A model generated the notes under the pieces. That model searched no databases. It worked only from the letters and a program-made list of their open reading frames with translations, and was not told the DNA's origin. A program made the position numbers and the translations under genes. Below, piece after piece: positions 1 through 64,000 of a stretch of 64,000 bases of DNA. Each line of letters opens with the position of its first letter. Position 1 is the first letter of the stretch. The stretch covers positions 1 through 64,000 of the IMG/VR virus record IMGVR_UViG_3300023174_000162. One strand, 5' to 3'. This DNA comes from a virus.

Positions 1-1961
1 GCAGTTATTACCAATGCATTATTAGTCGATATTGACGTCGAATTAATTACGCTATTAGTGGTAGTATTGCTTGCTAGTATTAGTGTTGATGAACTAATTG
101 CAGAATTAACTGTAGAATTACCTGTAGTAATTGCAGTAGATGTGATAACTGCATTAACTGTAGTATTACCTACATTAATTTGCGTCGTGCTTAAGTTAAT
201 ATTAGCACCTACATTCATACCAGAAGAAGCATTAGCAGTCGTCACTAATGCACTATTAGTTGAAATTGATGTAGAATTAATTGTTGAGTTAACTACATTA
301 TTGCCGACATTAATTCTAGTTGTACTTAGATTGACATTAGCACCAACATTAATATCACTAGAAGCATTAGCAGTCGTCACTAATGCACTATTAGTTGAAA
401 TTGATGTAGATGTAATTACCGTATTGACTGTATTATTACCAACGTTTATCTGGGTAGTAGATAAGTTAACATTAGCACCAACATTAATAGATGTTGTAGC
501 ATTAGCTGTTGGTGTATTAACATTTCCATTTAATGCACTTAAACCAGTGACAGTAAGCGTATTAGATAATGTTGTCGCACCAGTAACTCCTAATGTATTT
601 GATAATGTAGCAGTATTAGTAACAGATATTGTATTAGAGAACGTTGCTGCCCCTGTGACTCCTAATGTATTAGAGAGTGTAGTAGCACCAGTAACTGATA
701 ATGTGCCATTAGTTGATACTGCAGTTGCTGAAATTATTGTATTGACTGTATTATTACCTACATTAATTTGAGTTGTAGATAAGTTAACATTAGCGCCCAC
801 ATTTATAGATGTTGTAGTATTAGCTGTTCCAGTGATATTAACACTATTAGAGAAAGTAGATAATCCAGTAACACTTATAGTATTAGAGAGTGTAGTTGCA
901 CCAGTAACAGCTAATGTACCATTAGTAGATACTGCAGTAGATGTAATAATCGTATTAACTGTAGTATTACCTATTCTAATTGCAGTAGATGTGACTGTTG
1001 CATTAACTGTAGTATTACCAACGTTTATCTGGGTAGTAGATAAGTTAACATTAGCACCAACATTTAATTGTGTAGCTACGTTAGCAGTTGTTACTAACGC
1101 ATTATTAGTAGATATTGATGTTGAATTGATTACGCTATTGGTGGTCGTATTACTAGCAACTGTTAATGCTGTTGAATTAATTACACTATTAATAGTAGAA
1201 TTACCAATATTAACTTGAGTAGTACTTACATTGACATTTGCACCAACATTAATTGTACTACTTACGTTAGCAGTTCCAGTAACATTGACATTAGCTAATA
1301 AACTTGTAAGACCACCAATAACAACAGCACCTGAAACGTTAGCAGTTCCAGTAACGGTTAATGATGCATCAGGAGCAGCGTTATTAATACCTACTCTGTT
1401 ATTTGTAGCATCAATAAAAAAAGTATTGGCATCAAAATTGACATTACCTGCAATTGTATGTACTCCACCAGAAACAACTAGATTGCCTGTCAGATAAGCA
1501 GAGATCGCATTAATAGAAACATTAGTAAATGATGTATTTCCAGTTACTTTAATAGCAGCATATGAACTATTACCAGATATTGTGGTATTTGATATAATAT
1601 CTAAAAAATTAGGAGTAAGAGATACATTGCTATAGGAAGTATTTCCTAGTACAGTAATAACTGTAGCATTACCTGCACCGACTGGAGTAAATCTTGTATT
1701 TGATGTGATATAAAGAACATTAGAAACAGAAGTATTTCCGCCTCTTAATCCACCAGTAGTAGCATTTGCAGATACTGTTAAAATATTAGCAGAGAGTGCA
1801 CCAATAACTTCTGAGTTTCCAGTTACTTGATCTGCATATAGCGCAGTAGAATTTGCAGTAAGAGTTTGATTTCTTAGTGCAGTAAGTAATTGATTTGTGC
1901 GTGTAACCCAATTGTCAAATGTGTCCGTAGATACTTCAACATTAGCGTAATTTCTGGCCAT
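1..1961 (-). CDS. Repetitive tail fibre/adhesin-like protein, 3' end outside window
   Basis: An open frame starts at ATG 1959-1961 with MARNYANVEVSTDTFDNWVT and stays open to the window edge, so at least 653 residues are present and the C-terminus is missing. After about 70 residues it becomes a low-complexity array rich in N, T, V, S and A. Variants of VGANVNLSTTQINVGN and of SANTLSVTGATTLSNT recur, as in beta-rich trimeric phage fibres. It is the last gene of the baseplate/fibre run and follows the 71-residue protein directly. A receptor-binding or fibre-shaft role is inferred from position and composition; I recognise no catalytic motif. Confidence 0.8.
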   Translation of the reverse strand, partial: MARNYANVEVSTDTFDNWVTRTNQLLTALRNQTLTANSTALYADQVTGNSEVIGALSANILTVSANATTGGLRGGNTSVSNVLYITSNTRFTPVGAGNATVITVLGNTSYSNVSLTPNFLDIISNTTISGNSSYAAIKVTGNTSFTNVSINAISAYLTGNLVVSGGVHTIAGNVNFDANTFFIDATNNRVGINNAAPDASLTVTGTANVSGAVVIGGLTSLLANVNVTGTANVSSTINVGANVNVSTTQVNIGNSTINSVINSTALTVASNTTTNSVINSTSISTNNALVTTANVATQLNVGANVNLSTTQINVGNTTVNATVTSTAIRIGNTTVNTIITSTAVSTNGTLAVTGATTLSNTISVTGLSTFSNSVNITGTANTTTSINVGANVNLSTTQINVGNNTVNTIISATAVSTNGTLSVTGATTLSNTLGVTGAATFSNTISVTNTATLSNTLGVTGATTLSNTLTVTGLSALNGNVNTPTANATTSINVGANVNLSTTQINVGNNTVNTVITSTSISTNSALVTTANASSDINVGANVNLSTTRINVGNNVVNSTINSTSISTNSALVTTANASSGMNVGANINLSTTQINVGNTTVNAVITSTAITTGNSTVNSAISSSTLILASNTTTNSVINSTSISTNNALVIT

Positions 1962-1962
1962 T

Positions 1963-2178
1963 TTATCTTCCGTTTAGTGCTTTTATAAGCATCTCTTTAA
2001 TATCAGAGATGTCATTTTCTAATCTTTCAACTCGATTATTTAAGTGTGACATCTCTTTTGTCTTTTTCCTCTGCTCTAAAATCTTTTGATATCCTGTGTT
2101 ATCAATATTTATAACCGCCTTGGTAGACTTATCGACAACATATCCTGGTGAAGATGTTTCAATATAACGATTTTTCAT
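1963..2178 (-). CDS. Small coiled-coil protein between fibre genes
   Basis: 71 residues. Residues 35-65 (LNNRVERLENDISDIKEML) have a clear heptad pattern and should form a coiled coil; the N-terminus is polar. The start overlaps the stop of the upstream fibre gene by one base, and the long fibre gene follows within 2 bp, so it is translationally coupled to both. It may be a fibre trimerisation or attachment protein, but no family is recognised. Confidence 0.7.
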   Translation of the reverse strand: MKNRYIETSSPGYVVDKSTKAVINIDNTGYQKILEQRKKTKEMSHLNNRVERLENDISDIKEMLIKALNGR

Positions 2179-4514
2179 TATGCAGATACCGCGATAACTC
2201 TAATATCATCTACTTCAGGAACTACTACTTTGCTGTCAGCTAGGAATACAATCTTGATCGACATTGAATCATATCCATCAACTGGAGCCATTGAAGATGT
2301 AAAATATCTAACCACATTATCATTTAAGATGTTATTATACGCTACATTTTTAAACTTCAACTTATCAATCTTTAATGACGATCCAACTAATCCATTATTT
2401 GCAATAGTGTCTTGAATTACAACTGCAGTAGAATTTACTGATGCAACAGGAGATACAATATAGTTAGTCGTACTAAACAATGGATTATATACCTTAATCA
2501 GATCATTTGCAGCAAGATTTGCTGATAGATCATTATTAGTTAATATTACGTTATTTGATATAGCTGTAGTAGCAGTTGCATTGCATGTAAATCTAGTAGC
2601 TGGGTAACTAGGGAAGCCATATTCAAATTCCTTAATATCATCCTTGTTTCCAGTAGCACTTACTTGATTTTGTCCAGAAACTAACTCAAGAGGAGACCAA
2701 CTCTTAGTACTAAATGGTTCGCCATCCTTTGAGTTACCAATCTTAGCATAAACTAAAACATTTGTATTTGCTGGCTTATAAGCATTAATATAAACACGAA
2801 TATCTTCAGCAAACAAATTATTTGCTAGATTAATTTTCTTAGTAATATGCTTTGACTGTAAAGAACCTCGGCCAGTTTCACTTTCGGTATTTGCAGAGGT
2901 TGCATCAATTTTTTGTGTAAACGTAAACACATTTATTTTATTATCATATAGATATGGTGCAAAAAATGTAGGATTATTGCCAATATCTGCAATGTTAATA
3001 CCTAAAGTTAATTTTATCATAGATGACTTATCAGCATTATAAAAATTAGTTGAAGAAGCCACTTCATTTGATCTTGAATATATTTGTGCTACATAAGGAA
3101 CGTTGATTGTATCAACATTGTCAGCATTATTAAATGTTTGAATATACCCAGAGGAATTAGATATAGCATATGACAGACTTGAATATCCTAATGATACAGA
3201 CGATACATTAATATCAGGATCCATTATCTCAACGCTTAAATTATCGATTGTCACGATATCTGCATTAGCGCCACTAATCTCTCCTTTCAAAGGAGTATTA
3301 ATTACTGGAGTTAAACTAGCACTTGAACCAGTGCTTGTTGTGATAGTAACTACCGAATGTGTTGAATTTGGGAATTCACCGCCTGCTGAAGTCAATCTAA
3401 TAGAAACAACATTTCCTGTAGCATTAGTTACTAATACTCCTGTAGCATTTACCGAACCGTTTGAAACTCTTACTGTGTCAGTATTTGAATAGCTAGCACC
3501 AGGATTAGATATTGTAAAATACTGTACCGAATTTTTAAAGAATCTAAGTGTGCTATTTGCTGCAGTAGAGCCTCTTAAATATAAAGTTTTTGCAATATAG
3601 TCCCGTTGGTATACCTCTCCAACAACAGTTGTGTTATGCCAGCAAGTATTTCCAAATGGGACTTCTGATGCAAGTCGTATACGTGTGTCACTAATAACAG
3701 TATCTACTGTAGCTATTGTTTGTTGATTATTATTAGAAGTATTTGTTAAAATAATATTGTCACCTTCACCATATTGAGTTGTAAATGTAGTGTTAGTTCC
3801 AACTATAATATTATTTGATGTTTGAGTTTTAACTGTTCCAGCTTGACTAAAGAATGTATTAACAGTAGAGTTTGCTACTCTACCAAAATTTGGAAATACT
3901 AGTTCTCCACCTTTAAATTTAGCATCAGATGACATATTGGTGCATGTAAAGAACTCGTAGTCATCATTACATATATCAACCGTTACAGTATTTGCTGTAA
4001 ATTTGGCAATTCTTAAATTAAATTTAATGTCACGATCAGATAATGGTTTTAATGTATCATCAGCGCCATTCCTATAAAGTTTTCCATCGCCTTCACCAGA
4101 AGTTCCAGAATATTTACTAGTAGTATTTAAAACGATTTCATTTTGTACTGCAGTAAATAATTCAAATGCGTTATCATCAAATACAACAACTATTCCATAG
4201 TATGTTCCAGTTTTAAGAATAATTGGTGACTCAAATGTAAACTTTGTTGGGACTGTTGCATCTGCAACCAATGAAATAGCTCTCCATTCCGCACGTGCTG
4301 TAATATTTTGTAATTGGACATCTGGATTTGGGTTTTCACCAACAAACGGACAAATATGAACTGTTACACCAGGATTATTAATACCAGACGAATTATTTGT
4401 AGCACTAGGTTTATTTTTAAAATAAAGATCTACACTAGTAACAAATATATTTGGGGCATTGTTAACCCTTGATGGTGTTATAATAAATGATTGAATATAG
4501 TTAAATGGTTTCAT
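2178..4514 (-). CDS. Large tail/fibre structural protein
   Basis: 778 residues from ATG 4514, starting MKPFNYIQSFIITPSRVNNA. This start has AAGAGA 6 nt upstream; a longer in-frame ORF exists but runs into the previous gene. The composition is beta-rich with many N, T, S and V, and the C-terminus resembles a folded knob (DSMSIKIVFLADSKVVVPEV). It lies between the DUF4815 protein and the small coiled-coil gene in the late structural operon. A virion tail or fibre role is inferred from position. Confidence 0.75.
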   Translation of the reverse strand: MKPFNYIQSFIITPSRVNNAPNIFVTSVDLYFKNKPSATNNSSGINNPGVTVHICPFVGENPNPDVQLQNITARAEWRAISLVADATVPTKFTFESPIILKTGTYYGIVVVFDDNAFELFTAVQNEIVLNTTSKYSGTSGEGDGKLYRNGADDTLKPLSDRDIKFNLRIAKFTANTVTVDICNDDYEFFTCTNMSSDAKFKGGELVFPNFGRVANSTVNTFFSQAGTVKTQTSNNIIVGTNTTFTTQYGEGDNIILTNTSNNNQQTIATVDTVISDTRIRLASEVPFGNTCWHNTTVVGEVYQRDYIAKTLYLRGSTAANSTLRFFKNSVQYFTISNPGASYSNTDTVRVSNGSVNATGVLVTNATGNVVSIRLTSAGGEFPNSTHSVVTITTSTGSSASLTPVINTPLKGEISGANADIVTIDNLSVEIMDPDINVSSVSLGYSSLSYAISNSSGYIQTFNNADNVDTINVPYVAQIYSRSNEVASSTNFYNADKSSMIKLTLGINIADIGNNPTFFAPYLYDNKINVFTFTQKIDATSANTESETGRGSLQSKHITKKINLANNLFAEDIRVYINAYKPANTNVLVYAKIGNSKDGEPFSTKSWSPLELVSGQNQVSATGNKDDIKEFEYGFPSYPATRFTCNATATTAISNNVILTNNDLSANLAANDLIKVYNPLFSTTNYIVSPVASVNSTAVVIQDTIANNGLVGSSLKIDKLKFKNVAYNNILNDNVVRYFTSSMAPVDGYDSMSIKIVFLADSKVVVPEVDDIRVIAVSA

Positions 4515-4524
4515 TATTTTTCTC

Positions 4525-7500
4525 TTAAATCGTAAATTTTGTCGTTGTTGTGATAGTATATTCAGCTGTTGATAAACCATCAGACGATTTAAATGCAAAA
4601 GTCTTATTCGCGTTTACCCCTTTAATTAAAGCTTGAAGCTGCGAATATGTAGTATCTTGTATACTATCAGGGAAACCATTATCATAGTAAATATCTACAT
4701 TTAATATACCAGTAATATCAGATACTAATGACGATGTAGATTCTGTGTCTGTTCCAATAGTACCAGATTCAGGACCACTTTTTGCCAATGCCTTAGAATT
4801 TGACAGTACTTTATTAATATAGAAGTTATGTCTAGTTAAAGGACGAAGACCCGTAATTGATATTGATATTTTTGTCGGGCCTGCAGTAGAGTCTGAAACT
4901 TTAAGACCAGTATTATTTGATAAATTACTAAATTTAACGTTACCAACATTATCTGTAGTTATTCTACCTTTTGCATCTGTACCCGCTTTAATATATGCAT
5001 TTATACCCAGATCCGCATGAACTTTAGCTACAACTTCAAAAACTTTAGGCGTAATAGCTATGATTTTTCCATTATATTCTTTTTTAGCTAATACACCAGC
5101 TAATACTAAAGGAGTAGTAGATGCATCTACTGGATATTCAAGTCTCCAATTATAATTTGGTGATCCTCTAATTTCTCTAACAGAATAATATCTACCTTTT
5201 GCTGGATCATGCGTCCAAGATATTTTTCCCCAACCCGTTATCCAATATTTAGTATTTCCAGCTTTAGTTTCAAACCCAATAGTCTTTTTCCATGTGCGCA
5301 AATAATTATTATTTGCTTGAATTGAATCAGAATTTAATCTATTAACTTCTTCATCTGTTAAAGCTATAGAAGACTCTGATGTTATTAAAAGATTTGATGG
5401 ACTTGGTGTAAAATCAGCAGTAGTTGATTGATAAATTTCCCATCTATCTGCTCCACCTGCACCCATGTATAGCACTACTGGACCGCGGACTTCACTAAAT
5501 GTAAAATTGACGTCTGGTGGTTGGCCACCTTGTGGATAATCTGCGTAGTTACTTTCAGTTTCATATACTGCAGTTTGTTGTGCAATTTTAGTATTAGCTG
5601 CTGCTACATCTGGAGTTGTTCCAGTAGTTGTTGTTCCAGTAACTGTATTTGAAATAGTTGTTGTAGGTAATGTGCTTATTGCAGTAACAACTGTTGGTCC
5701 AGTGCCTGTATCAACCACTGGAGTTGAAATTGTAGTTATCGTTCCAGTAGCAGTATTTGTAATAGTTGTAGTTGTAGTTATTACTCCAGTAACTGTATTT
5801 GCAACAGATGTAATAACTGGAGCTACTGGAATTAATTTTGCAGTAGCGCTTAATTGTTTAACAATGCTGAACTCCTGATATGGAAGAGTTACCATATCAC
5901 CTGTAACAACAGCTGCAGTAGTGCTATTTGCAGTATAGAATCTATGCTTAATATTTCTTTGATTCTTTGCTGGTGTCATTCTATAGTTGAAATTCATTGC
6001 AGAATATTCAGGATCATCAATCTCACTATAATCCATAGATGTAAAACTATCTACAAAGAACCCAAATTTAAAACGTTGCACCGCAGCATCAACTGAAGAG
6101 CCAATATTTTTATTCTTTATATTATCTTCAGTATCTTTAAGATCAATACGATATTCAATGTTCTTTAAACGGCGATCAAGCGATGCAATGTCAGTCATTT
6201 TATATGCAACCGGTTGTTCAAAAACAATATTGCCATTTGTTATGTTTTCAACTATAGAATAGTCTTTTTCACGTCTATTTGTATATTGAATATTCCCAAC
6301 ATTTGTATCTAGTAATTCAATCATATTGCCTGACTTGTTTTTAGGAAGAGACGGATATGGCGGAATATTTAAAATATTGATTGTTAGTGCGTCATTTGGT
6401 TGTTTTGGCGCAGTCGATTTACCTATTTCACCTGAAAGAGTTATAAAGTCACCGTTTGCATTAACAATAATTCTATCTGTTCGACCTTGATATGATTCAA
6501 CATCATACGTTAAGTCACCTTGTGGTATTGGAAAATACTTCTCATCTGCACTATTATATCGTGTTGCGTATGCTGTTACAACAGGGTTTGTTGTGATGTT
6601 TACGCTTGTTGCAGTTGAAACAATATTTGCTTCTGTATTTGCTGTAATGCGGAAGTCAAGAGATTCAATTAGATCATAATACTTGCCAGAAGATGTATAT
6701 GTCTCAGGAATCTCTAATGTGTGAACAGATGTAGATGTAGCAGTTAAAGTTGCAAGATTTGCTGTGTCATTTACATTATAACTAGATCTAGTATAAAGGC
6801 CACCAGTTTTATCATAAGCATCAAATCGAACTAATAGATAGTCACTAGAAGTTAGAGTGTATGTTGATGCTGGCTTCTTAATTAACTGACCACCTTCATA
6901 TGAATTTTCTGCTTGACCATGGTCGATGAAGAATTCATTTGTAATATTTGTAGAATTTGTATTTACAGTAGAAGAATTTGAAGTATAAACAGCTCTTAAT
7001 CTAAAGATGTCAGGAACACCTAGATACCATGGACCAACAGTGTTAGCTGCATTTGTTCCCAGATTTAACTTAACAAAGCAATTACGGAAAGTATTCTTTG
7101 TTGTTGGTGCAATAGCAGTTCTCTTAGCATTATATGATACAGCAGCATCTGCACCTGAAGTGAAAGCAGCTGGTGGATTTACATATATGCGTAGGTATGA
7201 TCCATTTATATTAGCTGATCTATCAGGACGGGTGCTTAATTGAATAGGTGTGTATTTTGGAAGAATAAATGACACGTTTGAAGTAGCATTTGATAGCCCA
7301 ACACCAGAGTCAATAGTAATATATGTGGAATTAGTTACGCCTGCAACTTTTCTAATCTTAGTAGACGTTCCGTAGATCTTAATATAATCACCTACAGACA
7401 ATTTTGCACCAAACGCGGAGTTAGCTAACACGACTGTGACATTAGCAGTATTTCCTCCTGCTCCAACACTTGCAGTTCCTAAGTTTGCTGTTTCCATTGA

Positions 7501-9678
7501 AGCCAATGGCACAATAACTAATTCTGATTCTTGTGCAGTTGTAAGTTCTCCAGTATATGTCCAAGTTCCAGCTACTGGAGTAACATTTACAACACCAGAA
7601 GTGTTTGCTACAGCGACAGCATTTACTGAACGATATGTGTAGCTGACGTTTGCAGCAGATTTAACAGCGTTATACCCCGTGTCAAATATTAATTGACCTT
7701 TTGTATTATCATAAACCTGCGCGTTTCCAGCGTCAAGAACAATATCAGCATAACCTTTATATGTTGTTCCATTATAGTAGATACTTCTTACATCAGCAAA
7801 ATTTTTGCCAGCATTCATCTGAACTGCCCAGATATAAAGTCTGTATTTAGCACTTGAACCTGGTTCACCACTTTCATAAGCTAGAACTTTCATTCTTGCC
7901 TGGCCTATCTCAACACCAGGAGCAGCAGGTTCAGTTCCTGCTAAAGATGTGTTTGATGCATACTGCAATGCTACACTTCTTAATGAGATTACATCACCAG
8001 TATTGAACTTAAAATAACCACCTAATTCATTTAAACGAATATAATAGCCATAGTTAATATCAACAGTTGCCCCTGGTACAGATTTTACATCAATACCTTT
8101 ATTTAAAGTTTGTTTATAGTCCGTTACACTTTCTACACGATTTCCTAAAATATAAGCTATACCTGGATCCATAACAACATCAAATGAAGTATTTTCATTT
8201 GCATTAGAGGAAACAGTAGTAGATCTAAATGTGTCAACTACATAATTTCCTGACTCTTCATATGTTCTTTGTGCAAGTTCTACTCCAAGTTTACTATATT
8301 GTGTGCCACGCAGTTGCTTAAATGGATTGCCTCTGTTAAATTCAACAAGTGCTAAGAAGTCTGAGTTTGCATCTGCTACTACTTTGTCTAGAACGATAAG
8401 TGTTGGAGTTAATTTAACACGATCAGCACCTGGAGCAGTTTGATTATATGCACCAATAGCATTATCGAGCAGACTTTGATCATCATCAGAATTAATAAGT
8501 GATTCAATTGTATCAAAACCAACGACTTTATCATGAGGTGTTACATCTGTAGCATATTTTTCAACTACTATTAATTGTTCTTCAACTCTTGAGAAATAAC
8601 CTTTTTGGTAGATAACACCTTGGCTAACAGACATACCATATGAGTTACCTGTTGCAGCATCATCATTTTGAGTAGTAATTTTTGCTTGATAATTATATGC
8701 TTCAATATTAGCAGATTCAATTGCACCTGTAGTCGATGCAACTGTTACGTGTGGAGGAACGTAATATCCTTCACCTGGTACAGACACTGCAACTTGAATT
8801 ATCTTACCAGTTCCATCTGTTAATAGCGTTCCCTGAGCACCATTTCCAACTACAGAAACAACTAAACCGTTTGCGCTAGAATTTGCTGTAGTTGCACCAA
8901 GTGTTGCTCCCGTGATTGTATATCCACTACTAATTGTCCAATTGTTTGCATCAAACACGGTATCATCTAGATCTGTTTCTAATGGCCTAATATTAAGAAT
9001 AAGAACTGAACTATTTGCTGTAGTATTTACTGCAAGAATCTCAGCTTCAGCACCTGTAGTGTCTTGTATAATCTTTGAATTAATTACCCAAGTATTAGCA
9101 GCAAAAAATGCACCGCCTGTAGTATTTTGCACCGCAATAGTTGGGTAGATAACTAATGTATCATTATTTGAGAATCCAGTCGATCCTTCATTGACAAGAG
9201 CTTTAGTAATTGTAAATTTGCCATCATATACTGTAAGTATATTATTTTTATCAAATTTATTTTTAGAATAATTTGATCCACTATTAGTATAACGAAGGTA
9301 CAGAGTATTTAAGTCTGGACTTCTTGATTCAAAACCAGAATCAACATCAATAACATATGCAGTCAAATTATCAGAATCTTTTACGTAAAGATTTTTATAT
9401 ACTTCTACATTAACAGGAGTTCCATCTACTTCGTTGTCTCTAATTCGCACATATTTTAGTGTATCAAAGAATGTAAAGTTGCATCCATCAATTACAGATC
9501 CACGTTTAAATATGGCGTCACCAAATTTTTCAACTTGAGCTTGTAGTATAGTTTGAAGTTGATTGAGTTCACGCACTTGAACTGCAACACTAGGTTTAAA
9601 CAGAACTTTATAATAATTATTATTCTCTGAATAATCATCAAAGTATGGTGAAACTGATAGGTCAGTTTGAATAGGCAT
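4525..9678 (-). CDS. Giant DUF4815-type tail/baseplate protein
   Basis: 1717 residues. The N-terminus (PYFDDYSENNNYYKVLFKP, then VQVRELNQLQTILQ) matches what I know of DUF4815 proteins of marine T4-like phages, which sit next to gene 8 and are taken as fibre or baseplate-associated virion proteins. The middle is a long series of beta-rich T/S/N/V segments. Residues about 1250-1350 are a TTTITNTATGTI-type repeat tract that may be a flexible linker, followed by fibronectin-like segments. It occupies the place of T4 genes 9-10. Family assignment is fairly secure; exact role is inferred. Confidence 0.82.
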   Translation of the reverse strand: MPIQTDLSVSPYFDDYSENNNYYKVLFKPSVAVQVRELNQLQTILQAQVEKFGDAIFKRGSVIDGCNFTFFDTLKYVRIRDNEVDGTPVNVEVYKNLYVKDSDNLTAYVIDVDSGFESRSPDLNTLYLRYTNSGSNYSKNKFDKNNILTVYDGKFTITKALVNEGSTGFSNNDTLVIYPTIAVQNTTGGAFFAANTWVINSKIIQDTTGAEAEILAVNTTANSSVLILNIRPLETDLDDTVFDANNWTISSGYTITGATLGATTANSSANGLVVSVVGNGAQGTLLTDGTGKIIQVAVSVPGEGYYVPPHVTVASTTGAIESANIEAYNYQAKITTQNDDAATGNSYGMSVSQGVIYQKGYFSRVEEQLIVVEKYATDVTPHDKVVGFDTIESLINSDDDQSLLDNAIGAYNQTAPGADRVKLTPTLIVLDKVVADANSDFLALVEFNRGNPFKQLRGTQYSKLGVELAQRTYEESGNYVVDTFRSTTVSSNANENTSFDVVMDPGIAYILGNRVESVTDYKQTLNKGIDVKSVPGATVDINYGYYIRLNELGGYFKFNTGDVISLRSVALQYASNTSLAGTEPAAPGVEIGQARMKVLAYESGEPGSSAKYRLYIWAVQMNAGKNFADVRSIYYNGTTYKGYADIVLDAGNAQVYDNTKGQLIFDTGYNAVKSAANVSYTYRSVNAVAVANTSGVVNVTPVAGTWTYTGELTTAQESELVIVPLASMETANLGTASVGAGGNTANVTVVLANSAFGAKLSVGDYIKIYGTSTKIRKVAGVTNSTYITIDSGVGLSNATSNVSFILPKYTPIQLSTRPDRSANINGSYLRIYVNPPAAFTSGADAAVSYNAKRTAIAPTTKNTFRNCFVKLNLGTNAANTVGPWYLGVPDIFRLRAVYTSNSSTVNTNSTNITNEFFIDHGQAENSYEGGQLIKKPASTYTLTSSDYLLVRFDAYDKTGGLYTRSSYNVNDTANLATLTATSTSVHTLEIPETYTSSGKYYDLIESLDFRITANTEANIVSTATSVNITTNPVVTAYATRYNSADEKYFPIPQGDLTYDVESYQGRTDRIIVNANGDFITLSGEIGKSTAPKQPNDALTINILNIPPYPSLPKNKSGNMIELLDTNVGNIQYTNRREKDYSIVENITNGNIVFEQPVAYKMTDIASLDRRLKNIEYRIDLKDTEDNIKNKNIGSSVDAAVQRFKFGFFVDSFTSMDYSEIDDPEYSAMNFNYRMTPAKNQRNIKHRFYTANSTTAAVVTGDMVTLPYQEFSIVKQLSATAKLIPVAPVITSVANTVTGVITTTTTITNTATGTITTISTPVVDTGTGPTVVTAISTLPTTTISNTVTGTTTTGTTPDVAAANTKIAQQTAVYETESNYADYPQGGQPPDVNFTFSEVRGPVVLYMGAGGADRWEIYQSTTADFTPSPSNLLITSESSIALTDEEVNRLNSDSIQANNNYLRTWKKTIGFETKAGNTKYWITGWGKISWTHDPAKGRYYSVREIRGSPNYNWRLEYPVDASTTPLVLAGVLAKKEYNGKIIAITPKVFEVVAKVHADLGINAYIKAGTDAKGRITTDNVGNVKFSNLSNNTGLKVSDSTAGPTKISISITGLRPLTRHNFYINKVLSNSKALAKSGPESGTIGTDTESTSSLVSDITGILNVDIYYDNGFPDSIQDTTYSQLQALIKGVNANKTFAFKSSDGLSTAEYTITTTTKFTI

Positions 9679-9681
9679 TAC

Positions 9682-11715
9682 TTAGTACTCCACTATTATC
9701 TTAAATGTTTCTGATTGAGCCGGTGATCTTGTAATTGGATTGCCATTTTCTACATACAGCACTTTACCAGAACCTGGAACCAGATCTCCTGGCCATTGAG
9801 CATTAATTTCAGCTTCAGCCCCAGAAACAGTGCCAACAACAGTGTTTCCGTTATTAAAGATGCCAAATTTATCTGTTACAAAAATAAATGTATTATTTGC
9901 AGAATGGTAGTATGACGTAGGATAAATGTTTGCGTTTTGAACTTGATAAATTACTTCATCTTCATCAAACATATCAGTAATACTGGTATATTCCATTCTA
10001 TGAAGTTGAGTAAAGGTATCAAATCCTTTCTGAATATTATTTATTTTAATCCCATCAGAGTTAGTATTAACATAAGCGGTAGCTTTAGTCGTTAATCCAA
10101 TAATCTTTTCACCCTTTTGAATAACACCATCTACGTTTGTTAGATCTAATACACCAACTGATATATTGCTAATATTTCCAGTGGCTATGGATTTTATTTT
10201 TGCTATAGTTGCAGCTGTATTAGAGAATCCACCATTAGTTATAATAGACATCTGTGTAGCATTTGAAATAGATGCTACACTTGTAATGAAGTGTGTTGTT
10301 CCAGTTTTTATTACAACTTGTTCTCCAACATCTAATGCTGTATTAAATTCTGTACCAGATCCAACTATCGTAGAAGATGTTGTATTAATACTTACTGTGC
10401 CAGATAATGTGATTGGTTTATATTGGATAAATCCTTCATTATCAATGAATGTCCCATCTGTACCAATACCACCATCATCTTTATACACTTTCACATTAAC
10501 ATTAGCAAATAATGGATTTTCAATTAAGCCAAATGTTCTAAAGTCATTATTTACTGAAATGGTAGAATTTTCAGTGTTTGATATTTTTAAAGATATACCA
10601 AGTGCTGATGCACCAAGTTCTCTGCTAACATCTGATCCATGTCCACCATACGGAGAAAGTTCAACAGAAAGCGTAGCAGTATTTGTTACACCAACATTTG
10701 CGGCTGCAATTGCCGTAGCTATAGCTTTAAAATATCCTGCTCCACGATTTAAAATCTCAACACTCCATAGACTATTTGCAGCTGCAGAATTTACAAGCGC
10801 TCGAGCTACACAGTTAATATATTGTGTGCCATTGCCATCAACTCTAACGGCTGGTGTTACTTCATATCTAGATGTAACATCTGGTGGAATAGTAAATTGT
10901 GTATTAACTGTAATTTTTTTAGAGGTACTTACTGCAGTATAATCTGTGACTGTTCTATATTGACCTTTACCAGTGCCTTCAACGATGTTAACAATACAGC
11001 CTGTATAAAAACCATTTGTTGCAGTTGCATCTTTACCAATATTAAATGCTGTAGGATCTCCACCAATGTTTAAATCATCTGCATTAAATCTTCCATAATA
11101 GAAGTTATCATAACGAGCTCCACCAGAATCAACGTGAATAACATCAATTGCTCCTGGTATCGCATTTGCTGCAACATACGAATTTGGAATTATTGGGATA
11201 TAGTCATTTGTCGCAAATTTATCAAACGTTGAGCGATCAATAGAATACATGTATTTCCATACGTATCCATCACTAGTTGAATAATAAACGTCATCTGCTG
11301 CTGTATCATTAAACCTTGGTTTATCAATTGATGGAGCATTATTGTTATTGAATAAACATTTATATACATGCTGATACGTTGTTTCATCTACATTAACGTA
11401 AAAGTTAGCATTTTTAAAGATATCAGAATTTGCGTCATATTCATCATATACTGATCCTGTTACCCAATCATTACGGCGTACCATTAATTTAATATCTAAT
11501 GCACTTAATCTCTTTCCTGCCACCATCGATGAGTATGCACGAGTAAATAATTCCTCATCAGCATTTGTTGGTGTAGGAACAATTGCGTCTTGACCCGGAT
11601 ACGGCGCATGTCTACCGAAGAATACGTAATAAGCAGTATTTGCTGGCTCACTAACAGCCTCTATTAGCTGTTGAGCGTTGTAGGTTTTAAAATTTTTGGT
11701 GATTAACTTAGTCAT
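9682..11715 (-). CDS. 8: Baseplate wedge protein gp8
   Basis: 677 residues, about twice T4 gp8 (334). The N-terminal third carries the gp8 pattern: AYYVFFGRHAPY, then MVRRNDWVTGSVYDEYD, VYKCLFNNN and DGYVWKYMYSI. gp8 is a dimeric wedge component that joins the gp7-gp10 complex. The extra C-terminal half is beta-rich and repetitive like the neighbouring giants, so this is an enlarged gp8. Its start overlaps the end of the gene before it by 8 nt, fitting coupled expression within the baseplate operon. Confidence 0.88.
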   Translation of the reverse strand: MTKLITKNFKTYNAQQLIEAVSEPANTAYYVFFGRHAPYPGQDAIVPTPTNADEELFTRAYSSMVAGKRLSALDIKLMVRRNDWVTGSVYDEYDANSDIFKNANFYVNVDETTYQHVYKCLFNNNNAPSIDKPRFNDTAADDVYYSTSDGYVWKYMYSIDRSTFDKFATNDYIPIIPNSYVAANAIPGAIDVIHVDSGGARYDNFYYGRFNADDLNIGGDPTAFNIGKDATATNGFYTGCIVNIVEGTGKGQYRTVTDYTAVSTSKKITVNTQFTIPPDVTSRYEVTPAVRVDGNGTQYINCVARALVNSAAANSLWSVEILNRGAGYFKAIATAIAAANVGVTNTATLSVELSPYGGHGSDVSRELGASALGISLKISNTENSTISVNNDFRTFGLIENPLFANVNVKVYKDDGGIGTDGTFIDNEGFIQYKPITLSGTVSINTTSSTIVGSGTEFNTALDVGEQVVIKTGTTHFITSVASISNATQMSIITNGGFSNTAATIAKIKSIATGNISNISVGVLDLTNVDGVIQKGEKIIGLTTKATAYVNTNSDGIKINNIQKGFDTFTQLHRMEYTSITDMFDEDEVIYQVQNANIYPTSYYHSANNTFIFVTDKFGIFNNGNTVVGTVSGAEAEINAQWPGDLVPGSGKVLYVENGNPITRSPAQSETFKIIVEY

Positions 11716-14700
11716 TATAGATATCTACATATAGTACGTTTGCAGTAGCGCCGTTATTGGCTCCAACGATTTGATAATTTGTCACAAACTGGCCAGACAC
11801 ATTTGCCACCAATAATGTATTTATTACACTAGAAACATTCGATGCCTGAGTAACATACAATGATTTTGAAATTGATGTAATGTTAGCAGCAACATTTGCA
11901 CCATAAACATGTGTATTTGACTCAAAAACACCTACCATATCTACTATTGTGATAGATGAAGTATTTGATGAAATTACATATCCAACAGCCGAATTTGACT
12001 TATCAATTCTAGAAATTCTAGCAGTTGCACCTGAAGTATTTCCAAATAATGTCATACCTCTATTGTATCCTGCAAATAGATCTTTTAATATTACTACAGT
12101 AGAATTTGCTGTGTAAACGGTGCCAATTCCACGCTTTTGAAATACTTGTCCTGCTGCAACAGCTTGTTCTTGTGTATATACCTGTTCATTTGCAAGGAAT
12201 GGTCCATCTTCAACATTTTCAATAAACAAAGTTGTTATTGGATGATACACATAATTGCCAGTAGTCGCGGTTGTTCCCGATGTTGCATAGACGACTGCAG
12301 TGCAAAGACTTGTTGATCCAATTAAAATAGAGCCATTTGTCAATGTACCAGATACTGGAACAATCTCTACTTCAAAAACATTAGCATATCGAATTGTTCC
12401 AGTAAATCCACCTGCAGTTGTTACTGTTTCTCCAAAGATGAATGATCCGGTTGAAGGTTCTGGAGTAGTTACGTTAATAATATCAACTTCAAGATAATAT
12501 GAAACACTCAGAACAGTATTTGTTGTGCCTTGAACATTTGCGGTATTAACAAACGCTCCTTTAACATCAGTCAAATACAACGTTAATGTATTTGCTGTTG
12601 TATTTGAAACTTTTCCTTTGATAGTACCTGATGCCGCATTTGTTGTAGCATCTGGTTGGTATAATATTGTATCTAGTTGGTATCTTGTATTTGCAGATGT
12701 TGTGAGAACAATTTCTGTTTCTCTTCCACCATAGTATTTTCCTGTTGCAACATTTGCTGAGCCATTGCTTTGATAGATAACTTCACCAATAGTAAGGTTT
12801 TCTGTGTTAGATAGGCTCGATGTACGCATTTTTGCAATCTTATTTCCAGTATGTCCTGGTGTTGCATTTACGGTGTCTAGGCTATACAGTGCAACTGCTC
12901 CAAATACTCGTGTTCCAGCAACATGAAGAACTTGTTTAAAGATGTCAGCATACTTCTCAAATGGAAGTTTTGAAATGATCTCATATGAATACTCTTGATA
13001 GTACTCACCATCAAATAACTTTTTATCAAAACTTAAGAATCCATCTGTTGATGCATAATATCCTTCACCAATACCTTGCTGACCAAGCGATATCCTAGCA
13101 GTACCTACAGTTTTACCAGTCTTTTGATAACTAACAATTTGATTAGCCGTATATCCAAATCCAGAATCAAGTCGCTGTAAAGATGTTACTACACCATTTG
13201 CCGTTATAACGTTTGCTGAAACATCAGCATTAATTCCAGCCCACTTAGAATTTACAATCTCAGAAACATTTTGAACAGTACCATTGGCCCCTGAACTTGT
13301 ACCAACAATACGCGATGCAGTAGATAAAAATTCAGTATTAAATGTAATTGGTTTTACAGTTAACTCAGTTGATGTTACAGTCTTAACAACACCTTTTGCT
13401 ACAGTTGATATCGATATGCTAGAAGTATTAGATATAGTTCCATTAGCAGTAGAACTATATCCATATAATTTGCCAGCCGTATTAATGCCAGTATTAACAA
13501 AAGTTCCTTGAATATTTCTTAAAGTAAGAGTGCCAACGCCTCCAGAAATATCAATAGAGCGAACATATCCATTAGCAACTGCGCCTGATGAATTAGCAAG
13601 AGTAACTAACTCATTTACTATAAATGTATTAACTACTCCAGTTAAACTAATAACTGCAGTATTAGGAATAGTTACTGATTGAGTTATAATCTCATCTATA
13701 ATAAAATTAGCAAGTGTTTCTTTACTATAGACAATTGATAAATCTTTTCTTCTAAATGGAGCAATATATGGGTCATAGATTACAACGTATGGATCAATGT
13801 TATAATCAGTTCCAGGATTAATATTACCAATTGAAGAAACTGTTCCGATATTGCCAGAGAAGTATGTTAGCTGTTGCAGCAAAGTTGCATTTGTAAGATT
13901 TCCAGATGGCAATTTTGGAAGACCATAATATAACGAATTAATATTCAACGTGTTATATGCAATACCTGAATTATTAAGGCCGGAAATAAGATCTGTTCCA
14001 ATGACAATTTGTTCTTCATTATCAAAACTAGTGATACTAAATGTTGCACCAGTTCCTGTACTTACTGATATTATATTTGCATATGTGTTAGATGATTTAC
14101 CTGTTATATAATGTAAAGCAGTGTTAGTAAACGTATTATTAATATTATATACGCCTAGAGTCATTCCAAAGTGTTTAACATTACCAGATCCATTTACTGT
14201 GCTAGCAGTAGTCCCAACCTGAAATACACCTTTTACATCAGACACCGTGACATATACATTTGAACCATCTGCTGTGATGCTTGAAACAATTCCATTCGCT
14301 ATACCAGTTTGACTTAATACTTCGTTTTGAGAAATTGCTGGAATATAATCAGAAAGATACAAAGTTACGGTATTTGAAATTCCCATAACATTTGCTGTAG
14401 CAGATACATTAGCATATGCATTTACAGTAAAGCGATATGTATTTAATGATGCGGCTGTACCAACAAAAACGTTAGCCGTATAATTTGTATTACTAGAATT
14501 ATTAAGGTTACCATTTGATAGTGCAACCTTCATAACTCCAATGTATGGAGTTGAGTTAGTAAAGCTTTGAACAACAACACCTTGACCAGCTATTACATTA
14601 TTTGTATAATAGTTTGTAAAGATACTTCCAACAGTTATAGAATCTGAAGGATCTGTAAAGTTTCCAATAATAGCATTAGCGCCAGATGTAGCGCCTTTAA

Positions 14701-15808
14701 GAGTTAATGCTGTTGTAAATGAACCAGTATTTGGATTTTTTAAAATTATTGTAGAAGAATTACTAAAAGAAACTGTAGCTTTAGCAGTATTTGAAGAACT
14801 AACAACTTGATATACCACTTCACCAGTTGTAAATGCACCCGTGTTTGAAACAATAGGAATGCTTAAAATTGGTTTATACGTAATATTTGCAATTGGTTGT
14901 ACAACTGTTTCGAATAATTTAAATGGTGTAGAAAGAGACGTATTTGTAAAGTTAACATTCCCTAATGTTAATACTTTTTCTGACACAATAACATTTGCAG
15001 AAGAAGTGTAGCCAAATCCACCGTCAATCAATTGAAACTCAACAACACCAGTTGTATTTGAAATACTAATTACACGTGCTTTACCATATTCACCATTAGT
15101 CGTACTAACAATATTAACAATATCTCCAACTGCATACCCAGTTGCGCGCCCTACAACAGTAAGACCTGTAAACGATCCGATCATGATCGGCGCGTCATCA
15201 AACTGATTATCTATTAATATAACTTCATTACTAACAAAATTACCACTTACAGTTGATACATAGAATATATCAATATACTGACCTTTGATTCTTCTTCTAA
15301 CTAATTTTTCAACAAAAGCTGTCGCACTTGAAGATGCTCCAGTTATCTGCTTACCAACATAATCTATGTTTCTTGCTTGACGAGTGACTTCAAGATAAAT
15401 TGGTTTTACATACTTTCCATCTGAAGCTTTAAAAATATCTTGTCCTGGAATATAAACTTTAGTCTCTACTCCATACACAAGTTTAAAGAAAAGATCAATT
15501 GCTCGTGGTGTACCTTTACTTCTATAGAGATCCTGAGCTTTTTTAATTAGAAGTTGTTTATTTGTTGCAGTTGTAAACTGAATATTATTTAAATATTTGT
15601 TTTTAAAGTTAACAACAAAGTCTTCTATAGTTTCATCAATATCTCTATAATTTAATAGACGGCGCCCATGATAAAGCGCATTATTTTCTTGCTCAAGCCA
15701 TTCATAATACGCTTTTACAAATGCAATGAAATTCTCTCCTTCTTCATTGTAGAAGGAAGGAAATTGCGACTGAATTAACGGCGATATTTTTTTTTCAAAA
15801 TCTTTCAT
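11708..15808 (-). CDS. Giant baseplate wedge protein in the gp7 position
   Basis: 1366 residues. The N-terminus (FPSFYNEEGENFIAFVKAYY, then RDIDETIEDFVVNFKNKYL and GTPRAIDLFFKLVYGVETKV) is a module I know from large baseplate proteins of marine T4-like phages, placed between genes 6 and 8 as T4 gene 7 is. From about residue 150 on it is a chain of beta-rich repeats containing recurring G-(A/T)-(T/S)-(S/A)-G-A-x-A-x-(V/I) motifs (for example TSGANAIIGN and SSGAVANGYV). This suggests tandem small domains. The gp7-like role rests on gene order. Confidence 0.75.
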   Translation of the reverse strand: MKDFEKKISPLIQSQFPSFYNEEGENFIAFVKAYYEWLEQENNALYHGRRLLNYRDIDETIEDFVVNFKNKYLNNIQFTTATNKQLLIKKAQDLYRSKGTPRAIDLFFKLVYGVETKVYIPGQDIFKASDGKYVKPIYLEVTRQARNIDYVGKQITGASSSATAFVEKLVRRRIKGQYIDIFYVSTVSGNFVSNEVILIDNQFDDAPIMIGSFTGLTVVGRATGYAVGDIVNIVSTTNGEYGKARVISISNTTGVVEFQLIDGGFGYTSSANVIVSEKVLTLGNVNFTNTSLSTPFKLFETVVQPIANITYKPILSIPIVSNTGAFTTGEVVYQVVSSSNTAKATVSFSNSSTIILKNPNTGSFTTALTLKGATSGANAIIGNFTDPSDSITVGSIFTNYYTNNVIAGQGVVVQSFTNSTPYIGVMKVALSNGNLNNSSNTNYTANVFVGTAASLNTYRFTVNAYANVSATANVMGISNTVTLYLSDYIPAISQNEVLSQTGIANGIVSSITADGSNVYVTVSDVKGVFQVGTTASTVNGSGNVKHFGMTLGVYNINNTFTNTALHYITGKSSNTYANIISVSTGTGATFSITSFDNEEQIVIGTDLISGLNNSGIAYNTLNINSLYYGLPKLPSGNLTNATLLQQLTYFSGNIGTVSSIGNINPGTDYNIDPYVVIYDPYIAPFRRKDLSIVYSKETLANFIIDEIITQSVTIPNTAVISLTGVVNTFIVNELVTLANSSGAVANGYVRSIDISGGVGTLTLRNIQGTFVNTGINTAGKLYGYSSTANGTISNTSSISISTVAKGVVKTVTSTELTVKPITFNTEFLSTASRIVGTSSGANGTVQNVSEIVNSKWAGINADVSANVITANGVVTSLQRLDSGFGYTANQIVSYQKTGKTVGTARISLGQQGIGEGYYASTDGFLSFDKKLFDGEYYQEYSYEIISKLPFEKYADIFKQVLHVAGTRVFGAVALYSLDTVNATPGHTGNKIAKMRTSSLSNTENLTIGEVIYQSNGSANVATGKYYGGRETEIVLTTSANTRYQLDTILYQPDATTNAASGTIKGKVSNTTANTLTLYLTDVKGAFVNTANVQGTTNTVLSVSYYLEVDIINVTTPEPSTGSFIFGETVTTAGGFTGTIRYANVFEVEIVPVSGTLTNGSILIGSTSLCTAVVYATSGTTATTGNYVYHPITTLFIENVEDGPFLANEQVYTQEQAVAAGQVFQKRGIGTVYTANSTVVILKDLFAGYNRGMTLFGNTSGATARISRIDKSNSAVGYVISSNTSSITIVDMVGVFESNTHVYGANVAANITSISKSLYVTQASNVSSVINTLLVANVSGQFVTNYQIVGANNGATANVLYVDIYND

Positions 15809-17653
15809 TTACATATTTCTAATAGTTGTTATTCCGCTTGATACTAATGTATCCGGAGAATTCTTAGCACGAATAGCTGTTACTGCAATATCTTCAATTT
15901 TAATGGTTAAAATATTATTTTTAGTTGAATAGATATCATTACTTGACGGTCTAGCATAGATCTTAATTCCTGTAGATGGATATGATGAAACTAAAAAGTT
16001 ATTAATTATCAATTTACCAAGGCCATAATCAACTGTACCAATATCTTTAATGATTGTATACGTATTGTTTTCTGAAATACCTGACAATACTAGAATACCA
16101 TTTCCATCATCCTCAATAATTACATTTCTTCCTTGAAATGTAAAGACAGATGATTCAACACATCTTTTAACAGATGAATTATGTACAGATGAAATTCTTT
16201 GCTGTTTTTCATTTAGCAATGGAAAATCAAAATTGACCAAAATGTTTTGAGCAGAACTAATTGCTGGTCTAATAACCTTAATAGCTCTAACAGATGTTTC
16301 ATTTGAAATGATAGATGGATGAGAACCATCAATAACATCTAATAGTCTAGAATAACGTAAAGTTTTCTTAAAATTATTAATATTTGCTGTATTAAAATTT
16401 GAGATAGCAGATATTACTAAAGCGCTAATATCAGATGGCTGTAGATTTGTTTTAGTAATATCATAATTTACAGAACTAGTAATATTAATATATGTAAATT
16501 CTGGATTTCTAAATACAGGCTCAATTGAAACTGGAGAACGGTCTTTTAAGAACCTATAGTATTCATTTATCTTAATATCAGGTAATCCTTCAACATCTTT
16601 AATATCTACGGATAAAATTACTTTGCCATATTGAGGAGGAGATTCTTGCTCACCACCATATGCAGAAACTGCATTAATCTCTGGATAGTTAATTTTTAGT
16701 AACGTTTCATAATCATCTGGAGTAATTGCTCGTTCTTGAGTTGTATAATGTCTAGGCGCATTAAACCTAATCGATTCTAGTGTTTCATTAACTGCTCCAC
16801 CTGTTGCTGATAGAACTGTTGTAACAGTTACATTAGAAAATGACTCAATTGGTCCATCACTTGTAAAGTTAAATGCTCCATTTGGCAATTCACCATTTGT
16901 TACACGGTATTCTACTATAACAATTGCATTATCTTTTGGTCTTCTTCCAGCAATTCCATCTCCAAATATAATTTCATATTTTTCATTTTCGGCTGGCTGT
17001 AAAAAGAAAACTTGAGATGCTGTTGTTAATCCTATTAATGATGTAGCATATGAATACTCTAGAACTTGTGCACCATTATCCTCAACCACCGTGCAGGTAA
17101 TAGAGTCTGTATCAATAGTAGGATTGCTTAATATGAATCGTTGATTAGTTGTAGTATAATCAATAGTATACGATTCATTAATATATTCACCTTCATATAT
17201 TGAAGTTGATGACGCCGTAAATATACCATTGCTACCACTCAATACAATATTTTTATCTGTGCTAAATGTAAATGAATTAGATCCAATGCGTGTACTAAAT
17301 GAAGTTCCTTTAGGCAACGTTAAACTGGTAATTGAAGGACTACCTGTATTAATAGTAATGTTAACTACTGCTTCTGCAGAGTTAAATGATCTAGGAAGAT
17401 AATTAAGTTCCTTAGCATGAGATACAACGCTATCACGCAATTGAGCAGAATCTAAGAACATCTCAGATGCTACCATATTCGTATAGAACGAATTCAAATA
17501 TGTATTATAAGATAGTACATCTAGGAGAACATTGATGTTACTACCATCAAAGTCGTAATCTTTAAACTTATCTTGTGATTTAAGATAGGTCTTAAAATTA
17601 TCCTTTATGGTATCAAAATCAAGATTGATTAAATTAATATTGCTGTTTGCCAT
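15809..17653 (-). CDS. 6: Baseplate wedge protein gp6
   Basis: 614 residues, close to T4 gp6 (660). It has the gp6/J-like pattern: LLDVLSYNTYLNSFYTNMVA near residues 45-65, AELNYLPRS-like text around 85, and a central ERAITPDDYETLLKINYPEI segment. gp6 dimers tie the six wedges together into the baseplate ring. It sits directly between gene 25 (1-nt overlap) and the gp7-position gene, the canonical T4 order. Confidence 0.93.
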   Translation of the reverse strand: MANSNINLINLDFDTIKDNFKTYLKSQDKFKDYDFDGSNINVLLDVLSYNTYLNSFYTNMVASEMFLDSAQLRDSVVSHAKELNYLPRSFNSAEAVVNITINTGSPSITSLTLPKGTSFSTRIGSNSFTFSTDKNIVLSGSNGIFTASSTSIYEGEYINESYTIDYTTTNQRFILSNPTIDTDSITCTVVEDNGAQVLEYSYATSLIGLTTASQVFFLQPAENEKYEIIFGDGIAGRRPKDNAIVIVEYRVTNGELPNGAFNFTSDGPIESFSNVTVTTVLSATGGAVNETLESIRFNAPRHYTTQERAITPDDYETLLKINYPEINAVSAYGGEQESPPQYGKVILSVDIKDVEGLPDIKINEYYRFLKDRSPVSIEPVFRNPEFTYINITSSVNYDITKTNLQPSDISALVISAISNFNTANINNFKKTLRYSRLLDVIDGSHPSIISNETSVRAIKVIRPAISSAQNILVNFDFPLLNEKQQRISSVHNSSVKRCVESSVFTFQGRNVIIEDDGNGILVLSGISENNTYTIIKDIGTVDYGLGKLIINNFLVSSYPSTGIKIYARPSSNDIYSTKNNILTIKIEDIAVTAIRAKNSPDTLVSSGITTIRNM

Positions 17654-18081
17654 TATCGAACTCTTTCTAGAACGACTTTAAACGTTGTAGGTGTCTCTAC
17701 GTTGACGGTATAAAAAACAATTGAAATAACATACATATTTCTGTCTTCTACTGGTGCTACCACCACTTCAAGCAATCGTGCTCGTGGTTCATGATCTTCA
17801 ATTGTTTTAATTACTTCTTCTTCTATTGCTCTAGTGACTTGATCGGAAATATTTTCGAATAAGAAACTATTAAGTCTACTTCCAATTGATGGCCGAAAAG
17901 GTCTTTCAAATTTATTTGTAAGTAGTAAGTTACGAATAGACCTCATGACAGCATCTTCGTTTTTATTGATTACGATTTGTTTGCTATCTGGATGTGGTGT
18001 TAAATTAGACAAAAAGTCGCTATAGAGAACAGTGTCATCTCTTCTTAACGTGAATCTGTCTGCTACACTTACTGTTGCCAT
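17653..18081 (-). CDS. 25: Baseplate wedge protein gp25
   Basis: 142 residues (T4 gp25 is 132). The gp25/gpW-like fold is recognisable from DAVMRSIRNLLLTNKFERPF followed by GSRLNSFLFENISDQ and the EPRARLLEV strand. gp25 belongs to the conserved wedge core with gp6 and gp53 that contacts the first sheath disc. It overlaps gene 6 by one base and follows gene 5 after 29 nt. A TAAATAAATA run just upstream could be a weak late-promoter-like site. Confidence 0.95.
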   Translation of the reverse strand: MATVSVADRFTLRRDDTVLYSDFLSNLTPHPDSKQIVINKNEDAVMRSIRNLLLTNKFERPFRPSIGSRLNSFLFENISDQVTRAIEEEVIKTIEDHEPRARLLEVVVAPVEDRNMYVISIVFYTVNVETPTTFKVVLERVR

Positions 18082-18110
18082 CTATTACTCCATTTGTATT
18101 TAGTATTTAT

Positions 18111-18902
18111 TTAGCCACCAATAAACACACTGCTTGAACCGCTGCCGATACCTTGTGTACCATCTGATTCAGTATCTGGAACAGGATCACCAACACGCGC
18201 TGCACCTTTTGAACCATTATTTAAATTGATAGATCGTGCAGTTAAATTATAGTCTCCATTAACTTTAATATTAACATTACCATTAATAACTACATCCATA
18301 TTCCCACCTATAGTAACTTTTTTATCTTTCATAGTCACTTCATAGTTTTCGCCTTCAACCTTAGTTACCATTCTTCCATCTTTATTCATCTCCACATACG
18401 TTCCTGTTTTGTGATATATGTGAATTCTTTCTTGTCCTGGTGTATCATCAAATTCTACTGCATGACCGCTCTTGGTTGTATATGTTTTATTATATGGATA
18501 CTTGGCTTTATATGCAGAAGGCGGTTCAAATCCAAAAGGTTTTTTTCTTAATGACTGAGTTCCTCTTGCCAATTTGGAAACGTCATGTTTAGACTTATCA
18601 TTCTCGTTGATCTTATTAATAGTTCCAATAACAATAGGAATATTATGTTCATTGCCATCAGCAAAAAATCCAAATACCATAGAACCAACTTCAATGCCTG
18701 TTGGAGAAATTCCAACTTCATATAAACTTGCAGCGTGTGGAGGCATGACTAAAGTTGCCCATGGAATTTCTTCAGCTGCCATATTACCATGAATATGAGG
18801 GACACGCACTTTAACCATTCCAAGATTTTCGGTATCATTAGTATCGACAACATAGCCAAAGAACCATTTAAATCCTTCAGAACCAATATTTTTAGTTGTC
18901 AT
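18111..18902 (-). CDS. 5: Baseplate hub spike gp5 without a lysozyme domain
   Basis: 263 residues against 575 in T4. An N-terminal OB-fold (GYVVDTNDTENLGMVKVRVP, then GIEVGSMVFGFFADGNE) is followed directly by a VgrG-like stem (YTTKSGHAVEFDDTPGQER) and a short beta-helix with GNMDVVINGNVNIKVNGDYN repeats near residues 190-220. The T4 lysozyme domain between OB-fold and needle is absent. The C-terminus ends in SGSSSVFIGG after a GDPVPDTESDG turn. It overlaps the hub gene 27 by 4 nt. It should form the trimeric spike on gp27; peptidoglycan cleavage must come from elsewhere. Confidence 0.92.
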   Translation of the reverse strand: MTTKNIGSEGFKWFFGYVVDTNDTENLGMVKVRVPHIHGNMAAEEIPWATLVMPPHAASLYEVGISPTGIEVGSMVFGFFADGNEHNIPIVIGTINKINENDKSKHDVSKLARGTQSLRKKPFGFEPPSAYKAKYPYNKTYTTKSGHAVEFDDTPGQERIHIYHKTGTYVEMNKDGRMVTKVEGENYEVTMKDKKVTIGGNMDVVINGNVNIKVNGDYNLTARSINLNNGSKGAARVGDPVPDTESDGTQGIGSGSSSVFIGG

Positions 18903-20173
18903 ACATCAGATTCTCCATATGAAGGTTTCAAGCATTCTAACGACATTTTATACATAACTTTATCTCTCATAACAAATGAATGACGAACCTTAGATACTAA
19001 GTAATTACCTGAAGATAATTTACTGTCTTCTTTTTTATTTGTTGTTCCCTTTACTTCTGGAAACTTTATCTTAATAACATTTCCAACTGTAATTGCTGCA
19101 TCACCATATATTAATATTCTTACTACATTCTGCATTAATTGATTAATATATGATTGCAAAAATCCTGCTGTTTCTTCTCTAAATGATTCTCCATTTACCG
19201 AGGATTTTGGTATAAGAGACGTTTTCATATTGTCAGATCCTGGTTTTGCTGCATACGTATTCATGAATGTATTAGTCCTAACAGCGCTTGCATTAGAAGG
19301 ATCAGTTTGCGCAAATTTGCTAAGTTGTTGCGGCATATTAAAATCAACAGTATTTAATGTCCCAGTTCTAAGGTCAATAGAATAATTTCTATTTGACATC
19401 GCACCGTCTTGAACCATATCACCGATTGTACTATAGTTAACTTGTTGATACGCTAATATGTTTCTTACGTTAATGTTCCTAACATCATCGTTAATGTTAG
19501 AGTCATAGAAAAATATTTTATCACCAATAGATGATTTCCCAGTTGCAATTAAATGTTCTATTGTTGTAAAATTAAAACCAGCTCTATTTTCAAAAAATAC
19601 GTATGAAGAAGATTTATATTTTTTTGAAACAGCTCTTTTTCGTATCATATCAATTGCTTGCAAAGGAGCAAGCTGAGCGATAGCAATCTTGTCGATACCT
19701 CGTGCAGATTTGTCATCAGACCTTAAACTTTTTTTACTTTTAAGATCACGAGATATTATATCAGCAATCATAACATATGGGTTGCCTACATCATAACGTC
19801 TTTGGATATACTTAGTAGAATTTTCTAAACTTTCTTCGCTTGCTGCTTTAATTAGATAAAACAACTTATTACCTTGACCATCACTAAATTTATTAGTTAC
19901 TGCCACAGTTTTAAATCTAAAGTTTTGAACAGAACTAAATTCTGGATTTTTAAACTCAACCTCGATATACTCTTCACCTATAATTGGAAAGCTTTCAATT
20001 AAATTAATCGCATCATTGATAAGCATTTCGCAATACATCAATGGCATCATCATGCTTTCATAGATGTCCATTGTAGTTACTTGCGAAATAATAGAGCGTC
20101 TTGATTTTCCGTCAAGACTTACTATATCAAGCTGGGTTATTTGTACTTCACCGGCGTTATATGTTTTGACCAT
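18899..20173 (-). CDS. 27: Baseplate hub protein gp27
   Basis: 424 residues (T4 gp27 is 391). The pattern VTTMDIYESMMMPLMYCEML near the N-terminus, the PIIGEEYIEVEF strand and YVFFENRAGFNFTTIEHLI in the middle are typical of gp27. gp27 is the trimeric torus that connects tail tube and spike. It lies between gene 53 and gene 5, with a 4-nt overlap into gene 5, matching their direct partnership. The C-terminal IKFPEV...LSSGNYLVSKVRHSF resembles the gpD/VgrG hub fold. Confidence 0.88.
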   Translation of the reverse strand: MVKTYNAGEVQITQLDIVSLDGKSRRSIISQVTTMDIYESMMMPLMYCEMLINDAINLIESFPIIGEEYIEVEFKNPEFSSVQNFRFKTVAVTNKFSDGQGNKLFYLIKAASEESLENSTKYIQRRYDVGNPYVMIADIISRDLKSKKSLRSDDKSARGIDKIAIAQLAPLQAIDMIRKRAVSKKYKSSSYVFFENRAGFNFTTIEHLIATGKSSIGDKIFFYDSNINDDVRNINVRNILAYQQVNYSTIGDMVQDGAMSNRNYSIDLRTGTLNTVDFNMPQQLSKFAQTDPSNASAVRTNTFMNTYAAKPGSDNMKTSLIPKSSVNGESFREETAGFLQSYINQLMQNVVRILIYGDAAITVGNVIKIKFPEVKGTTNKKEDSKLSSGNYLVSKVRHSFVMRDKVMYKMSLECLKPSYGESDV

Positions 20174-21036
20174 TATTCACTTAGCAATTGTCTAAATTGT
20201 CTTTCGATAGTTGATGCATAACGATTATCAACTAAATTAATTATAGCTTTTTGTCTATTCAATTCTTCTTCGTAGTCATATGCAGAATATGCAGAATAGT
20301 ACAGTGTTTCATTGTTTGCAAAATTTTGTTTAATCAACACTACATCTGTTGCAGCGGCAGTTGCTAATGATGTTTTACCAGTAATAGTATATTGAGTATT
20401 TGCTACAAAACCACCATCAGTATGCTGAACAGTTAGTACAGTACTATTAGCAAATGTTATTGTTGCGTTTGCATAGATCGTTGTACTATATGTTTGCTGT
20501 ATTCTTTCTCCAACAATAAATTCAGTATTAGAGTTTAAAGATATAGGTATAGTTACAATTCTATTTGTTGTTATATAACTATCTGACTTTGAGCGTTCAT
20601 ATCCAGTAATTGACCCTGAATATCCTATTACAGGAGCCCAATGTTTCTTTAAATTTGTAGCTAATGCTTCATATTGAGTTGTTGTAAGTACTGTGTCATC
20701 TTCATACCAATTGTTTCTATATCCAAAGATCTGACTTTGAGCGTTGGCCATAGACCCATATTTTGAGTCGATGTATGTATCAAACTGGAGTGAATCTAAG
20801 AAATAATCATAGTATGGATCAACCATTTGATTTGCAAAATATACCATCCAATCATTATATGAATCATCATAGTAGCCGTATGCAATAACATCAGGTCTAT
20901 CTCCTTGTTGTACATCATAAGGATAAAAGCTCTGAGTATATTCTTTAAACTTTTTATCTAGTTTAACTTTTGCAAATATATTTCTGACTGCATTATTTGC
21001 GTAACTAATGATAGGGAAATTTGAAAAGTATTTCAT
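20173..21036 (-). CDS. 53: Baseplate wedge protein gp53
   Basis: 287 residues (T4 gp53 is 196). The N-terminus is clear gp53: MKYFSNFPIISYANNAVRNI, then a DVIAYGYYDDSYNDWMVYFA block that resembles a LysM-type wedge module, then MVDPYYDYFLDSLQFDTYI. An insert of about 60 residues with the same beta-rich T/N composition as the giant tail proteins (TNTQYTITGKTSLATAAAT-like) lies near residues 175-240. It overlaps gene 48 and gene 27 by one base each. Confidence 0.93.
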   Translation of the reverse strand: MKYFSNFPIISYANNAVRNIFAKVKLDKKFKEYTQSFYPYDVQQGDRPDVIAYGYYDDSYNDWMVYFANQMVDPYYDYFLDSLQFDTYIDSKYGSMANAQSQIFGYRNNWYEDDTVLTTTQYEALATNLKKHWAPVIGYSGSITGYERSKSDSYITTNRIVTIPISLNSNTEFIVGERIQQTYSTTIYANATITFANSTVLTVQHTDGGFVANTQYTITGKTSLATAAATDVVLIKQNFANNETLYYSAYSAYDYEEELNRQKAIINLVDNRYASTIERQFRQLLSE

Positions 21037-22253
21037 TATTGTTTAGTTGGTGCAAGTGTTGTTTTTATACGATCTGTAAGACCAGCTAAGTTCTTTTCTA
21101 ACTCGGGCGCTATATTCCCATTCTTGCCACCGTAATCTTGGCTTGTAAATATCTCTAGTTCTTGCAAATTAATTTGAAACTCAATTACAGTAGGATGTCT
21201 GCTGTTTGCAAAAAATGAAGGAATTCCATTTGGCGCATAATTAACATTGACAGAGGATATCATACATTTTTTAAACATGTATAAAGTGTCTTCCATTTTA
21301 GGCTCTAATGTAATCTGAACCATGTTTGGATACCCAAGAACATTGGCTGCACCCCATTTATAGTTAGGTAACATTCTCTTTTTAAATTCTCTAACTATAG
21401 TTTGAACTAATATAGATTCATTTTCATTTTTTGGTGCAAATCTCCATGTAAATGAATGTGATCTTAGATCTACACCTTGAAAAAATACAGTGACATGTGG
21501 ATTAGGAACTGCTCCAAATAATTGTCCTGCTGTTCCCATCACGCTGTCTAATCCAGGGATTGCGCCGCCAACACTCATTACAGTATTATATACTGCTCCA
21601 ACTCCTGTGTTTATAACAGCTTGTTTAGACCCAGCATTTGCATCTGGTCTAGTTTCACCTTTAATATCCTGCACAATTGCTGCGACATTTTCAGCTGCCC
21701 CGCCAATCACTCCACCCATCTCATTTGGATTTAACTTAACTCCAGTTGGATCTAATAAGTTAGTTGGCATTGGAAGAGCTATATGAATTTGTGGTAAAAA
21801 TTCAGTTTTTACATATGCACTAGGTCTTACATATTCACCTATTGCAAAGTTAATATAATACTTTCTCATATCAGGTGGATATTGAAGTAGATCTACACCT
21901 CCTTGAGATTTCTTTGCCACAGATGTTTTTCTAGACGGCATATGCGACTCAGCAAATGTTTCCTTATTGCCAGCGTCTGCTTTACGTTGTGCTGTCAACT
22001 GATTCGGACTTAAACGCTGTGTTACATTTTGAGATAGTTCATCAATTCCACCACGAAGTTTTGAAGTTATGGAATCTAATGCTGTAGTTGTAGATGAAGA
22101 TATAGATGAGAAACTTAATCCAGCTCCAGTTAAAGCACCAGATAACCTTTCAGTTATAGTACTTTGATTTCCAGAAACACCTGGAGTAGCCGCAGATGAA
22201 ATTTTATCTGTAGGACTTTGATTAAAAGCTGAAACGTATTGGCCTGCTGGCAT
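21036..22253 (-). CDS. 48: Baseplate tail-tube cap gp48
   Basis: 405 residues (T4 gp48 is 364). Recognisable segments are YPPDMRKYYINFAIGEYVRP, VFFQGVDLRSHSFTWRFAPK and MLPNYKWGAANVLGYPNMVQ, typical of gp48/tube-like proteins. gp48 caps the hub and supports gp54, where tube growth begins. The N-terminal 120 residues are serine-rich and probably disordered. It is the first gene of the minus-strand baseplate run; ATG 22253 has an AGGTAAC ribosome site. An AATAAATA site 34 nt upstream is a possible late promoter. Confidence 0.9.
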   Translation of the reverse strand: MPAGQYVSAFNQSPTDKISSAATPGVSGNQSTITERLSGALTGAGLSFSSISSSTTTALDSITSKLRGGIDELSQNVTQRLSPNQLTAQRKADAGNKETFAESHMPSRKTSVAKKSQGGVDLLQYPPDMRKYYINFAIGEYVRPSAYVKTEFLPQIHIALPMPTNLLDPTGVKLNPNEMGGVIGGAAENVAAIVQDIKGETRPDANAGSKQAVINTGVGAVYNTVMSVGGAIPGLDSVMGTAGQLFGAVPNPHVTVFFQGVDLRSHSFTWRFAPKNENESILVQTIVREFKKRMLPNYKWGAANVLGYPNMVQITLEPKMEDTLYMFKKCMISSVNVNYAPNGIPSFFANSRHPTVIEFQINLQELEIFTSQDYGGKNGNIAPELEKNLAGLTDRIKTTLAPTKQ

Positions 22254-22344
22254 TAGGTTACCTCTATAAATATGTATGCAATAGTGTATTTATTGTTTCT
22301 GGTGACAATAAATACTTTAATACTTAACTATTTATTATCAGGAT
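22254..22344. promoter_or_regulatory. Divergent late promoter region between genes 48 and 4
   Basis: A 91-bp gap separates divergent structural genes. TATAAATA at 22265-22272 (+) is a perfect T4 late -10 box about 70 bp before gene 4. On the minus strand AATAAATA at 22287-22294 is a one-base variant 34 bp before gene 48. Further AATAAATA-like boxes on the plus strand lie nearer to gene 4. Late genes on both sides fit gp33-dependent transcription. Confidence 0.65.
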
Positions 22345-22797
22345 ATGGCATATAAAGGTACATTTCAACCAAAGCATGCTGGAAAATATAGAGGAGACCC
22401 TAGCAAGATCGTCTATAGAAGCAGTTGGGAGTTGAAATTAATGATGCATTTAGACTCTCATCCAGATGTTTTGGAATGGGCAAGTGAAGAGATTGTTATT
22501 CCATACAGATCTCCGGTTGATGGTAAGATTCACAGATATTTCCCTGACTTTTACGTAAAGAAAAGAAATACTAGTGGTGATATCGAAAAGGTAATCATAG
22601 AAGTTAAACCTGCCCATCAGGTAAAAGTGCCGACCATTCAAGAAACAAAGAACAGAAAACCAAGTAGGAAGTATATCAATGAAGTGTTGACTTATACAGT
22701 TAATCAGGCAAAATGGGAAGCCGCCAAAACCTACTGTCTAGATAGACAATGGAAGTTTATGATAATGACAGAAAAAGAACTAGGGATTAAATTTTAA
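22345..22797 (+). CDS. 4: Head completion protein gp4
   Basis: 150 residues, the same length as T4 gp4 (gp50/gp4). The N-terminus YKGTFQPKHAGKYRGDPSKI and the VYRSSWELKLMMHLDSHPDV block are diagnostic. The core (PYRSPVDGKIHRYFPDFYVK, then EVKP) looks like an endonuclease-type (TnsA/PD-(D/E)XK-like) fold, with D at FPDF and E/K at IIEVKP. gp4 is needed to finish filled heads before tail joining. The stop overlaps the next start (TAATG). Confidence 0.92.
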   Translation: MAYKGTFQPKHAGKYRGDPSKIVYRSSWELKLMMHLDSHPDVLEWASEEIVIPYRSPVDGKIHRYFPDFYVKKRNTSGDIEKVIIEVKPAHQVKVPTIQETKNRKPSRKYINEVLTYTVNQAKWEAAKTYCLDRQWKFMIMTEKELGIKF

Positions 22798-23399
22798 TGA
22801 CCACAGCATTTCAGACTTTACTCGATAGAGCGGCTGCAGCTGATGTAGACTCTAAGAGTAGATCTTCATTAGATTGGTTTCGTACAGAAGCTGGTAAACT
22901 ACCAAGTATTACTGGCACAAGAATTATGCGTGAAGAGGTGTCACAACTTGTCCCAAGGTTGAACATAAGAAGCATCGGTAAGATGTACATGTTTTTCTAT
23001 AATCCAAAACATAAAGACACATTGCCTTATTATGATAGATTTCCTTTAATCTTTCCTTTTAAAATGACTGGCGATGGGTTCTATGGTTTAAACATGCATT
23101 ACATTCATCCAATGCTAAGAGCTAAATTAATGGATGCATTCCTTCAAATATTGAATAACACCATGTATGATGAAACTACAAGAGTTAGATTAAACTATAG
23201 CCTTCTATCTGCTTCATCAAAATATAGATGGTATAAGCCATGTGTTAAAAGATATTTAAACAATCATGTAACATCAAAATTCTTATATGTTGACCCAAAT
23301 AAATGGGCAACAGCATTATTTCTGCCAACTGAAAAGTTTGTAGGTGCCAAGAAGACAAGTGTCTTTATGGACAGCAGAGATATTATTTACGGAAAATAA
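22797..23399 (+). CDS. Conserved T4-like virion assembly protein, function unknown
   Basis: 200 residues. It lies between gene 4 and gene 54 and is coupled to gene 4 by a one-base overlap. A central segment KMYMFFYNPKHKDTLPYYDR, followed by FPLIFPFKMTGDGFYGLNMH and YIHPMLRAKLMDAFL, looks like a well-conserved family. I recognise it from structural clusters of marine T4-like phages without an assigned function. Late expression from the gene 4 promoter is likely. A head completion, neck or tail role is only a guess from position. Confidence 0.75.
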   Translation: MTTAFQTLLDRAAAADVDSKSRSSLDWFRTEAGKLPSITGTRIMREEVSQLVPRLNIRSIGKMYMFFYNPKHKDTLPYYDRFPLIFPFKMTGDGFYGLNMHYIHPMLRAKLMDAFLQILNNTMYDETTRVRLNYSLLSASSKYRWYKPCVKRYLNNHVTSKFLYVDPNKWATALFLPTEKFVGAKKTSVFMDSRDIIYGK

Positions 23400-23402
23400 A
23401 AA

Positions 23403-24233
23403 ATGTCATTAATAGACACATTCACAACAAAATTAGCTGATAAAATTGGTCTAAATACTAGCAACCTTAAAAAGGCGCCTGTAGGATTTGATATTAATGA
23501 ATTTAGATCTAATATTCTTGGAGAGTCTGGATTACTAAAGACCAATCTCTTCTTAGTTACGATTCAATTCCCAGCAGAGTTTGCTCAAACACAAACTCAG
23601 TTGATGAGAATAACTCCAAGAACGTTGATGATGTTTACAGATCAAGTATCTTTACCTGGAATATCACTTGGTTCAGAAGATCAAGTTCGTAGATATGGAA
23701 CTGGTGTTGCTGAAAAAATGCCATACGGAGTTTTCTTTACTGATCTAAGTGTAAACTTCTTAGCAGATGGTCGTGGTGAGATTCTTAAGATGTTTCATAA
23801 CTGGATGAAGTATATTGTTAACTTTGATTCAAGACGTAATAATAATACTGGTTTTAACGGAGCTGATCCATATGAAGTAGCATATAAAGATGAGTACGCA
23901 GCAATTATGACTATTGATGTATTTAATGAAGGTGGAGATAAAGTTATTACATATACGCTTAATGATGTTTATCCTTTATTTTTAGGAGAAGTCGGTCTTT
24001 CATGGGCAGATAATGATAACATCATGAAGCTTCCAGTGACGTTTACATATAGTGATTGGCAAACAGATTCAATGACAATAAATTCACCTAGTCCTGGAGT
24101 ATCAAATAGATTAAACACATTACAGAAGATCTTGAAAATTGGAACAGTTATCCAAACTATATCATCACTAAAGAAACCACAAAATATAGGTGACGCAGTG
24201 AATGTACTTAACAACGCAAATATATTATTTTAA
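23403..24233 (+). CDS. 54: Baseplate tail-tube initiator gp54
   Basis: 276 residues (T4 gp54 is 320). The tube-like fold is visible in TNLFLVTIQFPAEFAQTQTQ, FTDQVSLPGISLGSEDQVRR, YGTGVAEKMPYGVFFTDLSV and WADNDNIMKLPVTFTYSDWQ. gp54 caps gp48 and starts polymerisation of the gp19 tube. It is encoded 4 nt after the previous gene and 18 nt before gene 26. Confidence 0.9.
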   Translation: MSLIDTFTTKLADKIGLNTSNLKKAPVGFDINEFRSNILGESGLLKTNLFLVTIQFPAEFAQTQTQLMRITPRTLMMFTDQVSLPGISLGSEDQVRRYGTGVAEKMPYGVFFTDLSVNFLADGRGEILKMFHNWMKYIVNFDSRRNNNTGFNGADPYEVAYKDEYAAIMTIDVFNEGGDKVITYTLNDVYPLFLGEVGLSWADNDNIMKLPVTFTYSDWQTDSMTINSPSPGVSNRLNTLQKILKIGTVIQTISSLKKPQNIGDAVNVLNNANILF

Positions 24234-24251
24234 ACAATACTGGAGATTACT

Positions 24252-24956
24252 ATGGCATTACCAAAGATTTCGACCCCTATTTTGAGCTTCGTCATCCCTT
24301 CTACACAAGAGATTAAAAAGTTTAGACCATTCTTAGTGAAAGAAGAAAAAATTCTTTTATTGGCTCAACAAGGTGAAGACACTGATTCATTATTAGCTTT
24401 AAAGCAAGTTATTACTAACTGCTGTCATGATAGTATTGATGTCGATAAGCTAACAACATTTGATATTGAATATCTTTTCTTGAAGCTAAGATCAAAGTCA
24501 GTTAATAACGTTGTCAAGTTACGTTATAGAGATAAAGAAGATGATAAGATCTATGACTTTGAAGTTAATCTTGATGAAGTAGAGATTAAAATTAACCCTG
24601 AACACTCTAATAAAATTCAAATTAATGAAGAACTCGGTATGATATTCAAATATCCAGACGTTAATTTAACAAATTCTATTGGAAAAGTTGAAACTGCAGA
24701 TGATCTATTTACAAAGGTTGTTATCTATTGCATCGACTCAATCTATGACAAAGATAAAGTCTATTCTCCTACAGAATACACTGAAGAAGAACTGATTGAG
24801 TTTATTGACCAACTTGACCATGCAACATTTGAAAAGATTCAGAAGTTCTTTGATACAATGCCAAAGTTATACCATGAATTAAATTATACAAATGAGATGG
24901 GTAATGCTCGTACTATTAAATTGGAGTCAGTGAAAGATTTTTTTATATTGGGCTGA
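24252..24956 (+). CDS. 26: Baseplate hub/tail chaperone gp26, zero-frame product
   Basis: 234 residues (T4 gp26 is 208). ALPKISTPILSFVIPSTQEI followed by KKFRPFLVKEEKILLLAQQG and LTTFDIEYLFLKLRSKSVNN is the gp26 signature. It ends in VKDFFILG with TGA at 24954-24956. Codons 229-231 read GAT TTT TTT with seven T in a row (24938-24944). In the -1 frame the sequence stays open to 25129 with no usable start. Gene 26 probably also makes a frameshifted longer form just upstream of tape-measure-like genes, as tail assembly chaperones do. Confidence 0.9.
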   Translation: MALPKISTPILSFVIPSTQEIKKFRPFLVKEEKILLLAQQGEDTDSLLALKQVITNCCHDSIDVDKLTTFDIEYLFLKLRSKSVNNVVKLRYRDKEDDKIYDFEVNLDEVEIKINPEHSNKIQINEELGMIFKYPDVNLTNSIGKVETADDLFTKVVIYCIDSIYDKDKVYSPTEYTEEELIEFIDQLDHATFEKIQKFFDTMPKLYHELNYTNEMGNARTIKLESVKDFFILG

Positions 24957-25129
24957 GCCATACTAATCTAAAGAATTATTATACTCTAATATTTTCTTTG
25001 GCTCAGCATCATAAATATTCAATTGATGACATTGAGAATTTATTTCCATTTGAAAGAGATATCTATGTAGAGATGTTGCTGGATTATTTAAAACAAGAAG
25101 AAGAAAGAAGAAAAGCGGCGTACAAATAA
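24944..25129 (+). CDS. -1 frameshift extension of gene 26
   Basis: This frame opens at 24920, just after a TAA at 24917, and contains no ATG, GTG or TTG that could give more than a fragment. It reads YIGLSHTNLKNYYTLIFSLA, then ENLFPFERDIYVEMLLDYLK and ends EEERRKAAYK with TAA at 25127-25129. A -1 slip on T TTT TTT at 24938-24944 joins it to gp26 and gives a product of about 292 residues. The next gene begins at the following base. The protein-like sequence and tight fit make this a real coding extension; the slip itself is inferred. Confidence 0.75.
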   Translation, partial: YIGLSHTNLKNYYTLIFSLAQHHKYSIDDIENLFPFERDIYVEMLLDYLKQEEERRKAAYK

Positions 25130-27139
25130 ATGTCTATTCTAGGAAAAATCAGATCAGTTATAGAAGGCTCTTCTTTTGGAAAAGTCGTAAGCACCCTTAC
25201 AGATAAAAAAACTTATAGTAATGCATTTAAGACTACTCCATTAGGCAACCTTATAGGTGGTGGTAAAGGTGAGTACTCTGGTGATGCTGAAAAATTAGGT
25301 GGAAGCAGCGCTGGCAGTTTAAACATAAACAAGGAAACATTAAATTTTTTAAAGTCAATTGATGACAAATTAAAAACCCTTGTTGTTGATCTAGAAGATA
25401 CAAAAGACGCTTTAGAAGAATCAAATCTAGAAGATATTACACCTAGTGAATTAGCAGGTGATGTAGCTGATGGTGATAGCAATAAAGTAATTGATAAACC
25501 AGTAAGTAATATGACTGGTGATAGTAATATATCTGCTAAACCGGTAAGTGATGTGATTAGCGGTAGTAGCAATAAAATAGATGCTATAGCTATCGCACCT
25601 AGTAACTCAGTAGGTGGACTAGCAAGCAGTATAATGGGCAATGATGATAAAGCCCAGAAAGATGATAAAGCTATTCCGCTTAGTGGTCCAGTAAGCGATG
25701 TGATGGGTAGTAATGATAAAGTCAAGAAAGATGATAGTAAATCAGATGATGCCGAAAAAATAAGTGGAAGTTTTGCATCTAATGTAGTAGTAAGTAAAGA
25801 AACATTAGACTCTTTACAAGCAATAGATGGTAAATTAAAAACTCTTATTAATTTTTTAGAAGATAAAAAAGACGCTGATAAACAACAAAAACAAAAAGCA
25901 GCAGCTGCAGCAGAAGAACAGAAAACAGAATCTAAAGTTATAGACGCTGAACCTATGAAAACAGCAGGTGAAGGCGGAGGTGGTGGAGGTATGCTTAAGC
26001 AGTTCGGCAAACTTGCAGGAATGGTTGCAATTATTGTTGCTCAATTTGCATATCCTCTTTATAAAGCAGTAATGAATCTAAAAGATAAATTTATTGAAGG
26101 ATTTACAACCGCAAAAGATTTCTTTGTAGAGAAGATCTTACCGATATTTACTAAAGATATACCAGAATTCTTTACTGAGACTATTCCTAAATTCTTTACT
26201 GAAACATTACCTGAAAAATTTTTCGCTGGTATGAATTGGATATCAGAAAAATTTTCATCAATAGCTGATTTATTCACAGGCACAGTTGCTGGCATTAAAA
26301 AGAAAATCGGTGAATTCATTGTTGGGTTATCTGAAACTACTATATTTAAATTATTTCCTGAAACCCAAAAGAAAGTTAAAAGCTTTGGTGAAGACTTAAT
26401 AAAGTCTGGAAATACTACCATTGATGAAATTTCGGCTAGACAGAAACAAAGCGCAAGTGATGCTCAAGCTCAAACATCAGCTATGGTTGAGGCACAACCT
26501 AATGCAGCACCAGATAAAGCATCAGTACAATCTAAAGACTCTACTAAATCTAAGTTAACACCATTTGAAAAAGAGTTTGCAAAGCAACGTAATATTCAAG
26601 GACCTGGTGGAGTATTTTCATGGACAGATCCTGCTACTGGAAAAACTGGAAAATACACAACAGACTATGCAGAAGAAAATGCTGCATCTCCTGTTTCTAA
26701 AATAACTATTGAAAATAATGGACAATTAGGTAAAGAATATGGATCTGCACCATCTAGTGATACTGTAGATACATCAAAACTTCCAACTCCTAGTAGTACT
26801 GATAATTCAACTTCAGGAAGTTCTTCTGCAGCAGCACCAGTAAATTCAACAACTACTTTAAATATTCCTAGCAGTGGAGGCAGTGGTGGAGGCAGTAGCG
26901 GTGGAAGTTCAGGCACTGCAGAACCATCTTCTCCAACTTCAGGTAATGCTGTATCTGCTGCATCAATGCAAGCCACTGCACCAACTCCTACTCCTAGCGC
27001 AGTTGCTCAACAAAATTCAAAAGGGATGAATATGTCTAAAGCTAAATCAGACGATGTCAATCCTGTTGCAAATGTTCCTGAAGTAGATGTGGACTTAGGA
27101 TCAATTGCTAACCTTTGGTATCATAGAGCGGCGGTATAA
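25130..27139 (+). CDS. Tape-measure/hub-like tail protein 1
   Basis: 669 residues. Two copies of a helical unit (KETLNFLKSIDDKLKTL near 66 and KETLDSLQAIDGKLKTL near 225) are joined by S/D/N-rich linkers. A hydrophobic segment follows (GMVAIIVAQFAYPLYKAVMN, about 290-320), then amphipathic repeats IPEFFTETIPKFFTETLPEK. The C-terminal third is a low-complexity S/G/T/P linker. The hydrophobic/amphipathic block is shared with the next gene, so the two are paralogues. Their position after gp26 suggests T4 gene 29-type hub or tape-measure proteins; this is not proven. Confidence 0.75.
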   Translation: MSILGKIRSVIEGSSFGKVVSTLTDKKTYSNAFKTTPLGNLIGGGKGEYSGDAEKLGGSSAGSLNINKETLNFLKSIDDKLKTLVVDLEDTKDALEESNLEDITPSELAGDVADGDSNKVIDKPVSNMTGDSNISAKPVSDVISGSSNKIDAIAIAPSNSVGGLASSIMGNDDKAQKDDKAIPLSGPVSDVMGSNDKVKKDDSKSDDAEKISGSFASNVVVSKETLDSLQAIDGKLKTLINFLEDKKDADKQQKQKAAAAAEEQKTESKVIDAEPMKTAGEGGGGGGMLKQFGKLAGMVAIIVAQFAYPLYKAVMNLKDKFIEGFTTAKDFFVEKILPIFTKDIPEFFTETIPKFFTETLPEKFFAGMNWISEKFSSIADLFTGTVAGIKKKIGEFIVGLSETTIFKLFPETQKKVKSFGEDLIKSGNTTIDEISARQKQSASDAQAQTSAMVEAQPNAAPDKASVQSKDSTKSKLTPFEKEFAKQRNIQGPGGVFSWTDPATGKTGKYTTDYAEENAASPVSKITIENNGQLGKEYGSAPSSDTVDTSKLPTPSSTDNSTSGSSSAAAPVNSTTTLNIPSSGGSGGGSSGGSSGTAEPSSPTSGNAVSAASMQATAPTPTPSAVAQQNSKGMNMSKAKSDDVNPVANVPEVDVDLGSIANLWYHRAAV

Positions 27140-28983
27140 TGGGCATACTATCTAAGCTTGGAGCTGTTGGTGATGTGCTACGAAATAAAATATCTGGTAG
27201 CGCTGAGGGTGAGACAGAAAAAAAAGATGCGTATAAAGAGCCTGATACTAAGAAAGAAAAAGACGCAGAGAAAGAACCTAATAAGAAAGAAAAAGACGCA
27301 GAGAAATTATCACCTAAAGATTCTGGCGATCCACTATATGATATAGTAAAAAGTATTGAAGGATCTATTAATGACTTTGTAGAGTTAATAATTGGGGAAG
27401 GTCCTCAGGCAGAAGCTATTCCACCAACTGTTGACGGTACTAAACAAGAAAAAAAACCTAAGCCTCCTAAGCCCCCTGAAGTTACAGAAATTCCTATTTT
27501 CAAAAAATTAAAAGCTTTAGCTGGAATACTAGTTGGGGTTGTTCTTCAATTTGCATATCCATTATATCTAAAAGCTAAAGAGATGTTCGAACAAACAAAG
27601 CTTTGGGTTGAAAAAGCACAGATACTTTTTGAAGAGAAAGTGTTAACATTCTTTACTGTAGATATTCCAAGGTATGTTGAAGACATCAAAGACTTCTTTG
27701 TAGTCAAAGTTCCAAGCTACTTTTCTCAGTTTACAGATATGATTTCTGTTGGAATCCAGAACATTCTAGATATTCCAAAAGAAGTATTATATGCAATGGA
27801 GGGATTTTCTGTAAAATTTGGTCGAGATGTTATTGACACTATATCTCCATGGCTGTCTAAAATTGGTATAGATCTAGATGATTACAGTAAAGAGCTTAAA
27901 AAACGTGAAGAAAAAATAAACCAAAAGAAAGAAACATTAGACGCAACGCAAGCTAAACGTGAGAAAGAATATCAGGAAAGAAGTAAAGGACGTGACTCTG
28001 AAAGACTTGCATTAGATGCCGCCAAAGAAAATGAAAGGCAACGTGAAGATAAATTAAGACAAGAAGAATTTGATAGAAGAAAAAAAGAAGTTGCTAATAA
28101 GCAGAAAATTCTAGATGAAAAACAGGCACCTACTGCTCCAGCTGCTCCTGTTCCTGCTCCAGCACCTGCTGCTCCTGTTTCAACTACAGATGCTAAACCA
28201 GTTACAATATCTGCAAGCACTGGTAAAGCAGCGATGATCACAAAGTTAAATGAGAATAAAATAACAGATCCTACTGCAAGAGCTGCTATCATGGCTCAAG
28301 TAGGTCATGAATCAGGTGGTTTCACTACGCTTTCAGAAAATCTTAGATATAGCGCAAAAGGTTTATTAAATACATTTAAGAAATATTTTAAGACTGAAGA
28401 TGATGCACAGACATATGCTAGATTAGGTCCTGCTGCAATTGCTGATAAAGTATATGGAAATAGAATGGGAAATGCTCCTGAAGGTTCAGGAGATGGATTT
28501 AAATATCGTGGTAGAGGATTTATACAGTTAACAGGCAAAGATAACTATACAAAATTTGGATATGGTGGTAACCCAGATGCTGTATCAAGCCCAGATGCTG
28601 CAGCTGAAACTGCTATTAAGTACATGCTTGGATATAAAGGTGATTGGTCAAATATTACCGCTGTGACTAAATTTGTTAATGGTGGCACAATTGGGTTAGA
28701 AGATAGAGAAAAACATTTTAAAGAATACTTACAAGATCCAAGTGTAACACAAGTTACAGCTGCTGCCGCAAGTCCAGCTCCTTCATCTGGTGGAACTGGT
28801 AATCAAGTTGCTGCTGCTACTAAAAATGCAGATATTAAACCGCCAACACAACAGCAAACTGCTTCTATATCTACAAATAAACCACAGCAAGTTGCTTCAA
28901 ATGGAAGTGGGGGAAGATCATCTCCCCCCAGCTCAGATGGTATTAATAAACAATACCATGATCACTTCGCTTTACCAGCTTAG
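27139..28983 (+). CDS. Tape-measure/hub-like protein 2 with C-terminal GH19 domain
   Basis: 614 residues. The N-terminus MGILSKLGAVGDVLRNKISG resembles that of its neighbour. A tandem KKEKDAEKEPN repeat (about 37-56), a hydrophobic/amphipathic block (VGVVLQFAYPLYLKAKEMFE near 135-155), a charged coiled coil (about 250-330) and an Ala/Pro linker follow. Residues about 366-532 are a GH19 lysozyme/chitinase-like domain: AQVGHESGGF with the catalytic Glu, GDGFKYRGRGFIQLTGKDNY and NGGTIGLEDREKHF. The domain is homologous to the endolysin at 62746-63354. It is probably the tail-borne peptidoglycan hydrolase replacing the lysozyme domain missing from gp5. The TAG stop overlaps the end of gene 32. 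Confidence 0.88.
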   Translation: MGILSKLGAVGDVLRNKISGSAEGETEKKDAYKEPDTKKEKDAEKEPNKKEKDAEKLSPKDSGDPLYDIVKSIEGSINDFVELIIGEGPQAEAIPPTVDGTKQEKKPKPPKPPEVTEIPIFKKLKALAGILVGVVLQFAYPLYLKAKEMFEQTKLWVEKAQILFEEKVLTFFTVDIPRYVEDIKDFFVVKVPSYFSQFTDMISVGIQNILDIPKEVLYAMEGFSVKFGRDVIDTISPWLSKIGIDLDDYSKELKKREEKINQKKETLDATQAKREKEYQERSKGRDSERLALDAAKENERQREDKLRQEEFDRRKKEVANKQKILDEKQAPTAPAAPVPAPAPAAPVSTTDAKPVTISASTGKAAMITKLNENKITDPTARAAIMAQVGHESGGFTTLSENLRYSAKGLLNTFKKYFKTEDDAQTYARLGPAAIADKVYGNRMGNAPEGSGDGFKYRGRGFIQLTGKDNYTKFGYGGNPDAVSSPDAAAETAIKYMLGYKGDWSNITAVTKFVNGGTIGLEDREKHFKEYLQDPSVTQVTAAAASPAPSSGGTGNQVAAATKNADIKPPTQQQTASISTNKPQQVASNGSGGRSSPPSSDGINKQYHDHFALPA

Positions 28984-29879
28984 TTATCTTCTTCTGCAAG
29001 TTTCTTAAAGAAGTCTAGTGAGTCATCATCATCATCCAAAGATGGAGCCTTAGGTGCAGCTACAGTTTTGGCTTTTGGTGCAGGTGCTTCACGCTCTTCT
29101 TCAACTACACTATTTTTAGGTGCAGTACCAAGAGCAAGTACCCGATAAAGTTTTGCTTTTAGTTCATCATAAGACTTGAACTTAGAAGGATGAATGAACT
29201 GCTGCAATGAATGCGCAGGACTCTTTGCATACGATTCCCAAACTGCTTCTAGTTGGTCATCATCTTCAAACAATGCTCCTGCTGTATCAAACGAAGAATT
29301 ATCATAATTACGATAACCTTCAACATTACGAATCTTCACTTTAAAGTTAGCACCTTCCCATAGATCAAATGGGTTAATTGGCTTCTCATCTTCAAACTCA
29401 GGATTCATTGCAGCATTTAGTTTATCAAAGATCTTTTTGCCATACTTGAACATCATGACTTTACCTTCATTCTCTGGATGAAGAGTATCTTTGATAACGT
29501 ATACGTTCGAGATGAAAGTCAAACGACGTTTCTGTTTACGAACGATTTCTTTATTGGATTCAACACCTGAATCCCACAACTGTTTGTTGTATTCTCCAAC
29601 TGGATCGTTTTCACCGATAGTTGATAGAGACTTCTCGATGTACCAACCACCAGGACCTTGAAAACCGTGATCCCAAATACGAACGAATGGAACATCTTCG
29701 CCTTCAGGTGCAGGTAGAAAACGAATAACGCTAAAGCCGTTACCAGCTTTATCTACGTCAGGACGCCAGAAATTCTTGTCGTCATCATCGTTTGTGTAGG
29801 TCTTATTTAGTTTGGTAAGCTCTGAGTTGAGCTTTTCGAGAGAGGCTTTTGACTTGCGCTTGAGGTCAGCTAGTGACAT
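28980..29879 (-). CDS. 32: Single-stranded DNA-binding protein gp32
   Basis: 299 residues (T4: 301). The basic LAST-like N-terminus (SLADLKRKSKASLEKLNSEL), the OB core (NGFSVIRFLPAP, WDHGFQGPGGWYIEKSLSTI, NEGKVMMFKYGKKIFDKLNA) and an acidic C-terminal tail (SLDDDDDSLDFFKKLAEEDN) are all in place. T4 binds zinc through H64, C77, C87 and C90. Here H71 remains, but the other positions align with S84, V94 and Y97, and the protein has no cysteine at all. Its role in replication and recombination should stand, with a zinc-free fold. A late promoter lies 69 bp upstream. Confidence 0.94.
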   Translation of the reverse strand: MSLADLKRKSKASLEKLNSELTKLNKTYTNDDDDKNFWRPDVDKAGNGFSVIRFLPAPEGEDVPFVRIWDHGFQGPGGWYIEKSLSTIGENDPVGEYNKQLWDSGVESNKEIVRKQKRRLTFISNVYVIKDTLHPENEGKVMMFKYGKKIFDKLNAAMNPEFEDEKPINPFDLWEGANFKVKIRNVEGYRNYDNSSFDTAGALFEDDDQLEAVWESYAKSPAHSLQQFIHPSKFKSYDELKAKLYRVLALGTAPKNSVVEEEREAPAPKAKTVAAPKAPSLDDDDDSLDFFKKLAEEDN

Positions 29880-29947
29880 ATATGTAACTCCTTATAATTT
29901 GTATGCGTTGTATAATCGTCTTATTCACGTACTCATAATGTACATTT

Positions 29948-29955
29948 TATTTATA
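29948..29955 (-). promoter_or_regulatory. Late promoter for gene 32
   Basis: The minus strand reads TATAAATA, the exact T4 late -10 box, about 70 bp before the gene 32 start. In T4, gene 32 is also transcribed late from its own promoter. No clear -35 is needed for this class. Confidence 0.6.
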
Positions 29956-30456
29956 TTACTTACTTGAGGCGATCGACTGGTTTGCAAAGATAGAATTTGT
30001 GGTAATATGAGGATTCCGTCTTGCTTCGATCTTATCAGTTTCAGCATTATAAACTCTAGTCCTAAGACCTGAACTAGACATTTTGTGATCGCGTTTATTG
30101 AAATATAAAGCGATGTCACGTGATTTACAGATATCCCTACCTGTAAAATTCGTATGTCGATATTCTTCACCAAGAATACGAACATTAATTGGATATGCAC
30201 GAAGGACTTCTTCAAGGTCTGCTTCAGTAATATATGGAATAATCTCATCTACATACTTACATGCAGATAATTGGATGAATCGTTCTGTCAATGTTTGAAT
30301 AGGTTGATTCTTATTATCACGATCAATAGTTGGATCTACCTGTAATCCACAGATTAGATATTCACAATGCTCTTTTGCTTCACGCAACATAAGAATATGA
30401 CCTGCATGTAGAAGATCAAACGTTGATGCTGTAAAACCTATTTTATGCTTCTGCAT
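29956..30456 (-). CDS. Cytidylyltransferase-like nucleotidyltransferase
   Basis: 166 residues. ASTFDLLHAGHILMLREAKE at residues 11-30 has the HxGH signature of the TagD/RfaE-C/NMNAT superfamily, and HKMSSSGLRTRVY near 123-135 is the second nucleotide-binding motif. It should transfer CMP or AMP from a nucleoside triphosphate to a phosphorylated substrate. It lies between genes 59 and 32, an unusual place. The phage also has heptose genes (57836-61665) but no obvious heptose nucleotidyltransferase there, so this could be the missing activating enzyme. Glycerol-3-phosphate or NMN are other possible substrates. Confidence 0.82.
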   Translation of the reverse strand: MQKHKIGFTASTFDLLHAGHILMLREAKEHCEYLICGLQVDPTIDRDNKNQPIQTLTERFIQLSACKYVDEIIPYITEADLEEVLRAYPINVRILGEEYRHTNFTGRDICKSRDIALYFNKRDHKMSSSGLRTRVYNAETDKIEARRNPHITTNSIFANQSIASSK

Positions 30457-31030
30457 AGAACTTCTCCTTTAGAATCTTTCTCATCTTAAACTTATCGTAC
30501 TTTAAGAACGGCCGATATTTGTTCATCTTCATATGTACTCCAGGCCAGATGATTGTATCAGCGATGTTCTTGTCAAAGTATTTAGCGAACTTCAAAATAT
30601 CATCAATGATCACAAATGTGTCTAATGAGATGTTCTTTCGAAGATACTGTTTTAAGATATAAGGATGTTGTCCATCTTCTACTACAAAGTTCTTATTAAG
30701 ATCTTCATGTAACGCATTCAACTCAGTTTTAAAAAGATATGACAAAGACTCTTGTCGTTTCTTCCATTCTAAATAATTAGAATCACCATCATGATGTTCA
30801 TCAAACAGTTGACCAATCCATACTTGAGGATTATCGATGAGATTCACCATTAAGAAGTTCTCTATATCATCTTTCTTAGCGAGCTTATGAAAATAATACT
30901 TATCTTTTCTTGTTTCAAAAGAAGTGACAGACGCATTAGTCTTTCCATTGTACTTGAAGTAGTCATATCCCTTTTGCGTGAAGTGTTGCTTCATCGCCAG
31001 GTATTTCATGTAAGCTTCAAATGGATTCAT
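30443..31030 (-). CDS. 59: Helicase loader gp59
   Basis: 195 residues (T4 gp59 is 217). YMKYLAMKQHFTQKGYDYFK, then RKDKYYFHKLAKKDDIENFL and ISLDTFVIIDDILKFAKYFD follow the gp59 pattern of two helical domains. gp59 loads the gp41 helicase onto gp32-coated forks. It sits in the 33-59-32 order known from T4, overlapping gene 33 by 14 nt and the nucleotidyltransferase by 14 nt. Confidence 0.88.
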   Translation of the reverse strand: MNPFEAYMKYLAMKQHFTQKGYDYFKYNGKTNASVTSFETRKDKYYFHKLAKKDDIENFLMVNLIDNPQVWIGQLFDEHHDGDSNYLEWKKRQESLSYLFKTELNALHEDLNKNFVVEDGQHPYILKQYLRKNISLDTFVIIDDILKFAKYFDKNIADTIIWPGVHMKMNKYRPFLKYDKFKMRKILKEKFYAEA

Positions 31031-31274
31031 TGAATGGAAGTTTTGCTTTCTTTGGAAGATAGTTTAGATTCTCGGCTTCTGCTTGAAGCTTTGATTTTAG
31101 TACCATACTAGATTTAACTATTGATGCTGCTGTTTCAATCTCAATACCGTTCTTTTGAGCTAGATGTACAATAGCATCTAGATACGGTTCTTTAGTTCGT
31201 AATACAAACTCTTCTACTTCTTTGATAAACTTCGAGGACGTGATTACATTTTCCAACTGTTCTTCATGATTCAT
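31017..31274 (-). CDS. 33: Late transcription co-activator gp33
   Basis: 85 residues from ATG 31274, which has AGGA 5 nt upstream; an in-frame TTG at 31289 is less likely. FVLRTKEPYLDAIVHLAQKN, then VKSSMVLKSKLQAEAENLNY resembles gp33 (112 residues in T4), which bridges RNA polymerase, gp55 and the gp45 clamp at late promoters. The position upstream of gene 59 is the T4 order. An early-type promoter lies directly upstream. Confidence 0.8.
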   Translation of the reverse strand: MNHEEQLENVITSSKFIKEVEEFVLRTKEPYLDAIVHLAQKNGIEIETAASIVKSSMVLKSKLQAEAENLNYLPKKAKLPFNESI

Positions 31275-31306
31275 AGTATTCCTAAACAATAAATAACCAT
31301 ATGATT

Positions 31307-31336
31307 ATTATAATCTAACTTACAAAATAAGTACAC
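31307..31336 (-). promoter_or_regulatory. Early-type promoter upstream of gene 33
   Basis: On the minus strand, -35 GTGTAC (31336-31331), an 18-bp spacer and -10 TATAAT (31312-31307). This matches the shared motif found at 12 other places in the window. It would drive 33, 59, the nucleotidyltransferase and 32. A plus-strand AATAAATA at 31288-31295 may serve dps. Confidence 0.75.
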
Positions 31337-31357
31337 ACTTTTAAAAGAGGAATTATT

Positions 31358-31819
31358 ATGGACTTAGTATCTGCAATGAAAGCTGCTCTAGCTGACACAT
31401 ATTCATTTTACCTGAAAGCTCATTACTATCATTGGAACGTAGAAGGACCAGACTTTAAACAATACCATGAACTATTTCAAATGGTTTATGAAATTGCATA
31501 TGGAAGTGTAGACCAATATGGTGAAGAGATTCGTGCTTTAGACGCATATGCACCAGGTTCTTTATCTCGTTTTGCTGAACTAACAAAGATTACAGATGAT
31601 AATACAGTTCCTGTAGCTTTAGAGATGGTAAGACGTTTAGCAGCTTCTAATGATGTAGTATTATCATCCATTGAAACTGCATACGAGTTAGCAGAAGCAG
31701 CGCATCAACACGGTCTAAGTAACTTCTTAGCTGAACGCCAAGATGATCATAGGAAGCTGCGCTGGATGCTCAATGCTACACTAAAAACACAACCATTAGA
31801 ATCAACATCACTAAAATAA
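31358..31819 (+). CDS. dps: Dps-like ferritin
   Basis: 153 residues, a normal Dps length. HYYHWNVEGPDFKQYHELFQ at residues 22-41 and the D52/E56/E57 cluster (VDQYGEEIRALD) give the inter-subunit ferroxidase pattern. Dps dodecamers store iron and protect DNA from peroxide. It stands alone on the plus strand with an AGAGGA ribosome site. Phage-borne dps could protect host or phage DNA during infection, or supply iron; that role is inferred. The family call is strong. Confidence 0.92.
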   Translation: MDLVSAMKAALADTYSFYLKAHYYHWNVEGPDFKQYHELFQMVYEIAYGSVDQYGEEIRALDAYAPGSLSRFAELTKITDDNTVPVALEMVRRLAASNDVVLSSIETAYELAEAAHQHGLSNFLAERQDDHRKLRWMLNATLKTQPLESTSLK

Positions 31820-32044
31820 TTACTTATGATTCATGATGTATGTAATGCATACATCATTCTTAGCTTCACCATAAGCACATTTAATGGCGATTGGATCAAC
31901 ACCTTTTCCAATCGCCATTTCCATATTCTTCGCAAATAGTTCATCTTGTTTAACATTACGGCTATATGTAGCAAGAGAAAAAAATACAACCATAATTACT
32001 ATTGCAGAAATTACTGTAAATAGATTGAGATCTAACTGTTTCAT
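31820..32044 (-). CDS. Small single-span membrane protein
   Basis: 74 residues with one membrane helix (about 8-27: LFTVISAIVIMVVFFSLATY) and a short C-terminal domain with two cysteines (IAIKCAYGEAKNDVCITYI). The start overlaps the stop of the SleB-type hydrolase (ATGA), so the two are co-translated. That pairing hints at a lysis or envelope role. No family name is known to me. Confidence 0.72.
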   Translation of the reverse strand: MKQLDLNLFTVISAIVIMVVFFSLATYSRNVKQDELFAKNMEMAIGKGVDPIAIKCAYGEAKNDVCITYIMNHK

Positions 32045-32583
32045 ATTTTGTACTCCCTCTTCAATTCAGGATCTTTCGATCGTTTATAAAATACATGATT
32101 GCCAATCCTTGCTGTAACATTTAATTTCCAGCCAGGTCTTATATAATTGGCATGATAATACATAGCACCTTTAGTGCTGTCCTCTATATTCTCATAGTTC
32201 ATCATGGCGTAAATAGCAATATTTCTTATCTCATTATATAGAGGAGTTCCTACTATTTTTTTTCTTCTTATCAAGAAACTTTGATCGCAGTACCAAGAAA
32301 ATTGGCATACGCCTGCAGTTTTCTGTTGCACTACTTCACAGATGGTATCTGGAAAAGATGGCGATGAAACACGATTTAATGTTACCATCGCAACAGCAAG
32401 TTTACCTTCATCTGGTTCATAACCAGCTTCAAATAAAATATTCTCTGTCAAACAGTTAACTTGCTTTTTAGCTTCATTAGAAAGCTGATAGTACTCTACA
32501 ACCATTGGTGTTGTTGTATCAGCGGCTGTAAAATTAAATAATAATATTGATAGAATGCTTGTTAATATTAACAATTTACGCAT
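32041..32583 (-). CDS. SleB/CwlJ-type cell wall hydrolase
   Basis: 180 residues. An N-terminal signal peptide (RKLLILTSILSILLFNFTAA) precedes a Hydrolase_2 domain: CLTENILFEAGYEPDEGKLA with the catalytic-type Glu, VAMVTLNRVSSPSFPDTICE, GVCQFSWYCD and GAMYYHANYIRPGW. SleB-family enzymes are lytic transglycosylases acting on peptidoglycan. Export would make it act from the periplasm, perhaps as a second lysin beside the GH19 enzymes. RBS AAGGAG is present. Confidence 0.9.
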   Translation of the reverse strand: MRKLLILTSILSILLFNFTAADTTTPMVVEYYQLSNEAKKQVNCLTENILFEAGYEPDEGKLAVAMVTLNRVSSPSFPDTICEVVQQKTAGVCQFSWYCDQSFLIRRKKIVGTPLYNEIRNIAIYAMMNYENIEDSTKGAMYYHANYIRPGWKLNVTARIGNHVFYKRSKDPELKREYKI

Positions 32584-32604
32584 AGTATCTCCTTAATTAG
32601 TTAG

Positions 32605-32622
32605 GAGAGGGCATACCCTCTC
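32605..32622 (-). terminator. Hairpin between 32632-32904 and the hydrolase gene
   Basis: GAGAGGG-tatg-CCCTCTC on the minus strand is a perfect 7-bp GC-rich stem with a 4-nt loop, just after the 32632-32904 stop. There is no long U run, so it may be an attenuator or an mRNA end rather than a strong terminator. Confidence 0.55.
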
Positions 32623-32631
32623 GTTCCCGGA

Positions 32632-32904
32632 TCAGGTAGACTTTTTGCTAGTAGTCTTTTCTGGAGTAATGTTCGAAACAAAACCATTCAAGATTTGAGC
32701 CTTGTTAATGATATCTGTTTCTGTAGGATAGGCTGGGAAACCTGGATGGTCTGGAGGTGTTTGTCCAGCGTGACGAGCATTTTCAACTTTGACTGACCAG
32801 TCGCTTGAAATTTGCTCACGTCGGCCAAAGTGATCTTCAGCTAACATATCTTTGGCCATTTTTAAAAGTTCGAGGCGAATCTCGAAAGGTGACATATTAC
32901 TCAT
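32632..32904 (-). CDS. Conserved phage protein, unknown function
   Basis: 90 residues. SPFEIRLELLKMAKDMLAED begins a helical N-terminus; the middle is PPDHPGFPAYPTETDIINKA and the tail is basic. I recognise this pattern from small proteins of marine T4-like phages without a known role. The start has AGGAG upstream, and a perfect late promoter box lies 63 bp before it. Confidence 0.75.
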   Translation of the reverse strand: MSNMSPFEIRLELLKMAKDMLAEDHFGRREQISSDWSVKVENARHAGQTPPDHPGFPAYPTETDIINKAQILNGFVSNITPEKTTSKKST

Positions 32905-32966
32905 GTGTTTCTCCTGTGTTATGTGTATGTGATGGTAGTTTTAATCGGATCTACCAACCGATATTT

Positions 32967-32974
32967 TATTTATA
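32967..32974 (-). promoter_or_regulatory. Late promoter before 32632-32904
   Basis: TATAAATA on the minus strand, the T4 late -10 box, sits directly after the pqqA stop codon and about 63 bp before the 32904 start. Confidence 0.6.
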
Positions 32975-32976
32975 TA

Positions 32977-33048
32977 TTAGCGATTCGCAATATACATCGT
33001 GATCTCGAACCCAAAGCGTAGATCAGTTGCTGACGGTTTTGTCCACAT
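32977..33048 (-). CDS. pqqA: PqqA, precursor peptide of pyrroloquinoline quinone
   Basis: A 23-residue ORF, ATG at 33048-33046 with AGGAG 7 nt upstream, and TAA at 32979-32977. It begins MWTKPSATDLRFGFE and ends ITMYIANR. This is the proteobacterial PqqA pattern (MW-K-P---DLR-G-E-T-YI--R) over its whole length, including Glu15 and Tyr19, the two residues PqqE crosslinks to make PQQ. No pqqB-E genes are in the window, so the peptide would feed host enzymes. It lies between the tmRNA and a late promoter. PQQ is the cofactor of methanol and other quinoprotein dehydrogenases. Confidence 0.9.
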   Translation of the reverse strand: MWTKPSATDLRFGFEITMYIANR

Positions 33049-33104
33049 AATTTTCTCCTAGTTATTAATAAAGCTACTACATATAGATCAGTAGTTGAAG
33101 ATGC

Positions 33105-33435
33105 TATAGCAAAAGTTCAACATGAGACCATTAATTCGGACCGACTGATTGGGTGATAAGGACAGTCGGTGAAAACCTCATCTAGAGCTTAAGCTGCTAG
33201 AGCGTAATCGCTATCGTTTGCGTTTACTTGTTTTGCTTGATTTACGGTCATCGCCTACCGTGTTGCCTTCTCTACTATCTCACCCTGTCGAAACCTGGTC
33301 ATCCCCATCAGAAGTACACAATCCCCGCTAGAGCCCTCAGAGGTTTCTTTCATCTAGGACAACTATGCACTTCTGGTGGAGATGGAGGGAATCGAACCCT
33401 CGTCCAGAATGCCTTCGCTTTGAAGGAATTACAAC
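33105..33435 (-). ncRNA. ssrA: Circularly permuted (two-piece) tmRNA
   Basis: On the minus strand the acceptor piece comes first: a GAGGG-TTCGATT-CCCTC T-arm and CATCTCC-A-CCA ending at 33374. A linker of about 67 nt follows, then the coding piece starts at 33306 with GGGGATG and GGTTTCGACAGGG. The two acceptor strands form 7 bp with G3-U70, the alanine identity pair. The tag frame (33221-33189) reads ANDSDYALAA and TAA. The linker ends pair (AGAAGTGCA with TGTACTTCT), as in precursors of permuted tmRNAs. A CCGACTG/CAGTCGG stem follows the tag. Outer ends are estimates. It should rescue stalled ribosomes during infection. Confidence 0.92.
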
Positions 33436-33448
33436 AATTCTTTTTATC

Positions 33449-33550
33449 TTACTTATAAGTTGAACAGTAAAATAATACAATACAAACACCGACCATTAAT
33501 GCTCCAATCAAACCTACAAAATATCCAGCAAAAAAACATGAAGCAGACAT
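33449..33550 (-). CDS. Tiny membrane protein (33 aa)
   Basis: ATG at 33550 overlaps the stop of the next small gene by one base (TAATG). It reads MSASCFFAGYFVGLIGALMV and ends VFLYCSTYK-like (VLFYCSTYK): a single hydrophobic helix. Coupling to the 45-residue gene supports translation; no function is known. Confidence 0.5.
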   Translation of the reverse strand: MSASCFFAGYFVGLIGALMVGVCIVLFYCSTYK

Positions 33551-33687
33551 TATCTAATATAATTACCTGTTGTTACAACGTAAATGAAAAATGCCCAACC
33601 AAAGCGTAAGGCAATATCAAACCAACGTTCGAAATGATCGAGTTTGGTTTTCTTTTTAGGTGTAAGATCGTCTTTAAAGTCTAACAT
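33550..33687 (-). CDS. Small membrane protein (45 aa)
   Basis: MLDFKDDLTPKKKTKLDHFE then a hydrophobic stretch (IALRFGWAFFIYVVTTGNYI). A charged N-terminus and one C-terminal membrane helix are evident. It is followed by the 33-residue gene with an overlapping start. A TATAAT box occurs 18-23 nt upstream on the minus strand. Unknown function. Confidence 0.55.
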   Translation of the reverse strand: MLDFKDDLTPKKKTKLDHFERWFDIALRFGWAFFIYVVTTGNYIR

Positions 33688-33702
33688 AGTTTATTATATA
33701 TC

Positions 33703-34338
33703 CTATTCGTACATAACAGTTGAAGAGTCACCTAGTGCCCATTTAGGATTTGTTTCTACTACATACTTCTTAGTACAAACTTTAAAGTCAGGGAACTTTA
33801 GCTCTTTTGGATTACTCGCTGCATCCATAAAGATACAACGATTATTTGGTTGTGCTGCATATTGACCATTTTCTAGTTCAATAAAATTGAACGACTTATG
33901 ATCTTCAGGCCACTCACTATAACTTGTATCTAATACATTCAAATCAGGTGAAGCATTATCTACAGTGAACATGTAATCTCCACCATAGAACTTCTTATCT
34001 TTAGCATAGAACTTACAGCTTAGATTACGAAGGAATGCTTTTTGAATGACTGCTATATCATAACTAAAACAATCCCAGATCTGTAGAGTATCTAGCTCAA
34101 GAAATTTCTTAGGATCTAGATTTGTATTTCTACTTACATATGCATTCAATGGAAGCTTATCATATAACGCTCCATAGTTGGGAAGATACGCCTCAATACG
34201 AAATGCTTGACTACGAAGACTTTTGATAGAAACCCAAATGCAAGGTTCGTATTCTCCGTGTCCTTTCTGAAAATCGTATAAAAATTCCTTTCTGACAAAA
34301 CAATGTACAGGTGGAATATTTGCTACTAAAAATGACAT
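33703..34338 (-). CDS. Conserved phage protein, unknown function
   Basis: 211 residues. VANIPPVHCFVRKEFLYDFQ, then GHGEYEPCIWVSIKSLRSQA and AYLPNYGALYDKLPLNAYVS form a conserved N-terminal block I have seen in marine phage genomes without a function. The C-terminus contains GQYAAQPNNRCIFMDAASNP and ETNPKWALGDSSTVMYE. No membrane helix or known catalytic motif is seen. Confidence 0.75.
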   Translation of the reverse strand: MSFLVANIPPVHCFVRKEFLYDFQKGHGEYEPCIWVSIKSLRSQAFRIEAYLPNYGALYDKLPLNAYVSRNTNLDPKKFLELDTLQIWDCFSYDIAVIQKAFLRNLSCKFYAKDKKFYGGDYMFTVDNASPDLNVLDTSYSEWPEDHKSFNFIELENGQYAAQPNNRCIFMDAASNPKELKFPDFKVCTKKYVVETNPKWALGDSSTVMYE

Positions 34339-34355
34339 AGTTTGCTCCAGTAAGA

Positions 34356-34454
34356 ACTATTCAGGGCCTCCCAGAGAGGCCCGGACCGTGGTTGATGTAT
34401 TTCTATATGACCTACCGTGCCCGGACATCTCTGGGAGGCTCCGACCGGAGTCGG
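34356..34454 (-). ncRNA. GC-rich structured intergenic element A
   Basis: A 12-bp perfect inverted repeat (GCCTCCCAGAGA at 34366-34377, TCTCTGGGAGGC at 34428-34439) encloses 50 nt, followed by a CCGAC-CGGA-GTCGG hairpin. It is strikingly GC-rich inside an AT-rich genome. It shares an (A)NNATTC plus GGCCTCC/CCAG-rich start with elements at 36838 and 51257. The strand of function is unknown; transcription from the flanking genes is on the minus strand. Confidence 0.5.
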
Positions 34455-34478
34455 AGTTAACTATCTGATAACTACAGA

Positions 34479-34742
34479 TTAGTTAAAAGGTTGATAACCC
34501 ATGCTCGAGAGTGTTGCGTAACCAGCTGCAACTACTGCACGTGTAGGCTTACCAAGACGATACTTGATACGCTGTTCACCTTTTGAGTTTGTCGACTTGT
34601 TTGCATAAACAGCAAAACCTTCAGTGCGTAGTTGATGCACAAGCGCTGAAGGATTACCAACTTGGAAACGTGCTTGGATCTGTTTAGCTGTCAAGTCTTC
34701 ACCATTTTGAAGAGCTTCAAGAACACGATCAATCTTAGTCAT
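34479..34742 (-). CDS. Small winged-helix-like protein
   Basis: 87 residues from ATG 34742, with GGAG 9 nt upstream; a longer in-frame start at 34757 lacks an RBS. TKIDRVLEALQNGEDLTAKQ, then IQARFQVGNPSALVHQLRTE reads as a helix-turn-helix, followed by a beta hairpin (AVYANKSTNSKGEQRIKYRL). Similar small proteins are common in marine phages. It may be a DNA-binding regulator, but targets are unknown. Confidence 0.75.
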   Translation of the reverse strand: MTKIDRVLEALQNGEDLTAKQIQARFQVGNPSALVHQLRTEGFAVYANKSTNSKGEQRIKYRLGKPTRAVVAAGYATLSSMGYQPFN

Positions 34743-34784
34743 AAGAAAAAACTCCATATTAAATTGTGACCCGCTGATTATATA

Positions 34785-34823
34785 TCTGTCGGAAACCGCG
34801 GGATCACTTTAGTTTCCGACAGA
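34785..34823 (-). terminator. 12-bp stem hairpin after the DUF932 gene
   Basis: TCTGTCGGAAAC and GTTTCCGACAGA form a perfect 12-bp stem around a 15-nt loop, 11 bp beyond the stop of 34834-35775. It is likely a transcript end or stabilising hairpin; no long U tract follows. Confidence 0.6.
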
Positions 34824-34833
34824 TGATTTGAAT

Positions 34834-35775
34834 TTATGCTACTTCTGCAAATTCTACTGCATTCTCGAGAGCTTTGATTTTCTTGTCTCGAGTTGTACCA
34901 TACCAACTGTTGTAAACTCGGGTATCTTGATCACGACCAAGATGGTGGTCACAGAGGTAAGTAACTGCATTGAAAGCCTGCCACCAAGAACCGCGTGCAA
35001 AGTTTGCACCTGGCTGAGATTCCATAACTTCCAAGCATGCTTTTGCATTCTTCGAGATCTTCGCTTCATCGCCTTTGGCGTTCGAAGTCATCGGGAATAC
35101 AGAGTTGAAGTACTCAATCAGAGAATCAGATTTGTAGAAGCGAGTACCCAAGAACTGAGCCATCTCCTTGTACTGATCCAGCTTGTCTTTAGCAATACCA
35201 AGAGCAAGCTTTGCCTGATTTGCATCGAAGACATTACGATGCGACATGTTGAACTGCATTTCTGCTTTCTGATTTAAAGACAGAGTCAACGTGTTATTAC
35301 ATACAACTCGGATTGGAGTGAAACGAATATCAATCGATTTACCAAATTGATGTGGATTAGTGAAAAGCAAGTAGCTATCCACTTGATCACCTTTAAACAA
35401 GTCGAAGGATTCCTTGACCTTAGCCAAAGCCCAAACAACTTTACCATTCTTCAGAGATCCAGCAGTATGCATCTCCATATCACCAGCATGAACGAAGTCA
35501 TTAAAGAATTCAAATGCTGTTTCGTTTTGAACAGGATTCCATGAATCGGAAACCATAGTGAGGATGCTCATGTCGTTATCACGAACGAGAGCTTCAGTAC
35601 CAGTAGCAACTTTCTTGCCACCCATTTCTACAAACGCGGGAACTTTGTGTACTTCCCAATCAAGACCAGCTTTTTCCAACATCTGTGCAGGAGAAAGATC
35701 GTTAGGAACTTTCTCGCCCAGACCATGCCAAGGTACTTCACCAGCGTATGCCATTGTTTCAATTAAGTGTGCCAT
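34834..35775 (-). CDS. DUF932 / phage-plasmid-like protein (TIGR03299 type)
   Basis: 313 residues. AYAGEVPWHGLGEKVPNDLS near the N-terminus, VSDSWNPVQNETAFEFFNDF and DIRFTPIRVVCNNTLTLSLN are hallmarks of this widespread phage and plasmid family, whose biochemical function is not established. The C-terminus has GSWWQAFNAVTYLCDHHLGR. It follows an early-type promoter and is therefore probably expressed early and strongly. Confidence 0.88.
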   Translation of the reverse strand: MAHLIETMAYAGEVPWHGLGEKVPNDLSPAQMLEKAGLDWEVHKVPAFVEMGGKKVATGTEALVRDNDMSILTMVSDSWNPVQNETAFEFFNDFVHAGDMEMHTAGSLKNGKVVWALAKVKESFDLFKGDQVDSYLLFTNPHQFGKSIDIRFTPIRVVCNNTLTLSLNQKAEMQFNMSHRNVFDANQAKLALGIAKDKLDQYKEMAQFLGTRFYKSDSLIEYFNSVFPMTSNAKGDEAKISKNAKACLEVMESQPGANFARGSWWQAFNAVTYLCDHHLGRDQDTRVYNSWYGTTRDKKIKALENAVEFAEVA

Positions 35776-35805
35776 AATTTATATCCTTCATCAAGTTAGA
35801 ATGCT

Positions 35806-35835
35806 ATTATATATTACTGCTAAAAATAAGTACAC
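35806..35835 (-). promoter_or_regulatory. Early-type promoter before the DUF932 gene
   Basis: -35 GTGTAC, 18-bp spacer and -10 TATAAT on the minus strand, 31 bp before the start at 35775. Upstream, GTCAAAAAGAAAC precedes the -35, as it does at the 36739 and 43724 promoters. Confidence 0.75.
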
Positions 35836-35854
35836 TGTTTCTTTTTGACAACAG

Positions 35855-36040
35855 TTATCCAATTGTACCCTGAACTCCACCAACTCCACGCGCCATGCGA
35901 CTAACGCCTTGTGCCCACTGAGAATACTTACCACGAGAAGGATCGTAAGTGCGTTCACCTTTGCGAGGTTTACGCGGTGCGCACAGAGTAACCTTTACAC
36001 CGTCCTCATTAACAAAAACTACATCATTCCGCTTCTTCAT
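35855..36040 (-). CDS. Small basic hypothetical protein
   Basis: 61 residues from ATG 36040, with GGAGAAG 7 nt upstream. MKKRNDVVFVNEDGVKVTLC, then PRKPRKGERTYDPSRGKYSQ gives a small beta-type N-terminus and a basic, glycine-rich tail. The first 17 nt overlap the 36024-36173 gene. No family recognised. Confidence 0.65.
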   Translation of the reverse strand: MKKRNDVVFVNEDGVKVTLCAPRKPRKGERTYDPSRGKYSQWAQGVSRMARGVGGVQGTIG

Positions 36041-36173
36041 TAAGCTTCTCCACATTATCAAATTCATCTTCAAGGAAGATAGTACCACCATACAACTCTT
36101 TGTACATCACAGCAACATTTAAAATATAGAACATCATAATTTTACCGTCTTTTGTGATGAGCACATATTTCAT
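36024..36173 (-). CDS. Small hypothetical protein (49 aa)
   Basis: ATG 36173 lies immediately after the stop of the upstream gene. It reads MKYVLITKDGKIMMFYILNV with an acidic end (ENVEKLNEEAE-like). Tight spacing to both neighbours and a normal start/stop arrangement support coding; no function known. Confidence 0.55.
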   Translation of the reverse strand: MKYVLITKDGKIMMFYILNVAVMYKELYGGTIFLEDEFDNVEKLNEEAE

Positions 36174-36470
36174 TTAGTCCCTACGATCATAGACGTATAC
36201 GTCGATTTTAGTTGCATTCTTAATACCACCTACGATGTTTCCAGCCCAATCATAACTTACTGGACCTTTGCAAGTTTCTCTTGTCCAGAAATTAGGTTTA
36301 ATTTCCATCTTCACTTCAGGTTTACGACCACGAAGCACAACACGCTTTTTATTAGGATTACGATAGTTGATCGATTTGACTACTTTCTTGATCAATGCTA
36401 GGTTTTCCATGTCGCTGGCAGAGTTCACGTCGAGGGTAGTCACATAAGAAGTCGAGGTACGTTTTGTCAT
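36174..36470 (-). CDS. Hypothetical early protein
   Basis: 98 residues from ATG 36470, with AAGGA 8 nt upstream; an ORF extending to 36497 overlaps the previous gene and lacks a ribosome site. Residues 20-60 are basic (KKVVKSINYRNPNKKRVVLR), followed by VSYDWAGNIVGGIKNATKID. It might bind nucleic acid, but no family is recognised. Confidence 0.65.
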   Translation of the reverse strand: MTKRTSTSYVTTLDVNSASDMENLALIKKVVKSINYRNPNKKRVVLRGRKPEVKMEIKPNFWTRETCKGPVSYDWAGNIVGGIKNATKIDVYVYDRRD

Positions 36471-36481
36471 AATGTTTATCC

Positions 36482-36706
36482 TTAAGCGTATGTGCAAAAA
36501 TTTTGTGCAGACTCTTCTTTAGTCTTCTGTTCTGACCAGTTACGCATCAATTCCAGCATTCCAGATTTAGTTTCAACACGATTAATTTCAGTTCCTTTCG
36601 CGTTGAAAAGAGTCCAATACTTGTCACCAGACATTTTCTCTAGAGTGAATGAGCAATTATTAAGAGTGATTATGTAATTACCTGATCTAAATCTGCTTAC
36701 TTTCAT
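36482..36706 (-). CDS. Hypothetical early protein
   Basis: 74 residues. SRFRSGNYIITLNNCSFTLE, then GDKYWTLFNAKGTEINRVET suggests a small beta sheet, followed by a helix (GMLELMRNWSEQKTKEES). First gene after the 36739 promoter. No family recognised. Confidence 0.65.
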   Translation of the reverse strand: MKVSRFRSGNYIITLNNCSFTLEKMSGDKYWTLFNAKGTEINRVETKSGMLELMRNWSEQKTKEESAQNFCTYA

Positions 36707-36738
36707 TTTGTTTCCTCATTTATTTAATCGATAGAGAC

Positions 36739-36768
36739 ATTATACCATACAATGAGGAAAAAGTACAC
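36739..36768 (-). promoter_or_regulatory. Early-type promoter with upstream palindrome
   Basis: -35 GTGTAC, 18-bp spacer, -10 TATAAT on the minus strand. Upstream at 36786-36803 is GTGTACGGAATGATACAC (plus strand), an imperfect palindrome (GTGTA/TACAC ends) repeated at three other promoters, possibly a regulator site. Confidence 0.78.
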
Positions 36769-36837
36769 AGTTTCTTTTTGACAATGTGTACGGAATGATA
36801 CACTTTCAGAATAGTGCAGAATGTTTCCTAAAAGAAA

Positions 36838-36936
36838 CAATTCAGAGGTCTACCAGGGGTCCCTGGAGCTCTCCAGGCAGGCAGGACATATGTTTATACA
36901 TCCAACAGGACCCGCAGTCACTGGGAGGTCCTGGTT
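36838..36936 (-). ncRNA. GC-rich structured intergenic element B
   Basis: The element contains CCTGGAG-ct-CTCCAGG (36862-36877), a 7-bp hairpin, and an outer ACCAGG/CCTGGT pair (36852-36857, 36930-36935). It opens with AAACAATTC followed by a CCAGG-rich block as in element C at 51257. It lies between the 36959-37195 gene and the early promoter at 36739, so on the minus strand it follows one operon and precedes the next promoter. Confidence 0.5.
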
Positions 36937-36958
36937 TGTTTCCCAAATGATAATGTTA

Positions 36959-37195
36959 TCATAATGGTATATTGAACTCATTGTAGATGTTCGCAATCAC
37001 ACTTACCAGCATAGCATTATAAACAAAATCAGTTTGTGCTTCATTGCTCATCTGTTTGCGTATCATCGAAATGCAATGTTCAGCTATTAACTTAGCATAT
37101 TGCTCATTGTAGTTGTTGACCCAATTTTCAACGTTTAGGCCATGAGGAACTTTGTTTTTAGCTTCTTCACCAAGTTTTTTAATGAGTTCGTTCAT
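36959..37195 (-). CDS. Hypothetical protein
   Basis: 78 residues, mostly helical (NELIKKLGEEAKNKVPHGLN, then AKLIAEHCISMIRKQMSNEA). The last gene of a run of short early genes; 3 nt separate it from the preceding stop. No family recognised. Confidence 0.65.
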   Translation of the reverse strand: MNELIKKLGEEAKNKVPHGLNVENWVNNYNEQYAKLIAEHCISMIRKQMSNEAQTDFVYNAMLVSVIANIYNEFNIPL

Positions 37196-37198
37196 TTT

Positions 37199-37456
37199 CT
37201 ATCCTTCAATCAGAGTGCGATTCTGAACATCCCAATAAAACTCGATAGCCTTCTTCGCGTGTTCCAATGATATATATTGACCTAGATGACCTTCATCAGC
37301 TACAGTAAATGTGAAGTCTCCAGTGTACACTACTGCATAGAAGATCTCTTGAAGTGCTGCTTTGCCAGCATGACCAACGATCTTACCAGTAGATACGTTA
37401 TAAAAATAATACTTGTCAGAAATACTTCTCCAAGCATACGAAATTTTATTTGTCAT
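37199..37456 (-). CDS. Hypothetical protein
   Basis: 85 residues from ATG 37456, with GGA 7 nt upstream, overlapping the end of the preceding gene. TNKISYAWRSISDKYYFYNV, then GQYISLEHAKKAIEFYWDVQ. It ends in TAG, relevant because the phage has a CUA-anticodon tRNA. No family recognised. Confidence 0.65.
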   Translation of the reverse strand: MTNKISYAWRSISDKYYFYNVSTGKIVGHAGKAALQEIFYAVVYTGDFTFTVADEGHLGQYISLEHAKKAIEFYWDVQNRTLIEG

Positions 37457-37673
37457 ATTCAATTCCAAGCTGATTTAAGATCGCACGAGCAAATTCAATC
37501 GCACCATCACTACTCCCAGCGTCGTATGCATCATCGATATCTCCATCAAAATAATCTCTAAAATCAATACCATCTTCGTCAGGATTTGAAAGCTGATAAT
37601 ACTCTACAATAGATTCATATGTTGTTTTTTTTGTAGCTGTGTTTTTCAATGTTTGAAGGACTTGCTCGTTCAT
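37446..37673 (-). CDS. Acidic hypothetical protein
   Basis: 75 residues, strongly acidic in the middle (NPDEDGIDFRDYFDGDIDDA). The C-terminal SSDGAIEFARAILNQLGIEY is probably helical. Overlaps the next gene's start. Unknown function. Confidence 0.65.
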   Translation of the reverse strand: MNEQVLQTLKNTATKKTTYESIVEYYQLSNPDEDGIDFRDYFDGDIDDAYDAGSSDGAIEFARAILNQLGIEYDK

Positions 37674-37694
37674 ATAAATTCCTATCAGTTTCTA

Positions 37695-37847
37695 TTAGTG
37701 AAATACTTCATCTTGTACAGCATAGTTCTTCAGGATATCAAAGACAACATCTGGTGGAAGACCTGTGCTATCTGATATCGTGTTGATGGAGATTCCATCT
37801 TGATGCATCTCGATAATGTCAAAAATTAAATCTTTGAACTTACTCAT
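37695..37847 (-). CDS. Small helix-turn-helix-like protein (50 aa)
   Basis: MSKFKDLIFDIIEMHQDGIS, then INTISDSTGLPPDVVFDILK: the second half reads as a helix-turn-helix (IS-x-STGLPPDVV). The ATG overlaps the end of the upstream gene (ATGAGTAA). It may be a mini-repressor or anti-host protein; inference only. Confidence 0.55.
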   Translation of the reverse strand: MSKFKDLIFDIIEMHQDGISINTISDSTGLPPDVVFDILKNYAVQDEVFH

Positions 37848-38058
37848 GTGTTTCACCTTCTTTTTCAAGTTGGATCAATGCGCGTGATGCTGCAGAGTTT
37901 GCATTTGTCATCGCGTAATCATCGCTAAGACTATTAAAACCTGAGAACAACTGCCACTCACCTTCTATCAACCACTCTACTCGAATGTCATATACTACTT
38001 CGAAAGGACTGCCATCATGAACGATCCGAACTTTACCCCAATCTGCTGATACTCTCAT
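37840..38058 (-). CDS. Hypothetical protein
   Basis: 72 residues from ATG 38058 (AAGGAG 7 nt upstream); a longer frame to 38085 overlaps the previous gene. MRVSADWGKVRIVHDGSPFE, then YDIRVEWLIEGEWQLFSGFN reads as a beta sandwich, with a C-terminal helix. No family recognised. Confidence 0.65.
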   Translation of the reverse strand: MRVSADWGKVRIVHDGSPFEVVYDIRVEWLIEGEWQLFSGFNSLSDDYAMTNANSAASRALIQLEKEGETHE

Positions 38059-38068
38059 TTTTTTCTCC

Positions 38069-38305
38069 TTAAAATTCTGCGACAATTACACCGGCATCAT
38101 TGAACTTTACAAAAAGTTTGCCATAACTCCAGCTTTCGTCTTCACGATACGTATACTTGTAGCTGAACTCTCCACCGTTGGTAATGCCCAGAAACTCTGC
38201 GGCCATGACTCGCTCAAGATCTTTATAACCAGCATTGATCAAAGCTTGATCTAGAGCGCGAGTGTTGAGGTTAGCTAATGTCTTAATAGTGTCTGCTGTA
38301 ATCAC
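38069..38305 (-). CDS. Hypothetical protein with GTG start
   Basis: 78 residues if started at GTG 38305, which has AAGGAG 5 nt upstream; the in-frame GTG at 38311 is inside that ribosome site. ITADTIKTLANLNTRALDQA, then AEFLGITNGGEFSYKYTYRE and GKLFVKFNDAGVIVAEF. Unknown function. Confidence 0.62.
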   Translation of the reverse strand: MITADTIKTLANLNTRALDQALINAGYKDLERVMAAEFLGITNGGEFSYKYTYREDESWSYGKLFVKFNDAGVIVAEF

Positions 38306-38314
38306 GTTCACTCC

Positions 38315-38635
38315 TTAAACGTATTCTACTTCAGTTGCAGGGAACATGATCGTACCGTCAAACTCGAGCTGATCACGTTCGAACTGTGTGAGGTAATCAT
38401 CAGCGACGATTTTCCAATCGACGATGTGTTCACGATAAGCATCGTTGTCGCATTCGATCTTTTCGCGAAGACTCATGATCGCGACAGTCGCTGCTGAGTT
38501 ACCACCTTTGAACTTCTTGACGACGTAGTCGCTTCCGCCTTTAGCTTTCCAGTAAGCATTTTCGCCTACACCCAAAGTACCATTTTTGTCAATTGCGTAG
38601 TTCTCGTAAACCTGAGTGCTGATAAGTAATTTCAT
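38315..38635 (-). CDS. Hypothetical early protein
   Basis: 106 residues. MKLLISTQVYENYAIDKNGT, then GGSDYVVKKFKGGNSAATVA and EHIVDWKIVADDYLTQFERD. First gene after the 38666 promoter, so probably among the earliest expressed. I believe similar small proteins occur in other T4-like phages, without a known role. Confidence 0.7.
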   Translation of the reverse strand: MKLLISTQVYENYAIDKNGTLGVGENAYWKAKGGSDYVVKKFKGGNSAATVAIMSLREKIECDNDAYREHIVDWKIVADDYLTQFERDQLEFDGTIMFPATEVEYV

Positions 38636-38665
38636 AATGTCCTCATTTATTTAATCAATAGAGTC

Positions 38666-38694
38666 ATTATATACTAATGGCCAGGAAAGTACAC
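38666..38694 (-). promoter_or_regulatory. Early-type promoter with upstream palindrome
   Basis: -35 GTGTAC, 17-bp spacer and -10 TATAAT on the minus strand. The imperfect palindrome at 38708-38725 (GTGTATCATTCCGTACAC) is the same site as at 36786, 51206 and 57734 but in the opposite orientation, as expected of a symmetric operator. Confidence 0.78.
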
Positions 38695-38759
38695 TGTTTT
38701 TTCGAAAGTGTATCATTCCGTACACAGTTCCTGATTGATAACTGTTTCCGGCAGGAAAC

Positions 38760-39128
38760 TTACCCTCTCCGCATCTTAGTTATCTCTTTTGCACTATCTG
38801 TAGAGAACACGGGGACTGAATTAGATTTATGCATTACAGCGATACCGATCATCTTATCGCCAGTATACACTTTTTGGTGATCGATAGGTTTAGTGGCATT
38901 TCCACCAGTATCGAGAGAAGGATATTTAGGAGTCTCCCGACGTGCAACAACAGGAGGAGTATACACCTTACGCTTTATATTGCGTGTAGGTTTTGTTTCA
39001 TACTTCTTCATTAGATCATTCCACTCATTCTGAAGTTGAATCGATTTTTGCTTTTGCTCAGAAGAAGTAAATTTAGTCTTACGCTTCTTAGTAGAAGTAG
39101 TAGTAAAATATACGGGCATAAGAGCCAT
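38760..39128 (-). CDS. Conserved basic phage protein
   Basis: 122 residues, basic N-terminal half (MALMPVYFTTTSTKKRKTKF) with a predicted helix, then a conserved-looking end: YPSLDTGGNATKPIDHQKVY and GDKMIGIAVMHKSNSVPVFS. I recognise this C-terminal pattern from small marine phage proteins of unknown function. The start overlaps the preceding stop (TAATG). Confidence 0.7.
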   Translation of the reverse strand: MALMPVYFTTTSTKKRKTKFTSSEQKQKSIQLQNEWNDLMKKYETKPTRNIKRKVYTPPVVARRETPKYPSLDTGGNATKPIDHQKVYTGDKMIGIAVMHKSNSVPVFSTDSAKEITKMRRG

Positions 39129-39340
39129 TATTCATCCTTATCAATAGTAACATCTACACGCTTAATCTTATGAATGGTTCTATTACCATCATCGTCATAA
39201 TCAACTAACAACATCTCATTATCTTCCAATAGCTGAAGAGTAATATCGATACCTCTGCACATTCCTGTCTTCCATAGATCGAACATAGAATACAACCAAA
39301 GGATAAACAATACGAACAACATCCAGTCTTCTAAGTACAT
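39128..39340 (-). CDS. Small membrane-anchored protein
   Basis: 70 residues from ATG 39340, with AGGAG 8 nt upstream and the promoter -10 only 23 bp away, which rules out the longer frame. MYLEDWMLFVLFILWLYSMF is a membrane helix; the rest is an acidic cytoplasmic-type tail (VDYDDDGNRTIHKIKRVDVT). Unknown function. Confidence 0.65.
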   Translation of the reverse strand: MYLEDWMLFVLFILWLYSMFDLWKTGMCRGIDITLQLLEDNEMLLVDYDDDGNRTIHKIKRVDVTIDKDE

Positions 39341-39362
39341 CCTGTGCTCTCCTGTTAAAACA

Positions 39363-39392
39363 ATTATACCACAAGCGCAGAAAAAAGTACAC
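39363..39392 (-). promoter_or_regulatory. Early-type promoter
   Basis: -35 GTGTAC, 18-bp spacer, -10 TATAAT on the minus strand, 23 bp before the 39340 start. Confidence 0.75.
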
Positions 39393-39421
39393 ACTTGTTT
39401 GCAAATAATTAGTTTACAAAA

Positions 39422-40096
39422 TTATAATTTTCTTTCTTGCAACTTGTAATAATTTGATATCGCTTCTGCCGCTTTGGAGATATACTCTTTGCGGTCAGCC
39501 ACGAAGACGAGTGGATCTTCATGATCAACACCCATGATGACGACTAATTGTTTACACTTGATGCTGGTCATATCTTCAAACATCAACGAATACAAAGTCA
39601 TTTGAACGAAGTAGCTCTCGATATCTTCTTTGTCTTTAAGTCTTCGAGAGGTTTTATAGTCGATGATAGAAGGATATCCATCGAACTGAGCAATACAATC
39701 TACACGACCAGCACATCTAGTCTTCTCTGAAAAGAGAGGAGCTTCGATAGCATAGACATTATTAATACGGTGAAGATGTTGCTTCATGCTATTAAACATC
39801 TGAATATTTACTGGGACATGATCCTTTGTATAATCAGAGTTATTCATTATGTAGTCTTCACACATCTTGTGGATAGCTGTACCGCGTCTTGCTGCTTGTG
39901 TTGATATTCTATTGGCGACTTCTTCTCCTACCTGCGCACGCCACTCATGGACCCATCCACCATAGATAGTTCCAAGAATTGATGTTACTGAAGGGAGTTT
40001 CTTACCGTTAGTTCCAACATAGTATCGCTTCCCATCGATACTTTCAGTCAGTAATTCGGGAAGCGATACTAATTCATGATTAAATGTTTTATCCAT
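39422..40096 (-). CDS. PD-(D/E)XK (RecB/Cas4-like) nuclease
   Basis: 224 residues. Motifs in order: RGTAIHKMCEDY (H76), CAGRVDCIAQFDGYPSIIDY with D133 and D146, then K148 in DYKTSRR, and a YFVQMTLYSLMF helix near 166-177 that matches the QxxxY motif of RecB-type exonucleases. It should cut DNA exonucleolytically, as related phage enzymes do in replication or host DNA breakdown. It overlaps phoH by 8 nt. Confidence 0.88.
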   Translation of the reverse strand: MDKTFNHELVSLPELLTESIDGKRYYVGTNGKKLPSVTSILGTIYGGWVHEWRAQVGEEVANRISTQAARRGTAIHKMCEDYIMNNSDYTKDHVPVNIQMFNSMKQHLHRINNVYAIEAPLFSEKTRCAGRVDCIAQFDGYPSIIDYKTSRRLKDKEDIESYFVQMTLYSLMFEDMTSIKCKQLVVIMGVDHEDPLVFVADRKEYISKAAEAISNYYKLQERKL

Positions 40097-40853
40097 ATCC
40101 TAATCTGGTTTTTTCAATGATGTAATTTTTCACAAACCCAGATCGTACAATATCTTCTTCAAGGAACTCTACATGAGAGAACCCTCGTATACGATCTAGG
40201 ATCTTCATAATATCTATAATGCCTGATTTTTCTTTTCCTGATAGATCGCCTTGACGGAAGTCTCCACATAAGATAAGTTGACAGTTTCTACCGATACGAG
40301 TAATTACAGAATCAAGTTCATGAAACGTCATGTTCTGCACTTCATCTACAATAACAATAGAATCATTTAGTGTCGTACCTCTGACGAAAGAGGTAGATAG
40401 AAAATCAATAGTGCGTCGTGTCTTTAAGATCTCATACGCATCGCCACGTCCAAATAGTTCTTCACAGATAGCACGATAAGGAGCTTCATATACTTTAGTC
40501 TTCTCTTTGTCATTCCCAGGTAGGAAACCCATATCCCTTGTTGGAACAACACTTCGAATAATAATAATTCGCTTCTTTGTTGACGTTCTATCGGTGATCT
40601 CCTTTAAAGCCAAATAAAGCGAGATAAACGTTTTACCTGTTCCTGCTACACCATGCAGTACAACGTTCTTATCATCTTCAATTATATCAAACGCTTTTCT
40701 TTGTGCTTCTGTTTTTGCTACAACATTATCTAGTTTCATATGATTCTTAATAACAACTACATTGTTACTAGAACTATATTGTTCAATTGTTTTGGGTACT
40801 CTCTTAAGTTTTCTTGGGAGAGGCTTTTCTTCTTGGTATTCTCTTCTACCCAT
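40089..40853 (-). CDS. phoH: PhoH-like ATPase
   Basis: 254 residues. Walker A GVAGTGKT at 68-75, Walker B DSIVIVDEVQNMTFHELDSV near 164-183 and the sensor GDFRQGDLSGKEKSGI fit the PhoH family, common in marine phages. The biochemical role in infection is not settled; cellular PhoH proteins are linked to RNA metabolism. It lies among replication and nuclease genes. Confidence 0.93.
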   Translation of the reverse strand: MGRREYQEEKPLPRKLKRVPKTIEQYSSSNNVVVIKNHMKLDNVVAKTEAQRKAFDIIEDDKNVVLHGVAGTGKTFISLYLALKEITDRTSTKKRIIIIRSVVPTRDMGFLPGNDKEKTKVYEAPYRAICEELFGRGDAYEILKTRRTIDFLSTSFVRGTTLNDSIVIVDEVQNMTFHELDSVITRIGRNCQLILCGDFRQGDLSGKEKSGIIDIMKILDRIRGFSHVEFLEEDIVRSGFVKNYIIEKTRLGYG

Positions 40854-40874
40854 GTGTTTCCCTGTAAAATGTTG

Positions 40875-41114
40875 TTATGAGAACGTGTTAAACTTCGAGC
40901 GCGGACTTCCTTTCTTAATTTTACGTAAAAGTTCTCTAAAACCCTCTGAAGGTTTCACGAGGCCAAGTCGAACAGGATCACTCATACCTGGTGTCCCATC
41001 GATAAATCGTTCTAAATGTGGATTGTCTTCTTTGAACTTATCATACTCAGAGATACGAAACATATGTTCCTCTATCTCATCTGTATCTTTATTCTTAAAC
41101 GTGTACGTTGGCAT
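40875..41114 (-). CDS. Small FmdB-like N-terminal protein without zinc cysteines
   Basis: 79 residues. MPTYTFKNKDTDEIEEHMFR, then KFKEDNPHLERFIDGTPGMS resembles small T4-like phage proteins whose N-terminus looks like FmdB regulators but lacks the CxxC pairs. The tail is basic (RKIKKGSPRSKFNTFS). Role unknown. One-base overlap with the previous gene. Confidence 0.72.
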   Translation of the reverse strand: MPTYTFKNKDTDEIEEHMFRISEYDKFKEDNPHLERFIDGTPGMSDPVRLGLVKPSEGFRELLRKIKKGSPRSKFNTFS

Positions 41115-41296
41115 TAATATTCCTCTTCCAACTTTATAAGTTCTTTAACATCTTTTATTTTGATGGCGTGTTCTAATCGTTTGTCATAGAACTTATTATT
41201 ACGATTAGACTTATGATATTCTTCTTCATCATAGTGCCTCATCTCTTTATACGTCTTACGGTTATTTCCGAACTTAAGATTTTGATGTTTGCTCAT
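41114..41296 (-). CDS. Small charged helical protein
   Basis: 60 residues: SKHQNLKFGNNRKTYKEMRH, then DKRLEHAIKIKDVKELIKLE. Strongly charged, probably helical. It overlaps the genes on both sides (23 nt with the upstream one, 1 nt downstream). Unknown function. Confidence 0.6.
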   Translation of the reverse strand: MSKHQNLKFGNNRKTYKEMRHYDEEEYHKSNRNNKFYDKRLEHAIKIKDVKELIKLEEEY

Positions 41297-41711
41297 TTGC
41301 TGGAAGGAGGTCAGGGAAAGCCTCTTGTACTAGTTTATAGGTGATTCCTTTATAAGGCATCTTCTTGTCTTTTACTGCAAGCATAAGTTTAGCGTCATCT
41401 TTATCTAAACTCTCTATGAGTCCAATAAAGAGAACTTCTTTCTTAAGCTTTGTGAGTTCTGGTTTCCGCCCTTTTAGGAACATCCACAGACGCCTAGTTT
41501 CTTGATAGAGACGACCTTGCATATCATCATACACGCAAGGTTTATATGGAGGATCTCCTTCTGGAAGATCCCATTCTATAGTTGGATCGAACGCACCTCG
41601 TAGGATTGTTCGTAAAGTGACTCCATCATGCTGACGTAGAACTTCAATTTTTTCTGCTTTTGTTTCTTTCTTAGAAGTTATTTCTAAGATTTCAGCTATT
41701 CCAAGTTTCAT
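41274..41711 (-). CDS. Conserved T4-like phage protein (DUF6433-like)
   Basis: 145 residues. KLGIAEILEITSKKETKAEK, then EGDPPYKPCVYDDMQGRLYQ, ETRRLWMFLKGRKPELTKLK and PYKGITYKLVQEAFPDLLPA follow a pattern I know from marine T4-like phages, annotated as DUF6433. Function unknown; it is consistently beside replication genes, here RNase H. Confidence 0.78.
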   Translation of the reverse strand: MKLGIAEILEITSKKETKAEKIEVLRQHDGVTLRTILRGAFDPTIEWDLPEGDPPYKPCVYDDMQGRLYQETRRLWMFLKGRKPELTKLKKEVLFIGLIESLDKDDAKLMLAVKDKKMPYKGITYKLVQEAFPDLLPANEQTSKS

Positions 41712-41713
41712 AT

Positions 41714-42580
41714 TTAGAAGTCATTAATTGACTCCATCAAGCCCTTCAATTTGAACTTGATAAAGTAGTTAAATATATGTTGACGACTTTTATTAGATTG
41801 AGCTTCATACTCAGTCATAACATTATCACGCACATACTGCGGAATAAATGTAAGGTCGATCAACTGCCTATTGCGATGATAGTTACGTAGCATATTCTCA
41901 TCACAAAACTCTTCAGGTTCCTGATTAAGCCATAGTTCCAATTTCTTGGAAGATACAGACTTCTGACGTTCACCTACGATGATACAATTATCGGCTGATA
42001 GGAAGTTAGGAATACCATCTCCTTTATCGCCTCTAATGATATGTTCAAGGATGAACTTTTCAGGTTTTTTATTCTTTATATATTTTTTTCTAACAGGATC
42101 GAACTGCTCTACATTAGAATATATTTGCAGTTGGATAAAATCTTTATCTCCAGAAAGAATCAATATCTTCTCATCTGACTTTGACATCAGTTGTTTACCA
42201 TATTTATGAACCAGAGTTCCTATGACGTCATCTGCTTCAGCGCCATGTGCTTGGATAACACGATAAGGAAGATATTCTTTAAGCTCATCACGAATCTTGT
42301 TAAGCGATTCAAAGACTGTAGTCCAATCGATCTCAGACTCTTCACGAGCTTTCTTACGATGAGCTTTATAGTAAGGGAATATATCACGTCTCCAGTAATT
42401 GCGATCATCACAGGCAATTACCATTTCACCGTAATCCTTACTGAACTTAGTATTGTAGGATCTGAGAGAATTCAGAACCATATGACGAATAAGACCTTCT
42501 TCAATCTTGATGTTAGTGTATGATCCGAGTTGAGCCATCAGATTCGAGATCATAACTTGGCTTAGGTCGACGATAATCAT
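41714..42580 (-). CDS. rnh: T4-type RNase H (5' nuclease)
   Basis: 288 residues (T4 RNase H is 305). IIVDLSQVMISNL carries the first metal-binding Asp, ACDDRNYWRRDIFPYYKAHR the second, HGAEADDVIGTLV (about 116) the third and ILSGDKDFIQLQIYSN (about 140) the fourth. GDKGDGIPNFLS near 190 marks the helix-hairpin-helix. The enzyme removes RNA primers and flaps from lagging-strand fragments. One-base overlap with the upstream gene. Confidence 0.94.
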   Translation of the reverse strand: MIIVDLSQVMISNLMAQLGSYTNIKIEEGLIRHMVLNSLRSYNTKFSKDYGEMVIACDDRNYWRRDIFPYYKAHRKKAREESEIDWTTVFESLNKIRDELKEYLPYRVIQAHGAEADDVIGTLVHKYGKQLMSKSDEKILILSGDKDFIQLQIYSNVEQFDPVRKKYIKNKKPEKFILEHIIRGDKGDGIPNFLSADNCIIVGERQKSVSSKKLELWLNQEPEEFCDENMLRNYHRNRQLIDLTFIPQYVRDNVMTEYEAQSNKSRQHIFNYFIKFKLKGLMESINDF

Positions 42581-43695
42581 TATGTGAATGCCTTCAAAAT
42601 AACCGTGTCTTCATTGAGACGGCCATTTAAAGTGGCTGCCTTTCCATTTATGTTTTCTAAAAATTTACGAAGTGTAACTTTGTTTGCATTTGTAAATTCA
42701 TTAAGCTGAATTTCAGGTTTACGAAGAGTCTTATGTATCGATAGCTCTTCATTATAGTTGATGATCGTAGTTCCTTTAATAGACAGCGTCTGATTAGGAC
42801 CAGCGATGTACACACCCAGCTTTCTGTACTTAGTATTATATATCCAAACTGATTGTGCTCCAACGATAGAAGTTGGATCCGTACTAACAAGTTTCAACTC
42901 AGGGAATGATTTACAGAACTTCACCTTAGTCGTAAGCTGTGATGCTGATTTAACTTTAGCTTTACGTGGCTTACGTACCTTCATAGCTTTAACGTTCTGT
43001 GTATACTTCTTAGTAGACGTAAGAATGTTCTCTACGAATCCTATAAACTTCTTTAGATCAGTACGCTTGAAATTGCTATAACCTTCTACTAACTGTTCAT
43101 CTGCTTTTTCATACGTAAGTAGCAATTCACTTAGAAGATTAGAATACGTATCCTCGATATACTTTGCAACTGCAGGTGTTGCTTGATTTAGTTGCATGCA
43201 TTCATATACATCAAATTCCCAGTTGCGTTCATCGATACAAAAATCAATGTCGTTGATAATGACTAATGCTTTTTTTGCGCCTGAATCTACTTTAGGAACT
43301 GGTGGTTGTACTTCTTCTTTATCAGCAAGAAGTACTTCTTTGCCGCGTTCTATGCATCGATCGAGGTCAGCTTTAAGATTGATGATAGCACTTTTAGACA
43401 ATGCAACTTCACCACTTTTATTGATGACAGCTGCAAGTTTAGCGGAGGTCATAGGTAATCTCCAATCCTCACACGCATTGAATTGAAGAATATTATCTTT
43501 GGAATATCCAGACTTTCTCATGAACGTAATGATATGTTTTTCTAAATCTTTACGTGAGAAGCTGTTGTAGAATGTTAGAGCATTGATCAATTCCATCTTT
43601 GTCATTTCACGATCATATTGACGCTCTTTACCATAGATCTTTGCATCTATAGCTGCTGCTTTTTCTTGATTACTCTTGGGTTTTCTTGTAGCCAT
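42580..43695 (-). CDS. Conserved phage protein, unknown function
   Basis: 371 residues. The N-terminus is basic and helical (MATRKPKSNQEKAAAIDAKI, ELINALTFYNSFSRKDLEKH); the C-terminal part is beta-rich (AQSVWIYNTKYRKLGVYIAG, then GPNQTLSIKGTTIINYNEEL). It is the first gene after the 43724 promoter and is coupled to RNase H, so a role in DNA metabolism is possible. No known domain is recognised. Confidence 0.75.
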   Translation of the reverse strand: MATRKPKSNQEKAAAIDAKIYGKERQYDREMTKMELINALTFYNSFSRKDLEKHIITFMRKSGYSKDNILQFNACEDWRLPMTSAKLAAVINKSGEVALSKSAIINLKADLDRCIERGKEVLLADKEEVQPPVPKVDSGAKKALVIINDIDFCIDERNWEFDVYECMQLNQATPAVAKYIEDTYSNLLSELLLTYEKADEQLVEGYSNFKRTDLKKFIGFVENILTSTKKYTQNVKAMKVRKPRKAKVKSASQLTTKVKFCKSFPELKLVSTDPTSIVGAQSVWIYNTKYRKLGVYIAGPNQTLSIKGTTIINYNEELSIHKTLRKPEIQLNEFTNANKVTLRKFLENINGKAATLNGRLNEDTVILKAFT

Positions 43696-43723
43696 AATGT
43701 GTCCTTATTCAATTTGAATAAAC

Positions 43724-43753
43724 ATTATAACATAAGGGCCAAAAAATGTACAC
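43724..43753 (-). promoter_or_regulatory. Early-type promoter of the RNase H/phoH operon
   Basis: -35 GTGTAC, 18-bp spacer, -10 TATAAT on the minus strand; GTCAAAAAGAAAC lies upstream of the -35. Probably drives 43695 through 39422. Confidence 0.75.
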
Positions 43754-43803
43754 CGTTTCTTTTTGACAACTATTTTGTTCTATTGACAACGACTTTATTA
43801 AAG

Positions 43804-43895
43804 TGGCAGAGAGTGTGGGATTCGAACCCACGGACCAATTTTTATCAGTCGACGGTTTAGCAAACCGTTGATTTAAGCCACTCATCCAACTCTCC
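43804..43895 (-). tRNA. tRNA-Ser(GCU)
   Basis: Minus strand: acceptor GGAGAGT/ACTCTCT with G1-U72, anticodon loop TTGCTAA giving GCU, long variable arm (class II), T-arm CGTGG-GTTCGAATC-CCACA, G73 and encoded CCA. Confidence 0.93.
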
Positions 43896-43896
43896 A

Positions 43897-44538
43897 CTAT
43901 TCATTCATTAGATCATCAACGAAATTTAAAAGATATTGCTGATGAGTGTTATGATGCCAATGCTTTCTCATCCAAGTATAATTATCATACCAACTTTTCT
44001 GACTTTCAGGATGACATCCTATTAATCCAACTTTACCTTGTATGATAGCCATAGCATCACCATTTGGATATGTGGCTATAGTCTCATATTCACCATCTCC
44101 TGTAAATGCACATCCATCGTAGAAGAACATATTTTGGGAATAACCATTCCATGATATAGGCATCGCTTTAGCATGAGGACGTCTAGTGCATGTGTTAGGT
44201 CTAGTTATGTATTGCTCGGCTTTGACAGAGTCAAGTATGTCAAAATAATCAGATCCCGCCCAATATGCTCCCATGCATATACCCAAGTAATGCCCACCGT
44301 TATTAACGAAGCTACGGATGCGTTCAACATGAGATCTAAGTAGATAATTCCAGCTATCGGCATCGCCAACACCACCAGGAAAAGCAACCATATCAACATC
44401 ATCAAAAAAATCATCTTCTAACTCCTGTTTGGTAAAAATTTTAAAGTCATAGTGCGGTGTAAGAGCTTGCATTATACCATTCACCGACTGAATCGAGCAC
44501 TTTGGCTGATGAACGAATAAAGCAATTTTACGACGCAT
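43897..44538 (-). CDS. BPL_N / glutamine-amidotransferase-like protein
   Basis: 213 residues from ATG 44538 (a TTG at 44547 sits closer to the AAGGAG and is the alternative). KIALFVHQPKCSIQSVNGIM, then VDMVAFPGGVGDADSWNYLL, YLGICMGAYWAGSDYFDILD with the nucleophile Cys and VGLIGCHPESQKSWYDN fit the DJ-1/PfpI-like BPL_N domain found in amidotransferase-like proteins. Reaction unknown. It is unusual in phages and lies in a small operon with a phosphoesterase. Confidence 0.8.
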   Translation of the reverse strand: MRRKIALFVHQPKCSIQSVNGIMQALTPHYDFKIFTKQELEDDFFDDVDMVAFPGGVGDADSWNYLLRSHVERIRSFVNNGGHYLGICMGAYWAGSDYFDILDSVKAEQYITRPNTCTRRPHAKAMPISWNGYSQNMFFYDGCAFTGDGEYETIATYPNGDAMAIIQGKVGLIGCHPESQKSWYDNYTWMRKHWHHNTHQQYLLNFVDDLMNE

Positions 44539-45097
44539 AATTACCAATTATCTCCTTAAATCCAACTGTTCCACCTTGCTCTTGTATCTTCTTGATTGCA
44601 TCTTCAAACAAGATAGGTCTAAAGTCTGTTTGCTCTACACATACACAATAATATCGAGGATCAATTTCACCTGATTCATTTAGTACTCTATTACTATGAG
44701 TATGACCATGAATGTTAGTTCCAAATCGATATAGCGCGGATGGATGAAGAGGTATATGAGAAAGAATCATACCATTCATTACATGATATCCACGGACATC
44801 TTTAAAGAAAGGAGTATATTCTTCTAGTTTAAAGATATCATGATTACCTTTAATGAGAACTTTTTCACCGTTCAAAAGACCCAGTATCTTCAAAGCTTTA
44901 CGATTAATGACTACATCACCAAGATGATATACCTTATCTTTAGGACGAACAGTATCATTCCAACGTCTCACCATCTCCTCATCCATATCAGCTGGATCAT
45001 CCCATGGACGAAGCTTAGTGACACCATCATTCCTCATGAACTTGCAAACTCCCGCATGACCAAAATGTGAATCACTTGTAAGAAAAACTGCTGGCAT
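44528..45097 (-). CDS. Calcineurin-like metallophosphoesterase 1
   Basis: 189 residues from ATG 45097, overlapping the upstream stop (TAATG) with AAGG 9 nt before it. Motifs: FLTSDSHFGH, VYHLGDVV, LIKGNHD, and NIHGHTHSN, the full metal-binding set of small phosphoesterases such as YfcE-type enzymes. Substrate unknown; cyclic nucleotides, phosphodiesters or nucleic acid ends are possible. Confidence 0.9.
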   Translation of the reverse strand: MPAVFLTSDSHFGHAGVCKFMRNDGVTKLRPWDDPADMDEEMVRRWNDTVRPKDKVYHLGDVVINRKALKILGLLNGEKVLIKGNHDIFKLEEYTPFFKDVRGYHVMNGMILSHIPLHPSALYRFGTNIHGHTHSNRVLNESGEIDPRYYCVCVEQTDFRPILFEDAIKKIQEQGGTVGFKEIIGNYAS

Positions 45098-45285
45098 TAC
45101 CATCCACCTTCGCTATGTTGCATTAGATAACTATATACGCTTTCATGATCTTTAATCCATTGACCTGCAGGAGTCATATCATTAAAAGCTTTATTTGGAC
45201 TACTCCACCACGTATCAGCAAGATCTTTACCTACCAGAGCAATAACCAATGCTACAGATCTTTGCTTCATAATATGTTCATTCAT
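45097..45285 (-). CDS. Small protein resembling Xre/MbcA/ParS-type antitoxin domain
   Basis: 62 residues. LADTWWSSPNKAFNDMTPAG, then QWIKDHESVYSYLMQHSEGG recalls the DUF2384 toxin-binding domain (W-x-x-PN-x-A/F...TP...). The N-terminal DNA-binding half of those antitoxins is missing. It could be an anti-toxin decoy or simply a small unrelated helical protein; low certainty on function. Confidence 0.6.
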   Translation of the reverse strand: MNEHIMKQRSVALVIALVGKDLADTWWSSPNKAFNDMTPAGQWIKDHESVYSYLMQHSEGGW

Positions 45286-45294
45286 AATAATCCT

Positions 45295-45386
45295 TGGTGG
45301 AAGCGGTGAGATTCGAACTCACGGACCCATTTCTGAGTCGACAGTTTTCAAGACTGTTCCGATAAACCGGACTCTGGCACGCTTCC
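45295..45386 (-). tRNA. tRNA-Ser(UGA)
   Basis: Acceptor GGAAGCG/CGCTTCC, anticodon stem ACAGT/ACTGT with loop CTTGAAA giving UGA, long variable arm, A73 and encoded CCA on the minus strand. Confidence 0.93.
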
Positions 45387-45391
45387 ATGTT

Positions 45392-45649
45392 TTAGTCAAA
45401 AACACCTACAACATCTTCTTCTGTAAGGATATAGATTGGAATATTATCTATAGTCGTAGATGTTGCTTTGTTCCAATTAATTAAAATCGTTTCACCAACT
45501 TTTACATCTACAACATCCGGCCCAATTGCTATAACTTTTGCTTTATCAACAGTTTCTATACCTTTAGCAATATAGATTCCAGATCCTGTAGTCGTCTCAC
45601 TTTTCAATTTTACTGCTGCAAGCTTTTTACCAATCGGTTTAATTTTCAT
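45392..45649 (-). CDS. GroES-like co-chaperonin
   Basis: 85 residues. KIKPIGKKLAAVKLKSETTT, then GSGIYIAKGIETVDKAKVIA, IGPDVVDVKVGETILINWNK and YILTEEDVVGVFD match the Cpn10 fold. The SETTTGSGIYI segment is the mobile loop that docks on GroEL. T4 makes gp31 to help host GroEL fold its capsid protein; this protein is nearer to bacterial GroES and probably plays the same part. RBS AAGGA. Confidence 0.9.
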   Translation of the reverse strand: MKIKPIGKKLAAVKLKSETTTGSGIYIAKGIETVDKAKVIAIGPDVVDVKVGETILINWNKATSTTIDNIPIYILTEEDVVGVFD

Positions 45650-45673
45650 TCTGAATCCTTATATATGTAAAAT

Positions 45674-45748
45674 TGGTCCGGCCGCCAGGAATCAAACCTG
45701 GATCGCAAGATTAGAAGTCATGTGTACTATTCATTGTACTACGGCCAG
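45674..45748 (-). tRNA. tRNA-Arg(UCU)
   Basis: Acceptor CTGGCCG/CGGCCGG (one U-G pair), anticodon loop CTTCTAA giving UCU, T-arm CAGG-TTTGATTC-CTGG, A73 and encoded CCA. One U-U mismatch in the anticodon stem. Confidence 0.85.
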
Positions 45749-45755
45749 ATTTATA

Positions 45756-45785
45756 ATTATAAGTCAAATGCATTAAAAAGTACAA
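45756..45785 (-). promoter_or_regulatory. Early-type promoter (TTGTAC variant)
   Basis: -35 TTGTAC, 18-bp spacer, -10 TATAAT on the minus strand, upstream of tRNA-Arg, GroES, tRNA-Ser(UGA) and following genes. Confidence 0.65.
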
Positions 45786-45795
45786 CGTTTATTTG

Positions 45796-45803
45796 TATAA
45801 ATA
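45796..45803 (+). promoter_or_regulatory. Late promoter for 45847-46068
   Basis: TATAAATA on the plus strand, exactly the T4 late -10 box, 43 bp before the ATG. Confidence 0.65.
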
Positions 45804-45846
45804 CTGATAATAGCTATATGCTATTTATTATAAAAAGGTAAACATA

Positions 45847-46068
45847 ATGTTACACAACTATCAACCTGTATTTAATATCAATATGATAATAGAAAAGCAA
45901 CAAACGTTCTTATGCGAATTTGTTGATCTAAAACGTAATGGTTGGTTACATTATTCAAAAGCTTTAAACAACATGACCGGCGATTTTTGGCAGCTATGGA
46001 TGGATGAAGCTGATAAGCAAGTTAGTAATCTAGCTGAAAGCATGAAGCTGACAATTAGATCTAAGTAG
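45847..46068 (+). CDS. Small late protein, unknown function
   Basis: 73 residues: NYQPVFNINMIIEKQQTFLC, then LNNMTGDFWQLWMDEADKQV. The helical, amphipathic pattern has a vague phasin-like feel, but no family is certain. It ends in TAG; readthrough by the CUA tRNA would add 26 codons. Preceded by a late promoter. Confidence 0.7.
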   Translation: MLHNYQPVFNINMIIEKQQTFLCEFVDLKRNGWLHYSKALNNMTGDFWQLWMDEADKQVSNLAESMKLTIRSK

Positions 46069-46120
46069 TACCGCAGTTTATGTATACATCATCTTGAGGA
46101 TTCATCCTTATCAATTGTCA

Positions 46121-46150
46121 TTGACTTGACGTCTTGTAGTGCAATATAAT
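46121..46150 (+). promoter_or_regulatory. Sigma70-type promoter of the lipoprotein trio
   Basis: TTGACT, 18-bp spacer, TATAAT on the plus strand, 31 bp before ATG 46181. It differs from the GTGTAC-type early promoters. Confidence 0.6.
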
Positions 46151-46180
46151 TTTTAAACATACTAGAGTGGGGAGTGGGGT

Positions 46181-46351
46181 ATGAAATTCCTGAGCATCAT
46201 AATGCTCCCATTGCTATTTCTTGGTTGTGAGCAGTATTATCGTTATCCATGCCAAGATCCAGCAAAATGGGAAACCGAAGAATGTAAAAAGCCAATCTGT
46301 GAAGTGAACAGAGATTGTCCTGAGCTTATTTTTAATAAGGAGAAAAAATGA
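46181..46351 (+). CDS. Small phage lipoprotein
   Basis: 56 residues. MKFLSIIMLPLLFLGCEQYY has a lipoprotein signal with lipobox LFLGC, so Cys16 should be lipidated after cleavage. The mature part (RYPCQDPAKWETEECKKPIC) has four more cysteines likely to form disulfides. I recognise this short family from marine phages, function unknown. Its stop overlaps the next start (ATGA). GGGGAGTGGGG precedes the ATG. Confidence 0.8.
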   Translation: MKFLSIIMLPLLFLGCEQYYRYPCQDPAKWETEECKKPICEVNRDCPELIFNKEKK

Positions 46352-46707
46352 AAAACACAAAAACTAAAACAAGTAAACCTGGAGAAAGGTATACTGAACA
46401 AGAGCTAATGGTTAGACTAAAAGTTTTCATTGGAACATGTTTAGCATGCACACTTATTGGTATCGTATTTGTAGTTCTTTATTCACTAATATTTGTAGTT
46501 CAACCTCTAGATGCAATAAGTCCAATCGACGCAAAGTTCTTTGAGTTGATTATTCCTCTTGCTACATTCTTAACTGGTACATTATCAGGTATTATGTTAG
46601 CTGGAACTGGACGTGAAGCTGCAATGGCTGGAGCAGAAATGCAACGAAATGCCATGGCAGTAGATGAACCTCAACCAGACCCAGAACCAGAAGAAACCCA
46701 AAAGTAA
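46348..46707 (+). CDS. Two-span membrane protein
   Basis: 119 residues with two hydrophobic segments (about 27-51, LKVFIGTCLACTLIGIVFVV; and about 66-90, FFELIIPLATFLTGTLSGIM), a basic N-terminus and an acidic Pro/Glu tail (EPQPDPEPEETQK). The layout is holin-like, but the lipoprotein partner and the downstream gene suggest an envelope or superinfection complex instead. Coupled to the lipoprotein by ATGA. Confidence 0.75.
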   Translation: MKNTKTKTSKPGERYTEQELMVRLKVFIGTCLACTLIGIVFVVLYSLIFVVQPLDAISPIDAKFFELIIPLATFLTGTLSGIMLAGTGREAAMAGAEMQRNAMAVDEPQPDPEPEETQK

Positions 46708-46711
46708 AAAC

Positions 46712-46732
46712 AAGGGGGTCTAGAACCCCCTT
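46712..46732 (+). terminator. Hairpin between the membrane protein genes
   Basis: AAGGGGGT-ctaga-ACCCCCTT forms a perfect 8-bp stem 4 bp after the 46707 stop. The U-tract is short (TTATAAAC), so partial termination or mRNA stabilisation is likely. Confidence 0.65.
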
Positions 46733-46742
46733 ATAAACTATC

Positions 46743-47519
46743 ATGGATCCGTTAACACTCTTTGCACTTGCTAATGGCGCAGTAAAACTTGTAAAGGAAG
46801 GTTGTAAACTTTACAAGGATATTAAAAGTGCTGCGGGCGACGTAACAGATGTATTAAAAGATCTTGATGATCAATTTCATAACAGGTTTAAAGATCGTGC
46901 ACCAACTATTGCTGAGAAAAATCAGTACGTAGAAGAAAAAAATCGCGTCATTGAACTAAATAAGAAGAAGGGTGAGACAGCCAATATCTATACAGAGATT
47001 GGTCAACATCTAGGCGTATACTTTGATAACTATTATAAGTGCTTAGCAGTATTTGAAGAAGAAGAACGCCGTAGTAAAACTGAAGTATATCATGGTGAAG
47101 ACAGCGTGGGTAAACGTGCACTACAACGTGTTCTACTTCAAAAGCAATTAAAATCAATGTGGTCAGAGTTACGTGAGATTATGGTATATCAAAGTCCTCC
47201 AGAATTAGGCGCACTTTGGACAGAAGTTGAAGAAATGATGAAAATAGTTGGTAAAGAACAAACCATAGCAATTGCTCAAGAAATGCAACGTGATAGAATA
47301 CGCGCAAAACAGAATGCACGAAAAAGAAAAAAACTTAAATACAAAATTGCGTGTTGGAGTGTAGCTACTTTATCGATAATTTATCTAATTGCATTAGTCT
47401 GGAGCGTCGTTGAAATAAGAAAAGAAGTAAAACCGGAATTAGGAAAATGCCTAATTCCGAAAGGTGCTTGGGGCTATAAGCAATATAATAACTTAAAGTG
47501 GGTAGAGTGCGAGATTTAA
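46743..47519 (+). CDS. Coiled-coil protein with C-terminal membrane helix
   Basis: 258 residues. MDPLTLFALANGAVKLVKEG, then a long charged helical region and KIACWSVATLSIIYLIALVW (about 202-221) as a membrane span, with a short C-terminal domain (LIPKGAWGYKQYNNLKWVEC). Similar proteins follow the same lipoprotein and two-span genes in marine phages, to my memory. Role unknown; candidates are lysis control, exclusion or DNA entry. Confidence 0.75.
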   Translation: MDPLTLFALANGAVKLVKEGCKLYKDIKSAAGDVTDVLKDLDDQFHNRFKDRAPTIAEKNQYVEEKNRVIELNKKKGETANIYTEIGQHLGVYFDNYYKCLAVFEEEERRSKTEVYHGEDSVGKRALQRVLLQKQLKSMWSELREIMVYQSPPELGALWTEVEEMMKIVGKEQTIAIAQEMQRDRIRAKQNARKRKKLKYKIACWSVATLSIIYLIALVWSVVEIRKEVKPELGKCLIPKGAWGYKQYNNLKWVECEI

Positions 47520-48181
47520 GTCCATAAACTTGAGAAGTGTTTTGCAAATAGATTGATACCTTCTTGCATTCTATCCCAGTGTTTTTGACGACCTTCCCAA
47601 TCGCATTCACGAGTACCAGTCGATTTTAGCTCAAACAGCTGTTCATCTTTTTTCGTGATAGGATTCCAGTGTGTTTCACCGCTTGCAATTGATTCGCACT
47701 CTCCGCGTTCACCTGTCCAATATGGATCATCCCAATTATCTTTATTATACTCTTCAAATGCCCATATCATATGATCGAGAGCTTTATTCCACTCATCTTC
47801 TGCTTGCTTGAAAAGCACATCAGCATGATCGTGAAGAGGTCCATCGCCTTTTTCAGCCCAAAACTCATTACTAGATACAAGATCACTATATTCTTTACCA
47901 AGAAATTCACATGGAACTCCATGCTTATCTTCTTTTACTTTATGAAGAAGAGGAGCAATGATCTTAGCAAGAGTATGATCAGCTGACCACGCATCATAGT
48001 TATGAATAACTATTTTTTCTTTCCGCTCGCCTCTCATCTTCTCTAGCCAAAGAAAAGGTGCAGTAGGAATTAAGATTGCAATCTTATCACGCAAGTATTC
48101 TGAGACTCCTACATATTTCAGGAGTTCTACAAGTTGATATGGTCCAACCCAGTTTTTATATGGTCCTAGATTAACTCGCAT
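47516..48181 (-). CDS. Conserved phage protein, unknown function
   Basis: 221 residues from ATG 48181; a longer frame to 48229 overlaps the preceding gene without a good RBS. MRVNLGPYKNWVGPYQLVEL, then YDAWSADHTLAKIIAPLLHK and WNKALDHMIWAFEEYNKDNW are conserved blocks seen in several phages. Acidic middle, no membrane helix. Convergent with 46743-47519, overlapping by 4 nt. Confidence 0.78.
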   Translation of the reverse strand: MRVNLGPYKNWVGPYQLVELLKYVGVSEYLRDKIAILIPTAPFLWLEKMRGERKEKIVIHNYDAWSADHTLAKIIAPLLHKVKEDKHGVPCEFLGKEYSDLVSSNEFWAEKGDGPLHDHADVLFKQAEDEWNKALDHMIWAFEEYNKDNWDDPYWTGERGECESIASGETHWNPITKKDEQLFELKSTGTRECDWEGRQKHWDRMQEGINLFAKHFSSLWT

Positions 48182-48344
48182 CTTCTGTCTCTTTATTTTT
48201 CTTAGTTGAAGAATGTTTACTGCCGTCAATTTGAGCTTTAATCATTGATTCTTTAAATACATTACGACGATCTTTATCCAAGATAGTAGTCATTGCACGT
48301 TTTGTTTGTTTTGAGATCTTAAAAGTTGAATCACGACGCTGCAT
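48171..48344 (-). CDS. Small basic protein (57 aa)
   Basis: MQRRDSTFKISKQTKRAMTT, then ILDKDRRNVFKESMIKAQID. The ATG lies directly after the phosphoesterase stop, and its end overlaps the next start by 11 nt. Basic and helical; probably nucleic-acid-binding. Not long enough for most ORF filters. Confidence 0.55.
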   Translation of the reverse strand: MQRRDSTFKISKQTKRAMTTILDKDRRNVFKESMIKAQIDGSKHSSTKKNKETEDAS

Positions 48345-48345
48345 A

Positions 48346-49218
48346 TTATACCTCTACATATTTAAGTTTAAAATTATCAGCACGATCTTCATAACCATCA
48401 TAGCCACGAGGATTGCACACAACACGAGTAGTACCAATCATATAGTCAAATTCTTCATGTGTATGACCATGAGTCCACAGTTTGATCTGACGATTATTCA
48501 AGATGAACTCATTCAGATCTGAACTATAAGCACCATTTGTTACCTTCTCATCCTTATATTTAGGATGAGTACTGAACTTAGATGGAGAGTGATGTCCAAC
48601 TACAACAAATGGAGTAACAGAATTATGCTCTAAACATGTGCTTAGTTTCACAAGAAATTTCTTATGATCTTCTACAGAATCTTCTGGTGTGAACTTAGCT
48701 GGACGCTCTCTAAATACGATTTTACCTCCATCATCATACACTTTAAATGACACCATATTATGCGAATTATTGACAAGCTGAAAGTCACTCATAAAACTAG
48801 CAATTGACTTCATAGTATATCTATCTTCGTCGTTCATATCAGTCCATAGAGAACCGCCAAAGAACATATGCCCATCAATCAACATTGACTCTTTATCAAG
48901 CAAAAAGAAGTTCTCTAGATCTTTAGTTGCATTGCTGATATAATCAAATGAATACTTGAAGTCTCCATGATAGTGCTCATGATTACCCATCACCATAAGA
49001 ACCTTTTGGAATTCTGCGCAGCAGTTCTTTAGGAAGTCGTAGTATCTACGTCCTCTAGCTTCTTGTGTAGTGTAATCTGCTAGATTAGGATTGAAGTACT
49101 CGAGTTCATAAGCAATGAGAATATCCCCACCTAGGATGAGGACATCTGCATTCTCTTCGTTTTTAAGTGTCAGATCACCGAACTCGAGGTGAAGATCTGA
49201 GCACACAGCTACTTTCAT
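48346..49218 (-). CDS. Calcineurin-like metallophosphoesterase 2
   Basis: 290 residues. VAVCSDLHLEFGD, LILGGDILI, VLMVMGNHEHYHGDF, VVVGHHSPSKF and WTHGHTHEEFDY give the complete metal site of the family. It is of a different subgroup from the protein at 44528-45097 (longer, with inserted loops). Substrate unknown. Confidence 0.92.
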   Translation of the reverse strand: MKVAVCSDLHLEFGDLTLKNEENADVLILGGDILIAYELEYFNPNLADYTTQEARGRRYYDFLKNCCAEFQKVLMVMGNHEHYHGDFKYSFDYISNATKDLENFFLLDKESMLIDGHMFFGGSLWTDMNDEDRYTMKSIASFMSDFQLVNNSHNMVSFKVYDDGGKIVFRERPAKFTPEDSVEDHKKFLVKLSTCLEHNSVTPFVVVGHHSPSKFSTHPKYKDEKVTNGAYSSDLNEFILNNRQIKLWTHGHTHEEFDYMIGTTRVVCNPRGYDGYEDRADNFKLKYVEV

Positions 49219-49228
49219 TGTTATTCCT

Positions 49229-49408
49229 TTAATTAAACACTCTTTTCTTTTTTAAACGATTAGGATCTTTCATACACCAAATACAACGCTTTGATGGCGT
49301 ATCATAAAAATATAGCTTACAATCAGGATACGTGTCTCCACAATTGACACATGTATAGAGCTTCATCTCTGGACCAAGATCATCGTCCTGCTTTTTTGTC
49401 TTTGTCAT
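49229..49408 (-). CDS. Small zinc-ribbon protein (59 aa)
   Basis: MTKTKKQDDDLGPEMKLYTC, then VNCGDTYPDCKLYFYDTPSK and RCIWCMKDP. Pairs C20-x2-C23 and C42-x2-C45 form a zinc ribbon. The start lies within the end of the upstream gene (29-nt overlap). A nucleic-acid-binding role is plausible. RBS is weak, so coupling is expected; an internal ATG at codon 15 is the alternative start. Confidence 0.65.
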   Translation of the reverse strand: MTKTKKQDDDLGPEMKLYTCVNCGDTYPDCKLYFYDTPSKRCIWCMKDPNRLKKKRVFN

Positions 49409-49832
49409 AGATGTTCTCAGTTACAAATACTTCAAACTTCTTATCATCTGCCCATGTCTTTACGTAATCATTGTCTTCATCACAGAGCTTGATGATATGC
49501 TCTTGTGTGATCTCATGAGTACTTATAACTGTTTCACCCAACCATTTTTGTGAGAATTCTTTTGCTTCTTTACATACGACAGTATCTTCTGCATGTTCTG
49601 CGCATTTAGCTTTCACTACATAACGCATACGATAGGTAGAAGTGCATTCAACAAGATAGTATTTTTCCTCTTCTTGTTTCTCAACTTTACGCATAGTATA
49701 AGAGCCATTTTTATTATCAATGAACTCGATGTCGTCACCAACATTCCAACCGGCTTCCATGAGGATCTCATCAGTAAGCGGAAGAATGGTATCATCACCA
49801 TCTTGAATCAAATCAATAGTATATCTTTTCAT
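49380..49832 (-). CDS. AbrB-like plus DpnD/PcfM-like two-domain protein
   Basis: 150 residues. The first 50 residues (YTIDLIQDGDDTILPLTDEI, then GWNVGDDIEFIDNKNGSYTM) look like a SpoVT/AbrB swapped-hairpin DNA-binding domain. Residues about 58-140 (YYLVECTSTYRMRYVVKAKC, then EHIIKLCDEDNDYVKTWADD) resemble DpnD/PcfM-type small proteins. A transcription regulator is possible. Domain assignments are from pattern memory only. Confidence 0.7.
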   Translation of the reverse strand: MKRYTIDLIQDGDDTILPLTDEILMEAGWNVGDDIEFIDNKNGSYTMRKVEKQEEEKYYLVECTSTYRMRYVVKAKCAEHAEDTVVCKEAKEFSQKWLGETVISTHEITQEHIIKLCDEDNDYVKTWADDKKFEVFVTENIYDKDKKAGR

Positions 49833-50080
49833 CCTATCCTCATCTGCAATAACTGTTTAGCTTCACGTACGGACTTAGTCTTCATTCCATTGATGACGAT
49901 GTTCTTGTCAGAATAAACCAATACATTACCACCATTAAAACGAAGCAGATAGCAATCTTTGCCATTACTATCTGTAGCTTTCTCGCTAATACGATCAAAA
50001 GAGTCTACAAAGCCACCAAATTTCAGAGTGTCTTCGAGCTCTTCAGCCGCTAGCTTACGTATATATCCAATTGGCATCAT
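49829..50080 (-). CDS. Hypothetical protein, possibly leaderless
   Basis: 83 residues: PIGYIRKLAAEELEDTLKFG, then GKDCYLLRFNGGNVLVYSDK. It starts ATG ATG only 5 nt after the -10 of the 50086 promoter, so the transcript would begin at or inside the start codons with no room for a ribosome site. Small beta-type fold. Unknown function. Confidence 0.68.
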   Translation of the reverse strand: MMPIGYIRKLAAEELEDTLKFGGFVDSFDRISEKATDSNGKDCYLLRFNGGNVLVYSDKNIVINGMKTKSVREAKQLLQMRIG

Positions 50081-50085
50081 AATGT

Positions 50086-50115
50086 ATTATACTCCATATA
50101 AAGAATTAAGTACAC
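50086..50115 (-). promoter_or_regulatory. Early-type promoter, giving a leaderless start
   Basis: -35 GTGTAC, 18-bp spacer, -10 TATAAT on the minus strand. The -10 is followed by ACATT and then ATG ATG. Confidence 0.75.
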
Positions 50116-50118
50116 ATT

Positions 50119-50547
50119 TTATTCGTAATCGTAGTCTTCCTCTTCGTACGAAGGATTCGTTTCGATCAGAACTCTACCGAACTGGATGATGCCCTCCCAA
50201 TCAGGAGTTCCACGACCACCACCAGTTACAAAATCTGTTTGAAAATCTACAATCGCACCTAAACTTTCAATGTCATAAAATGAACGTGCGCGGATATCGC
50301 GGATATCTTCAACGCGAATGCATCCAATACTACCAGAATCCACAGAGTGTTTAGTTCTGATGTTCGATCGATACTCGCCATCACCGTATACGGTACCGTA
50401 CGTAGCAAATCGACGACCATCTGCAAATTGAAATTCACCATCTAAGCATTCATTGCCCTTGATGGTTAGAGAGCAAAATTCATCCCACTCTTCATCTGTC
50501 ATAACGTAGCAGAGGTCACCAATGTAGTACTTTCCAGCTTGCATCAT
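50119..50547 (-). CDS. Conserved phage protein, unknown function
   Basis: 142 residues. KYYIGDLCYVMTDEEWDEFC, then FATYGTVYGDGEYRSN and VDSGSIGCIRVEDI form a conserved pattern found in proteins of several phages and some bacteria, with no known activity. The C-terminus is acidic (SYEEEDYDYE). Start overlaps the preceding stop (ATGA). Confidence 0.75.
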   Translation of the reverse strand: MMQAGKYYIGDLCYVMTDEEWDEFCSLTIKGNECLDGEFQFADGRRFATYGTVYGDGEYRSNIRTKHSVDSGSIGCIRVEDIRDIRARSFYDIESLGAIVDFQTDFVTGGGRGTPDWEGIIQFGRVLIETNPSYEEEDYDYE

Positions 50548-50717
50548 ACTTTTTCTCCGTAATATTGTGCATCATTATCGTATGATGCAGCCGCATAGTT
50601 CATCATCTCAAACTCCGCAGAGAACTCAGCGACCATCTCGTCATGCTGAACTTCCGCTAGAGATTCGTAGTGATCATCAGCGATGAGCTGAAGAAGGCCG
50701 TTGAGTTCGTCTATCAT
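50544..50717 (-). CDS. Small acidic hypothetical protein (57 aa)
   Basis: Starts at ATG 50717 with GGAG 7 nt upstream; longer frames run into the previous gene. MIDELNGLLQLIADDHYESL, then VQHDEMVAEFSAEFEMMNYA. Acidic and helical; unknown function. Confidence 0.62.
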   Translation of the reverse strand: MIDELNGLLQLIADDHYESLAEVQHDEMVAEFSAEFEMMNYAAASYDNDAQYYGEKV

Positions 50718-50718
50718 A

Positions 50719-51084
50719 TTACACTCCAACGTTAGTAACTTTGGAAGGTTTGCGAGAAGCTTGACGTGCTTTCTTACCAACCGGTTTTGACATCAACTTT
50801 TGCAGACGCTCTTGAACTCGAGCGATCGCTTGTTCTTTACGAGCTTCACGTTCGACTTTCTTTTGAGCACGAATTGCTTCGCGTTCTGCTTTCTTAGCTT
50901 CACGAGCTTTGATCTTTTCGGTACGAGCAGCTTCTTTATTTGCACGAGCACTCGATTTTTCGATCTTCGCATCGTTGCGAGCTTGTTTGAGTTGAGCTTG
51001 GAAGTACTGTACATTACCACGTGCAAAATTCAGAGCTTCTTTAGCTTGAGCAAGTTCTTGCTTCAGGGATTCGATCTTAGTCAT
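50719..51084 (-). CDS. Basic coiled-coil protein
   Basis: 121 residues from ATG 51084 (GGAG 6 nt upstream; a TTG four codons earlier overlaps the RBS). A near-continuous helix of K, R, E and A (AKIEKSSARANKEAARTEKI) with a very basic C-terminus (KPVGKKARQASRKPSKVTNV). It may bind nucleic acid or the nucleoid. First gene after the 51162 promoter, so early. Confidence 0.7.
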   Translation of the reverse strand: MTKIESLKQELAQAKEALNFARGNVQYFQAQLKQARNDAKIEKSSARANKEAARTEKIKAREAKKAEREAIRAQKKVEREARKEQAIARVQERLQKLMSKPVGKKARQASRKPSKVTNVGV

Positions 51085-51161
51085 ATAATTCTCCAAAAAA
51101 TTAACATAATATAAAAGTTATCAACCGAATATTTTTGCTTTGTTATTCAATCGATAGAGTA

Positions 51162-51191
51162 ATTATACCCTAAGCGCAAAAGAATGTACAC
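51162..51191 (-). promoter_or_regulatory. Early-type promoter with upstream palindrome
   Basis: -35 GTGTAC, 18-bp spacer, -10 TATAAT on the minus strand. The 18-bp palindrome lies at 51206-51223 upstream. Confidence 0.78.
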
Positions 51192-51256
51192 TACTTTTTT
51201 CAACTGTGTACGGAATGATACACTTTTGTGGTTTTGATGGTTTATTACATTCTGGA

Positions 51257-51365
51257 AACAATTCCGTGTCCTACCAGGGCCTCCTGGGGACCTCCGGGCC
51301 GGCCGGATGATAGGATATTCATCCCCCAGATGGCAAAACACCCCAGGACTTCTCCCAGGGTGTTA
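51257..51365 (-). ncRNA. GC-rich structured intergenic element C
   Basis: The element has AAACAATTCC then CCTACCAGGGCCTCCTGGGG. Hairpins visible are CCAGG-gcct-CCTGG, GGATGA...TCATCC and AACACC...GGTGTT. Its start closely matches element B at 36838 (AAACAATTC, then TACCAGGGG) and partly element A at 34356. All three lie between early operons. Confidence 0.5.
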
Positions 51366-51392
51366 CTTTTTGATAATATTTCCTACCGGAAA

Positions 51393-51845
51393 CTAGTTGC
51401 TTTCTTTGTATTCGTAGATTGGTTCATCTGGAACCGTATACGGAAAGGTCACTGGAGTCCTAGATTCAGATGAGGTGTAATACGACTTATGCTTCTCACC
51501 AGTTTCTTTATCGGTATACCATTCCCAGAACACCTTACCATCAATATTGTATACTTTACCATCACCGTCTTTAAAAACACTGAAGCATCGTTTGTTCTGC
51601 CACAATGGACTACTACTAACATCAGAAACATTTCCCCATTCATCATCTTCACCAGTAAGTGGAGTAATGGGTTTATAAGCTAATAGACGTTTAAGAATGG
51701 AGAGTGCATAACTAGCAGAGAATCCAGAATGTCCTTCATCAGCAAACTCTTTAACCATATGAAGTAGATGTTTGTTCATCGTATCCTGCATCTCATCATC
51801 ACCTAATCGTTTCAATTCATTTTCTGCAAAACTAACTAAGCTCAA
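51393..51845 (-). CDS. Conserved phage protein with TTG start
   Basis: 150 residues from TTG 51845, which has GGGAG 7 nt upstream and overlaps the preceding stop (TTGA). SLVSFAENELKRLGDDEMQD, then MVKEFADEGHSGFSASYALS, ILKRLLAYKPITPLTGEDDE and FWEWYTDKETGEKHKSYYTS are conserved in many phage proteins of unknown function. Ends in TAG. Confidence 0.78.
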   Translation of the reverse strand: MSLVSFAENELKRLGDDEMQDTMNKHLLHMVKEFADEGHSGFSASYALSILKRLLAYKPITPLTGEDDEWGNVSDVSSSPLWQNKRCFSVFKDGDGKVYNIDGKVFWEWYTDKETGEKHKSYYTSSESRTPVTFPYTVPDEPIYEYKESN

Positions 51846-52198
51846 TTGTATTCTCCCTTATGATTTTTCAATGCGGGCTTACGACGTAGCATACGACCAA
51901 TTTTGTATAACCATGTCCAATGCCACATATGATGAAAGCCAATAAACACTCTCAGATATGGAACAACGAAACCAATCGATATACTATCTGGTGCTAGATT
52001 GACTTCAGCACTAAATGAGAAACTTTCTAATGTCCAAATACGAAATATCAACCAATGTAATGACCAGCCATTTGCATTCCACTCGTCACCTGGACGATAC
52101 TCATATCGAGGAAAGAGCGGGCAAGCATCGTTGCACCATAATTGATGAAGTGGATAGTGCTCCCACCAATATTTTTCTCTAACAGGACCTTCACTCAT
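51842..52198 (-). CDS. Conserved Trp-rich phage protein
   Basis: 118 residues, with unusually many aromatics: EKYWWEHYPLHQLWCNDACP, then GWSLHWLIFRIWTLESFSFS and YLRVFIGFHHMWHWTWLYKI. It has no clear signal peptide; a membrane-associated fold is possible. Similar short phage proteins exist, function unknown. Confidence 0.72.
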   Translation of the reverse strand: MSEGPVREKYWWEHYPLHQLWCNDACPLFPRYEYRPGDEWNANGWSLHWLIFRIWTLESFSFSAEVNLAPDSISIGFVVPYLRVFIGFHHMWHWTWLYKIGRMLRRKPALKNHKGEYN

Positions 52199-52206
52199 AT
52201 AGCACC

Positions 52207-52392
52207 TCAGTCAATTGCTTTTAAAAATCCAACGACTTCCAAATAATTTGTGCGAACCACAAGCATATCACCTGCTGCAGTAACAACTACACACTTATCT
52301 GATTCTTGATGCTCTAACACGTACAAGATCTGATCGCAATTGATTGATACACTCTTACCACTATTATCTACTGTTGCTGTTAAAATTTTCAT
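52207..52392 (-). CDS. Small hypothetical protein
   Basis: 61 residues, beta-type: KILTATVDNSGKSVSINCDQ, then VVVTAAGDMLVVRTNYLEVV. The pattern recalls the LytTR strand arrangement but is too short to name. 4-nt overlap with the preceding gene. Confidence 0.62.
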   Translation of the reverse strand: MKILTATVDNSGKSVSINCDQILYVLEHQESDKCVVVTAAGDMLVVRTNYLEVVGFLKAID

Positions 52393-52613
52393 AATATTTT
52401 TCCTAACACTTTATCAAAGAGTTCATCAAGCTCGGATTGGTAATCATTTCCAATCCTACGTTTTTCATAGATAGTTCGAATAAATGCTTTAAATTCAGTA
52501 TCTTCGAACTCATCTTCCACTATAGAATATCCTCGACCCTCTAGCTCATTAATCAGATCATCTGTGTCGAAGTCATCTAAGTCTACGTCTACATCTACTG
52601 TAATATATGTCAT
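52389..52613 (-). CDS. Acidic small hypothetical protein
   Basis: 74 residues. TYITVDVDVDLDDFDTDDLI, then NELEGRGYSIVEDEFEDTEF; strongly acidic and repetitive at the N-terminus. It might mimic nucleic acid charge. Overlaps both neighbours by 4 nt. Confidence 0.65.
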   Translation of the reverse strand: MTYITVDVDVDLDDFDTDDLINELEGRGYSIVEDEFEDTEFKAFIRTIYEKRRIGNDYQSELDELFDKVLGKIL

Positions 52614-52795
52614 GCTTCCACCTCAGGAACATCTTTCCACTCTGACCATTCCAGATATGGATTAAATCGACCTACATTAACATTAGTATGACCTTCTATT
52701 TTTACAGTTGGATCATACTTAACACGATATTGAAGAGTTCTCTTTCCACTAATACCGACAAAATCTTTCTGCACTACCCATCTCAACTCAAACAT
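52610..52795 (-). CDS. Small hypothetical protein
   Basis: 61 residues from ATG 52795 with GGGAG 8-9 nt upstream. MFELRWVVQKDFVGISGKRT, then LQYRVKYDPTVKIEG and PYLEWSEWKDVPEVEA. Beta-rich, unknown function. Confidence 0.65.
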   Translation of the reverse strand: MFELRWVVQKDFVGISGKRTLQYRVKYDPTVKIEGHTNVNVGRFNPYLEWSEWKDVPEVEA

Positions 52796-53075
52796 CACCA
52801 ATTCTCCCTTGTTTGACGATCTCACGAGTTTTCATTCCACGATTGACATACATTAATGCAGCTTCTTCTGTATCGAAATGCATAATGGTTTTATAGGGAT
52901 GACCCATCGCTTCATGATGTTCTTTCACGGCTGGTTCCCAGAAAGTTCCTCTTTCAACTCCCATCATCTCAAATTGCACCTCATAATGTACTTCATTTTT
53001 GATGTTGGTTTCTTTGATGATTCTATAAGAACCGGTGTGTCGAGTGACATCGAAGGCTAAATCAAATTTATTCAT
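52788..53075 (-). CDS. Hypothetical protein
   Basis: 95 residues: NKFDLAFDVTRHTGSYRIIK, then HYEVQFEMMGVERGTFWEPA and TEEAALMYVNRGMKTREIVK. Small alpha/beta protein of unknown function, first gene after the tRNA array's left end; no promoter of the early type is seen, so it may be read through from the array. Confidence 0.68.
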   Translation of the reverse strand: MNKFDLAFDVTRHTGSYRIIKETNIKNEVHYEVQFEMMGVERGTFWEPAVKEHHEAMGHPYKTIMHFDTEEAALMYVNRGMKTREIVKQGRIGDV

Positions 53076-53093
53076 AGGCGTATCAATATAAAG

Positions 53094-53168
53094 TGGAGTA
53101 CGGGACAGGAATCAAACCTGCATGGGACAGTTTTGCAGACTGCCGCCTGATCACTCGGCCACCCGTAC
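53094..53168 (-). tRNA. tRNA-Cys(GCA)
   Basis: Acceptor GTACGGG/CCCGTAC, anticodon loop CTGCAAA giving GCA, T-arm CAGG-TTTGATTC-CTG, U73 and encoded CCA on the minus strand. Confidence 0.92.
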
Positions 53169-53173
53169 GTAGG

Positions 53174-53249
53174 TGGAAGCGGGTGCTGGATTCGAACCAA
53201 CGATCTTCAGTTTATGAGACTGATGGGATGACCACTTCCCCAACCCGCA
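53174..53249 (-). tRNA. tRNA-Met(CAU), with unpaired 1-72
   Basis: Acceptor TGCGGGT/ACCCGCT gives six pairs with U1-U72 mismatched, a trait of initiator tRNAs, but the GGG/CCC anticodon stem pairs of initiators are absent (stem TCAGT/ACTGA). Loop CTCATAA gives CAU. It may be initiator-like, elongator or Ile2. CCA encoded. Confidence 0.85.
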
Positions 53250-53257
53250 ATAAAACA

Positions 53258-53334
53258 TGGTGCCCAGGGCGAGACTCGAACTCGCAAAATTCGGCTTCTA
53301 AGACCGACACGTATACCAATTCCATCACCTGGGC
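53258..53334 (-). tRNA. tRNA-Leu(UAG)
   Basis: Acceptor GCCCAGG/CCTGGGC, anticodon loop CTTAGAA giving UAG, A73 and encoded CCA. The variable region is short for a class II tRNA. Confidence 0.88.
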
Positions 53335-53341
53335 AAAACTT

Positions 53342-53416
53342 TGGTGGAAGTAGAGAGATTTGAACTCCCGACCAACTCCGTATGAAGGAGCTGCACTACC
53401 ACTGTGCTATACTTCC
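53342..53416 (-). tRNA. tRNA with CAU anticodon (Met or Ile2)
   Basis: Acceptor GGAAGTA/TACTTCC, anticodon stem GCTCC/GGAGT with loop TTCATAC giving CAU, A73, CCA encoded. Elongator Met or, after lysidine modification, Ile(AUA); the sequence alone does not decide. Confidence 0.88.
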
Positions 53417-53417
53417 G

Positions 53418-53492
53418 TGGTACCCTGTCGTGGGAACGATCCACGGACCCTCACCTTATCAAGATGATGCTCTACCACTGAGCTAACAGGGC
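53418..53492 (-). tRNA. tRNA-Ile(GAU)
   Basis: Acceptor GCCCTGT/ACAGGGT (G1-U72), D-arm GCTC/GAGC, loop TTGATAA giving GAU, A73 and encoded CCA. Confidence 0.92.
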
Positions 53493-53493
53493 A

Positions 53494-53739
53494 TTATTCA
53501 ACTTGTTTTTTATCTACACACGTATCACCAACAAAAACATAAACATCAGAATCGATTCTTAATTGCTCGAATACCTGATTGTTTACACAGATATAAGGAT
53601 CCTTATGATTTTCCATGTAATAAAAAACACCATAACCAATACCTCCCAATACCATAAGGATAGGGATATACTTGAGATACTTAACGATCTCAGGCAATGC
53701 AGAAAGAATCTGCGGTAGATTTTTTAATAGCTCTTTCAT
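53494..53739 (-). CDS. Small membrane protein inside the tRNA array
   Basis: 81 residues from ATG 53739; the longer frame would run into tRNA-Phe. Residues about 25-42 (YIPILMVLGGIGYGVFYYME) are a membrane helix, followed by a soluble end with two cysteines (PYICVNNQVFEQLRIDSDVY, VFVGDTCVDKKQ). Unknown function. Confidence 0.65.
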   Translation of the reverse strand: MKELLKNLPQILSALPEIVKYLKYIPILMVLGGIGYGVFYYMENHKDPYICVNNQVFEQLRIDSDVYVFVGDTCVDKKQVE

Positions 53740-53751
53740 ACTACTATATAT

Positions 53752-53827
53752 TGGTGCAGACTGATGGAATCGAACCACCTTCATCGGCTCTTCAGGCCGC
53801 TGCTATGACCACATCAGCTAAGTCTGC
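53752..53827 (-). tRNA. tRNA-Phe(GAA)
   Basis: Acceptor GCAGACT/AGTCTGC, anticodon stem GCGGC/GCCGA with loop CTGAAGA giving GAA, T-arm GGTGG-TTCGATT-CCATC, A73 and CCA. Confidence 0.92.
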
Positions 53828-53886
53828 AAGATGTTGACAATTTATTTTACTCTACGCCGTCAACAAAGGCGAGTCCTCACACGCGA

Positions 53887-54273
53887 TTAAATACACCACT
53901 CCTTCAGTTTATCCATAGTTAGAGTCTTTCTAACTTCATATGAAGGATGATACTTCTTTACCATCTCCAACACTCTAGGAAGAACTTTGCAGATGAATTC
54001 ATAATGCTTATCATCTCTACGACTAGCTTCTACCTTGAGATAAGGAGTACCAGTGATATATGCTCTTGCTAAGAACGTTGCTCTGTTCTCTCTACCTACT
54101 ACAAATTTACGATGATCAGAAAGTGAACAGAGTTTACGTTGCACTTCATACAAACTCTTCGATTCATTTCTTTCTAACCAATCAATCTGCTTCTTTAACT
54201 TTGCTTCTTCAAAACGGATTACTTTTGCTTCTAACGTCAGGTGCTTCGATTTGATTTTTAATTCGATACTCAT
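53887..54273 (-). CDS. Hypothetical protein with ribosome site in a hairpin
   Basis: 128 residues, helical and basic: ELKIKSKHLTLEAKVIRFEE, then WLERNESKSLYEVQRKLCSL and HEFICKVLPRVLEMVKKYHP-type text near the end. Its AAGGAG ribosome site overlaps the 3' arm of a perfect 10-bp hairpin at 54283-54316. It may be translationally controlled. Function unknown. Confidence 0.7.
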   Translation of the reverse strand: MSIELKIKSKHLTLEAKVIRFEEAKLKKQIDWLERNESKSLYEVQRKLCSLSDHRKFVVGRENRATFLARAYITGTPYLKVEASRRDDKHYEFICKVLPRVLEMVKKYHPSYEVRKTLTMDKLKEWCI

Positions 54274-54282
54274 ATTGTTCTC

Positions 54283-54316
54283 CTTGTTTAAAAATTAGAC
54301 ATACAATTTAAACAAG
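54283..54316 (-). promoter_or_regulatory. Hairpin overlapping the ribosome site of 53887-54273
   Basis: CTTGTTTAAA and TTTAAACAAG form a perfect 10-bp stem around 14 nt. On the minus strand the second arm ends CAAG, which continues into AAGGAG, so folding should hide part of the Shine-Dalgarno site 9 nt before the start. Confidence 0.55.
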
Positions 54317-54381
54317 AAGTTTTATGGAGGTCGAATGATCTAGCCAATATACCTCATTACTAGTCTCCTTTTCAAAGTTTA

Positions 54382-54456
54382 TGGTGACTCTAGTAGGAAT
54401 TGAACCTACATTAAACATTTTAGAGATGCTCGCATTAACCATTATGCTATAGAGTC
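54382..54456 (-). tRNA. tRNA with CUA anticodon (amber suppressor)
   Basis: Acceptor GACTCTA/TAGAGTC (7 perfect pairs), D-stem GCAT/ATGC with GGTT loop, anticodon stem AGCAT/ATGTT with 7-nt loop CTCTAAA, hence anticodon CUA, which reads UAG. T-arm GTAGG-TTCAATT-CCTAC, A73, CCA encoded. The anticodon position is fixed by U33 and by stem pairing. Amino-acid identity cannot be read from sequence. Confidence 0.85.
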
Positions 54457-54472
54457 ATAATTATATATCTGA

Positions 54473-54547
54473 AGGGGTGTCCAACGAGTATCGACCTCGT
54501 ACCTACTCTTTCACAGAGAGTAATGCTTCCACTACACCATGGACACC
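54473..54547 (-). tRNA. tRNA-His(GUG)
   Basis: Stem GGTGTCCA/TGGACACC includes the extra G(-1) opposite C73 that is specific to tRNA-His. Loop CTGTGAA gives GUG. The 3' end reads CCT, so the last A of CCA must be added after transcription. Confidence 0.9.
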
Positions 54548-54549
54548 AT

Positions 54550-54624
54550 TGGCAGGGATGCTAGGATTCGAACCTAGTCTAGTTGAGTCAAAGTCAACGG
54601 TGCTCGCCGATACACTACATCCCA
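54550..54624 (-). tRNA. tRNA-Gln(UUG)
   Basis: Acceptor TGGGATG/CATCCCT with a weak 1-72 position, as usual in tRNA-Gln, loop CTTTGAC giving UUG, G73 and encoded CCA. Confidence 0.9.
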
Positions 54625-54631
54625 ATAAATC

Positions 54632-54707
54632 TGGTGGAGATGACAGGACTCGAACCCGCTACCTACTGCTTGCAAAGCAGCCGCTCTCCCAGCTGAGCTA
54701 CATCCCC
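54632..54707 (-). tRNA. tRNA-Ala(UGC)
   Basis: Acceptor GGGGATG/CATCTCC with G3-U70, the alanine identity pair, loop TTGCAAA giving UGC, A73, CCA encoded. Its acceptor strands equal those of the tmRNA, so the same AlaRS should charge both. Confidence 0.95.
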
Positions 54708-54802
54708 ATATTGAAACACACTGCGGGAATCGAACCCATCGGCCGGAATATAGGCCTACAGCCACCCCTCGTACCCTTGGGATTCAATGTGTTTCAATAT
54801 GG
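54706..54802 (-). ncRNA. tRNA-like element with 18-bp closing stem
   Basis: Arms CCATATTGAAACACATTG and CAGTGTGTTTCAATATGG pair over 18 positions with one G-U. Inside is a T-arm-like GGG-TTCGATT-CCC and a GGCC...GGCC hairpin, but no anticodon arm with U33 can be drawn, so it is not a working tRNA. It fills the space from the CCA of tRNA-Arg(ACG) to the first base of tRNA-Ala exactly. Confidence 0.65.
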
Positions 54803-54874
54803 CCGGTCCTGAAGGAATCGAACCTCCACTTAGTGGTCCGTAGCCACTCGTAATATCCATTTTACTAAAGACCG
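54800..54874 (-). tRNA. tRNA-Arg(ACG)
   Basis: Acceptor CGGTCTT/AGGACCG, anticodon stem AGTGG/CCACT with loop CTACGGA giving ACG (read as ICG), G73, CCA encoded. Confidence 0.92.
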
Positions 54875-54879
54875 ATAAT

Positions 54880-55035
54880 GAATTATAGCCGGTGTAGACA
54901 CATCAAGGCATCACCCTATCCCGCTACTCCGTTTACTAAGAAGGCTTTTCGCTACTCAATGATTGATGATCATCTTTCACTACTTTGTTTTTAAAGGCCT
55001 CTAGTTGTCCATCCCACTAGACTCTGCTCCTACTA
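54880..55035 (-). ncRNA. Structured spacer between tRNA-Tyr and tRNA-Arg(ACG)
   Basis: About 155 nt without tRNA or convincing ORF. On the minus strand it has TCTAGT...ACTAGA (6-bp stem, 10-nt loop), a GATGATCATC palindrome and three AGTAGYG motifs. It may be a stable small RNA; it lacks the CCATATT arms of its neighbours. Confidence 0.4.
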
Positions 55036-55041
55036 TAAATG

Positions 55042-55134
55042 TGGTGGGTGTCCACGGAGTCGAACCGCGAATGTTTACCACGAGGGACCTGATTTACAGT
55101 CAGGTGATGCACACGCCTTAGCATCAAGACACCC
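55042..55134 (-). tRNA. tRNA-Tyr(GUA)
   Basis: Acceptor GGGTGTC/GACACCC, anticodon stem CCTGA/TCAGG with loop CTGTAAA giving GUA, long variable arm, A73, CCA encoded. Confidence 0.93.
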
Positions 55135-55199
55135 ATATAGAAGCACACCAGCCTGGCCAGCTTTCGTATCGAATACATTAACGATGTGCTTTTATATGG
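55133..55199 (-). ncRNA. Structured element between tRNA-Lys and tRNA-Tyr
   Basis: CCATATAAAAGCACA and TGTGCTTCTATATGG pair over 15 positions with one mismatch, enclosing GTAT-TCG-ATAC and a CTGGCCAG palindrome. The left arm starts at the CCA of tRNA-Lys and the right arm ends on the first bases of tRNA-Tyr. Same family as 54706, 55913 and 56087. Confidence 0.6.
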
Positions 55200-55273
55200 T
55201 AGGTGCGGTGAGATTCGAACTCACGACCAATAGATTAAAAGTCTACTGCTCTAACCATCTGAGCTACGCACCT
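55197..55273 (-). tRNA. tRNA-Lys(UUU)
   Basis: Acceptor AGGTGCG/CGCACCT, D-arm GCTC/GAGC, loop CTTTTAA giving UUU, A73, CCA encoded. Its 5' third overlaps the end of the 45-codon gene at 55251-55388. Confidence 0.93.
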
Positions 55274-55388
55274 TCTGATTTTCTGCTTTTCGAAGAGCTT
55301 TATTACTCTTTCTATGTGTACCCGCTTTTCTAAATAACGCCATCTTCACGAACGGATTACGTGGAGAGGCGATGCGTTTTCGTTTCAT
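55251..55388 (-). CDS. Small basic conserved phage protein overlapping tRNA-Lys
   Basis: 45 residues from ATG 55388 with AGGAG 6 nt upstream. MKRKRIASPRNPFVKMALFR, then KAGTHRKSNKALRKAENQKV matches a short basic family found in many phages (PRNP-V---ALFRKAG-H-KS-KALR-AE). The TAG stop lies inside tRNA-Lys, so the last 8 codons and 23 nt of tRNA share DNA. Function unknown. Confidence 0.75.
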   Translation of the reverse strand: MKRKRIASPRNPFVKMALFRKAGTHRKSNKALRKAENQKVRSSDG

Positions 55389-55409
55389 ACTCATCTCCTA
55401 TAAAAAATC

Positions 55410-55484
55410 TGGCGGTCTCAAGGGGTAACGATCCCCTTCTTCATGCGTGACAGGCATGTGTGCGTCCATGAACACTTTGAGACC
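55410..55484 (-). tRNA. tRNA-Asp(GUC)
   Basis: Acceptor GGTCTCA/TGAGACC, anticodon stem CATGC/GCATG with loop CTGTCAC giving GUC, G73, CCA encoded. Confidence 0.92.
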
Positions 55485-55490
55485 AGAATT

Positions 55491-55566
55491 TGGCTGCCAA
55501 GGTAGGGATCGAACCTACGACCAATTGATTAACAGTCAACTGCTACTACCACTGAGCTACTTGGCA
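55491..55566 (-). tRNA. tRNA-Asn(GUU)
   Basis: Acceptor TGCCAAG/CTTGGCA, anticodon stem with loop CTGTTAA giving GUU, G73, CCA encoded. Confidence 0.93.
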
Positions 55567-55573
55567 ATATTAG

Positions 55574-55689
55574 TTTTGCAGTCTGCACTATTTGCTATGT
55601 TTCAACGGATTAGCCTGCAGGACTTCGTTTACCGTCTATATTCATAGTTACTCAGGCATGATCAAGCCCATGGCTTACAAACTGCAAAA
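55574..55689 (-). ncRNA. Structured element with TTTTGCAGT/ACTGCAAAA closing stem
   Basis: A perfect 9-bp stem encloses about 98 nt containing AGCCatGGGCT and CCTGCAGG palindromes. No tRNA or ORF fits. Lies directly after tRNA-Asn on the plus coordinate side. Confidence 0.45.
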
Positions 55690-55696
55690 TTAATAT

Positions 55697-55905
55697 GCTT
55701 AGGCTACGTGTTTTCCAATCATCGCCCCTAAGCTGAGTTGTTACCCTGTCCGAACACTAATCGACGCCTTGTCACGTAGTGTCCACGCTGCTATGTTGTC
55801 TGAGAAACCGGAGACGCCACTTGCGTAGTGTCTATATCTCGCTAACGGTGCCATAGCCACCGGGACAGTTATCGTCGCCACACGCTACTTTCAGGAAAGT
55901 AGTAA
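55697..55905 (-). ncRNA. GC-rich structured element
   Basis: About 210 nt, clearly richer in G and C than the genes. Hairpins: GCTTAGG/CCTAAGC (55697-55733) and a perfect CTACTTTC-ag-GAAAGTAG (55885-55902). Two ACACTA/TAGTGT-type repeats lie between. No convincing ORF or tRNA. A stable RNA is likely. Confidence 0.45.
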
Positions 55906-55912
55906 CCGGAAA

Positions 55913-55987
55913 CCATATTGAAACACACTACAAAACGCTGTCACGCTCAGAGTTCGTCCATTAGCGAAGCAATGTGCTTCAATATGG
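55913..55987 (-). ncRNA. Structured element with CCATATTGAA-type arms
   Basis: CCATATTGAAGCACA and TGTGTTTCAATATGG pair over 15 positions with one A-C type mismatch. The 45-nt inside has no tRNA features. Its arms match those at 54706 and 56087. Confidence 0.55.
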
Positions 55988-56093
55988 CAACAATGTTGAC
56001 TACCCTTCTAGCCCACGGTCAAGTTCTGCTAGTCGCTCTAGGGTCACCAGTAGGTCCTGTTGCAACAGGTTACCGATCATTGTTTACCATATT
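55981..56093 (-). ncRNA. Structured element sharing arms with both neighbours
   Basis: AATATGGTAAACAATG and CATTGTTGCCATATT pair over 15 positions with one mismatch. Inside is a perfect CCTGTT-gc-AACAGG hairpin. Its outer seven bases are the same bases used by the arms of the two flanking elements, so the pairings compete. Confidence 0.5.
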
Positions 56094-56243
56094 AAAACAC
56101 ACTAATGAATCAGTCTGACGCAGCCGTACGCTTGGCAAATCGTTTCCAATTTGTTTCTCGCTTTTCTAGGTACTCTGTATGTTCAGAATTCCGCAGTCCT
56201 CAATATAATTGCTTATAAGGGCAACTAATGTGTTTTAATATGG
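56087..56243 (-). ncRNA. Structured element next to tRNA-Glu
   Basis: CCATATTAAAACACA and TGTGTTTTAATATGG form a perfect 15-bp stem around about 127 nt. The left arm begins at the CCA of tRNA-Glu. Fourth clear member of the CCATATT-arm family. Confidence 0.6.
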
Positions 56244-56315
56244 TACACCGTAGGAGAATCGAACTCCTCTTACTGCCGTGAAAGGGCAATGTCCTAACCG
56301 ATAGACGAACGGTGC
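56241..56315 (-). tRNA. tRNA-Glu(UUC)
   Basis: Acceptor GCACCGT/ACGGTGT (G1-U72), anticodon stem TTGCC/GGCAG with loop CTTTCAC giving UUC, A73, CCA encoded. It is the first tRNA after the 56367 promoter. Confidence 0.92.
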
Positions 56316-56366
56316 ATTAAACTTTTTAAATTGTAAAAGAGCACTACTTAATCAATCAATAGAGTC

Positions 56367-56396
56367 ATTATACACTGAACTCTATAATTTGTACAC
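56367..56396 (-). promoter_or_regulatory. Early-type promoter of the tRNA array
   Basis: -35 GTGTAC, 18-bp spacer, -10 TATAAT on the minus strand, about 50 bp before tRNA-Glu. Likely drives the main array. A degenerate form of the upstream palindrome (TGTATC...GACACAG) precedes it. Confidence 0.75.
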
Positions 56397-56452
56397 TGTT
56401 TTTTTCAGACTGTGTCAAAAAAGATACAGTAACAAACAAACAACTATGATTC

Positions 56453-56605
56453 TTATTTATACATAGAAGGGAAGTTGACAACATTTCCATTCATAAGATT
56501 ACCAACAAATTCAGTGGTTTCATCTTTAATTTTTTTATCATGCTCATTCATCGCTGCTTGAGTCATTAGTTGGAATACGGTCCAAGTCCACACATTGTTA
56601 TTCAT
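56453..56605 (-). CDS. Small hypothetical protein (50 aa)
   Basis: From ATG 56605, overlapping the upstream stop (ATGAATAA). MNNNVWTWTVFQLMTQAAMN, then DKKIKDETTEFVGNLMNGNV. Helical; unknown function. A longer frame to 56662 conflicts with the upstream gene. Confidence 0.6.
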   Translation of the reverse strand: MNNNVWTWTVFQLMTQAAMNEHDKKIKDETTEFVGNLMNGNVVNFPSMYK

Positions 56606-56816
56606 AGCTTTTCTTATCTCCAAATTTTTCGTTTTCTTCGTAACCTGCCATATACTCTGCAACTTCTTCTTCAGTCAAATTCGTTGCTCGTTCACCGTAC
56701 CCAGTTCCACGAGGATCGGGATACCAGTGCGGATCAGGTGAACGATTGTAATAGCTATCTGCACTACCACGATCGAACAAACCGCCATGACGACTGCGAT
56801 CAAATTGGTCTTTCAT
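56598..56816 (-). CDS. Conserved small phage protein (DRSRHGGLFDRG family)
   Basis: 72 residues from ATG 56816 with GGAGG upstream. MKDQFDRSRHGGLFDRGSAD, then SYYNRSPDPHWYPDPRGTGY and LTEEEVAEYMAGYEENEKFG form a short, clearly conserved pattern that I know from marine T4-like phages, with no assigned role. Confidence 0.78.
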   Translation of the reverse strand: MKDQFDRSRHGGLFDRGSADSYYNRSPDPHWYPDPRGTGYGERATNLTEEEVAEYMAGYEENEKFGDKKSYE

Positions 56817-57013
56817 GCTTCCTCCAAATCTTGATAGTTCATACAAGCTTCGTTAAATGCATCTAATGCTTCGTAGTACTCCGTCTCGTAGAACTTCAGA
56901 CTTTTCTTGTAGATACCCGCACCAATTTCAAGTTCGTACGTGTATTCATTAAGTCTCCAAAGTACCACACGTTCACCACGACCATTCCTACCATCATTAA
57001 TATGTTGCAGCAT
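56813..57013 (-). CDS. Small hypothetical protein
   Basis: 66 residues from ATG 57013 with AGGA 9 nt upstream. MLQHINDGRNGRGERVVLWR, then YELEIGAGIYKKSLKFYETE and AFNEACMNYQDLEEA. Overlaps the 3' end of the preceding gene by 17 nt and the next start by 4 nt. Unknown function. Confidence 0.65.
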   Translation of the reverse strand: MLQHINDGRNGRGERVVLWRLNEYTYELEIGAGIYKKSLKFYETEYYEALDAFNEACMNYQDLEEA

Positions 57014-57167
57014 TTTCAGTTTCCTCAATCATCTTAGCACACATGTTCATAGTGATTTGTGCTACTGTAAGAGCTATTGCTTTTTCTTGACCAGTAAACC
57101 GCTCACAAAACTCCATCAACTCTTCAGGGTTTTTAGGGGTAAAAAACAATCCAGAAGTTGGTATCAT
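56997..57167 (-). CDS. Small hypothetical protein (56 aa)
   Basis: MIPTSGLFFTPKNPEELMEF, then CERFTGQEKAIALTVAQITM. ATG 57167 overlaps the stop of the upstream gene by one base. The helical pattern and coupled starts support coding; unknown function. Confidence 0.6.
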   Translation of the reverse strand: MIPTSGLFFTPKNPEELMEFCERFTGQEKAIALTVAQITMNMCAKMIEETENAATY

Positions 57168-57364
57168 TATGCATTCTCCTTAAATATTGCTGTGTAAACG
57201 TACTCACGAACCGCTGTGTCACCTGCTTCATGAAGACCTCGAACAGTCGAGATATCATCTAAGATGTCACGAATTTCTGCGGGTGACCAGTTGAGTTGTT
57301 TTGCTGCAATTACTACACCATCGATTACGCGATTACCGTAATCACTAAACATTCCGTAATTCAT
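57167..57364 (-). CDS. Small hypothetical protein
   Basis: 65 residues: NYGMFSDYGNRVIDGVVIAA, then LNWSPAEIRDILDDISTVRG. Helical. One-base overlaps at both ends with its neighbours. Unknown function. Confidence 0.65.
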   Translation of the reverse strand: MNYGMFSDYGNRVIDGVVIAAKQLNWSPAEIRDILDDISTVRGLHEAGDTAVREYVYTAIFKENA

Positions 57365-57657
57365 TATGCAATCTCCTTACCATCAGAACTTACTAACACT
57401 GTCTCTTCGCTTTCACGCTGATCCATCATTTCAAACAAGATGAACTTAGCTATGTTCAACTGTTTGCGGATCAACTCATCAGGATTTGTGTTTGCTGAAC
57501 TCTTCATGGCCAGCAATTCCTGACAATCACTTAAAATTCCTGCAATTACCATTTCTTGACCACTGAGCTTTGCAGTGATAGAATTCATGTACTGCTCACG
57601 GATATCGTTTGTAGACATTCCAAACATTTGCAAATCACCACTAGTTGCTTTACTCAT
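57364..57657 (-). CDS. Small hypothetical protein
   Basis: 97 residues: SKATSGDLQMFGMSTNDIRE, then AGILSDCQELLAMKSSANTN and LIRKQLNIAKFILFEMMDQR. Helical. First gene after the 57690 promoter; unknown function. Confidence 0.68.
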   Translation of the reverse strand: MSKATSGDLQMFGMSTNDIREQYMNSITAKLSGQEMVIAGILSDCQELLAMKSSANTNPDELIRKQLNIAKFILFEMMDQRESEETVLVSSDGKEIA

Positions 57658-57689
57658 TTATTACTCCTTGTTGTTTAATCGATAGAGTA

Positions 57690-57718
57690 ATTATACACTA
57701 ATGGCCAGAAATGTACAC
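57690..57718 (-). promoter_or_regulatory. Early-type promoter with upstream palindrome
   Basis: -35 GTGTAC, 17-bp spacer, -10 TATAAT on the minus strand. The palindrome variant at 57734-57751 lies upstream. Confidence 0.78.
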
Positions 57719-57786
57719 TCTTTTTTTCAAACTGTGTACGGAATGATACAGTATCAAGTTGATAACAAAAAGGATTCATCAAAAGC

Positions 57787-57816
57787 ATTATATACCAATG
57801 CTTCTGGAATGTACAA
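57787..57816 (-). promoter_or_regulatory. Second, tandem early-type promoter (TTGTAC variant)
   Basis: -35 TTGTAC, 18-bp spacer, -10 TATAAT on the minus strand, about 97 bp upstream of the 57690 promoter, with the palindrome between them. Confidence 0.65.
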
Positions 57817-57835
57817 TGTTTCTTTTGGGAAACAG

Positions 57836-58828
57836 TTACTTTAAGACAACTTTTGATCCTTCCCACGAGAACTTAAAGTTATAAACTTTGCAACCGACAA
57901 ATTTGTTTATCTCATTGATAACATTCTGTCGTTTCTCTGGGGAAACATAAAAGAGGAAGAATCCACCTCCACCAGCTCCTAGGAGTTTTCCTCCAATCGA
58001 ACCAGCTTTAATGGCTTTATCATAGACGTCGTCGAAGAACGACTGGGATATTCCTTTAGCGATCTCTTTCTTTTCCATCCACGCTTCATGAAAGAGATTA
58101 CCAAAATCGTCGATCTTACCTTCACCTAAGTAGGTAGCAGCAACAAAGGCGCGATCAACTGCTTTTTTAATTAATTTAAATTTATCACCACCTGATTTGA
58201 TGGCATCGTTGTGCTTCTTAAGTATCTCATTAGCAGATCGAGAAACTCCACTGTATACTAGCAGAAGATTATTTTCTAGAGTTTGTAGATCTTTTGAATT
58301 TGTTGTGGGTTTTAAGACGTTGACAGTTTCATTCGAATTGAATTGAAATAGGTTTAGACCACCAAATGCAGCAGCATATTGATCTTGTTTACCTATAGGA
58401 TATCCACATCTATCTATCTCAACTTCACATGCAGTTTCTGCTAACGCATTAGGACTAGAAATATTAAGACCGTTATAAGCAGCATCGCAACCATTGACTA
58501 ACCCCACTGTAAATGCAGAAGAAGACCCTAAGCCAGATCCTTTTGATGGGATATCGCTTAGGGACGCAATTGTGATCTCACGATCAACTTTAAAATATTG
58601 TAACGTCTGTTTAGTAATCTCATGGTTCATCATATCTAGATTATCGAGATCTTGTATCTCATCATACATGATTCGAATACCACGATTAGGAGTCTTATGG
58701 ATACAGACGTTGATGTACTTATCAATTGTAACAGATAGAGCTGCTCCAGGAGATTTACTATAAAACGATTTCATATCACTTCCTCCTGAGAAGAAGGATA
58801 TGCGTAATGGTGTTTTTGTTACTATCAT
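57836..58828 (-). CDS. hddA: D-glycero-D-manno-heptose 7-phosphate kinase (HddA-type GHMP kinase)
   Basis: 330 residues. TKTPLRISFFSGGSDMKSFY starts the GHMP fold, IPSKGSGLGSSSAFTVGLVN (residues 93-112) is the ATP-binding motif and KLLGAGGGGFFLFYVSPEKR the C-terminal motif. The family phosphorylates heptose 7-phosphate at C1 to the 1,7-bisphosphate. The operon with gmhA and gmhB supports this over other GHMP kinases. Its start overlaps the glycosyltransferase stop by 4 nt. Confidence 0.88.
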   Translation of the reverse strand: MIVTKTPLRISFFSGGSDMKSFYSKSPGAALSVTIDKYINVCIHKTPNRGIRIMYDEIQDLDNLDMMNHEITKQTLQYFKVDREITIASLSDIPSKGSGLGSSSAFTVGLVNGCDAAYNGLNISSPNALAETACEVEIDRCGYPIGKQDQYAAAFGGLNLFQFNSNETVNVLKPTTNSKDLQTLENNLLLVYSGVSRSANEILKKHNDAIKSGGDKFKLIKKAVDRAFVAATYLGEGKIDDFGNLFHEAWMEKKEIAKGISQSFFDDVYDKAIKAGSIGGKLLGAGGGGFFLFYVSPEKRQNVINEINKFVGCKVYNFKFSWEGSKVVLK

Positions 58829-59823
58829 GTTCTATACGTAAACATCTGTTCAGCTTTAGTGATCTTACGACTCTCAACAGTTGGATATTTTTCTTTTAGT
58901 TGTGTTAATAGGTTAGTCCACTTGGCTGCAATCTTACCCCAACTATAACGATGATCAGTGTAGGATTTTACAAACTTACTATAAGCTTGAATATCATCCT
59001 CTAGTACATTGCCAATAGCAAAGTCAAGCGCATTATAGAACTGCTGAGCATGGATGTTCTTATCTTGATCTCCTTGATACATAAGATTCAATCCACCTGA
59101 CGTCTCATATAGAGCACCATAGTTAGGATGAACACATATCAATCCAGCTGACATAGCTTCTAACATAGCACGACATGATGTTTCAAGCCATGTGGATGGA
59201 TATGCATGAATGTGACACTTCTTTAGATGCTCATGTAGTTCAGTATTAGGCACAAAGCCGTGATAGTTGATCTTTGGATGTTTACGACATGCCTCATAAA
59301 GAGGTTCAAACTGTTTATCAGCTTCTGGCCATCCATAGATCTGAAAGCTAGAGAATACGTCTAACTCGATGTTATCATACTTCTCACACAGCTTATCAAA
59401 TACGGGAATTAGAATGTCCAATCCACGTTGAGGTGTAGAAGAATAGACAAGACGAATCTTATCCTTAGGTTTCTCTACCCATTCTATTGGTTGAATACCA
59501 GAATCAATAACAGTATTTTCAGTATTGTATGGCATATTGCATAACAACTGAAAACGACTATATTGCCAATCTGAGATATAAACAAAGTGATGAAACTTAT
59601 TACGATATGCCTCATCCTTTAGTTTATTACACTCAGGATCTTCTGGCATATCATGCAACCAGTAAACCCTGATCTTTGTTTCATCTAGATCTCTTACACG
59701 AGAACATATAATTTGAAAATCATCTAGCAGTTCGGATGGAATGAGTTGCGCTAACTTACGTTTAGCGATCTCTGTTCCACCATTTGCATTTTTACTAATT
59801 TCATTTTCTTCAAATCCGGCCAT
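58825..59823 (-). CDS. Glycosyltransferase (GT4-like)
   Basis: 332 residues. The C-terminal half carries the GT-B nucleotide-sugar site: RLVYSSTPQRGLDILIPVFD, NYHGFVPNTELHEHLKKCHI, HAYPSTWLETSCRAMLEAMS and AGLICVHPNYGALYETSGG with the E-x7-E region. The N-terminus is shorter than usual and begins MAGFEENEISKNANGGTEIA, close to the substrate loop GGTE. It probably transfers a sugar, perhaps heptose, to LPS, virion protein or DNA. Acceptor unknown. Confidence 0.88.
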   Translation of the reverse strand: MAGFEENEISKNANGGTEIAKRKLAQLIPSELLDDFQIICSRVRDLDETKIRVYWLHDMPEDPECNKLKDEAYRNKFHHFVYISDWQYSRFQLLCNMPYNTENTVIDSGIQPIEWVEKPKDKIRLVYSSTPQRGLDILIPVFDKLCEKYDNIELDVFSSFQIYGWPEADKQFEPLYEACRKHPKINYHGFVPNTELHEHLKKCHIHAYPSTWLETSCRAMLEAMSAGLICVHPNYGALYETSGGLNLMYQGDQDKNIHAQQFYNALDFAIGNVLEDDIQAYSKFVKSYTDHRYSWGKIAAKWTNLLTQLKEKYPTVESRKITKAEQMFTYRT

Positions 59824-59832
59824 TTTATATCC

Positions 59833-60561
59833 TTAAATCTTAAATCCACTTTTCATAGAGTCATCATAGAACATCTGCACAGTCTCACGTGAGAACTCAC
59901 GAAGATCTTTACCGATAGTAGGTAACTTGTAGATCATATCGGGTGTCATAGTAATAATATCTACACCAAGTTCCTTTGCTTGAATATAATTATAGATCTC
60001 TCTAGGTGATGCCCAAAGAAATTCAAGGTTTGGATATCGTGCACCACGAAGATTAATACCATCTTGGAAGATAGGAATAGGATCAACGCCTGCATCTGCA
60101 ATACGACCAGCAAAGATCGAGATGATCGATGGGATATGCATGTTTATATTCTGAATAGCACTACGTACTTGATCGATCGTAAACACTGCAGTGATGTTCA
60201 TAGGAACTTCTTGCAAGCTTAAACTACGAATTAGATCATAGCTATCATATCCCTTTGTATTCATAATAGGGATCTTAACATATACTTTTGCACCTGCTTC
60301 TTTTGCCCATGATTTAATAAGCAAAGCTTGACGTTCCATCTCATCAAATTCATCAGCAAATACTTCTAAACTAATACTCTTCTCAGGACAGTTTAGTGCA
60401 ATATGCTTAAGAGCGTCTTTAGCGAACTGCTCGTAATCCGTCACTCCGCTCTTCGCCATTAATGTTGGGTTCGTCGTGAATCCTTTTATCATAGGATCTT
60501 GTGCCATTCGGATTATGTCGCTCCACTTGGCGCTGTCTGAGAATACTTTGATGTCTTTCAT
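59833..60561 (-). CDS. Transaldolase-like enzyme
   Basis: 242 residues. KVFSDSAKWSDIIRMAQDPM, then KGFTTNPTLMAKSGVTDYEQ, LEVFADEFDEMERQ, AKVYVKIPIMNTKGYDSY with the Schiff-base Lys96 and ISIFAGRIADAGVDPI match the small transaldolase/fructose-6-P aldolase family. In a heptose operon, making sedoheptulose 7-phosphate, the GmhA substrate, is the obvious role (inference). ATG 60561 has GGAG upstream and lies 143 nt inside gmhB. Confidence 0.9.
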   Translation of the reverse strand: MKDIKVFSDSAKWSDIIRMAQDPMIKGFTTNPTLMAKSGVTDYEQFAKDALKHIALNCPEKSISLEVFADEFDEMERQALLIKSWAKEAGAKVYVKIPIMNTKGYDSYDLIRSLSLQEVPMNITAVFTIDQVRSAIQNINMHIPSIISIFAGRIADAGVDPIPIFQDGINLRGARYPNLEFLWASPREIYNYIQAKELGVDIITMTPDMIYKLPTIGKDLREFSRETVQMFYDDSMKSGFKI

Positions 60562-61084
60562 GATCTAACTCCGCAATAAGTTTTACAGCTCTAGTAATAG
60601 TTCTAACTATATAATCTGGTTTAATATTAATATGTTCTTCTGGCCAATCAGTCTGTGTTTCACCATTCATGATTAAGATAGTTGTCAACCCAACTCGTTT
60701 ACCACAAACAATATCTCTCCAACGATCGCCAACAAAAAAACTTTGCTTTACGTCTATTTTATAATCTGTGATTAACTCATCTACCATTCCTGTATTAGGT
60801 TTATACCGATAAGAACCCCGCTCTGAACATACTTTAATGTTATCAATCGGCAATCGCTTTATCATTAAAGAATTCATTCGATGAAGATCTTCAAGTTTTA
60901 ATTTACCATCAAGCACGTCTGGCTGATTAGTAACTACAAAGTTTTTAAATCCATGATTTTTAGTTTCATTCAAAGCAGCTCTTGCAGTAGGATATAGTTC
61001 AAAGTCTTCATACTTCCATGCTGCATGCTTATCAACTAATTTAGAGATAACTCCATCTCTATCAAAGATAACAGCTTTTACCAT
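60419..61084 (-). CDS. gmhB: HAD heptose bisphosphate phosphatase (GmhB-like)
   Basis: 221 residues from ATG 61084; the longer frame to 61132 is inside gmhA. KAVIFDRDGVISKLVD (catalytic D8 and D10), NFVVTNQPDVLDGKLKLEDL, RYKPNTGMVDELI and SFFVGDRWRDIVCGKRVGLT give the four HAD motifs of GmhB. The cysteine zinc loop of E. coli GmhB is lacking. The last 47 codons run through the start of the transaldolase gene in another frame (HERHQSILRQRQVERHN), and are probably not part of the catalytic fold. Confidence 0.85.
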   Translation of the reverse strand: MVKAVIFDRDGVISKLVDKHAAWKYEDFELYPTARAALNETKNHGFKNFVVTNQPDVLDGKLKLEDLHRMNSLMIKRLPIDNIKVCSERGSYRYKPNTGMVDELITDYKIDVKQSFFVGDRWRDIVCGKRVGLTTILIMNGETQTDWPEEHINIKPDYIVRTITRAVKLIAELDHERHQSILRQRQVERHNPNGTRSYDKRIHDEPNINGEERSDGLRAVR

Positions 61085-61665
61085 GTTGTTGCTTTCTCTT
61101 GAAGATCGGGATGAGATACCATACAATGCCAAACAACAGCTTGAAATGCTTCTGATATTGGTGTAACTAGCTTTTCATCAGTGTAAGGTATAACAATAGC
61201 TACATCAGATTTCTGCGCAGCATAACCATCAGGCTTACCTACGATAGATACAATAGGACATCCAATATCTAATGCGTGATCAATAGCATGAACTAGATTC
61301 ATAGAGATATTACGCTCTTTAGATCCACCACCTACAGATAGAACAACAATACAATCTCCAGCAGATAGACAACTAATTTTTAACCACTCTTTAAATACTG
61401 TTTCCCAACCTTCATCATTAGTACGTGCAGTAAGTTCTGACACATTATCAGTAGGAGCATATGCTTGAATGCTACATAGTTTACGAAGATCGTTAACCAT
61501 ATGAGATGCATTACCAGCAGAACCACCAACTCCTAGAACAAATACACGGCCTCCTATCTCACGTGTGTTTGCAAGAATTTCTACTGCTGTATCAATCTTG
61601 ATATTATCAAGGGAAAGAGCCGTCTTAGAAGAAGAGGCCATAAAATGTTTAACATGATCTGTCAT
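61078..61665 (-). CDS. gmhA: Phosphoheptose isomerase (GmhA-like SIS domain)
   Basis: 195 residues from ATG 61665 with GGAG 6 nt upstream (a TTG upstream overlaps it). RVFVLGVGGSAGNASHMVND (SIS motif), ARTNDEGWETVFKEWLKISC, CIVVLSVGGGSKERNISMNL and PISEAFQAVVWHCMVSHPDL fit GmhA (192 residues in E. coli), which turns sedoheptulose 7-phosphate into heptose 7-phosphate. First gene of the operon; overlaps gmhB by 7 nt. Confidence 0.92.
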   Translation of the reverse strand: MTDHVKHFMASSSKTALSLDNIKIDTAVEILANTREIGGRVFVLGVGGSAGNASHMVNDLRKLCSIQAYAPTDNVSELTARTNDEGWETVFKEWLKISCLSAGDCIVVLSVGGGSKERNISMNLVHAIDHALDIGCPIVSIVGKPDGYAAQKSDVAIVIPYTDEKLVTPISEAFQAVVWHCMVSHPDLQEKATTW

Positions 61666-61694
61666 TTGAAACTCCAATTCACTTTAACTATATT

Positions 61695-61724
61695 ATTATA
61701 TATCAGTACTTTTATTAAGTACAC
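61695..61724 (-). promoter_or_regulatory. Early-type promoter of the heptose operon
   Basis: -35 GTGTAC, 18-bp spacer, -10 TATAAT on the minus strand, 30 bp before gmhA, inside the end of the GIY-YIG-like gene. It makes the sugar genes early. Confidence 0.75.
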
Positions 61725-62124
61725 TCTTTATTACATGTGCTTTTCTTATCTTACACGAAACCCATTCGTTATAGTAACTATCAGACAATAACGCATGACG
61801 AGAAAATATCTCAAATGTTTCCCAATAAGAACACTCTGATCTTGATTTACAAAGATGCAAGACTTCTCTTATATACTGATCTTCACCGTTTTGCTTAACT
61901 TCTTCTTGAAGTGTCGTGCTTGAAGACCAATAATCCATCCAACCAGAATCTACTCTAAGTCTTTTCTTCTTACCTTTAACCATCTTGGTTTTGGCTTTTG
62001 TGAAGAACTTCTTTCCTACATACCTTCTTCCAGTTAATGTGTGAGTTATAAGATAAACAAACCCGAAGTATCCTTCGACATCTTCGGGTTTTACTTCTTC
62101 ATTCGTATGTTGATAAAGCCACAT
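61696..62124 (-). CDS. GIY-YIG-like endonuclease-type protein
   Basis: 142 residues from ATG 62124, overlapping the upstream stop (TAATG). GYFGFVYLITHTLTGRRYVG then KKFFTKAKTKMVKGKKKRLR is a variant GIY-YIG motif (VYLI...R-YVGKK), and SGWMDYWSSSTTLQEEVKQN and ECSYWETFEIFSRHALLSDS are conserved in Seg-like T4 phage nucleases. It could be a homing or host-DNA nuclease; activity is uncertain. Confidence 0.78.
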   Translation of the reverse strand: MWLYQHTNEEVKPEDVEGYFGFVYLITHTLTGRRYVGKKFFTKAKTKMVKGKKKRLRVDSGWMDYWSSSTTLQEEVKQNGEDQYIREVLHLCKSRSECSYWETFEIFSRHALLSDSYYNEWVSCKIRKAHVIKSVLNKSTDI

Positions 62125-62309
62125 TACCACTCTTCTTCATCGTCATTATCTTCATCTTCCTCATCTTCTTCATCAAACTCTTCATAAAGAGAATGACCAC
62201 AGAACGGGCAAAATGATACTTCTTCTTCATCAATACCAAACTGTGCAACTGAGAACTCAGAAGTGCATGACTCGCATATGATGATATCATCATTATCGGA
62301 AAAGTTCAT
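62124..62309 (-). CDS. Small zinc-ribbon protein with acidic tail
   Basis: 61 residues: DDIIICESCTSEFSVAQFGI, then EEEVSFCPFCGHSLYEEFDE. C12-x2-C15 and C34-x2-C37 form a zinc ribbon; the last 20 residues are almost all D and E. The tail may mimic DNA or bind a basic partner. Coupled to the GIY-YIG gene. Confidence 0.75.
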   Translation of the reverse strand: MNFSDNDDIIICESCTSEFSVAQFGIDEEEVSFCPFCGHSLYEEFDEEDEEDEDNDDEEEW

Positions 62310-62317
62310 AGCATTCC

Positions 62318-62737
62318 TTATTCACACCAAGATTTCTTGGCTTCACCAAAATACGGACGAGCATGACCATTTGCAATCAACTCTTTACTTAGTGACTTAC
62401 CATCGATGATAACATCACCTAAGACTCTTCCCCCAAACTTATCCCACTCTTTTAATTCAATTTGAATGGTCTTAGCATTTGCTACTGACTTTTTTGTAAA
62501 CTCAGATGCAGCTGCTGCAAGTTTTGCTTCTTTATCGCATTTAGCTCTACCACCTTTTTCTGGTGTATCTACACCTAGAACTCTAATAGATAATTTCTTA
62601 GGAAGTGGATCAGGAAGAAAATTTGCTTCAAACTCAACCGTGTCACCATCTACAACCCGAGTAACTTTATAGTCATATAGATTTCCAGCAAATGCGCTTG
62701 TACTCATTAGCATGAGCATAAAAAATAATTTTTTCAT
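62318..62737 (-). CDS. Secreted thermonuclease-like protein (SNase)
   Basis: 139 residues. Signal peptide KKLFFMLMLMSTSAFAG, then the SNase fold: YKVTRVVDGDTVEFEANFLP, KLSIRVLGVDTPEKG (Arg and Asp/Glu of the site), DKFGGRVLGDVIIDGKSLSK and NGHARPYFGEAKKSWCE. The enzyme cuts DNA or RNA with calcium. Export implies action in the periplasm or after lysis, perhaps on DNA of competing phages; inference. Confidence 0.9.
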   Translation of the reverse strand: MKKLFFMLMLMSTSAFAGNLYDYKVTRVVDGDTVEFEANFLPDPLPKKLSIRVLGVDTPEKGGRAKCDKEAKLAAAASEFTKKSVANAKTIQIELKEWDKFGGRVLGDVIIDGKSLSKELIANGHARPYFGEAKKSWCE

Positions 62738-62745
62738 AATAATCC

Positions 62746-63354
62746 TTATAGAACTTGTTTAGCTTTTTCGTAGTGTGCTTTACGATCTTCTAAACCAATT
62801 GTGCCACCATTAATCTTCTTAGTCATAGCTACTACATCGTCTTTATCTGCAATAGCATTTAACCCATTTGTTTTCCAGAACCAGCATGCAGATTCAATAG
62901 CACCATCTAGTGTTTCTAGGTGAGTGATCGTCTCATCAATTGTTTTACCAATAGCTGTAGAAAATCTAGTGTAATTATCTTTACCAGTAAGTTGAATAGC
63001 GCCTCTACCTCTGTGCTTCCATCCATCACCAGAAGCTTCATCACCATTACTCATACGATTAGCATAAACTTTATTTGCGATCTTTTCTGGTTGACGCTCA
63101 TATTTTAATGCTGTTGCTTCATCTGGAAAATACTTCTTAAATGTTCCAACTAATCCCTTTGCACCATAATTAAGATTCTCTTTCAATACGGTGAAGTCAA
63201 CCGACTCATGTCCACATTGAGCTAAGAATCCAGCTACACGATTCTTAGTATTGATTTCATACTTATCTAAGTACTTATTTAATGCTTCAGCAAGAGCGGC
63301 ATTATTCTTATTTCTTGTTGTAATTTTATCTAGTTGCTCTTTCGTTACCTTCAT
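62746..63354 (-). CDS. GH19 endolysin
   Basis: 202 residues, a single GH19 domain without signal peptide. AGFLAQCGHESVDFTVLKEN with the catalytic Glu, SGDGWKHRGRGAIQLTGKDN and KINGGTIGLEDRKAHYEKAK. It is homologous over its whole length to the C-terminal domain of 27139-28983, so one arose from the other or both from a duplication. It should be the main lysis enzyme, needing a holin or export by other means. Confidence 0.92.
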   Translation of the reverse strand: MKVTKEQLDKITTRNKNNAALAEALNKYLDKYEINTKNRVAGFLAQCGHESVDFTVLKENLNYGAKGLVGTFKKYFPDEATALKYERQPEKIANKVYANRMSNGDEASGDGWKHRGRGAIQLTGKDNYTRFSTAIGKTIDETITHLETLDGAIESACWFWKTNGLNAIADKDDVVAMTKKINGGTIGLEDRKAHYEKAKQVL

Positions 63355-63404
63355 GACTTCTCCTATTTTTTATTATCATTAATTTTAAACTGCGCTGTCT
63401 CCCA

Positions 63405-63863
63405 TTATATATGCTTTCCTTCACACATTAATTTATATACCTTACCTCTTGGTGAATCTTCAGGAACATCAGCTATAAACTGACCAAACTCATACTTGTT
63501 TACCCAAATAACTTTATGGTTTATATCAGTAAAAAAATCTTTTAATAAAAATATACGATCGTTTCCACAATCAGCTAGACCATAATTAAATATTCTATGG
63601 ATAAAATCATTTGTAGTGGTGCTTTTTACAAGCTTATCATATACTATCATCGTATGCATAACAGTCATACCGTTGATCTTATCTGTTTCTCCTCTAGATA
63701 GATATAGTTCCCAATCATTATGGCGTCCTACAAATTCCCATTCAGTTTTATCATACTTGACATATATGTCATCAGATTCAGTTTTATCAAATTTAAGTCT
63801 AAACGGCTCAGCACCAGCCGTGAGTGTTATAAACATCAATAGTGATGCGATCAACCGTTTCAT
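63405..63863 (-). CDS. Secreted protein resembling surface-adhesin E family
   Basis: 152 residues. Signal peptide KRLIASLLMFITLTAGAEPF, then WEFVGRHNDWELYLSRGETD, VMHTMIVYDKLVKSTTTNDF and SPRGKVYKLMCEGKHI. The layout matches small secreted proteins annotated as surface-adhesin E in gammaproteobacteria. One pair of Cys. Function in phage unknown; may modify the envelope. Confidence 0.75.
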   Translation of the reverse strand: MKRLIASLLMFITLTAGAEPFRLKFDKTESDDIYVKYDKTEWEFVGRHNDWELYLSRGETDKINGMTVMHTMIVYDKLVKSTTTNDFIHRIFNYGLADCGNDRIFLLKDFFTDINHKVIWVNKYEFGQFIADVPEDSPRGKVYKLMCEGKHI

Positions 63864-63887
63864 AGTAGCTCCTTATTTTATAATCTA

Positions 63888-64000
63888 TTAAGCCCAAACG
63901 TCTTCCCATGTTCCACTCAATGCACCTTTAGCATAATCAGTGGCTCTATTCTCAAAGAAGTTAGTATGCGTTGGTGCATTAATCATCTCCTCAACCCAAG
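63888..64000 (-). CDS. nrdB: Ribonucleotide reductase small subunit NrdB, C-terminal end
   Basis: Only the last 36 codons are in the window, ending at TAA 63888-63890. WVEEMINAPTHTNFFENRAT, then DYAKGALSGTWEDVWA is the conserved NrdB tail that binds NrdA and carries the radical-transfer residues. Class Ia reductase supplies dNTPs during infection. The start lies outside. Confidence 0.88.
   Translation of the reverse strand, partial: WVEEMINAPTHTNFFENRATDYAKGALSGTWEDVWA

Follow-up and report, generated by a model that had tools for sequence, protein, structure and literature searches.

Permuted tmRNA Genes in Phages and Bacteria

tmRNA is a ribosome-rescue RNA of bacteria. Two-piece forms have already been published in phages, in Melnitz on OM43 bacteria and in Mosig on SAR11, and 53 structures among public phages have been called two-piece tmRNA (PMC9004378). 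pqqA, the gene for the PQQ precursor peptide, is likewise on record in a T4-like methylotroph phage, Lake Baikal VP_266, predicted to infect Methylophilaceae; the passages found on its PqqA peptide mention no association with tmRNA (PMC7678222). The window analyzed here, a 64-kb stretch of a 66,040-base IMG/VR viral record, comes from an aquatic bacterial virus, a T4-like myovirus by its markers (baseplate proteins, gp32, gp33, gp59, T4-type RNase H, and PhoH), and carries a permuted tmRNA gene next to pqqA (Table 1). Because phage two-piece tmRNA has already been published, this gene is not new in kind; for its linkage to pqqA, and for a phage-specific lineage of such genes, we found no description in the literature searched.

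Like the window, Melnitz (MZ577097) and Mosig (MT647606) are T4-like aquatic phages with a complete two-piece tmRNA in a slot before gp33-like and gp59 genes. They differ in the type of the RNA: the best Rfam model is alpha_tmRNA in Melnitz (106.7 bits) and in Mosig (67.6 bits), whereas it is beta_tmRNA in the window. A glutamine riboswitch lies at the 3' end of the Melnitz tmRNA, but Rfam finds none in the window. Melnitz also has a pqqA (76140-76205), some 30 kb from its tmRNA; among the three phages, the two genes are adjacent only in the window. This apparent pqqA (36141-36206 in our locus L334) is not annotated as such in the Melnitz record, which lists a hypothetical protein on the other strand (76100-76195). 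A DNA search of phages for the window's tmRNA locus returned short matches only.

On the bacterial side, the betaproteobacterial permuted tmRNA (RF01850) shares its anatomy, sequence core, and tag type with the window gene. The phage copies nevertheless form phage-only clades, their intervening segment is longer (mostly 56-116 nt; in the 16 Burkholderiales genes compared, mostly 21-49 nt), and they encode CCA more often (44/46 phage copies vs. 7/16 Burkholderiales genes). From tmRNA_permuted (RF04321; PMC11915505), which the window gene matches over its full length, we found no difference, and this is the family under which the gene can be filed.

Table 1. Features of the tmRNA region, in window coordinates.
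Feature	Position	Strand	Basis
Circularly permuted tmRNA (ssrA), precursor span	33098..33466	-	ARAGORN; Rfam RF01850 161 bits, RF04321 157 bits
Acceptor (3') half: T-arm, acceptor-stem 3' strand CATCTCC, encoded CCA ending at 33374	33374..33436	-	Rfam alignment and sequence
Intervening segment, predicted to be removed on maturation; ends pair as a 13-bp stem, GAAGUGCAUAGUU/GAUUGUGUACUUC	33307..33373	-	Pairing and fold
Coding (5') half, beginning with acceptor-stem 5' strand GGGGATG at 33306	33123..33306	-	3' end approximate
Tag reading frame, ANDSDYALAA and stop	33189..33221	-	ARAGORN
Coding-half 3' hairpin, ACCGACUG...CAGUCGGU, counterpart of the beta_tmRNA terminal stem	33140..33170	-	Rfam alignment
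pqqA, 23-aa PQQ precursor peptide, 49 nt downstream of tmRNA	32977..33048	-	Sequence; homologues in several methylophage isolates
Conserved 90-aa ORF (family F3), after tmRNA/pqqA in relatives	32632..32904	-	Relatives' loci
Cell wall hydrolase (Hydrolase_2), in conserved slot	32041..32583	-	Relatives' loci
gp33-like late-transcription coactivator (PF16805)	31017..31289	-	BLASTP to Melnitz and Mosig homologues
gp59-like helicase loader	30443..31030	-	Melnitz and Mosig homologues
gp32-like ssDNA-binding protein	28980..29879	-	Melnitz and Mosig homologues
DUF932 protein (family F5), upstream side of slot in several relatives	34834..35775	-	Relatives' loci

A Complete Two-Piece Gene in the Window

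ARAGORN calls the window gene permuted, and both Rfam models agree: beta_tmRNA matches at 33123-33487 with 161.3 bits (E 6.8e-50; gathering cut-off 84), is covered in its entirety, and is the top model of its clan, and tmRNA_permuted matches at 33189-33436 with 157.0 bits (E 2.5e-31). The acceptor half comes first and the coding half second on the same strand. All seven pairs of the acceptor stem are present, G3-U70 included, as are all five pairs of the T-stem, and the ends of the mature pieces can be read directly from the sequence, with CCA ending at 33374 and the coding piece starting with its 5' G at 33306. The closing stem of the 67-nt intervening segment is predicted to adjoin the acceptor stem, the fold is more stable than that of shuffled sequences (z -3.9), and the tag closes with a small hydrophobic end followed by a stop. 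A complete permuted two-piece tmRNA gene in the window is confirmed, far beyond chance. The initial annotation had proposed such a gene in a phage, with the halves in this order, the same stem, G3-U70 pair, tag, paired linker, and mature ends, and all of this holds; the comparison of Rfam models that it recommended comes out in favor of beta_tmRNA.

A further argument, that the ALAA ending of the tag points away from Alphaproteobacteria, fails because the alpha-type tmRNAs of Melnitz (tag ANDNYVPVDYALAA) and Mosig (tag GEDNFALAA) end in ALAA just as the window tag does. Only the covariance-model score is diagnostic of tmRNA type; the ALAA ending is no guide.

Several other features of the window deserve mention. 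One tRNA with a CTA anticodon (54382-54456, minus strand), typed as Pyl by ARAGORN and scored at 68.5 bits by the Rfam tRNA model, is a possible amber suppressor; full amber recoding, considered on account of this tRNA, is unlikely because TAG still ends 4 of 58 ORFs. Possible auxiliary genes encode a transaldolase (59833-60561), a Dps/ferritin-like protein (31358-31819), a biotin-ligase/amidotransferase-like protein (43897-44547), and a GHMP kinase with a glycosyltransferase (57836-59823). A GC-rich inverted repeat, gcctcccagagaggcccgg ... gcccggacatctctgggaggc, lies between ORFs at 34360-34445.

A Shared Slot and a Recurrent Neighbor

On the minus strand, the window tmRNA is followed by pqqA, the 90-aa ORF, the cell wall hydrolase, a 74-aa ORF, gp33, gp59, a cytidylyltransferase, and gp32; the Dps/ferritin-like gene lies among them on the plus strand. 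In 63 of the 87 phage tmRNA loci with enough flank, the tmRNA strand carries gp33 or gp59 no more than 4.5 kb downstream. Judged by gene order, the tmRNA lies in a T4-like slot that is conserved ahead of gp33-gp59-gp32 and common to Melnitz and Mosig. On a gp59 tree (quickly built, some of its branches being long), the two tmRNA sequence types switch at least nine times on supported branches, and the best count of 12 switches compares with about 27 in shuffles. These repeated switches argue for a stable slot whose alleles are exchanged among phages.

The downstream neighbor was correctly recognized as pqqA: its product has real PqqA features, with Glu-x3-Tyr within a GFE[IV]TMY core, and a Shine-Dalgarno-like AGGAGA precedes its ATG. 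But is the pairing of the two genes a matter of chance? With pqqA loci sought by DNA patterns, both genes were present in 49 viral records, the window included, and formed 18 pairs no more than 250 nt apart, all on the same strand and 15 with pqqA downstream; random placement would yield about 1.9. Counted from the tmRNA, pqqA occurs up to 700 nt downstream or 400 nt upstream in 19 of 168 evaluable loci, never on the opposite strand, and permuted tmRNA is present in 11 of the 12 pqqA-carrying records of at least 100 kb. Both gene orders occur among phages, the slot also exists without an adjacent pqqA, and the gp59 tree shows at least four changes of adjacency on branches with support. Given the excess of close pairs over random placement and the repeated changes of adjacency, the pairing is recurrent and not the product of a single joint acquisition. 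The latter had been suggested from the adjacency in the window; we rejected it, as no host pqqA locus (L123-L241) contains a tmRNA. Our guess is that the pairing allows two short transcripts in high demand to be expressed together.

A host neighborhood of the two genes does exist in one Methylotenera genome (G130, locus L283), where pqqA and a one-piece ssrA diverge, pqqA being some 220 nt upstream, and an integrase-like ORF follows ssrA. We considered this neighborhood as a source of the phage arrangement and rejected it because pqqA is divergent and ssrA is one-piece.

A Lineage Apparently Maintained by Phages

If the window tmRNA is of the betaproteobacterial type, did it come from a methylotroph host, with which this type had been thought to fit? 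Among 27 PQQ-host genomes, mostly of Methylophilaceae (OM43, Methylopumilus, Methylotenera, and Methylophilus), none exceeds the cut-off for permuted tmRNA and 21 exceed that for the standard one-piece form, the other six being drafts without a full-length match. The host-lineage argument fails because the plausible hosts carry one-piece tmRNA, and the proposed comparison with host ssrA likewise sets the phage form apart from that of Methylophilaceae and other PQQ makers. For the same reason, we rejected Methylophilaceae and other PQQ-making Burkholderiales as tmRNA donors. On present evidence, neither candidate host group supports a host-derived permuted gene.

The sequence of the RNA tells a similar story. 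A scan of 84,980 prokaryote species genomes with a 40-nt core motif of the window tmRNA gave no match, and 100 viral loci of the collected set match it, many of which were fetched with a nested motif; none of 399 Pseudomonadota genomes matches the motif of the second phage tmRNA type. In a tree built from 56 tmRNAs, the window belongs to a supported clade of five, all from phages, and is 97% identical to one of them, and the bacterial rows lie outside the phage-only clades; the deep branches of this tree are weak and it is unrooted. The absence of the motif from the 84,980 genomes and the position of the window in a phage-only clade suggest a lineage that appears to be phage-maintained and looks phage-specific, with the unrooted tree allowing transfer in either direction. 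A recent gain from a betaproteobacterial host with a permuted tmRNA, an explanation of origin and not of function, could account for beta_tmRNA being the best model, and such bacteria exist, as strong permuted tmRNA occurs in 16 of 399 Burkholderiales genomes. This origin is nonetheless very unlikely: these are only 16 genomes, none of which carries the phage-like IANR-type pqqA (six genomes do), Methylophilaceae are one-piece, the window is nested among phages, and its core motif is missing from bacteria searched. Two Burkholderiales loci (L313 in G398 and L310 in G325) contain an odd permuted tmRNA match, with an aberrant tag or acceptor, plus weak further matches, and may be prophage copies.

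Should the lineage prove specific to phages, little could be read from the type of a phage tmRNA about the host, and the host-switch argument made for Melnitz from its alpha-like ssrA would weaken, because the tmRNA type in this slot differs among phages. A broader scenario, tentative and rather doubtful, is that a permuted tmRNA lineage has its long-term home in T4-like phages, which exchange it in one slot, use it in one-piece hosts, and have perhaps seeded it into the few Burkholderiales with such a gene, with pqqA placed alongside as part of a co-expressed translation-plus-energy module.

What the Phage tmRNA May Do

Phage copies vary in a telling way. All 46 in a first set have a perfect 7-bp acceptor stem, built from 11 different sequences in which pairs 4-6 vary on both sides and G3-U70 is invariant; among 182 distinct copies from wider scans, the stem is perfect in 177 (15 stem sequences), G3-U70 is kept in 181, CCA is encoded in 174, and the tag ends in LAA, MAA, or IAA in 177, with both sets including related contigs, so that the events are not independent. 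Compensatory changes around an invariant alanine determinant form the pattern expected of selection for a chargeable tmRNA, and the comparison places the phage tmRNA under strong constraint: both halves are complete in the window, and alanine identity and tag features are kept through compensatory change across phages. A passenger, i.e., a host gene caught by chance as an integration-site fragment or a decaying copy and without a role, is conceivable since ssrA is a common integration site and leaves fragments in prophages (PMC9004378), but it is hardly credible for a gene with intact halves and plentiful compensatory changes, in a slot conserved across a wide T4-like group, and of a lineage whose motif is found in no bacterial genome searched.

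We favor, with a probability of roughly 70%, the reading that a functional two-piece tmRNA is made from the window gene, a member of a lineage kept by phages, and that this RNA would act in trans-translation with host SmpB and recycle ribosomes during infection. The steps that we infer, from transcription on, are as follows: (i) the tmRNA would be transcribed together with the replication and late-transcription gene region; (ii) host tRNA-processing enzymes would excise the paired intervening segment; (iii) host AlaRS would charge the acceptor half through G3-U70; (iv) host SmpB would bring the charged tmRNA to ribosomes stalled on truncated mRNAs; and (v) translation would resume on the tag, whose LAA end would direct ClpXP-type proteolysis. 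The benefit may be that ribosome recycling is kept up while the phage shuts off its host. Together with the 19 tRNA genes that ARAGORN finds in the window, the tmRNA fits a translation-support kit; pqqA, a small gene in the same orientation, is probably separate from it, supplying PQQ precursor peptide and sharing the transcription unit. SmpB was found in all three host genomes searched and in none of 25 phage records, larger relatives included; because the window derives from a 66-kb fragment, a phage SmpB could lie elsewhere in its genome. These phages offer a natural test of two questions: can a two-piece tmRNA function in cells equipped for the one-piece form, and why do lytic phages retain the rescue RNA but not SmpB, its protein partner?

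Could the phage RNA instead inhibit the host system, by titrating SmpB or competing with host tmRNA and thus damping trans-translation? The tmRNA of mycobacteriophage DS6A is reported to be reduced to little beyond the tRNA-like domain, and a similar molecule inhibits tmRNA (PMC4131195; PMC11915505); the phage form is also unlike the one-piece tmRNA of plausible hosts. Still, a decoy would need no tag, whereas the reading frame of the tag is conserved together with its LAA end, and the near invariance of G3-U70 indicates that the RNA is kept chargeable. We regard inhibition as unlikely and return to a tmRNA that works in rescue.

A functional phage tmRNA might also change the fate of the proteins that it tags, e.g., so that host proteins are reused in phage synthesis, a role proposed for Melnitz (PMC9004378). 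Some relatives have longer tags (24-33 aa) that include conserved extra segments and are compatible with such a role, but the window tag is an ordinary 10-aa one, close to host tags such as ANDDNYALAA, which makes altered tagging quite improbable here. The long-tag group of phage permuted tmRNAs (L049, L337, L345, L346, L366, L369, L375, L394, L412, L538, and others) has tags such as ANADTFDFSAMSFTGNTVRGAANESRFALAA and ANVSTFKFWQSPVSVAANDEAFALAA, in which an in-frame extension precedes an ordinary tag-like end and synonymous changes are seen.
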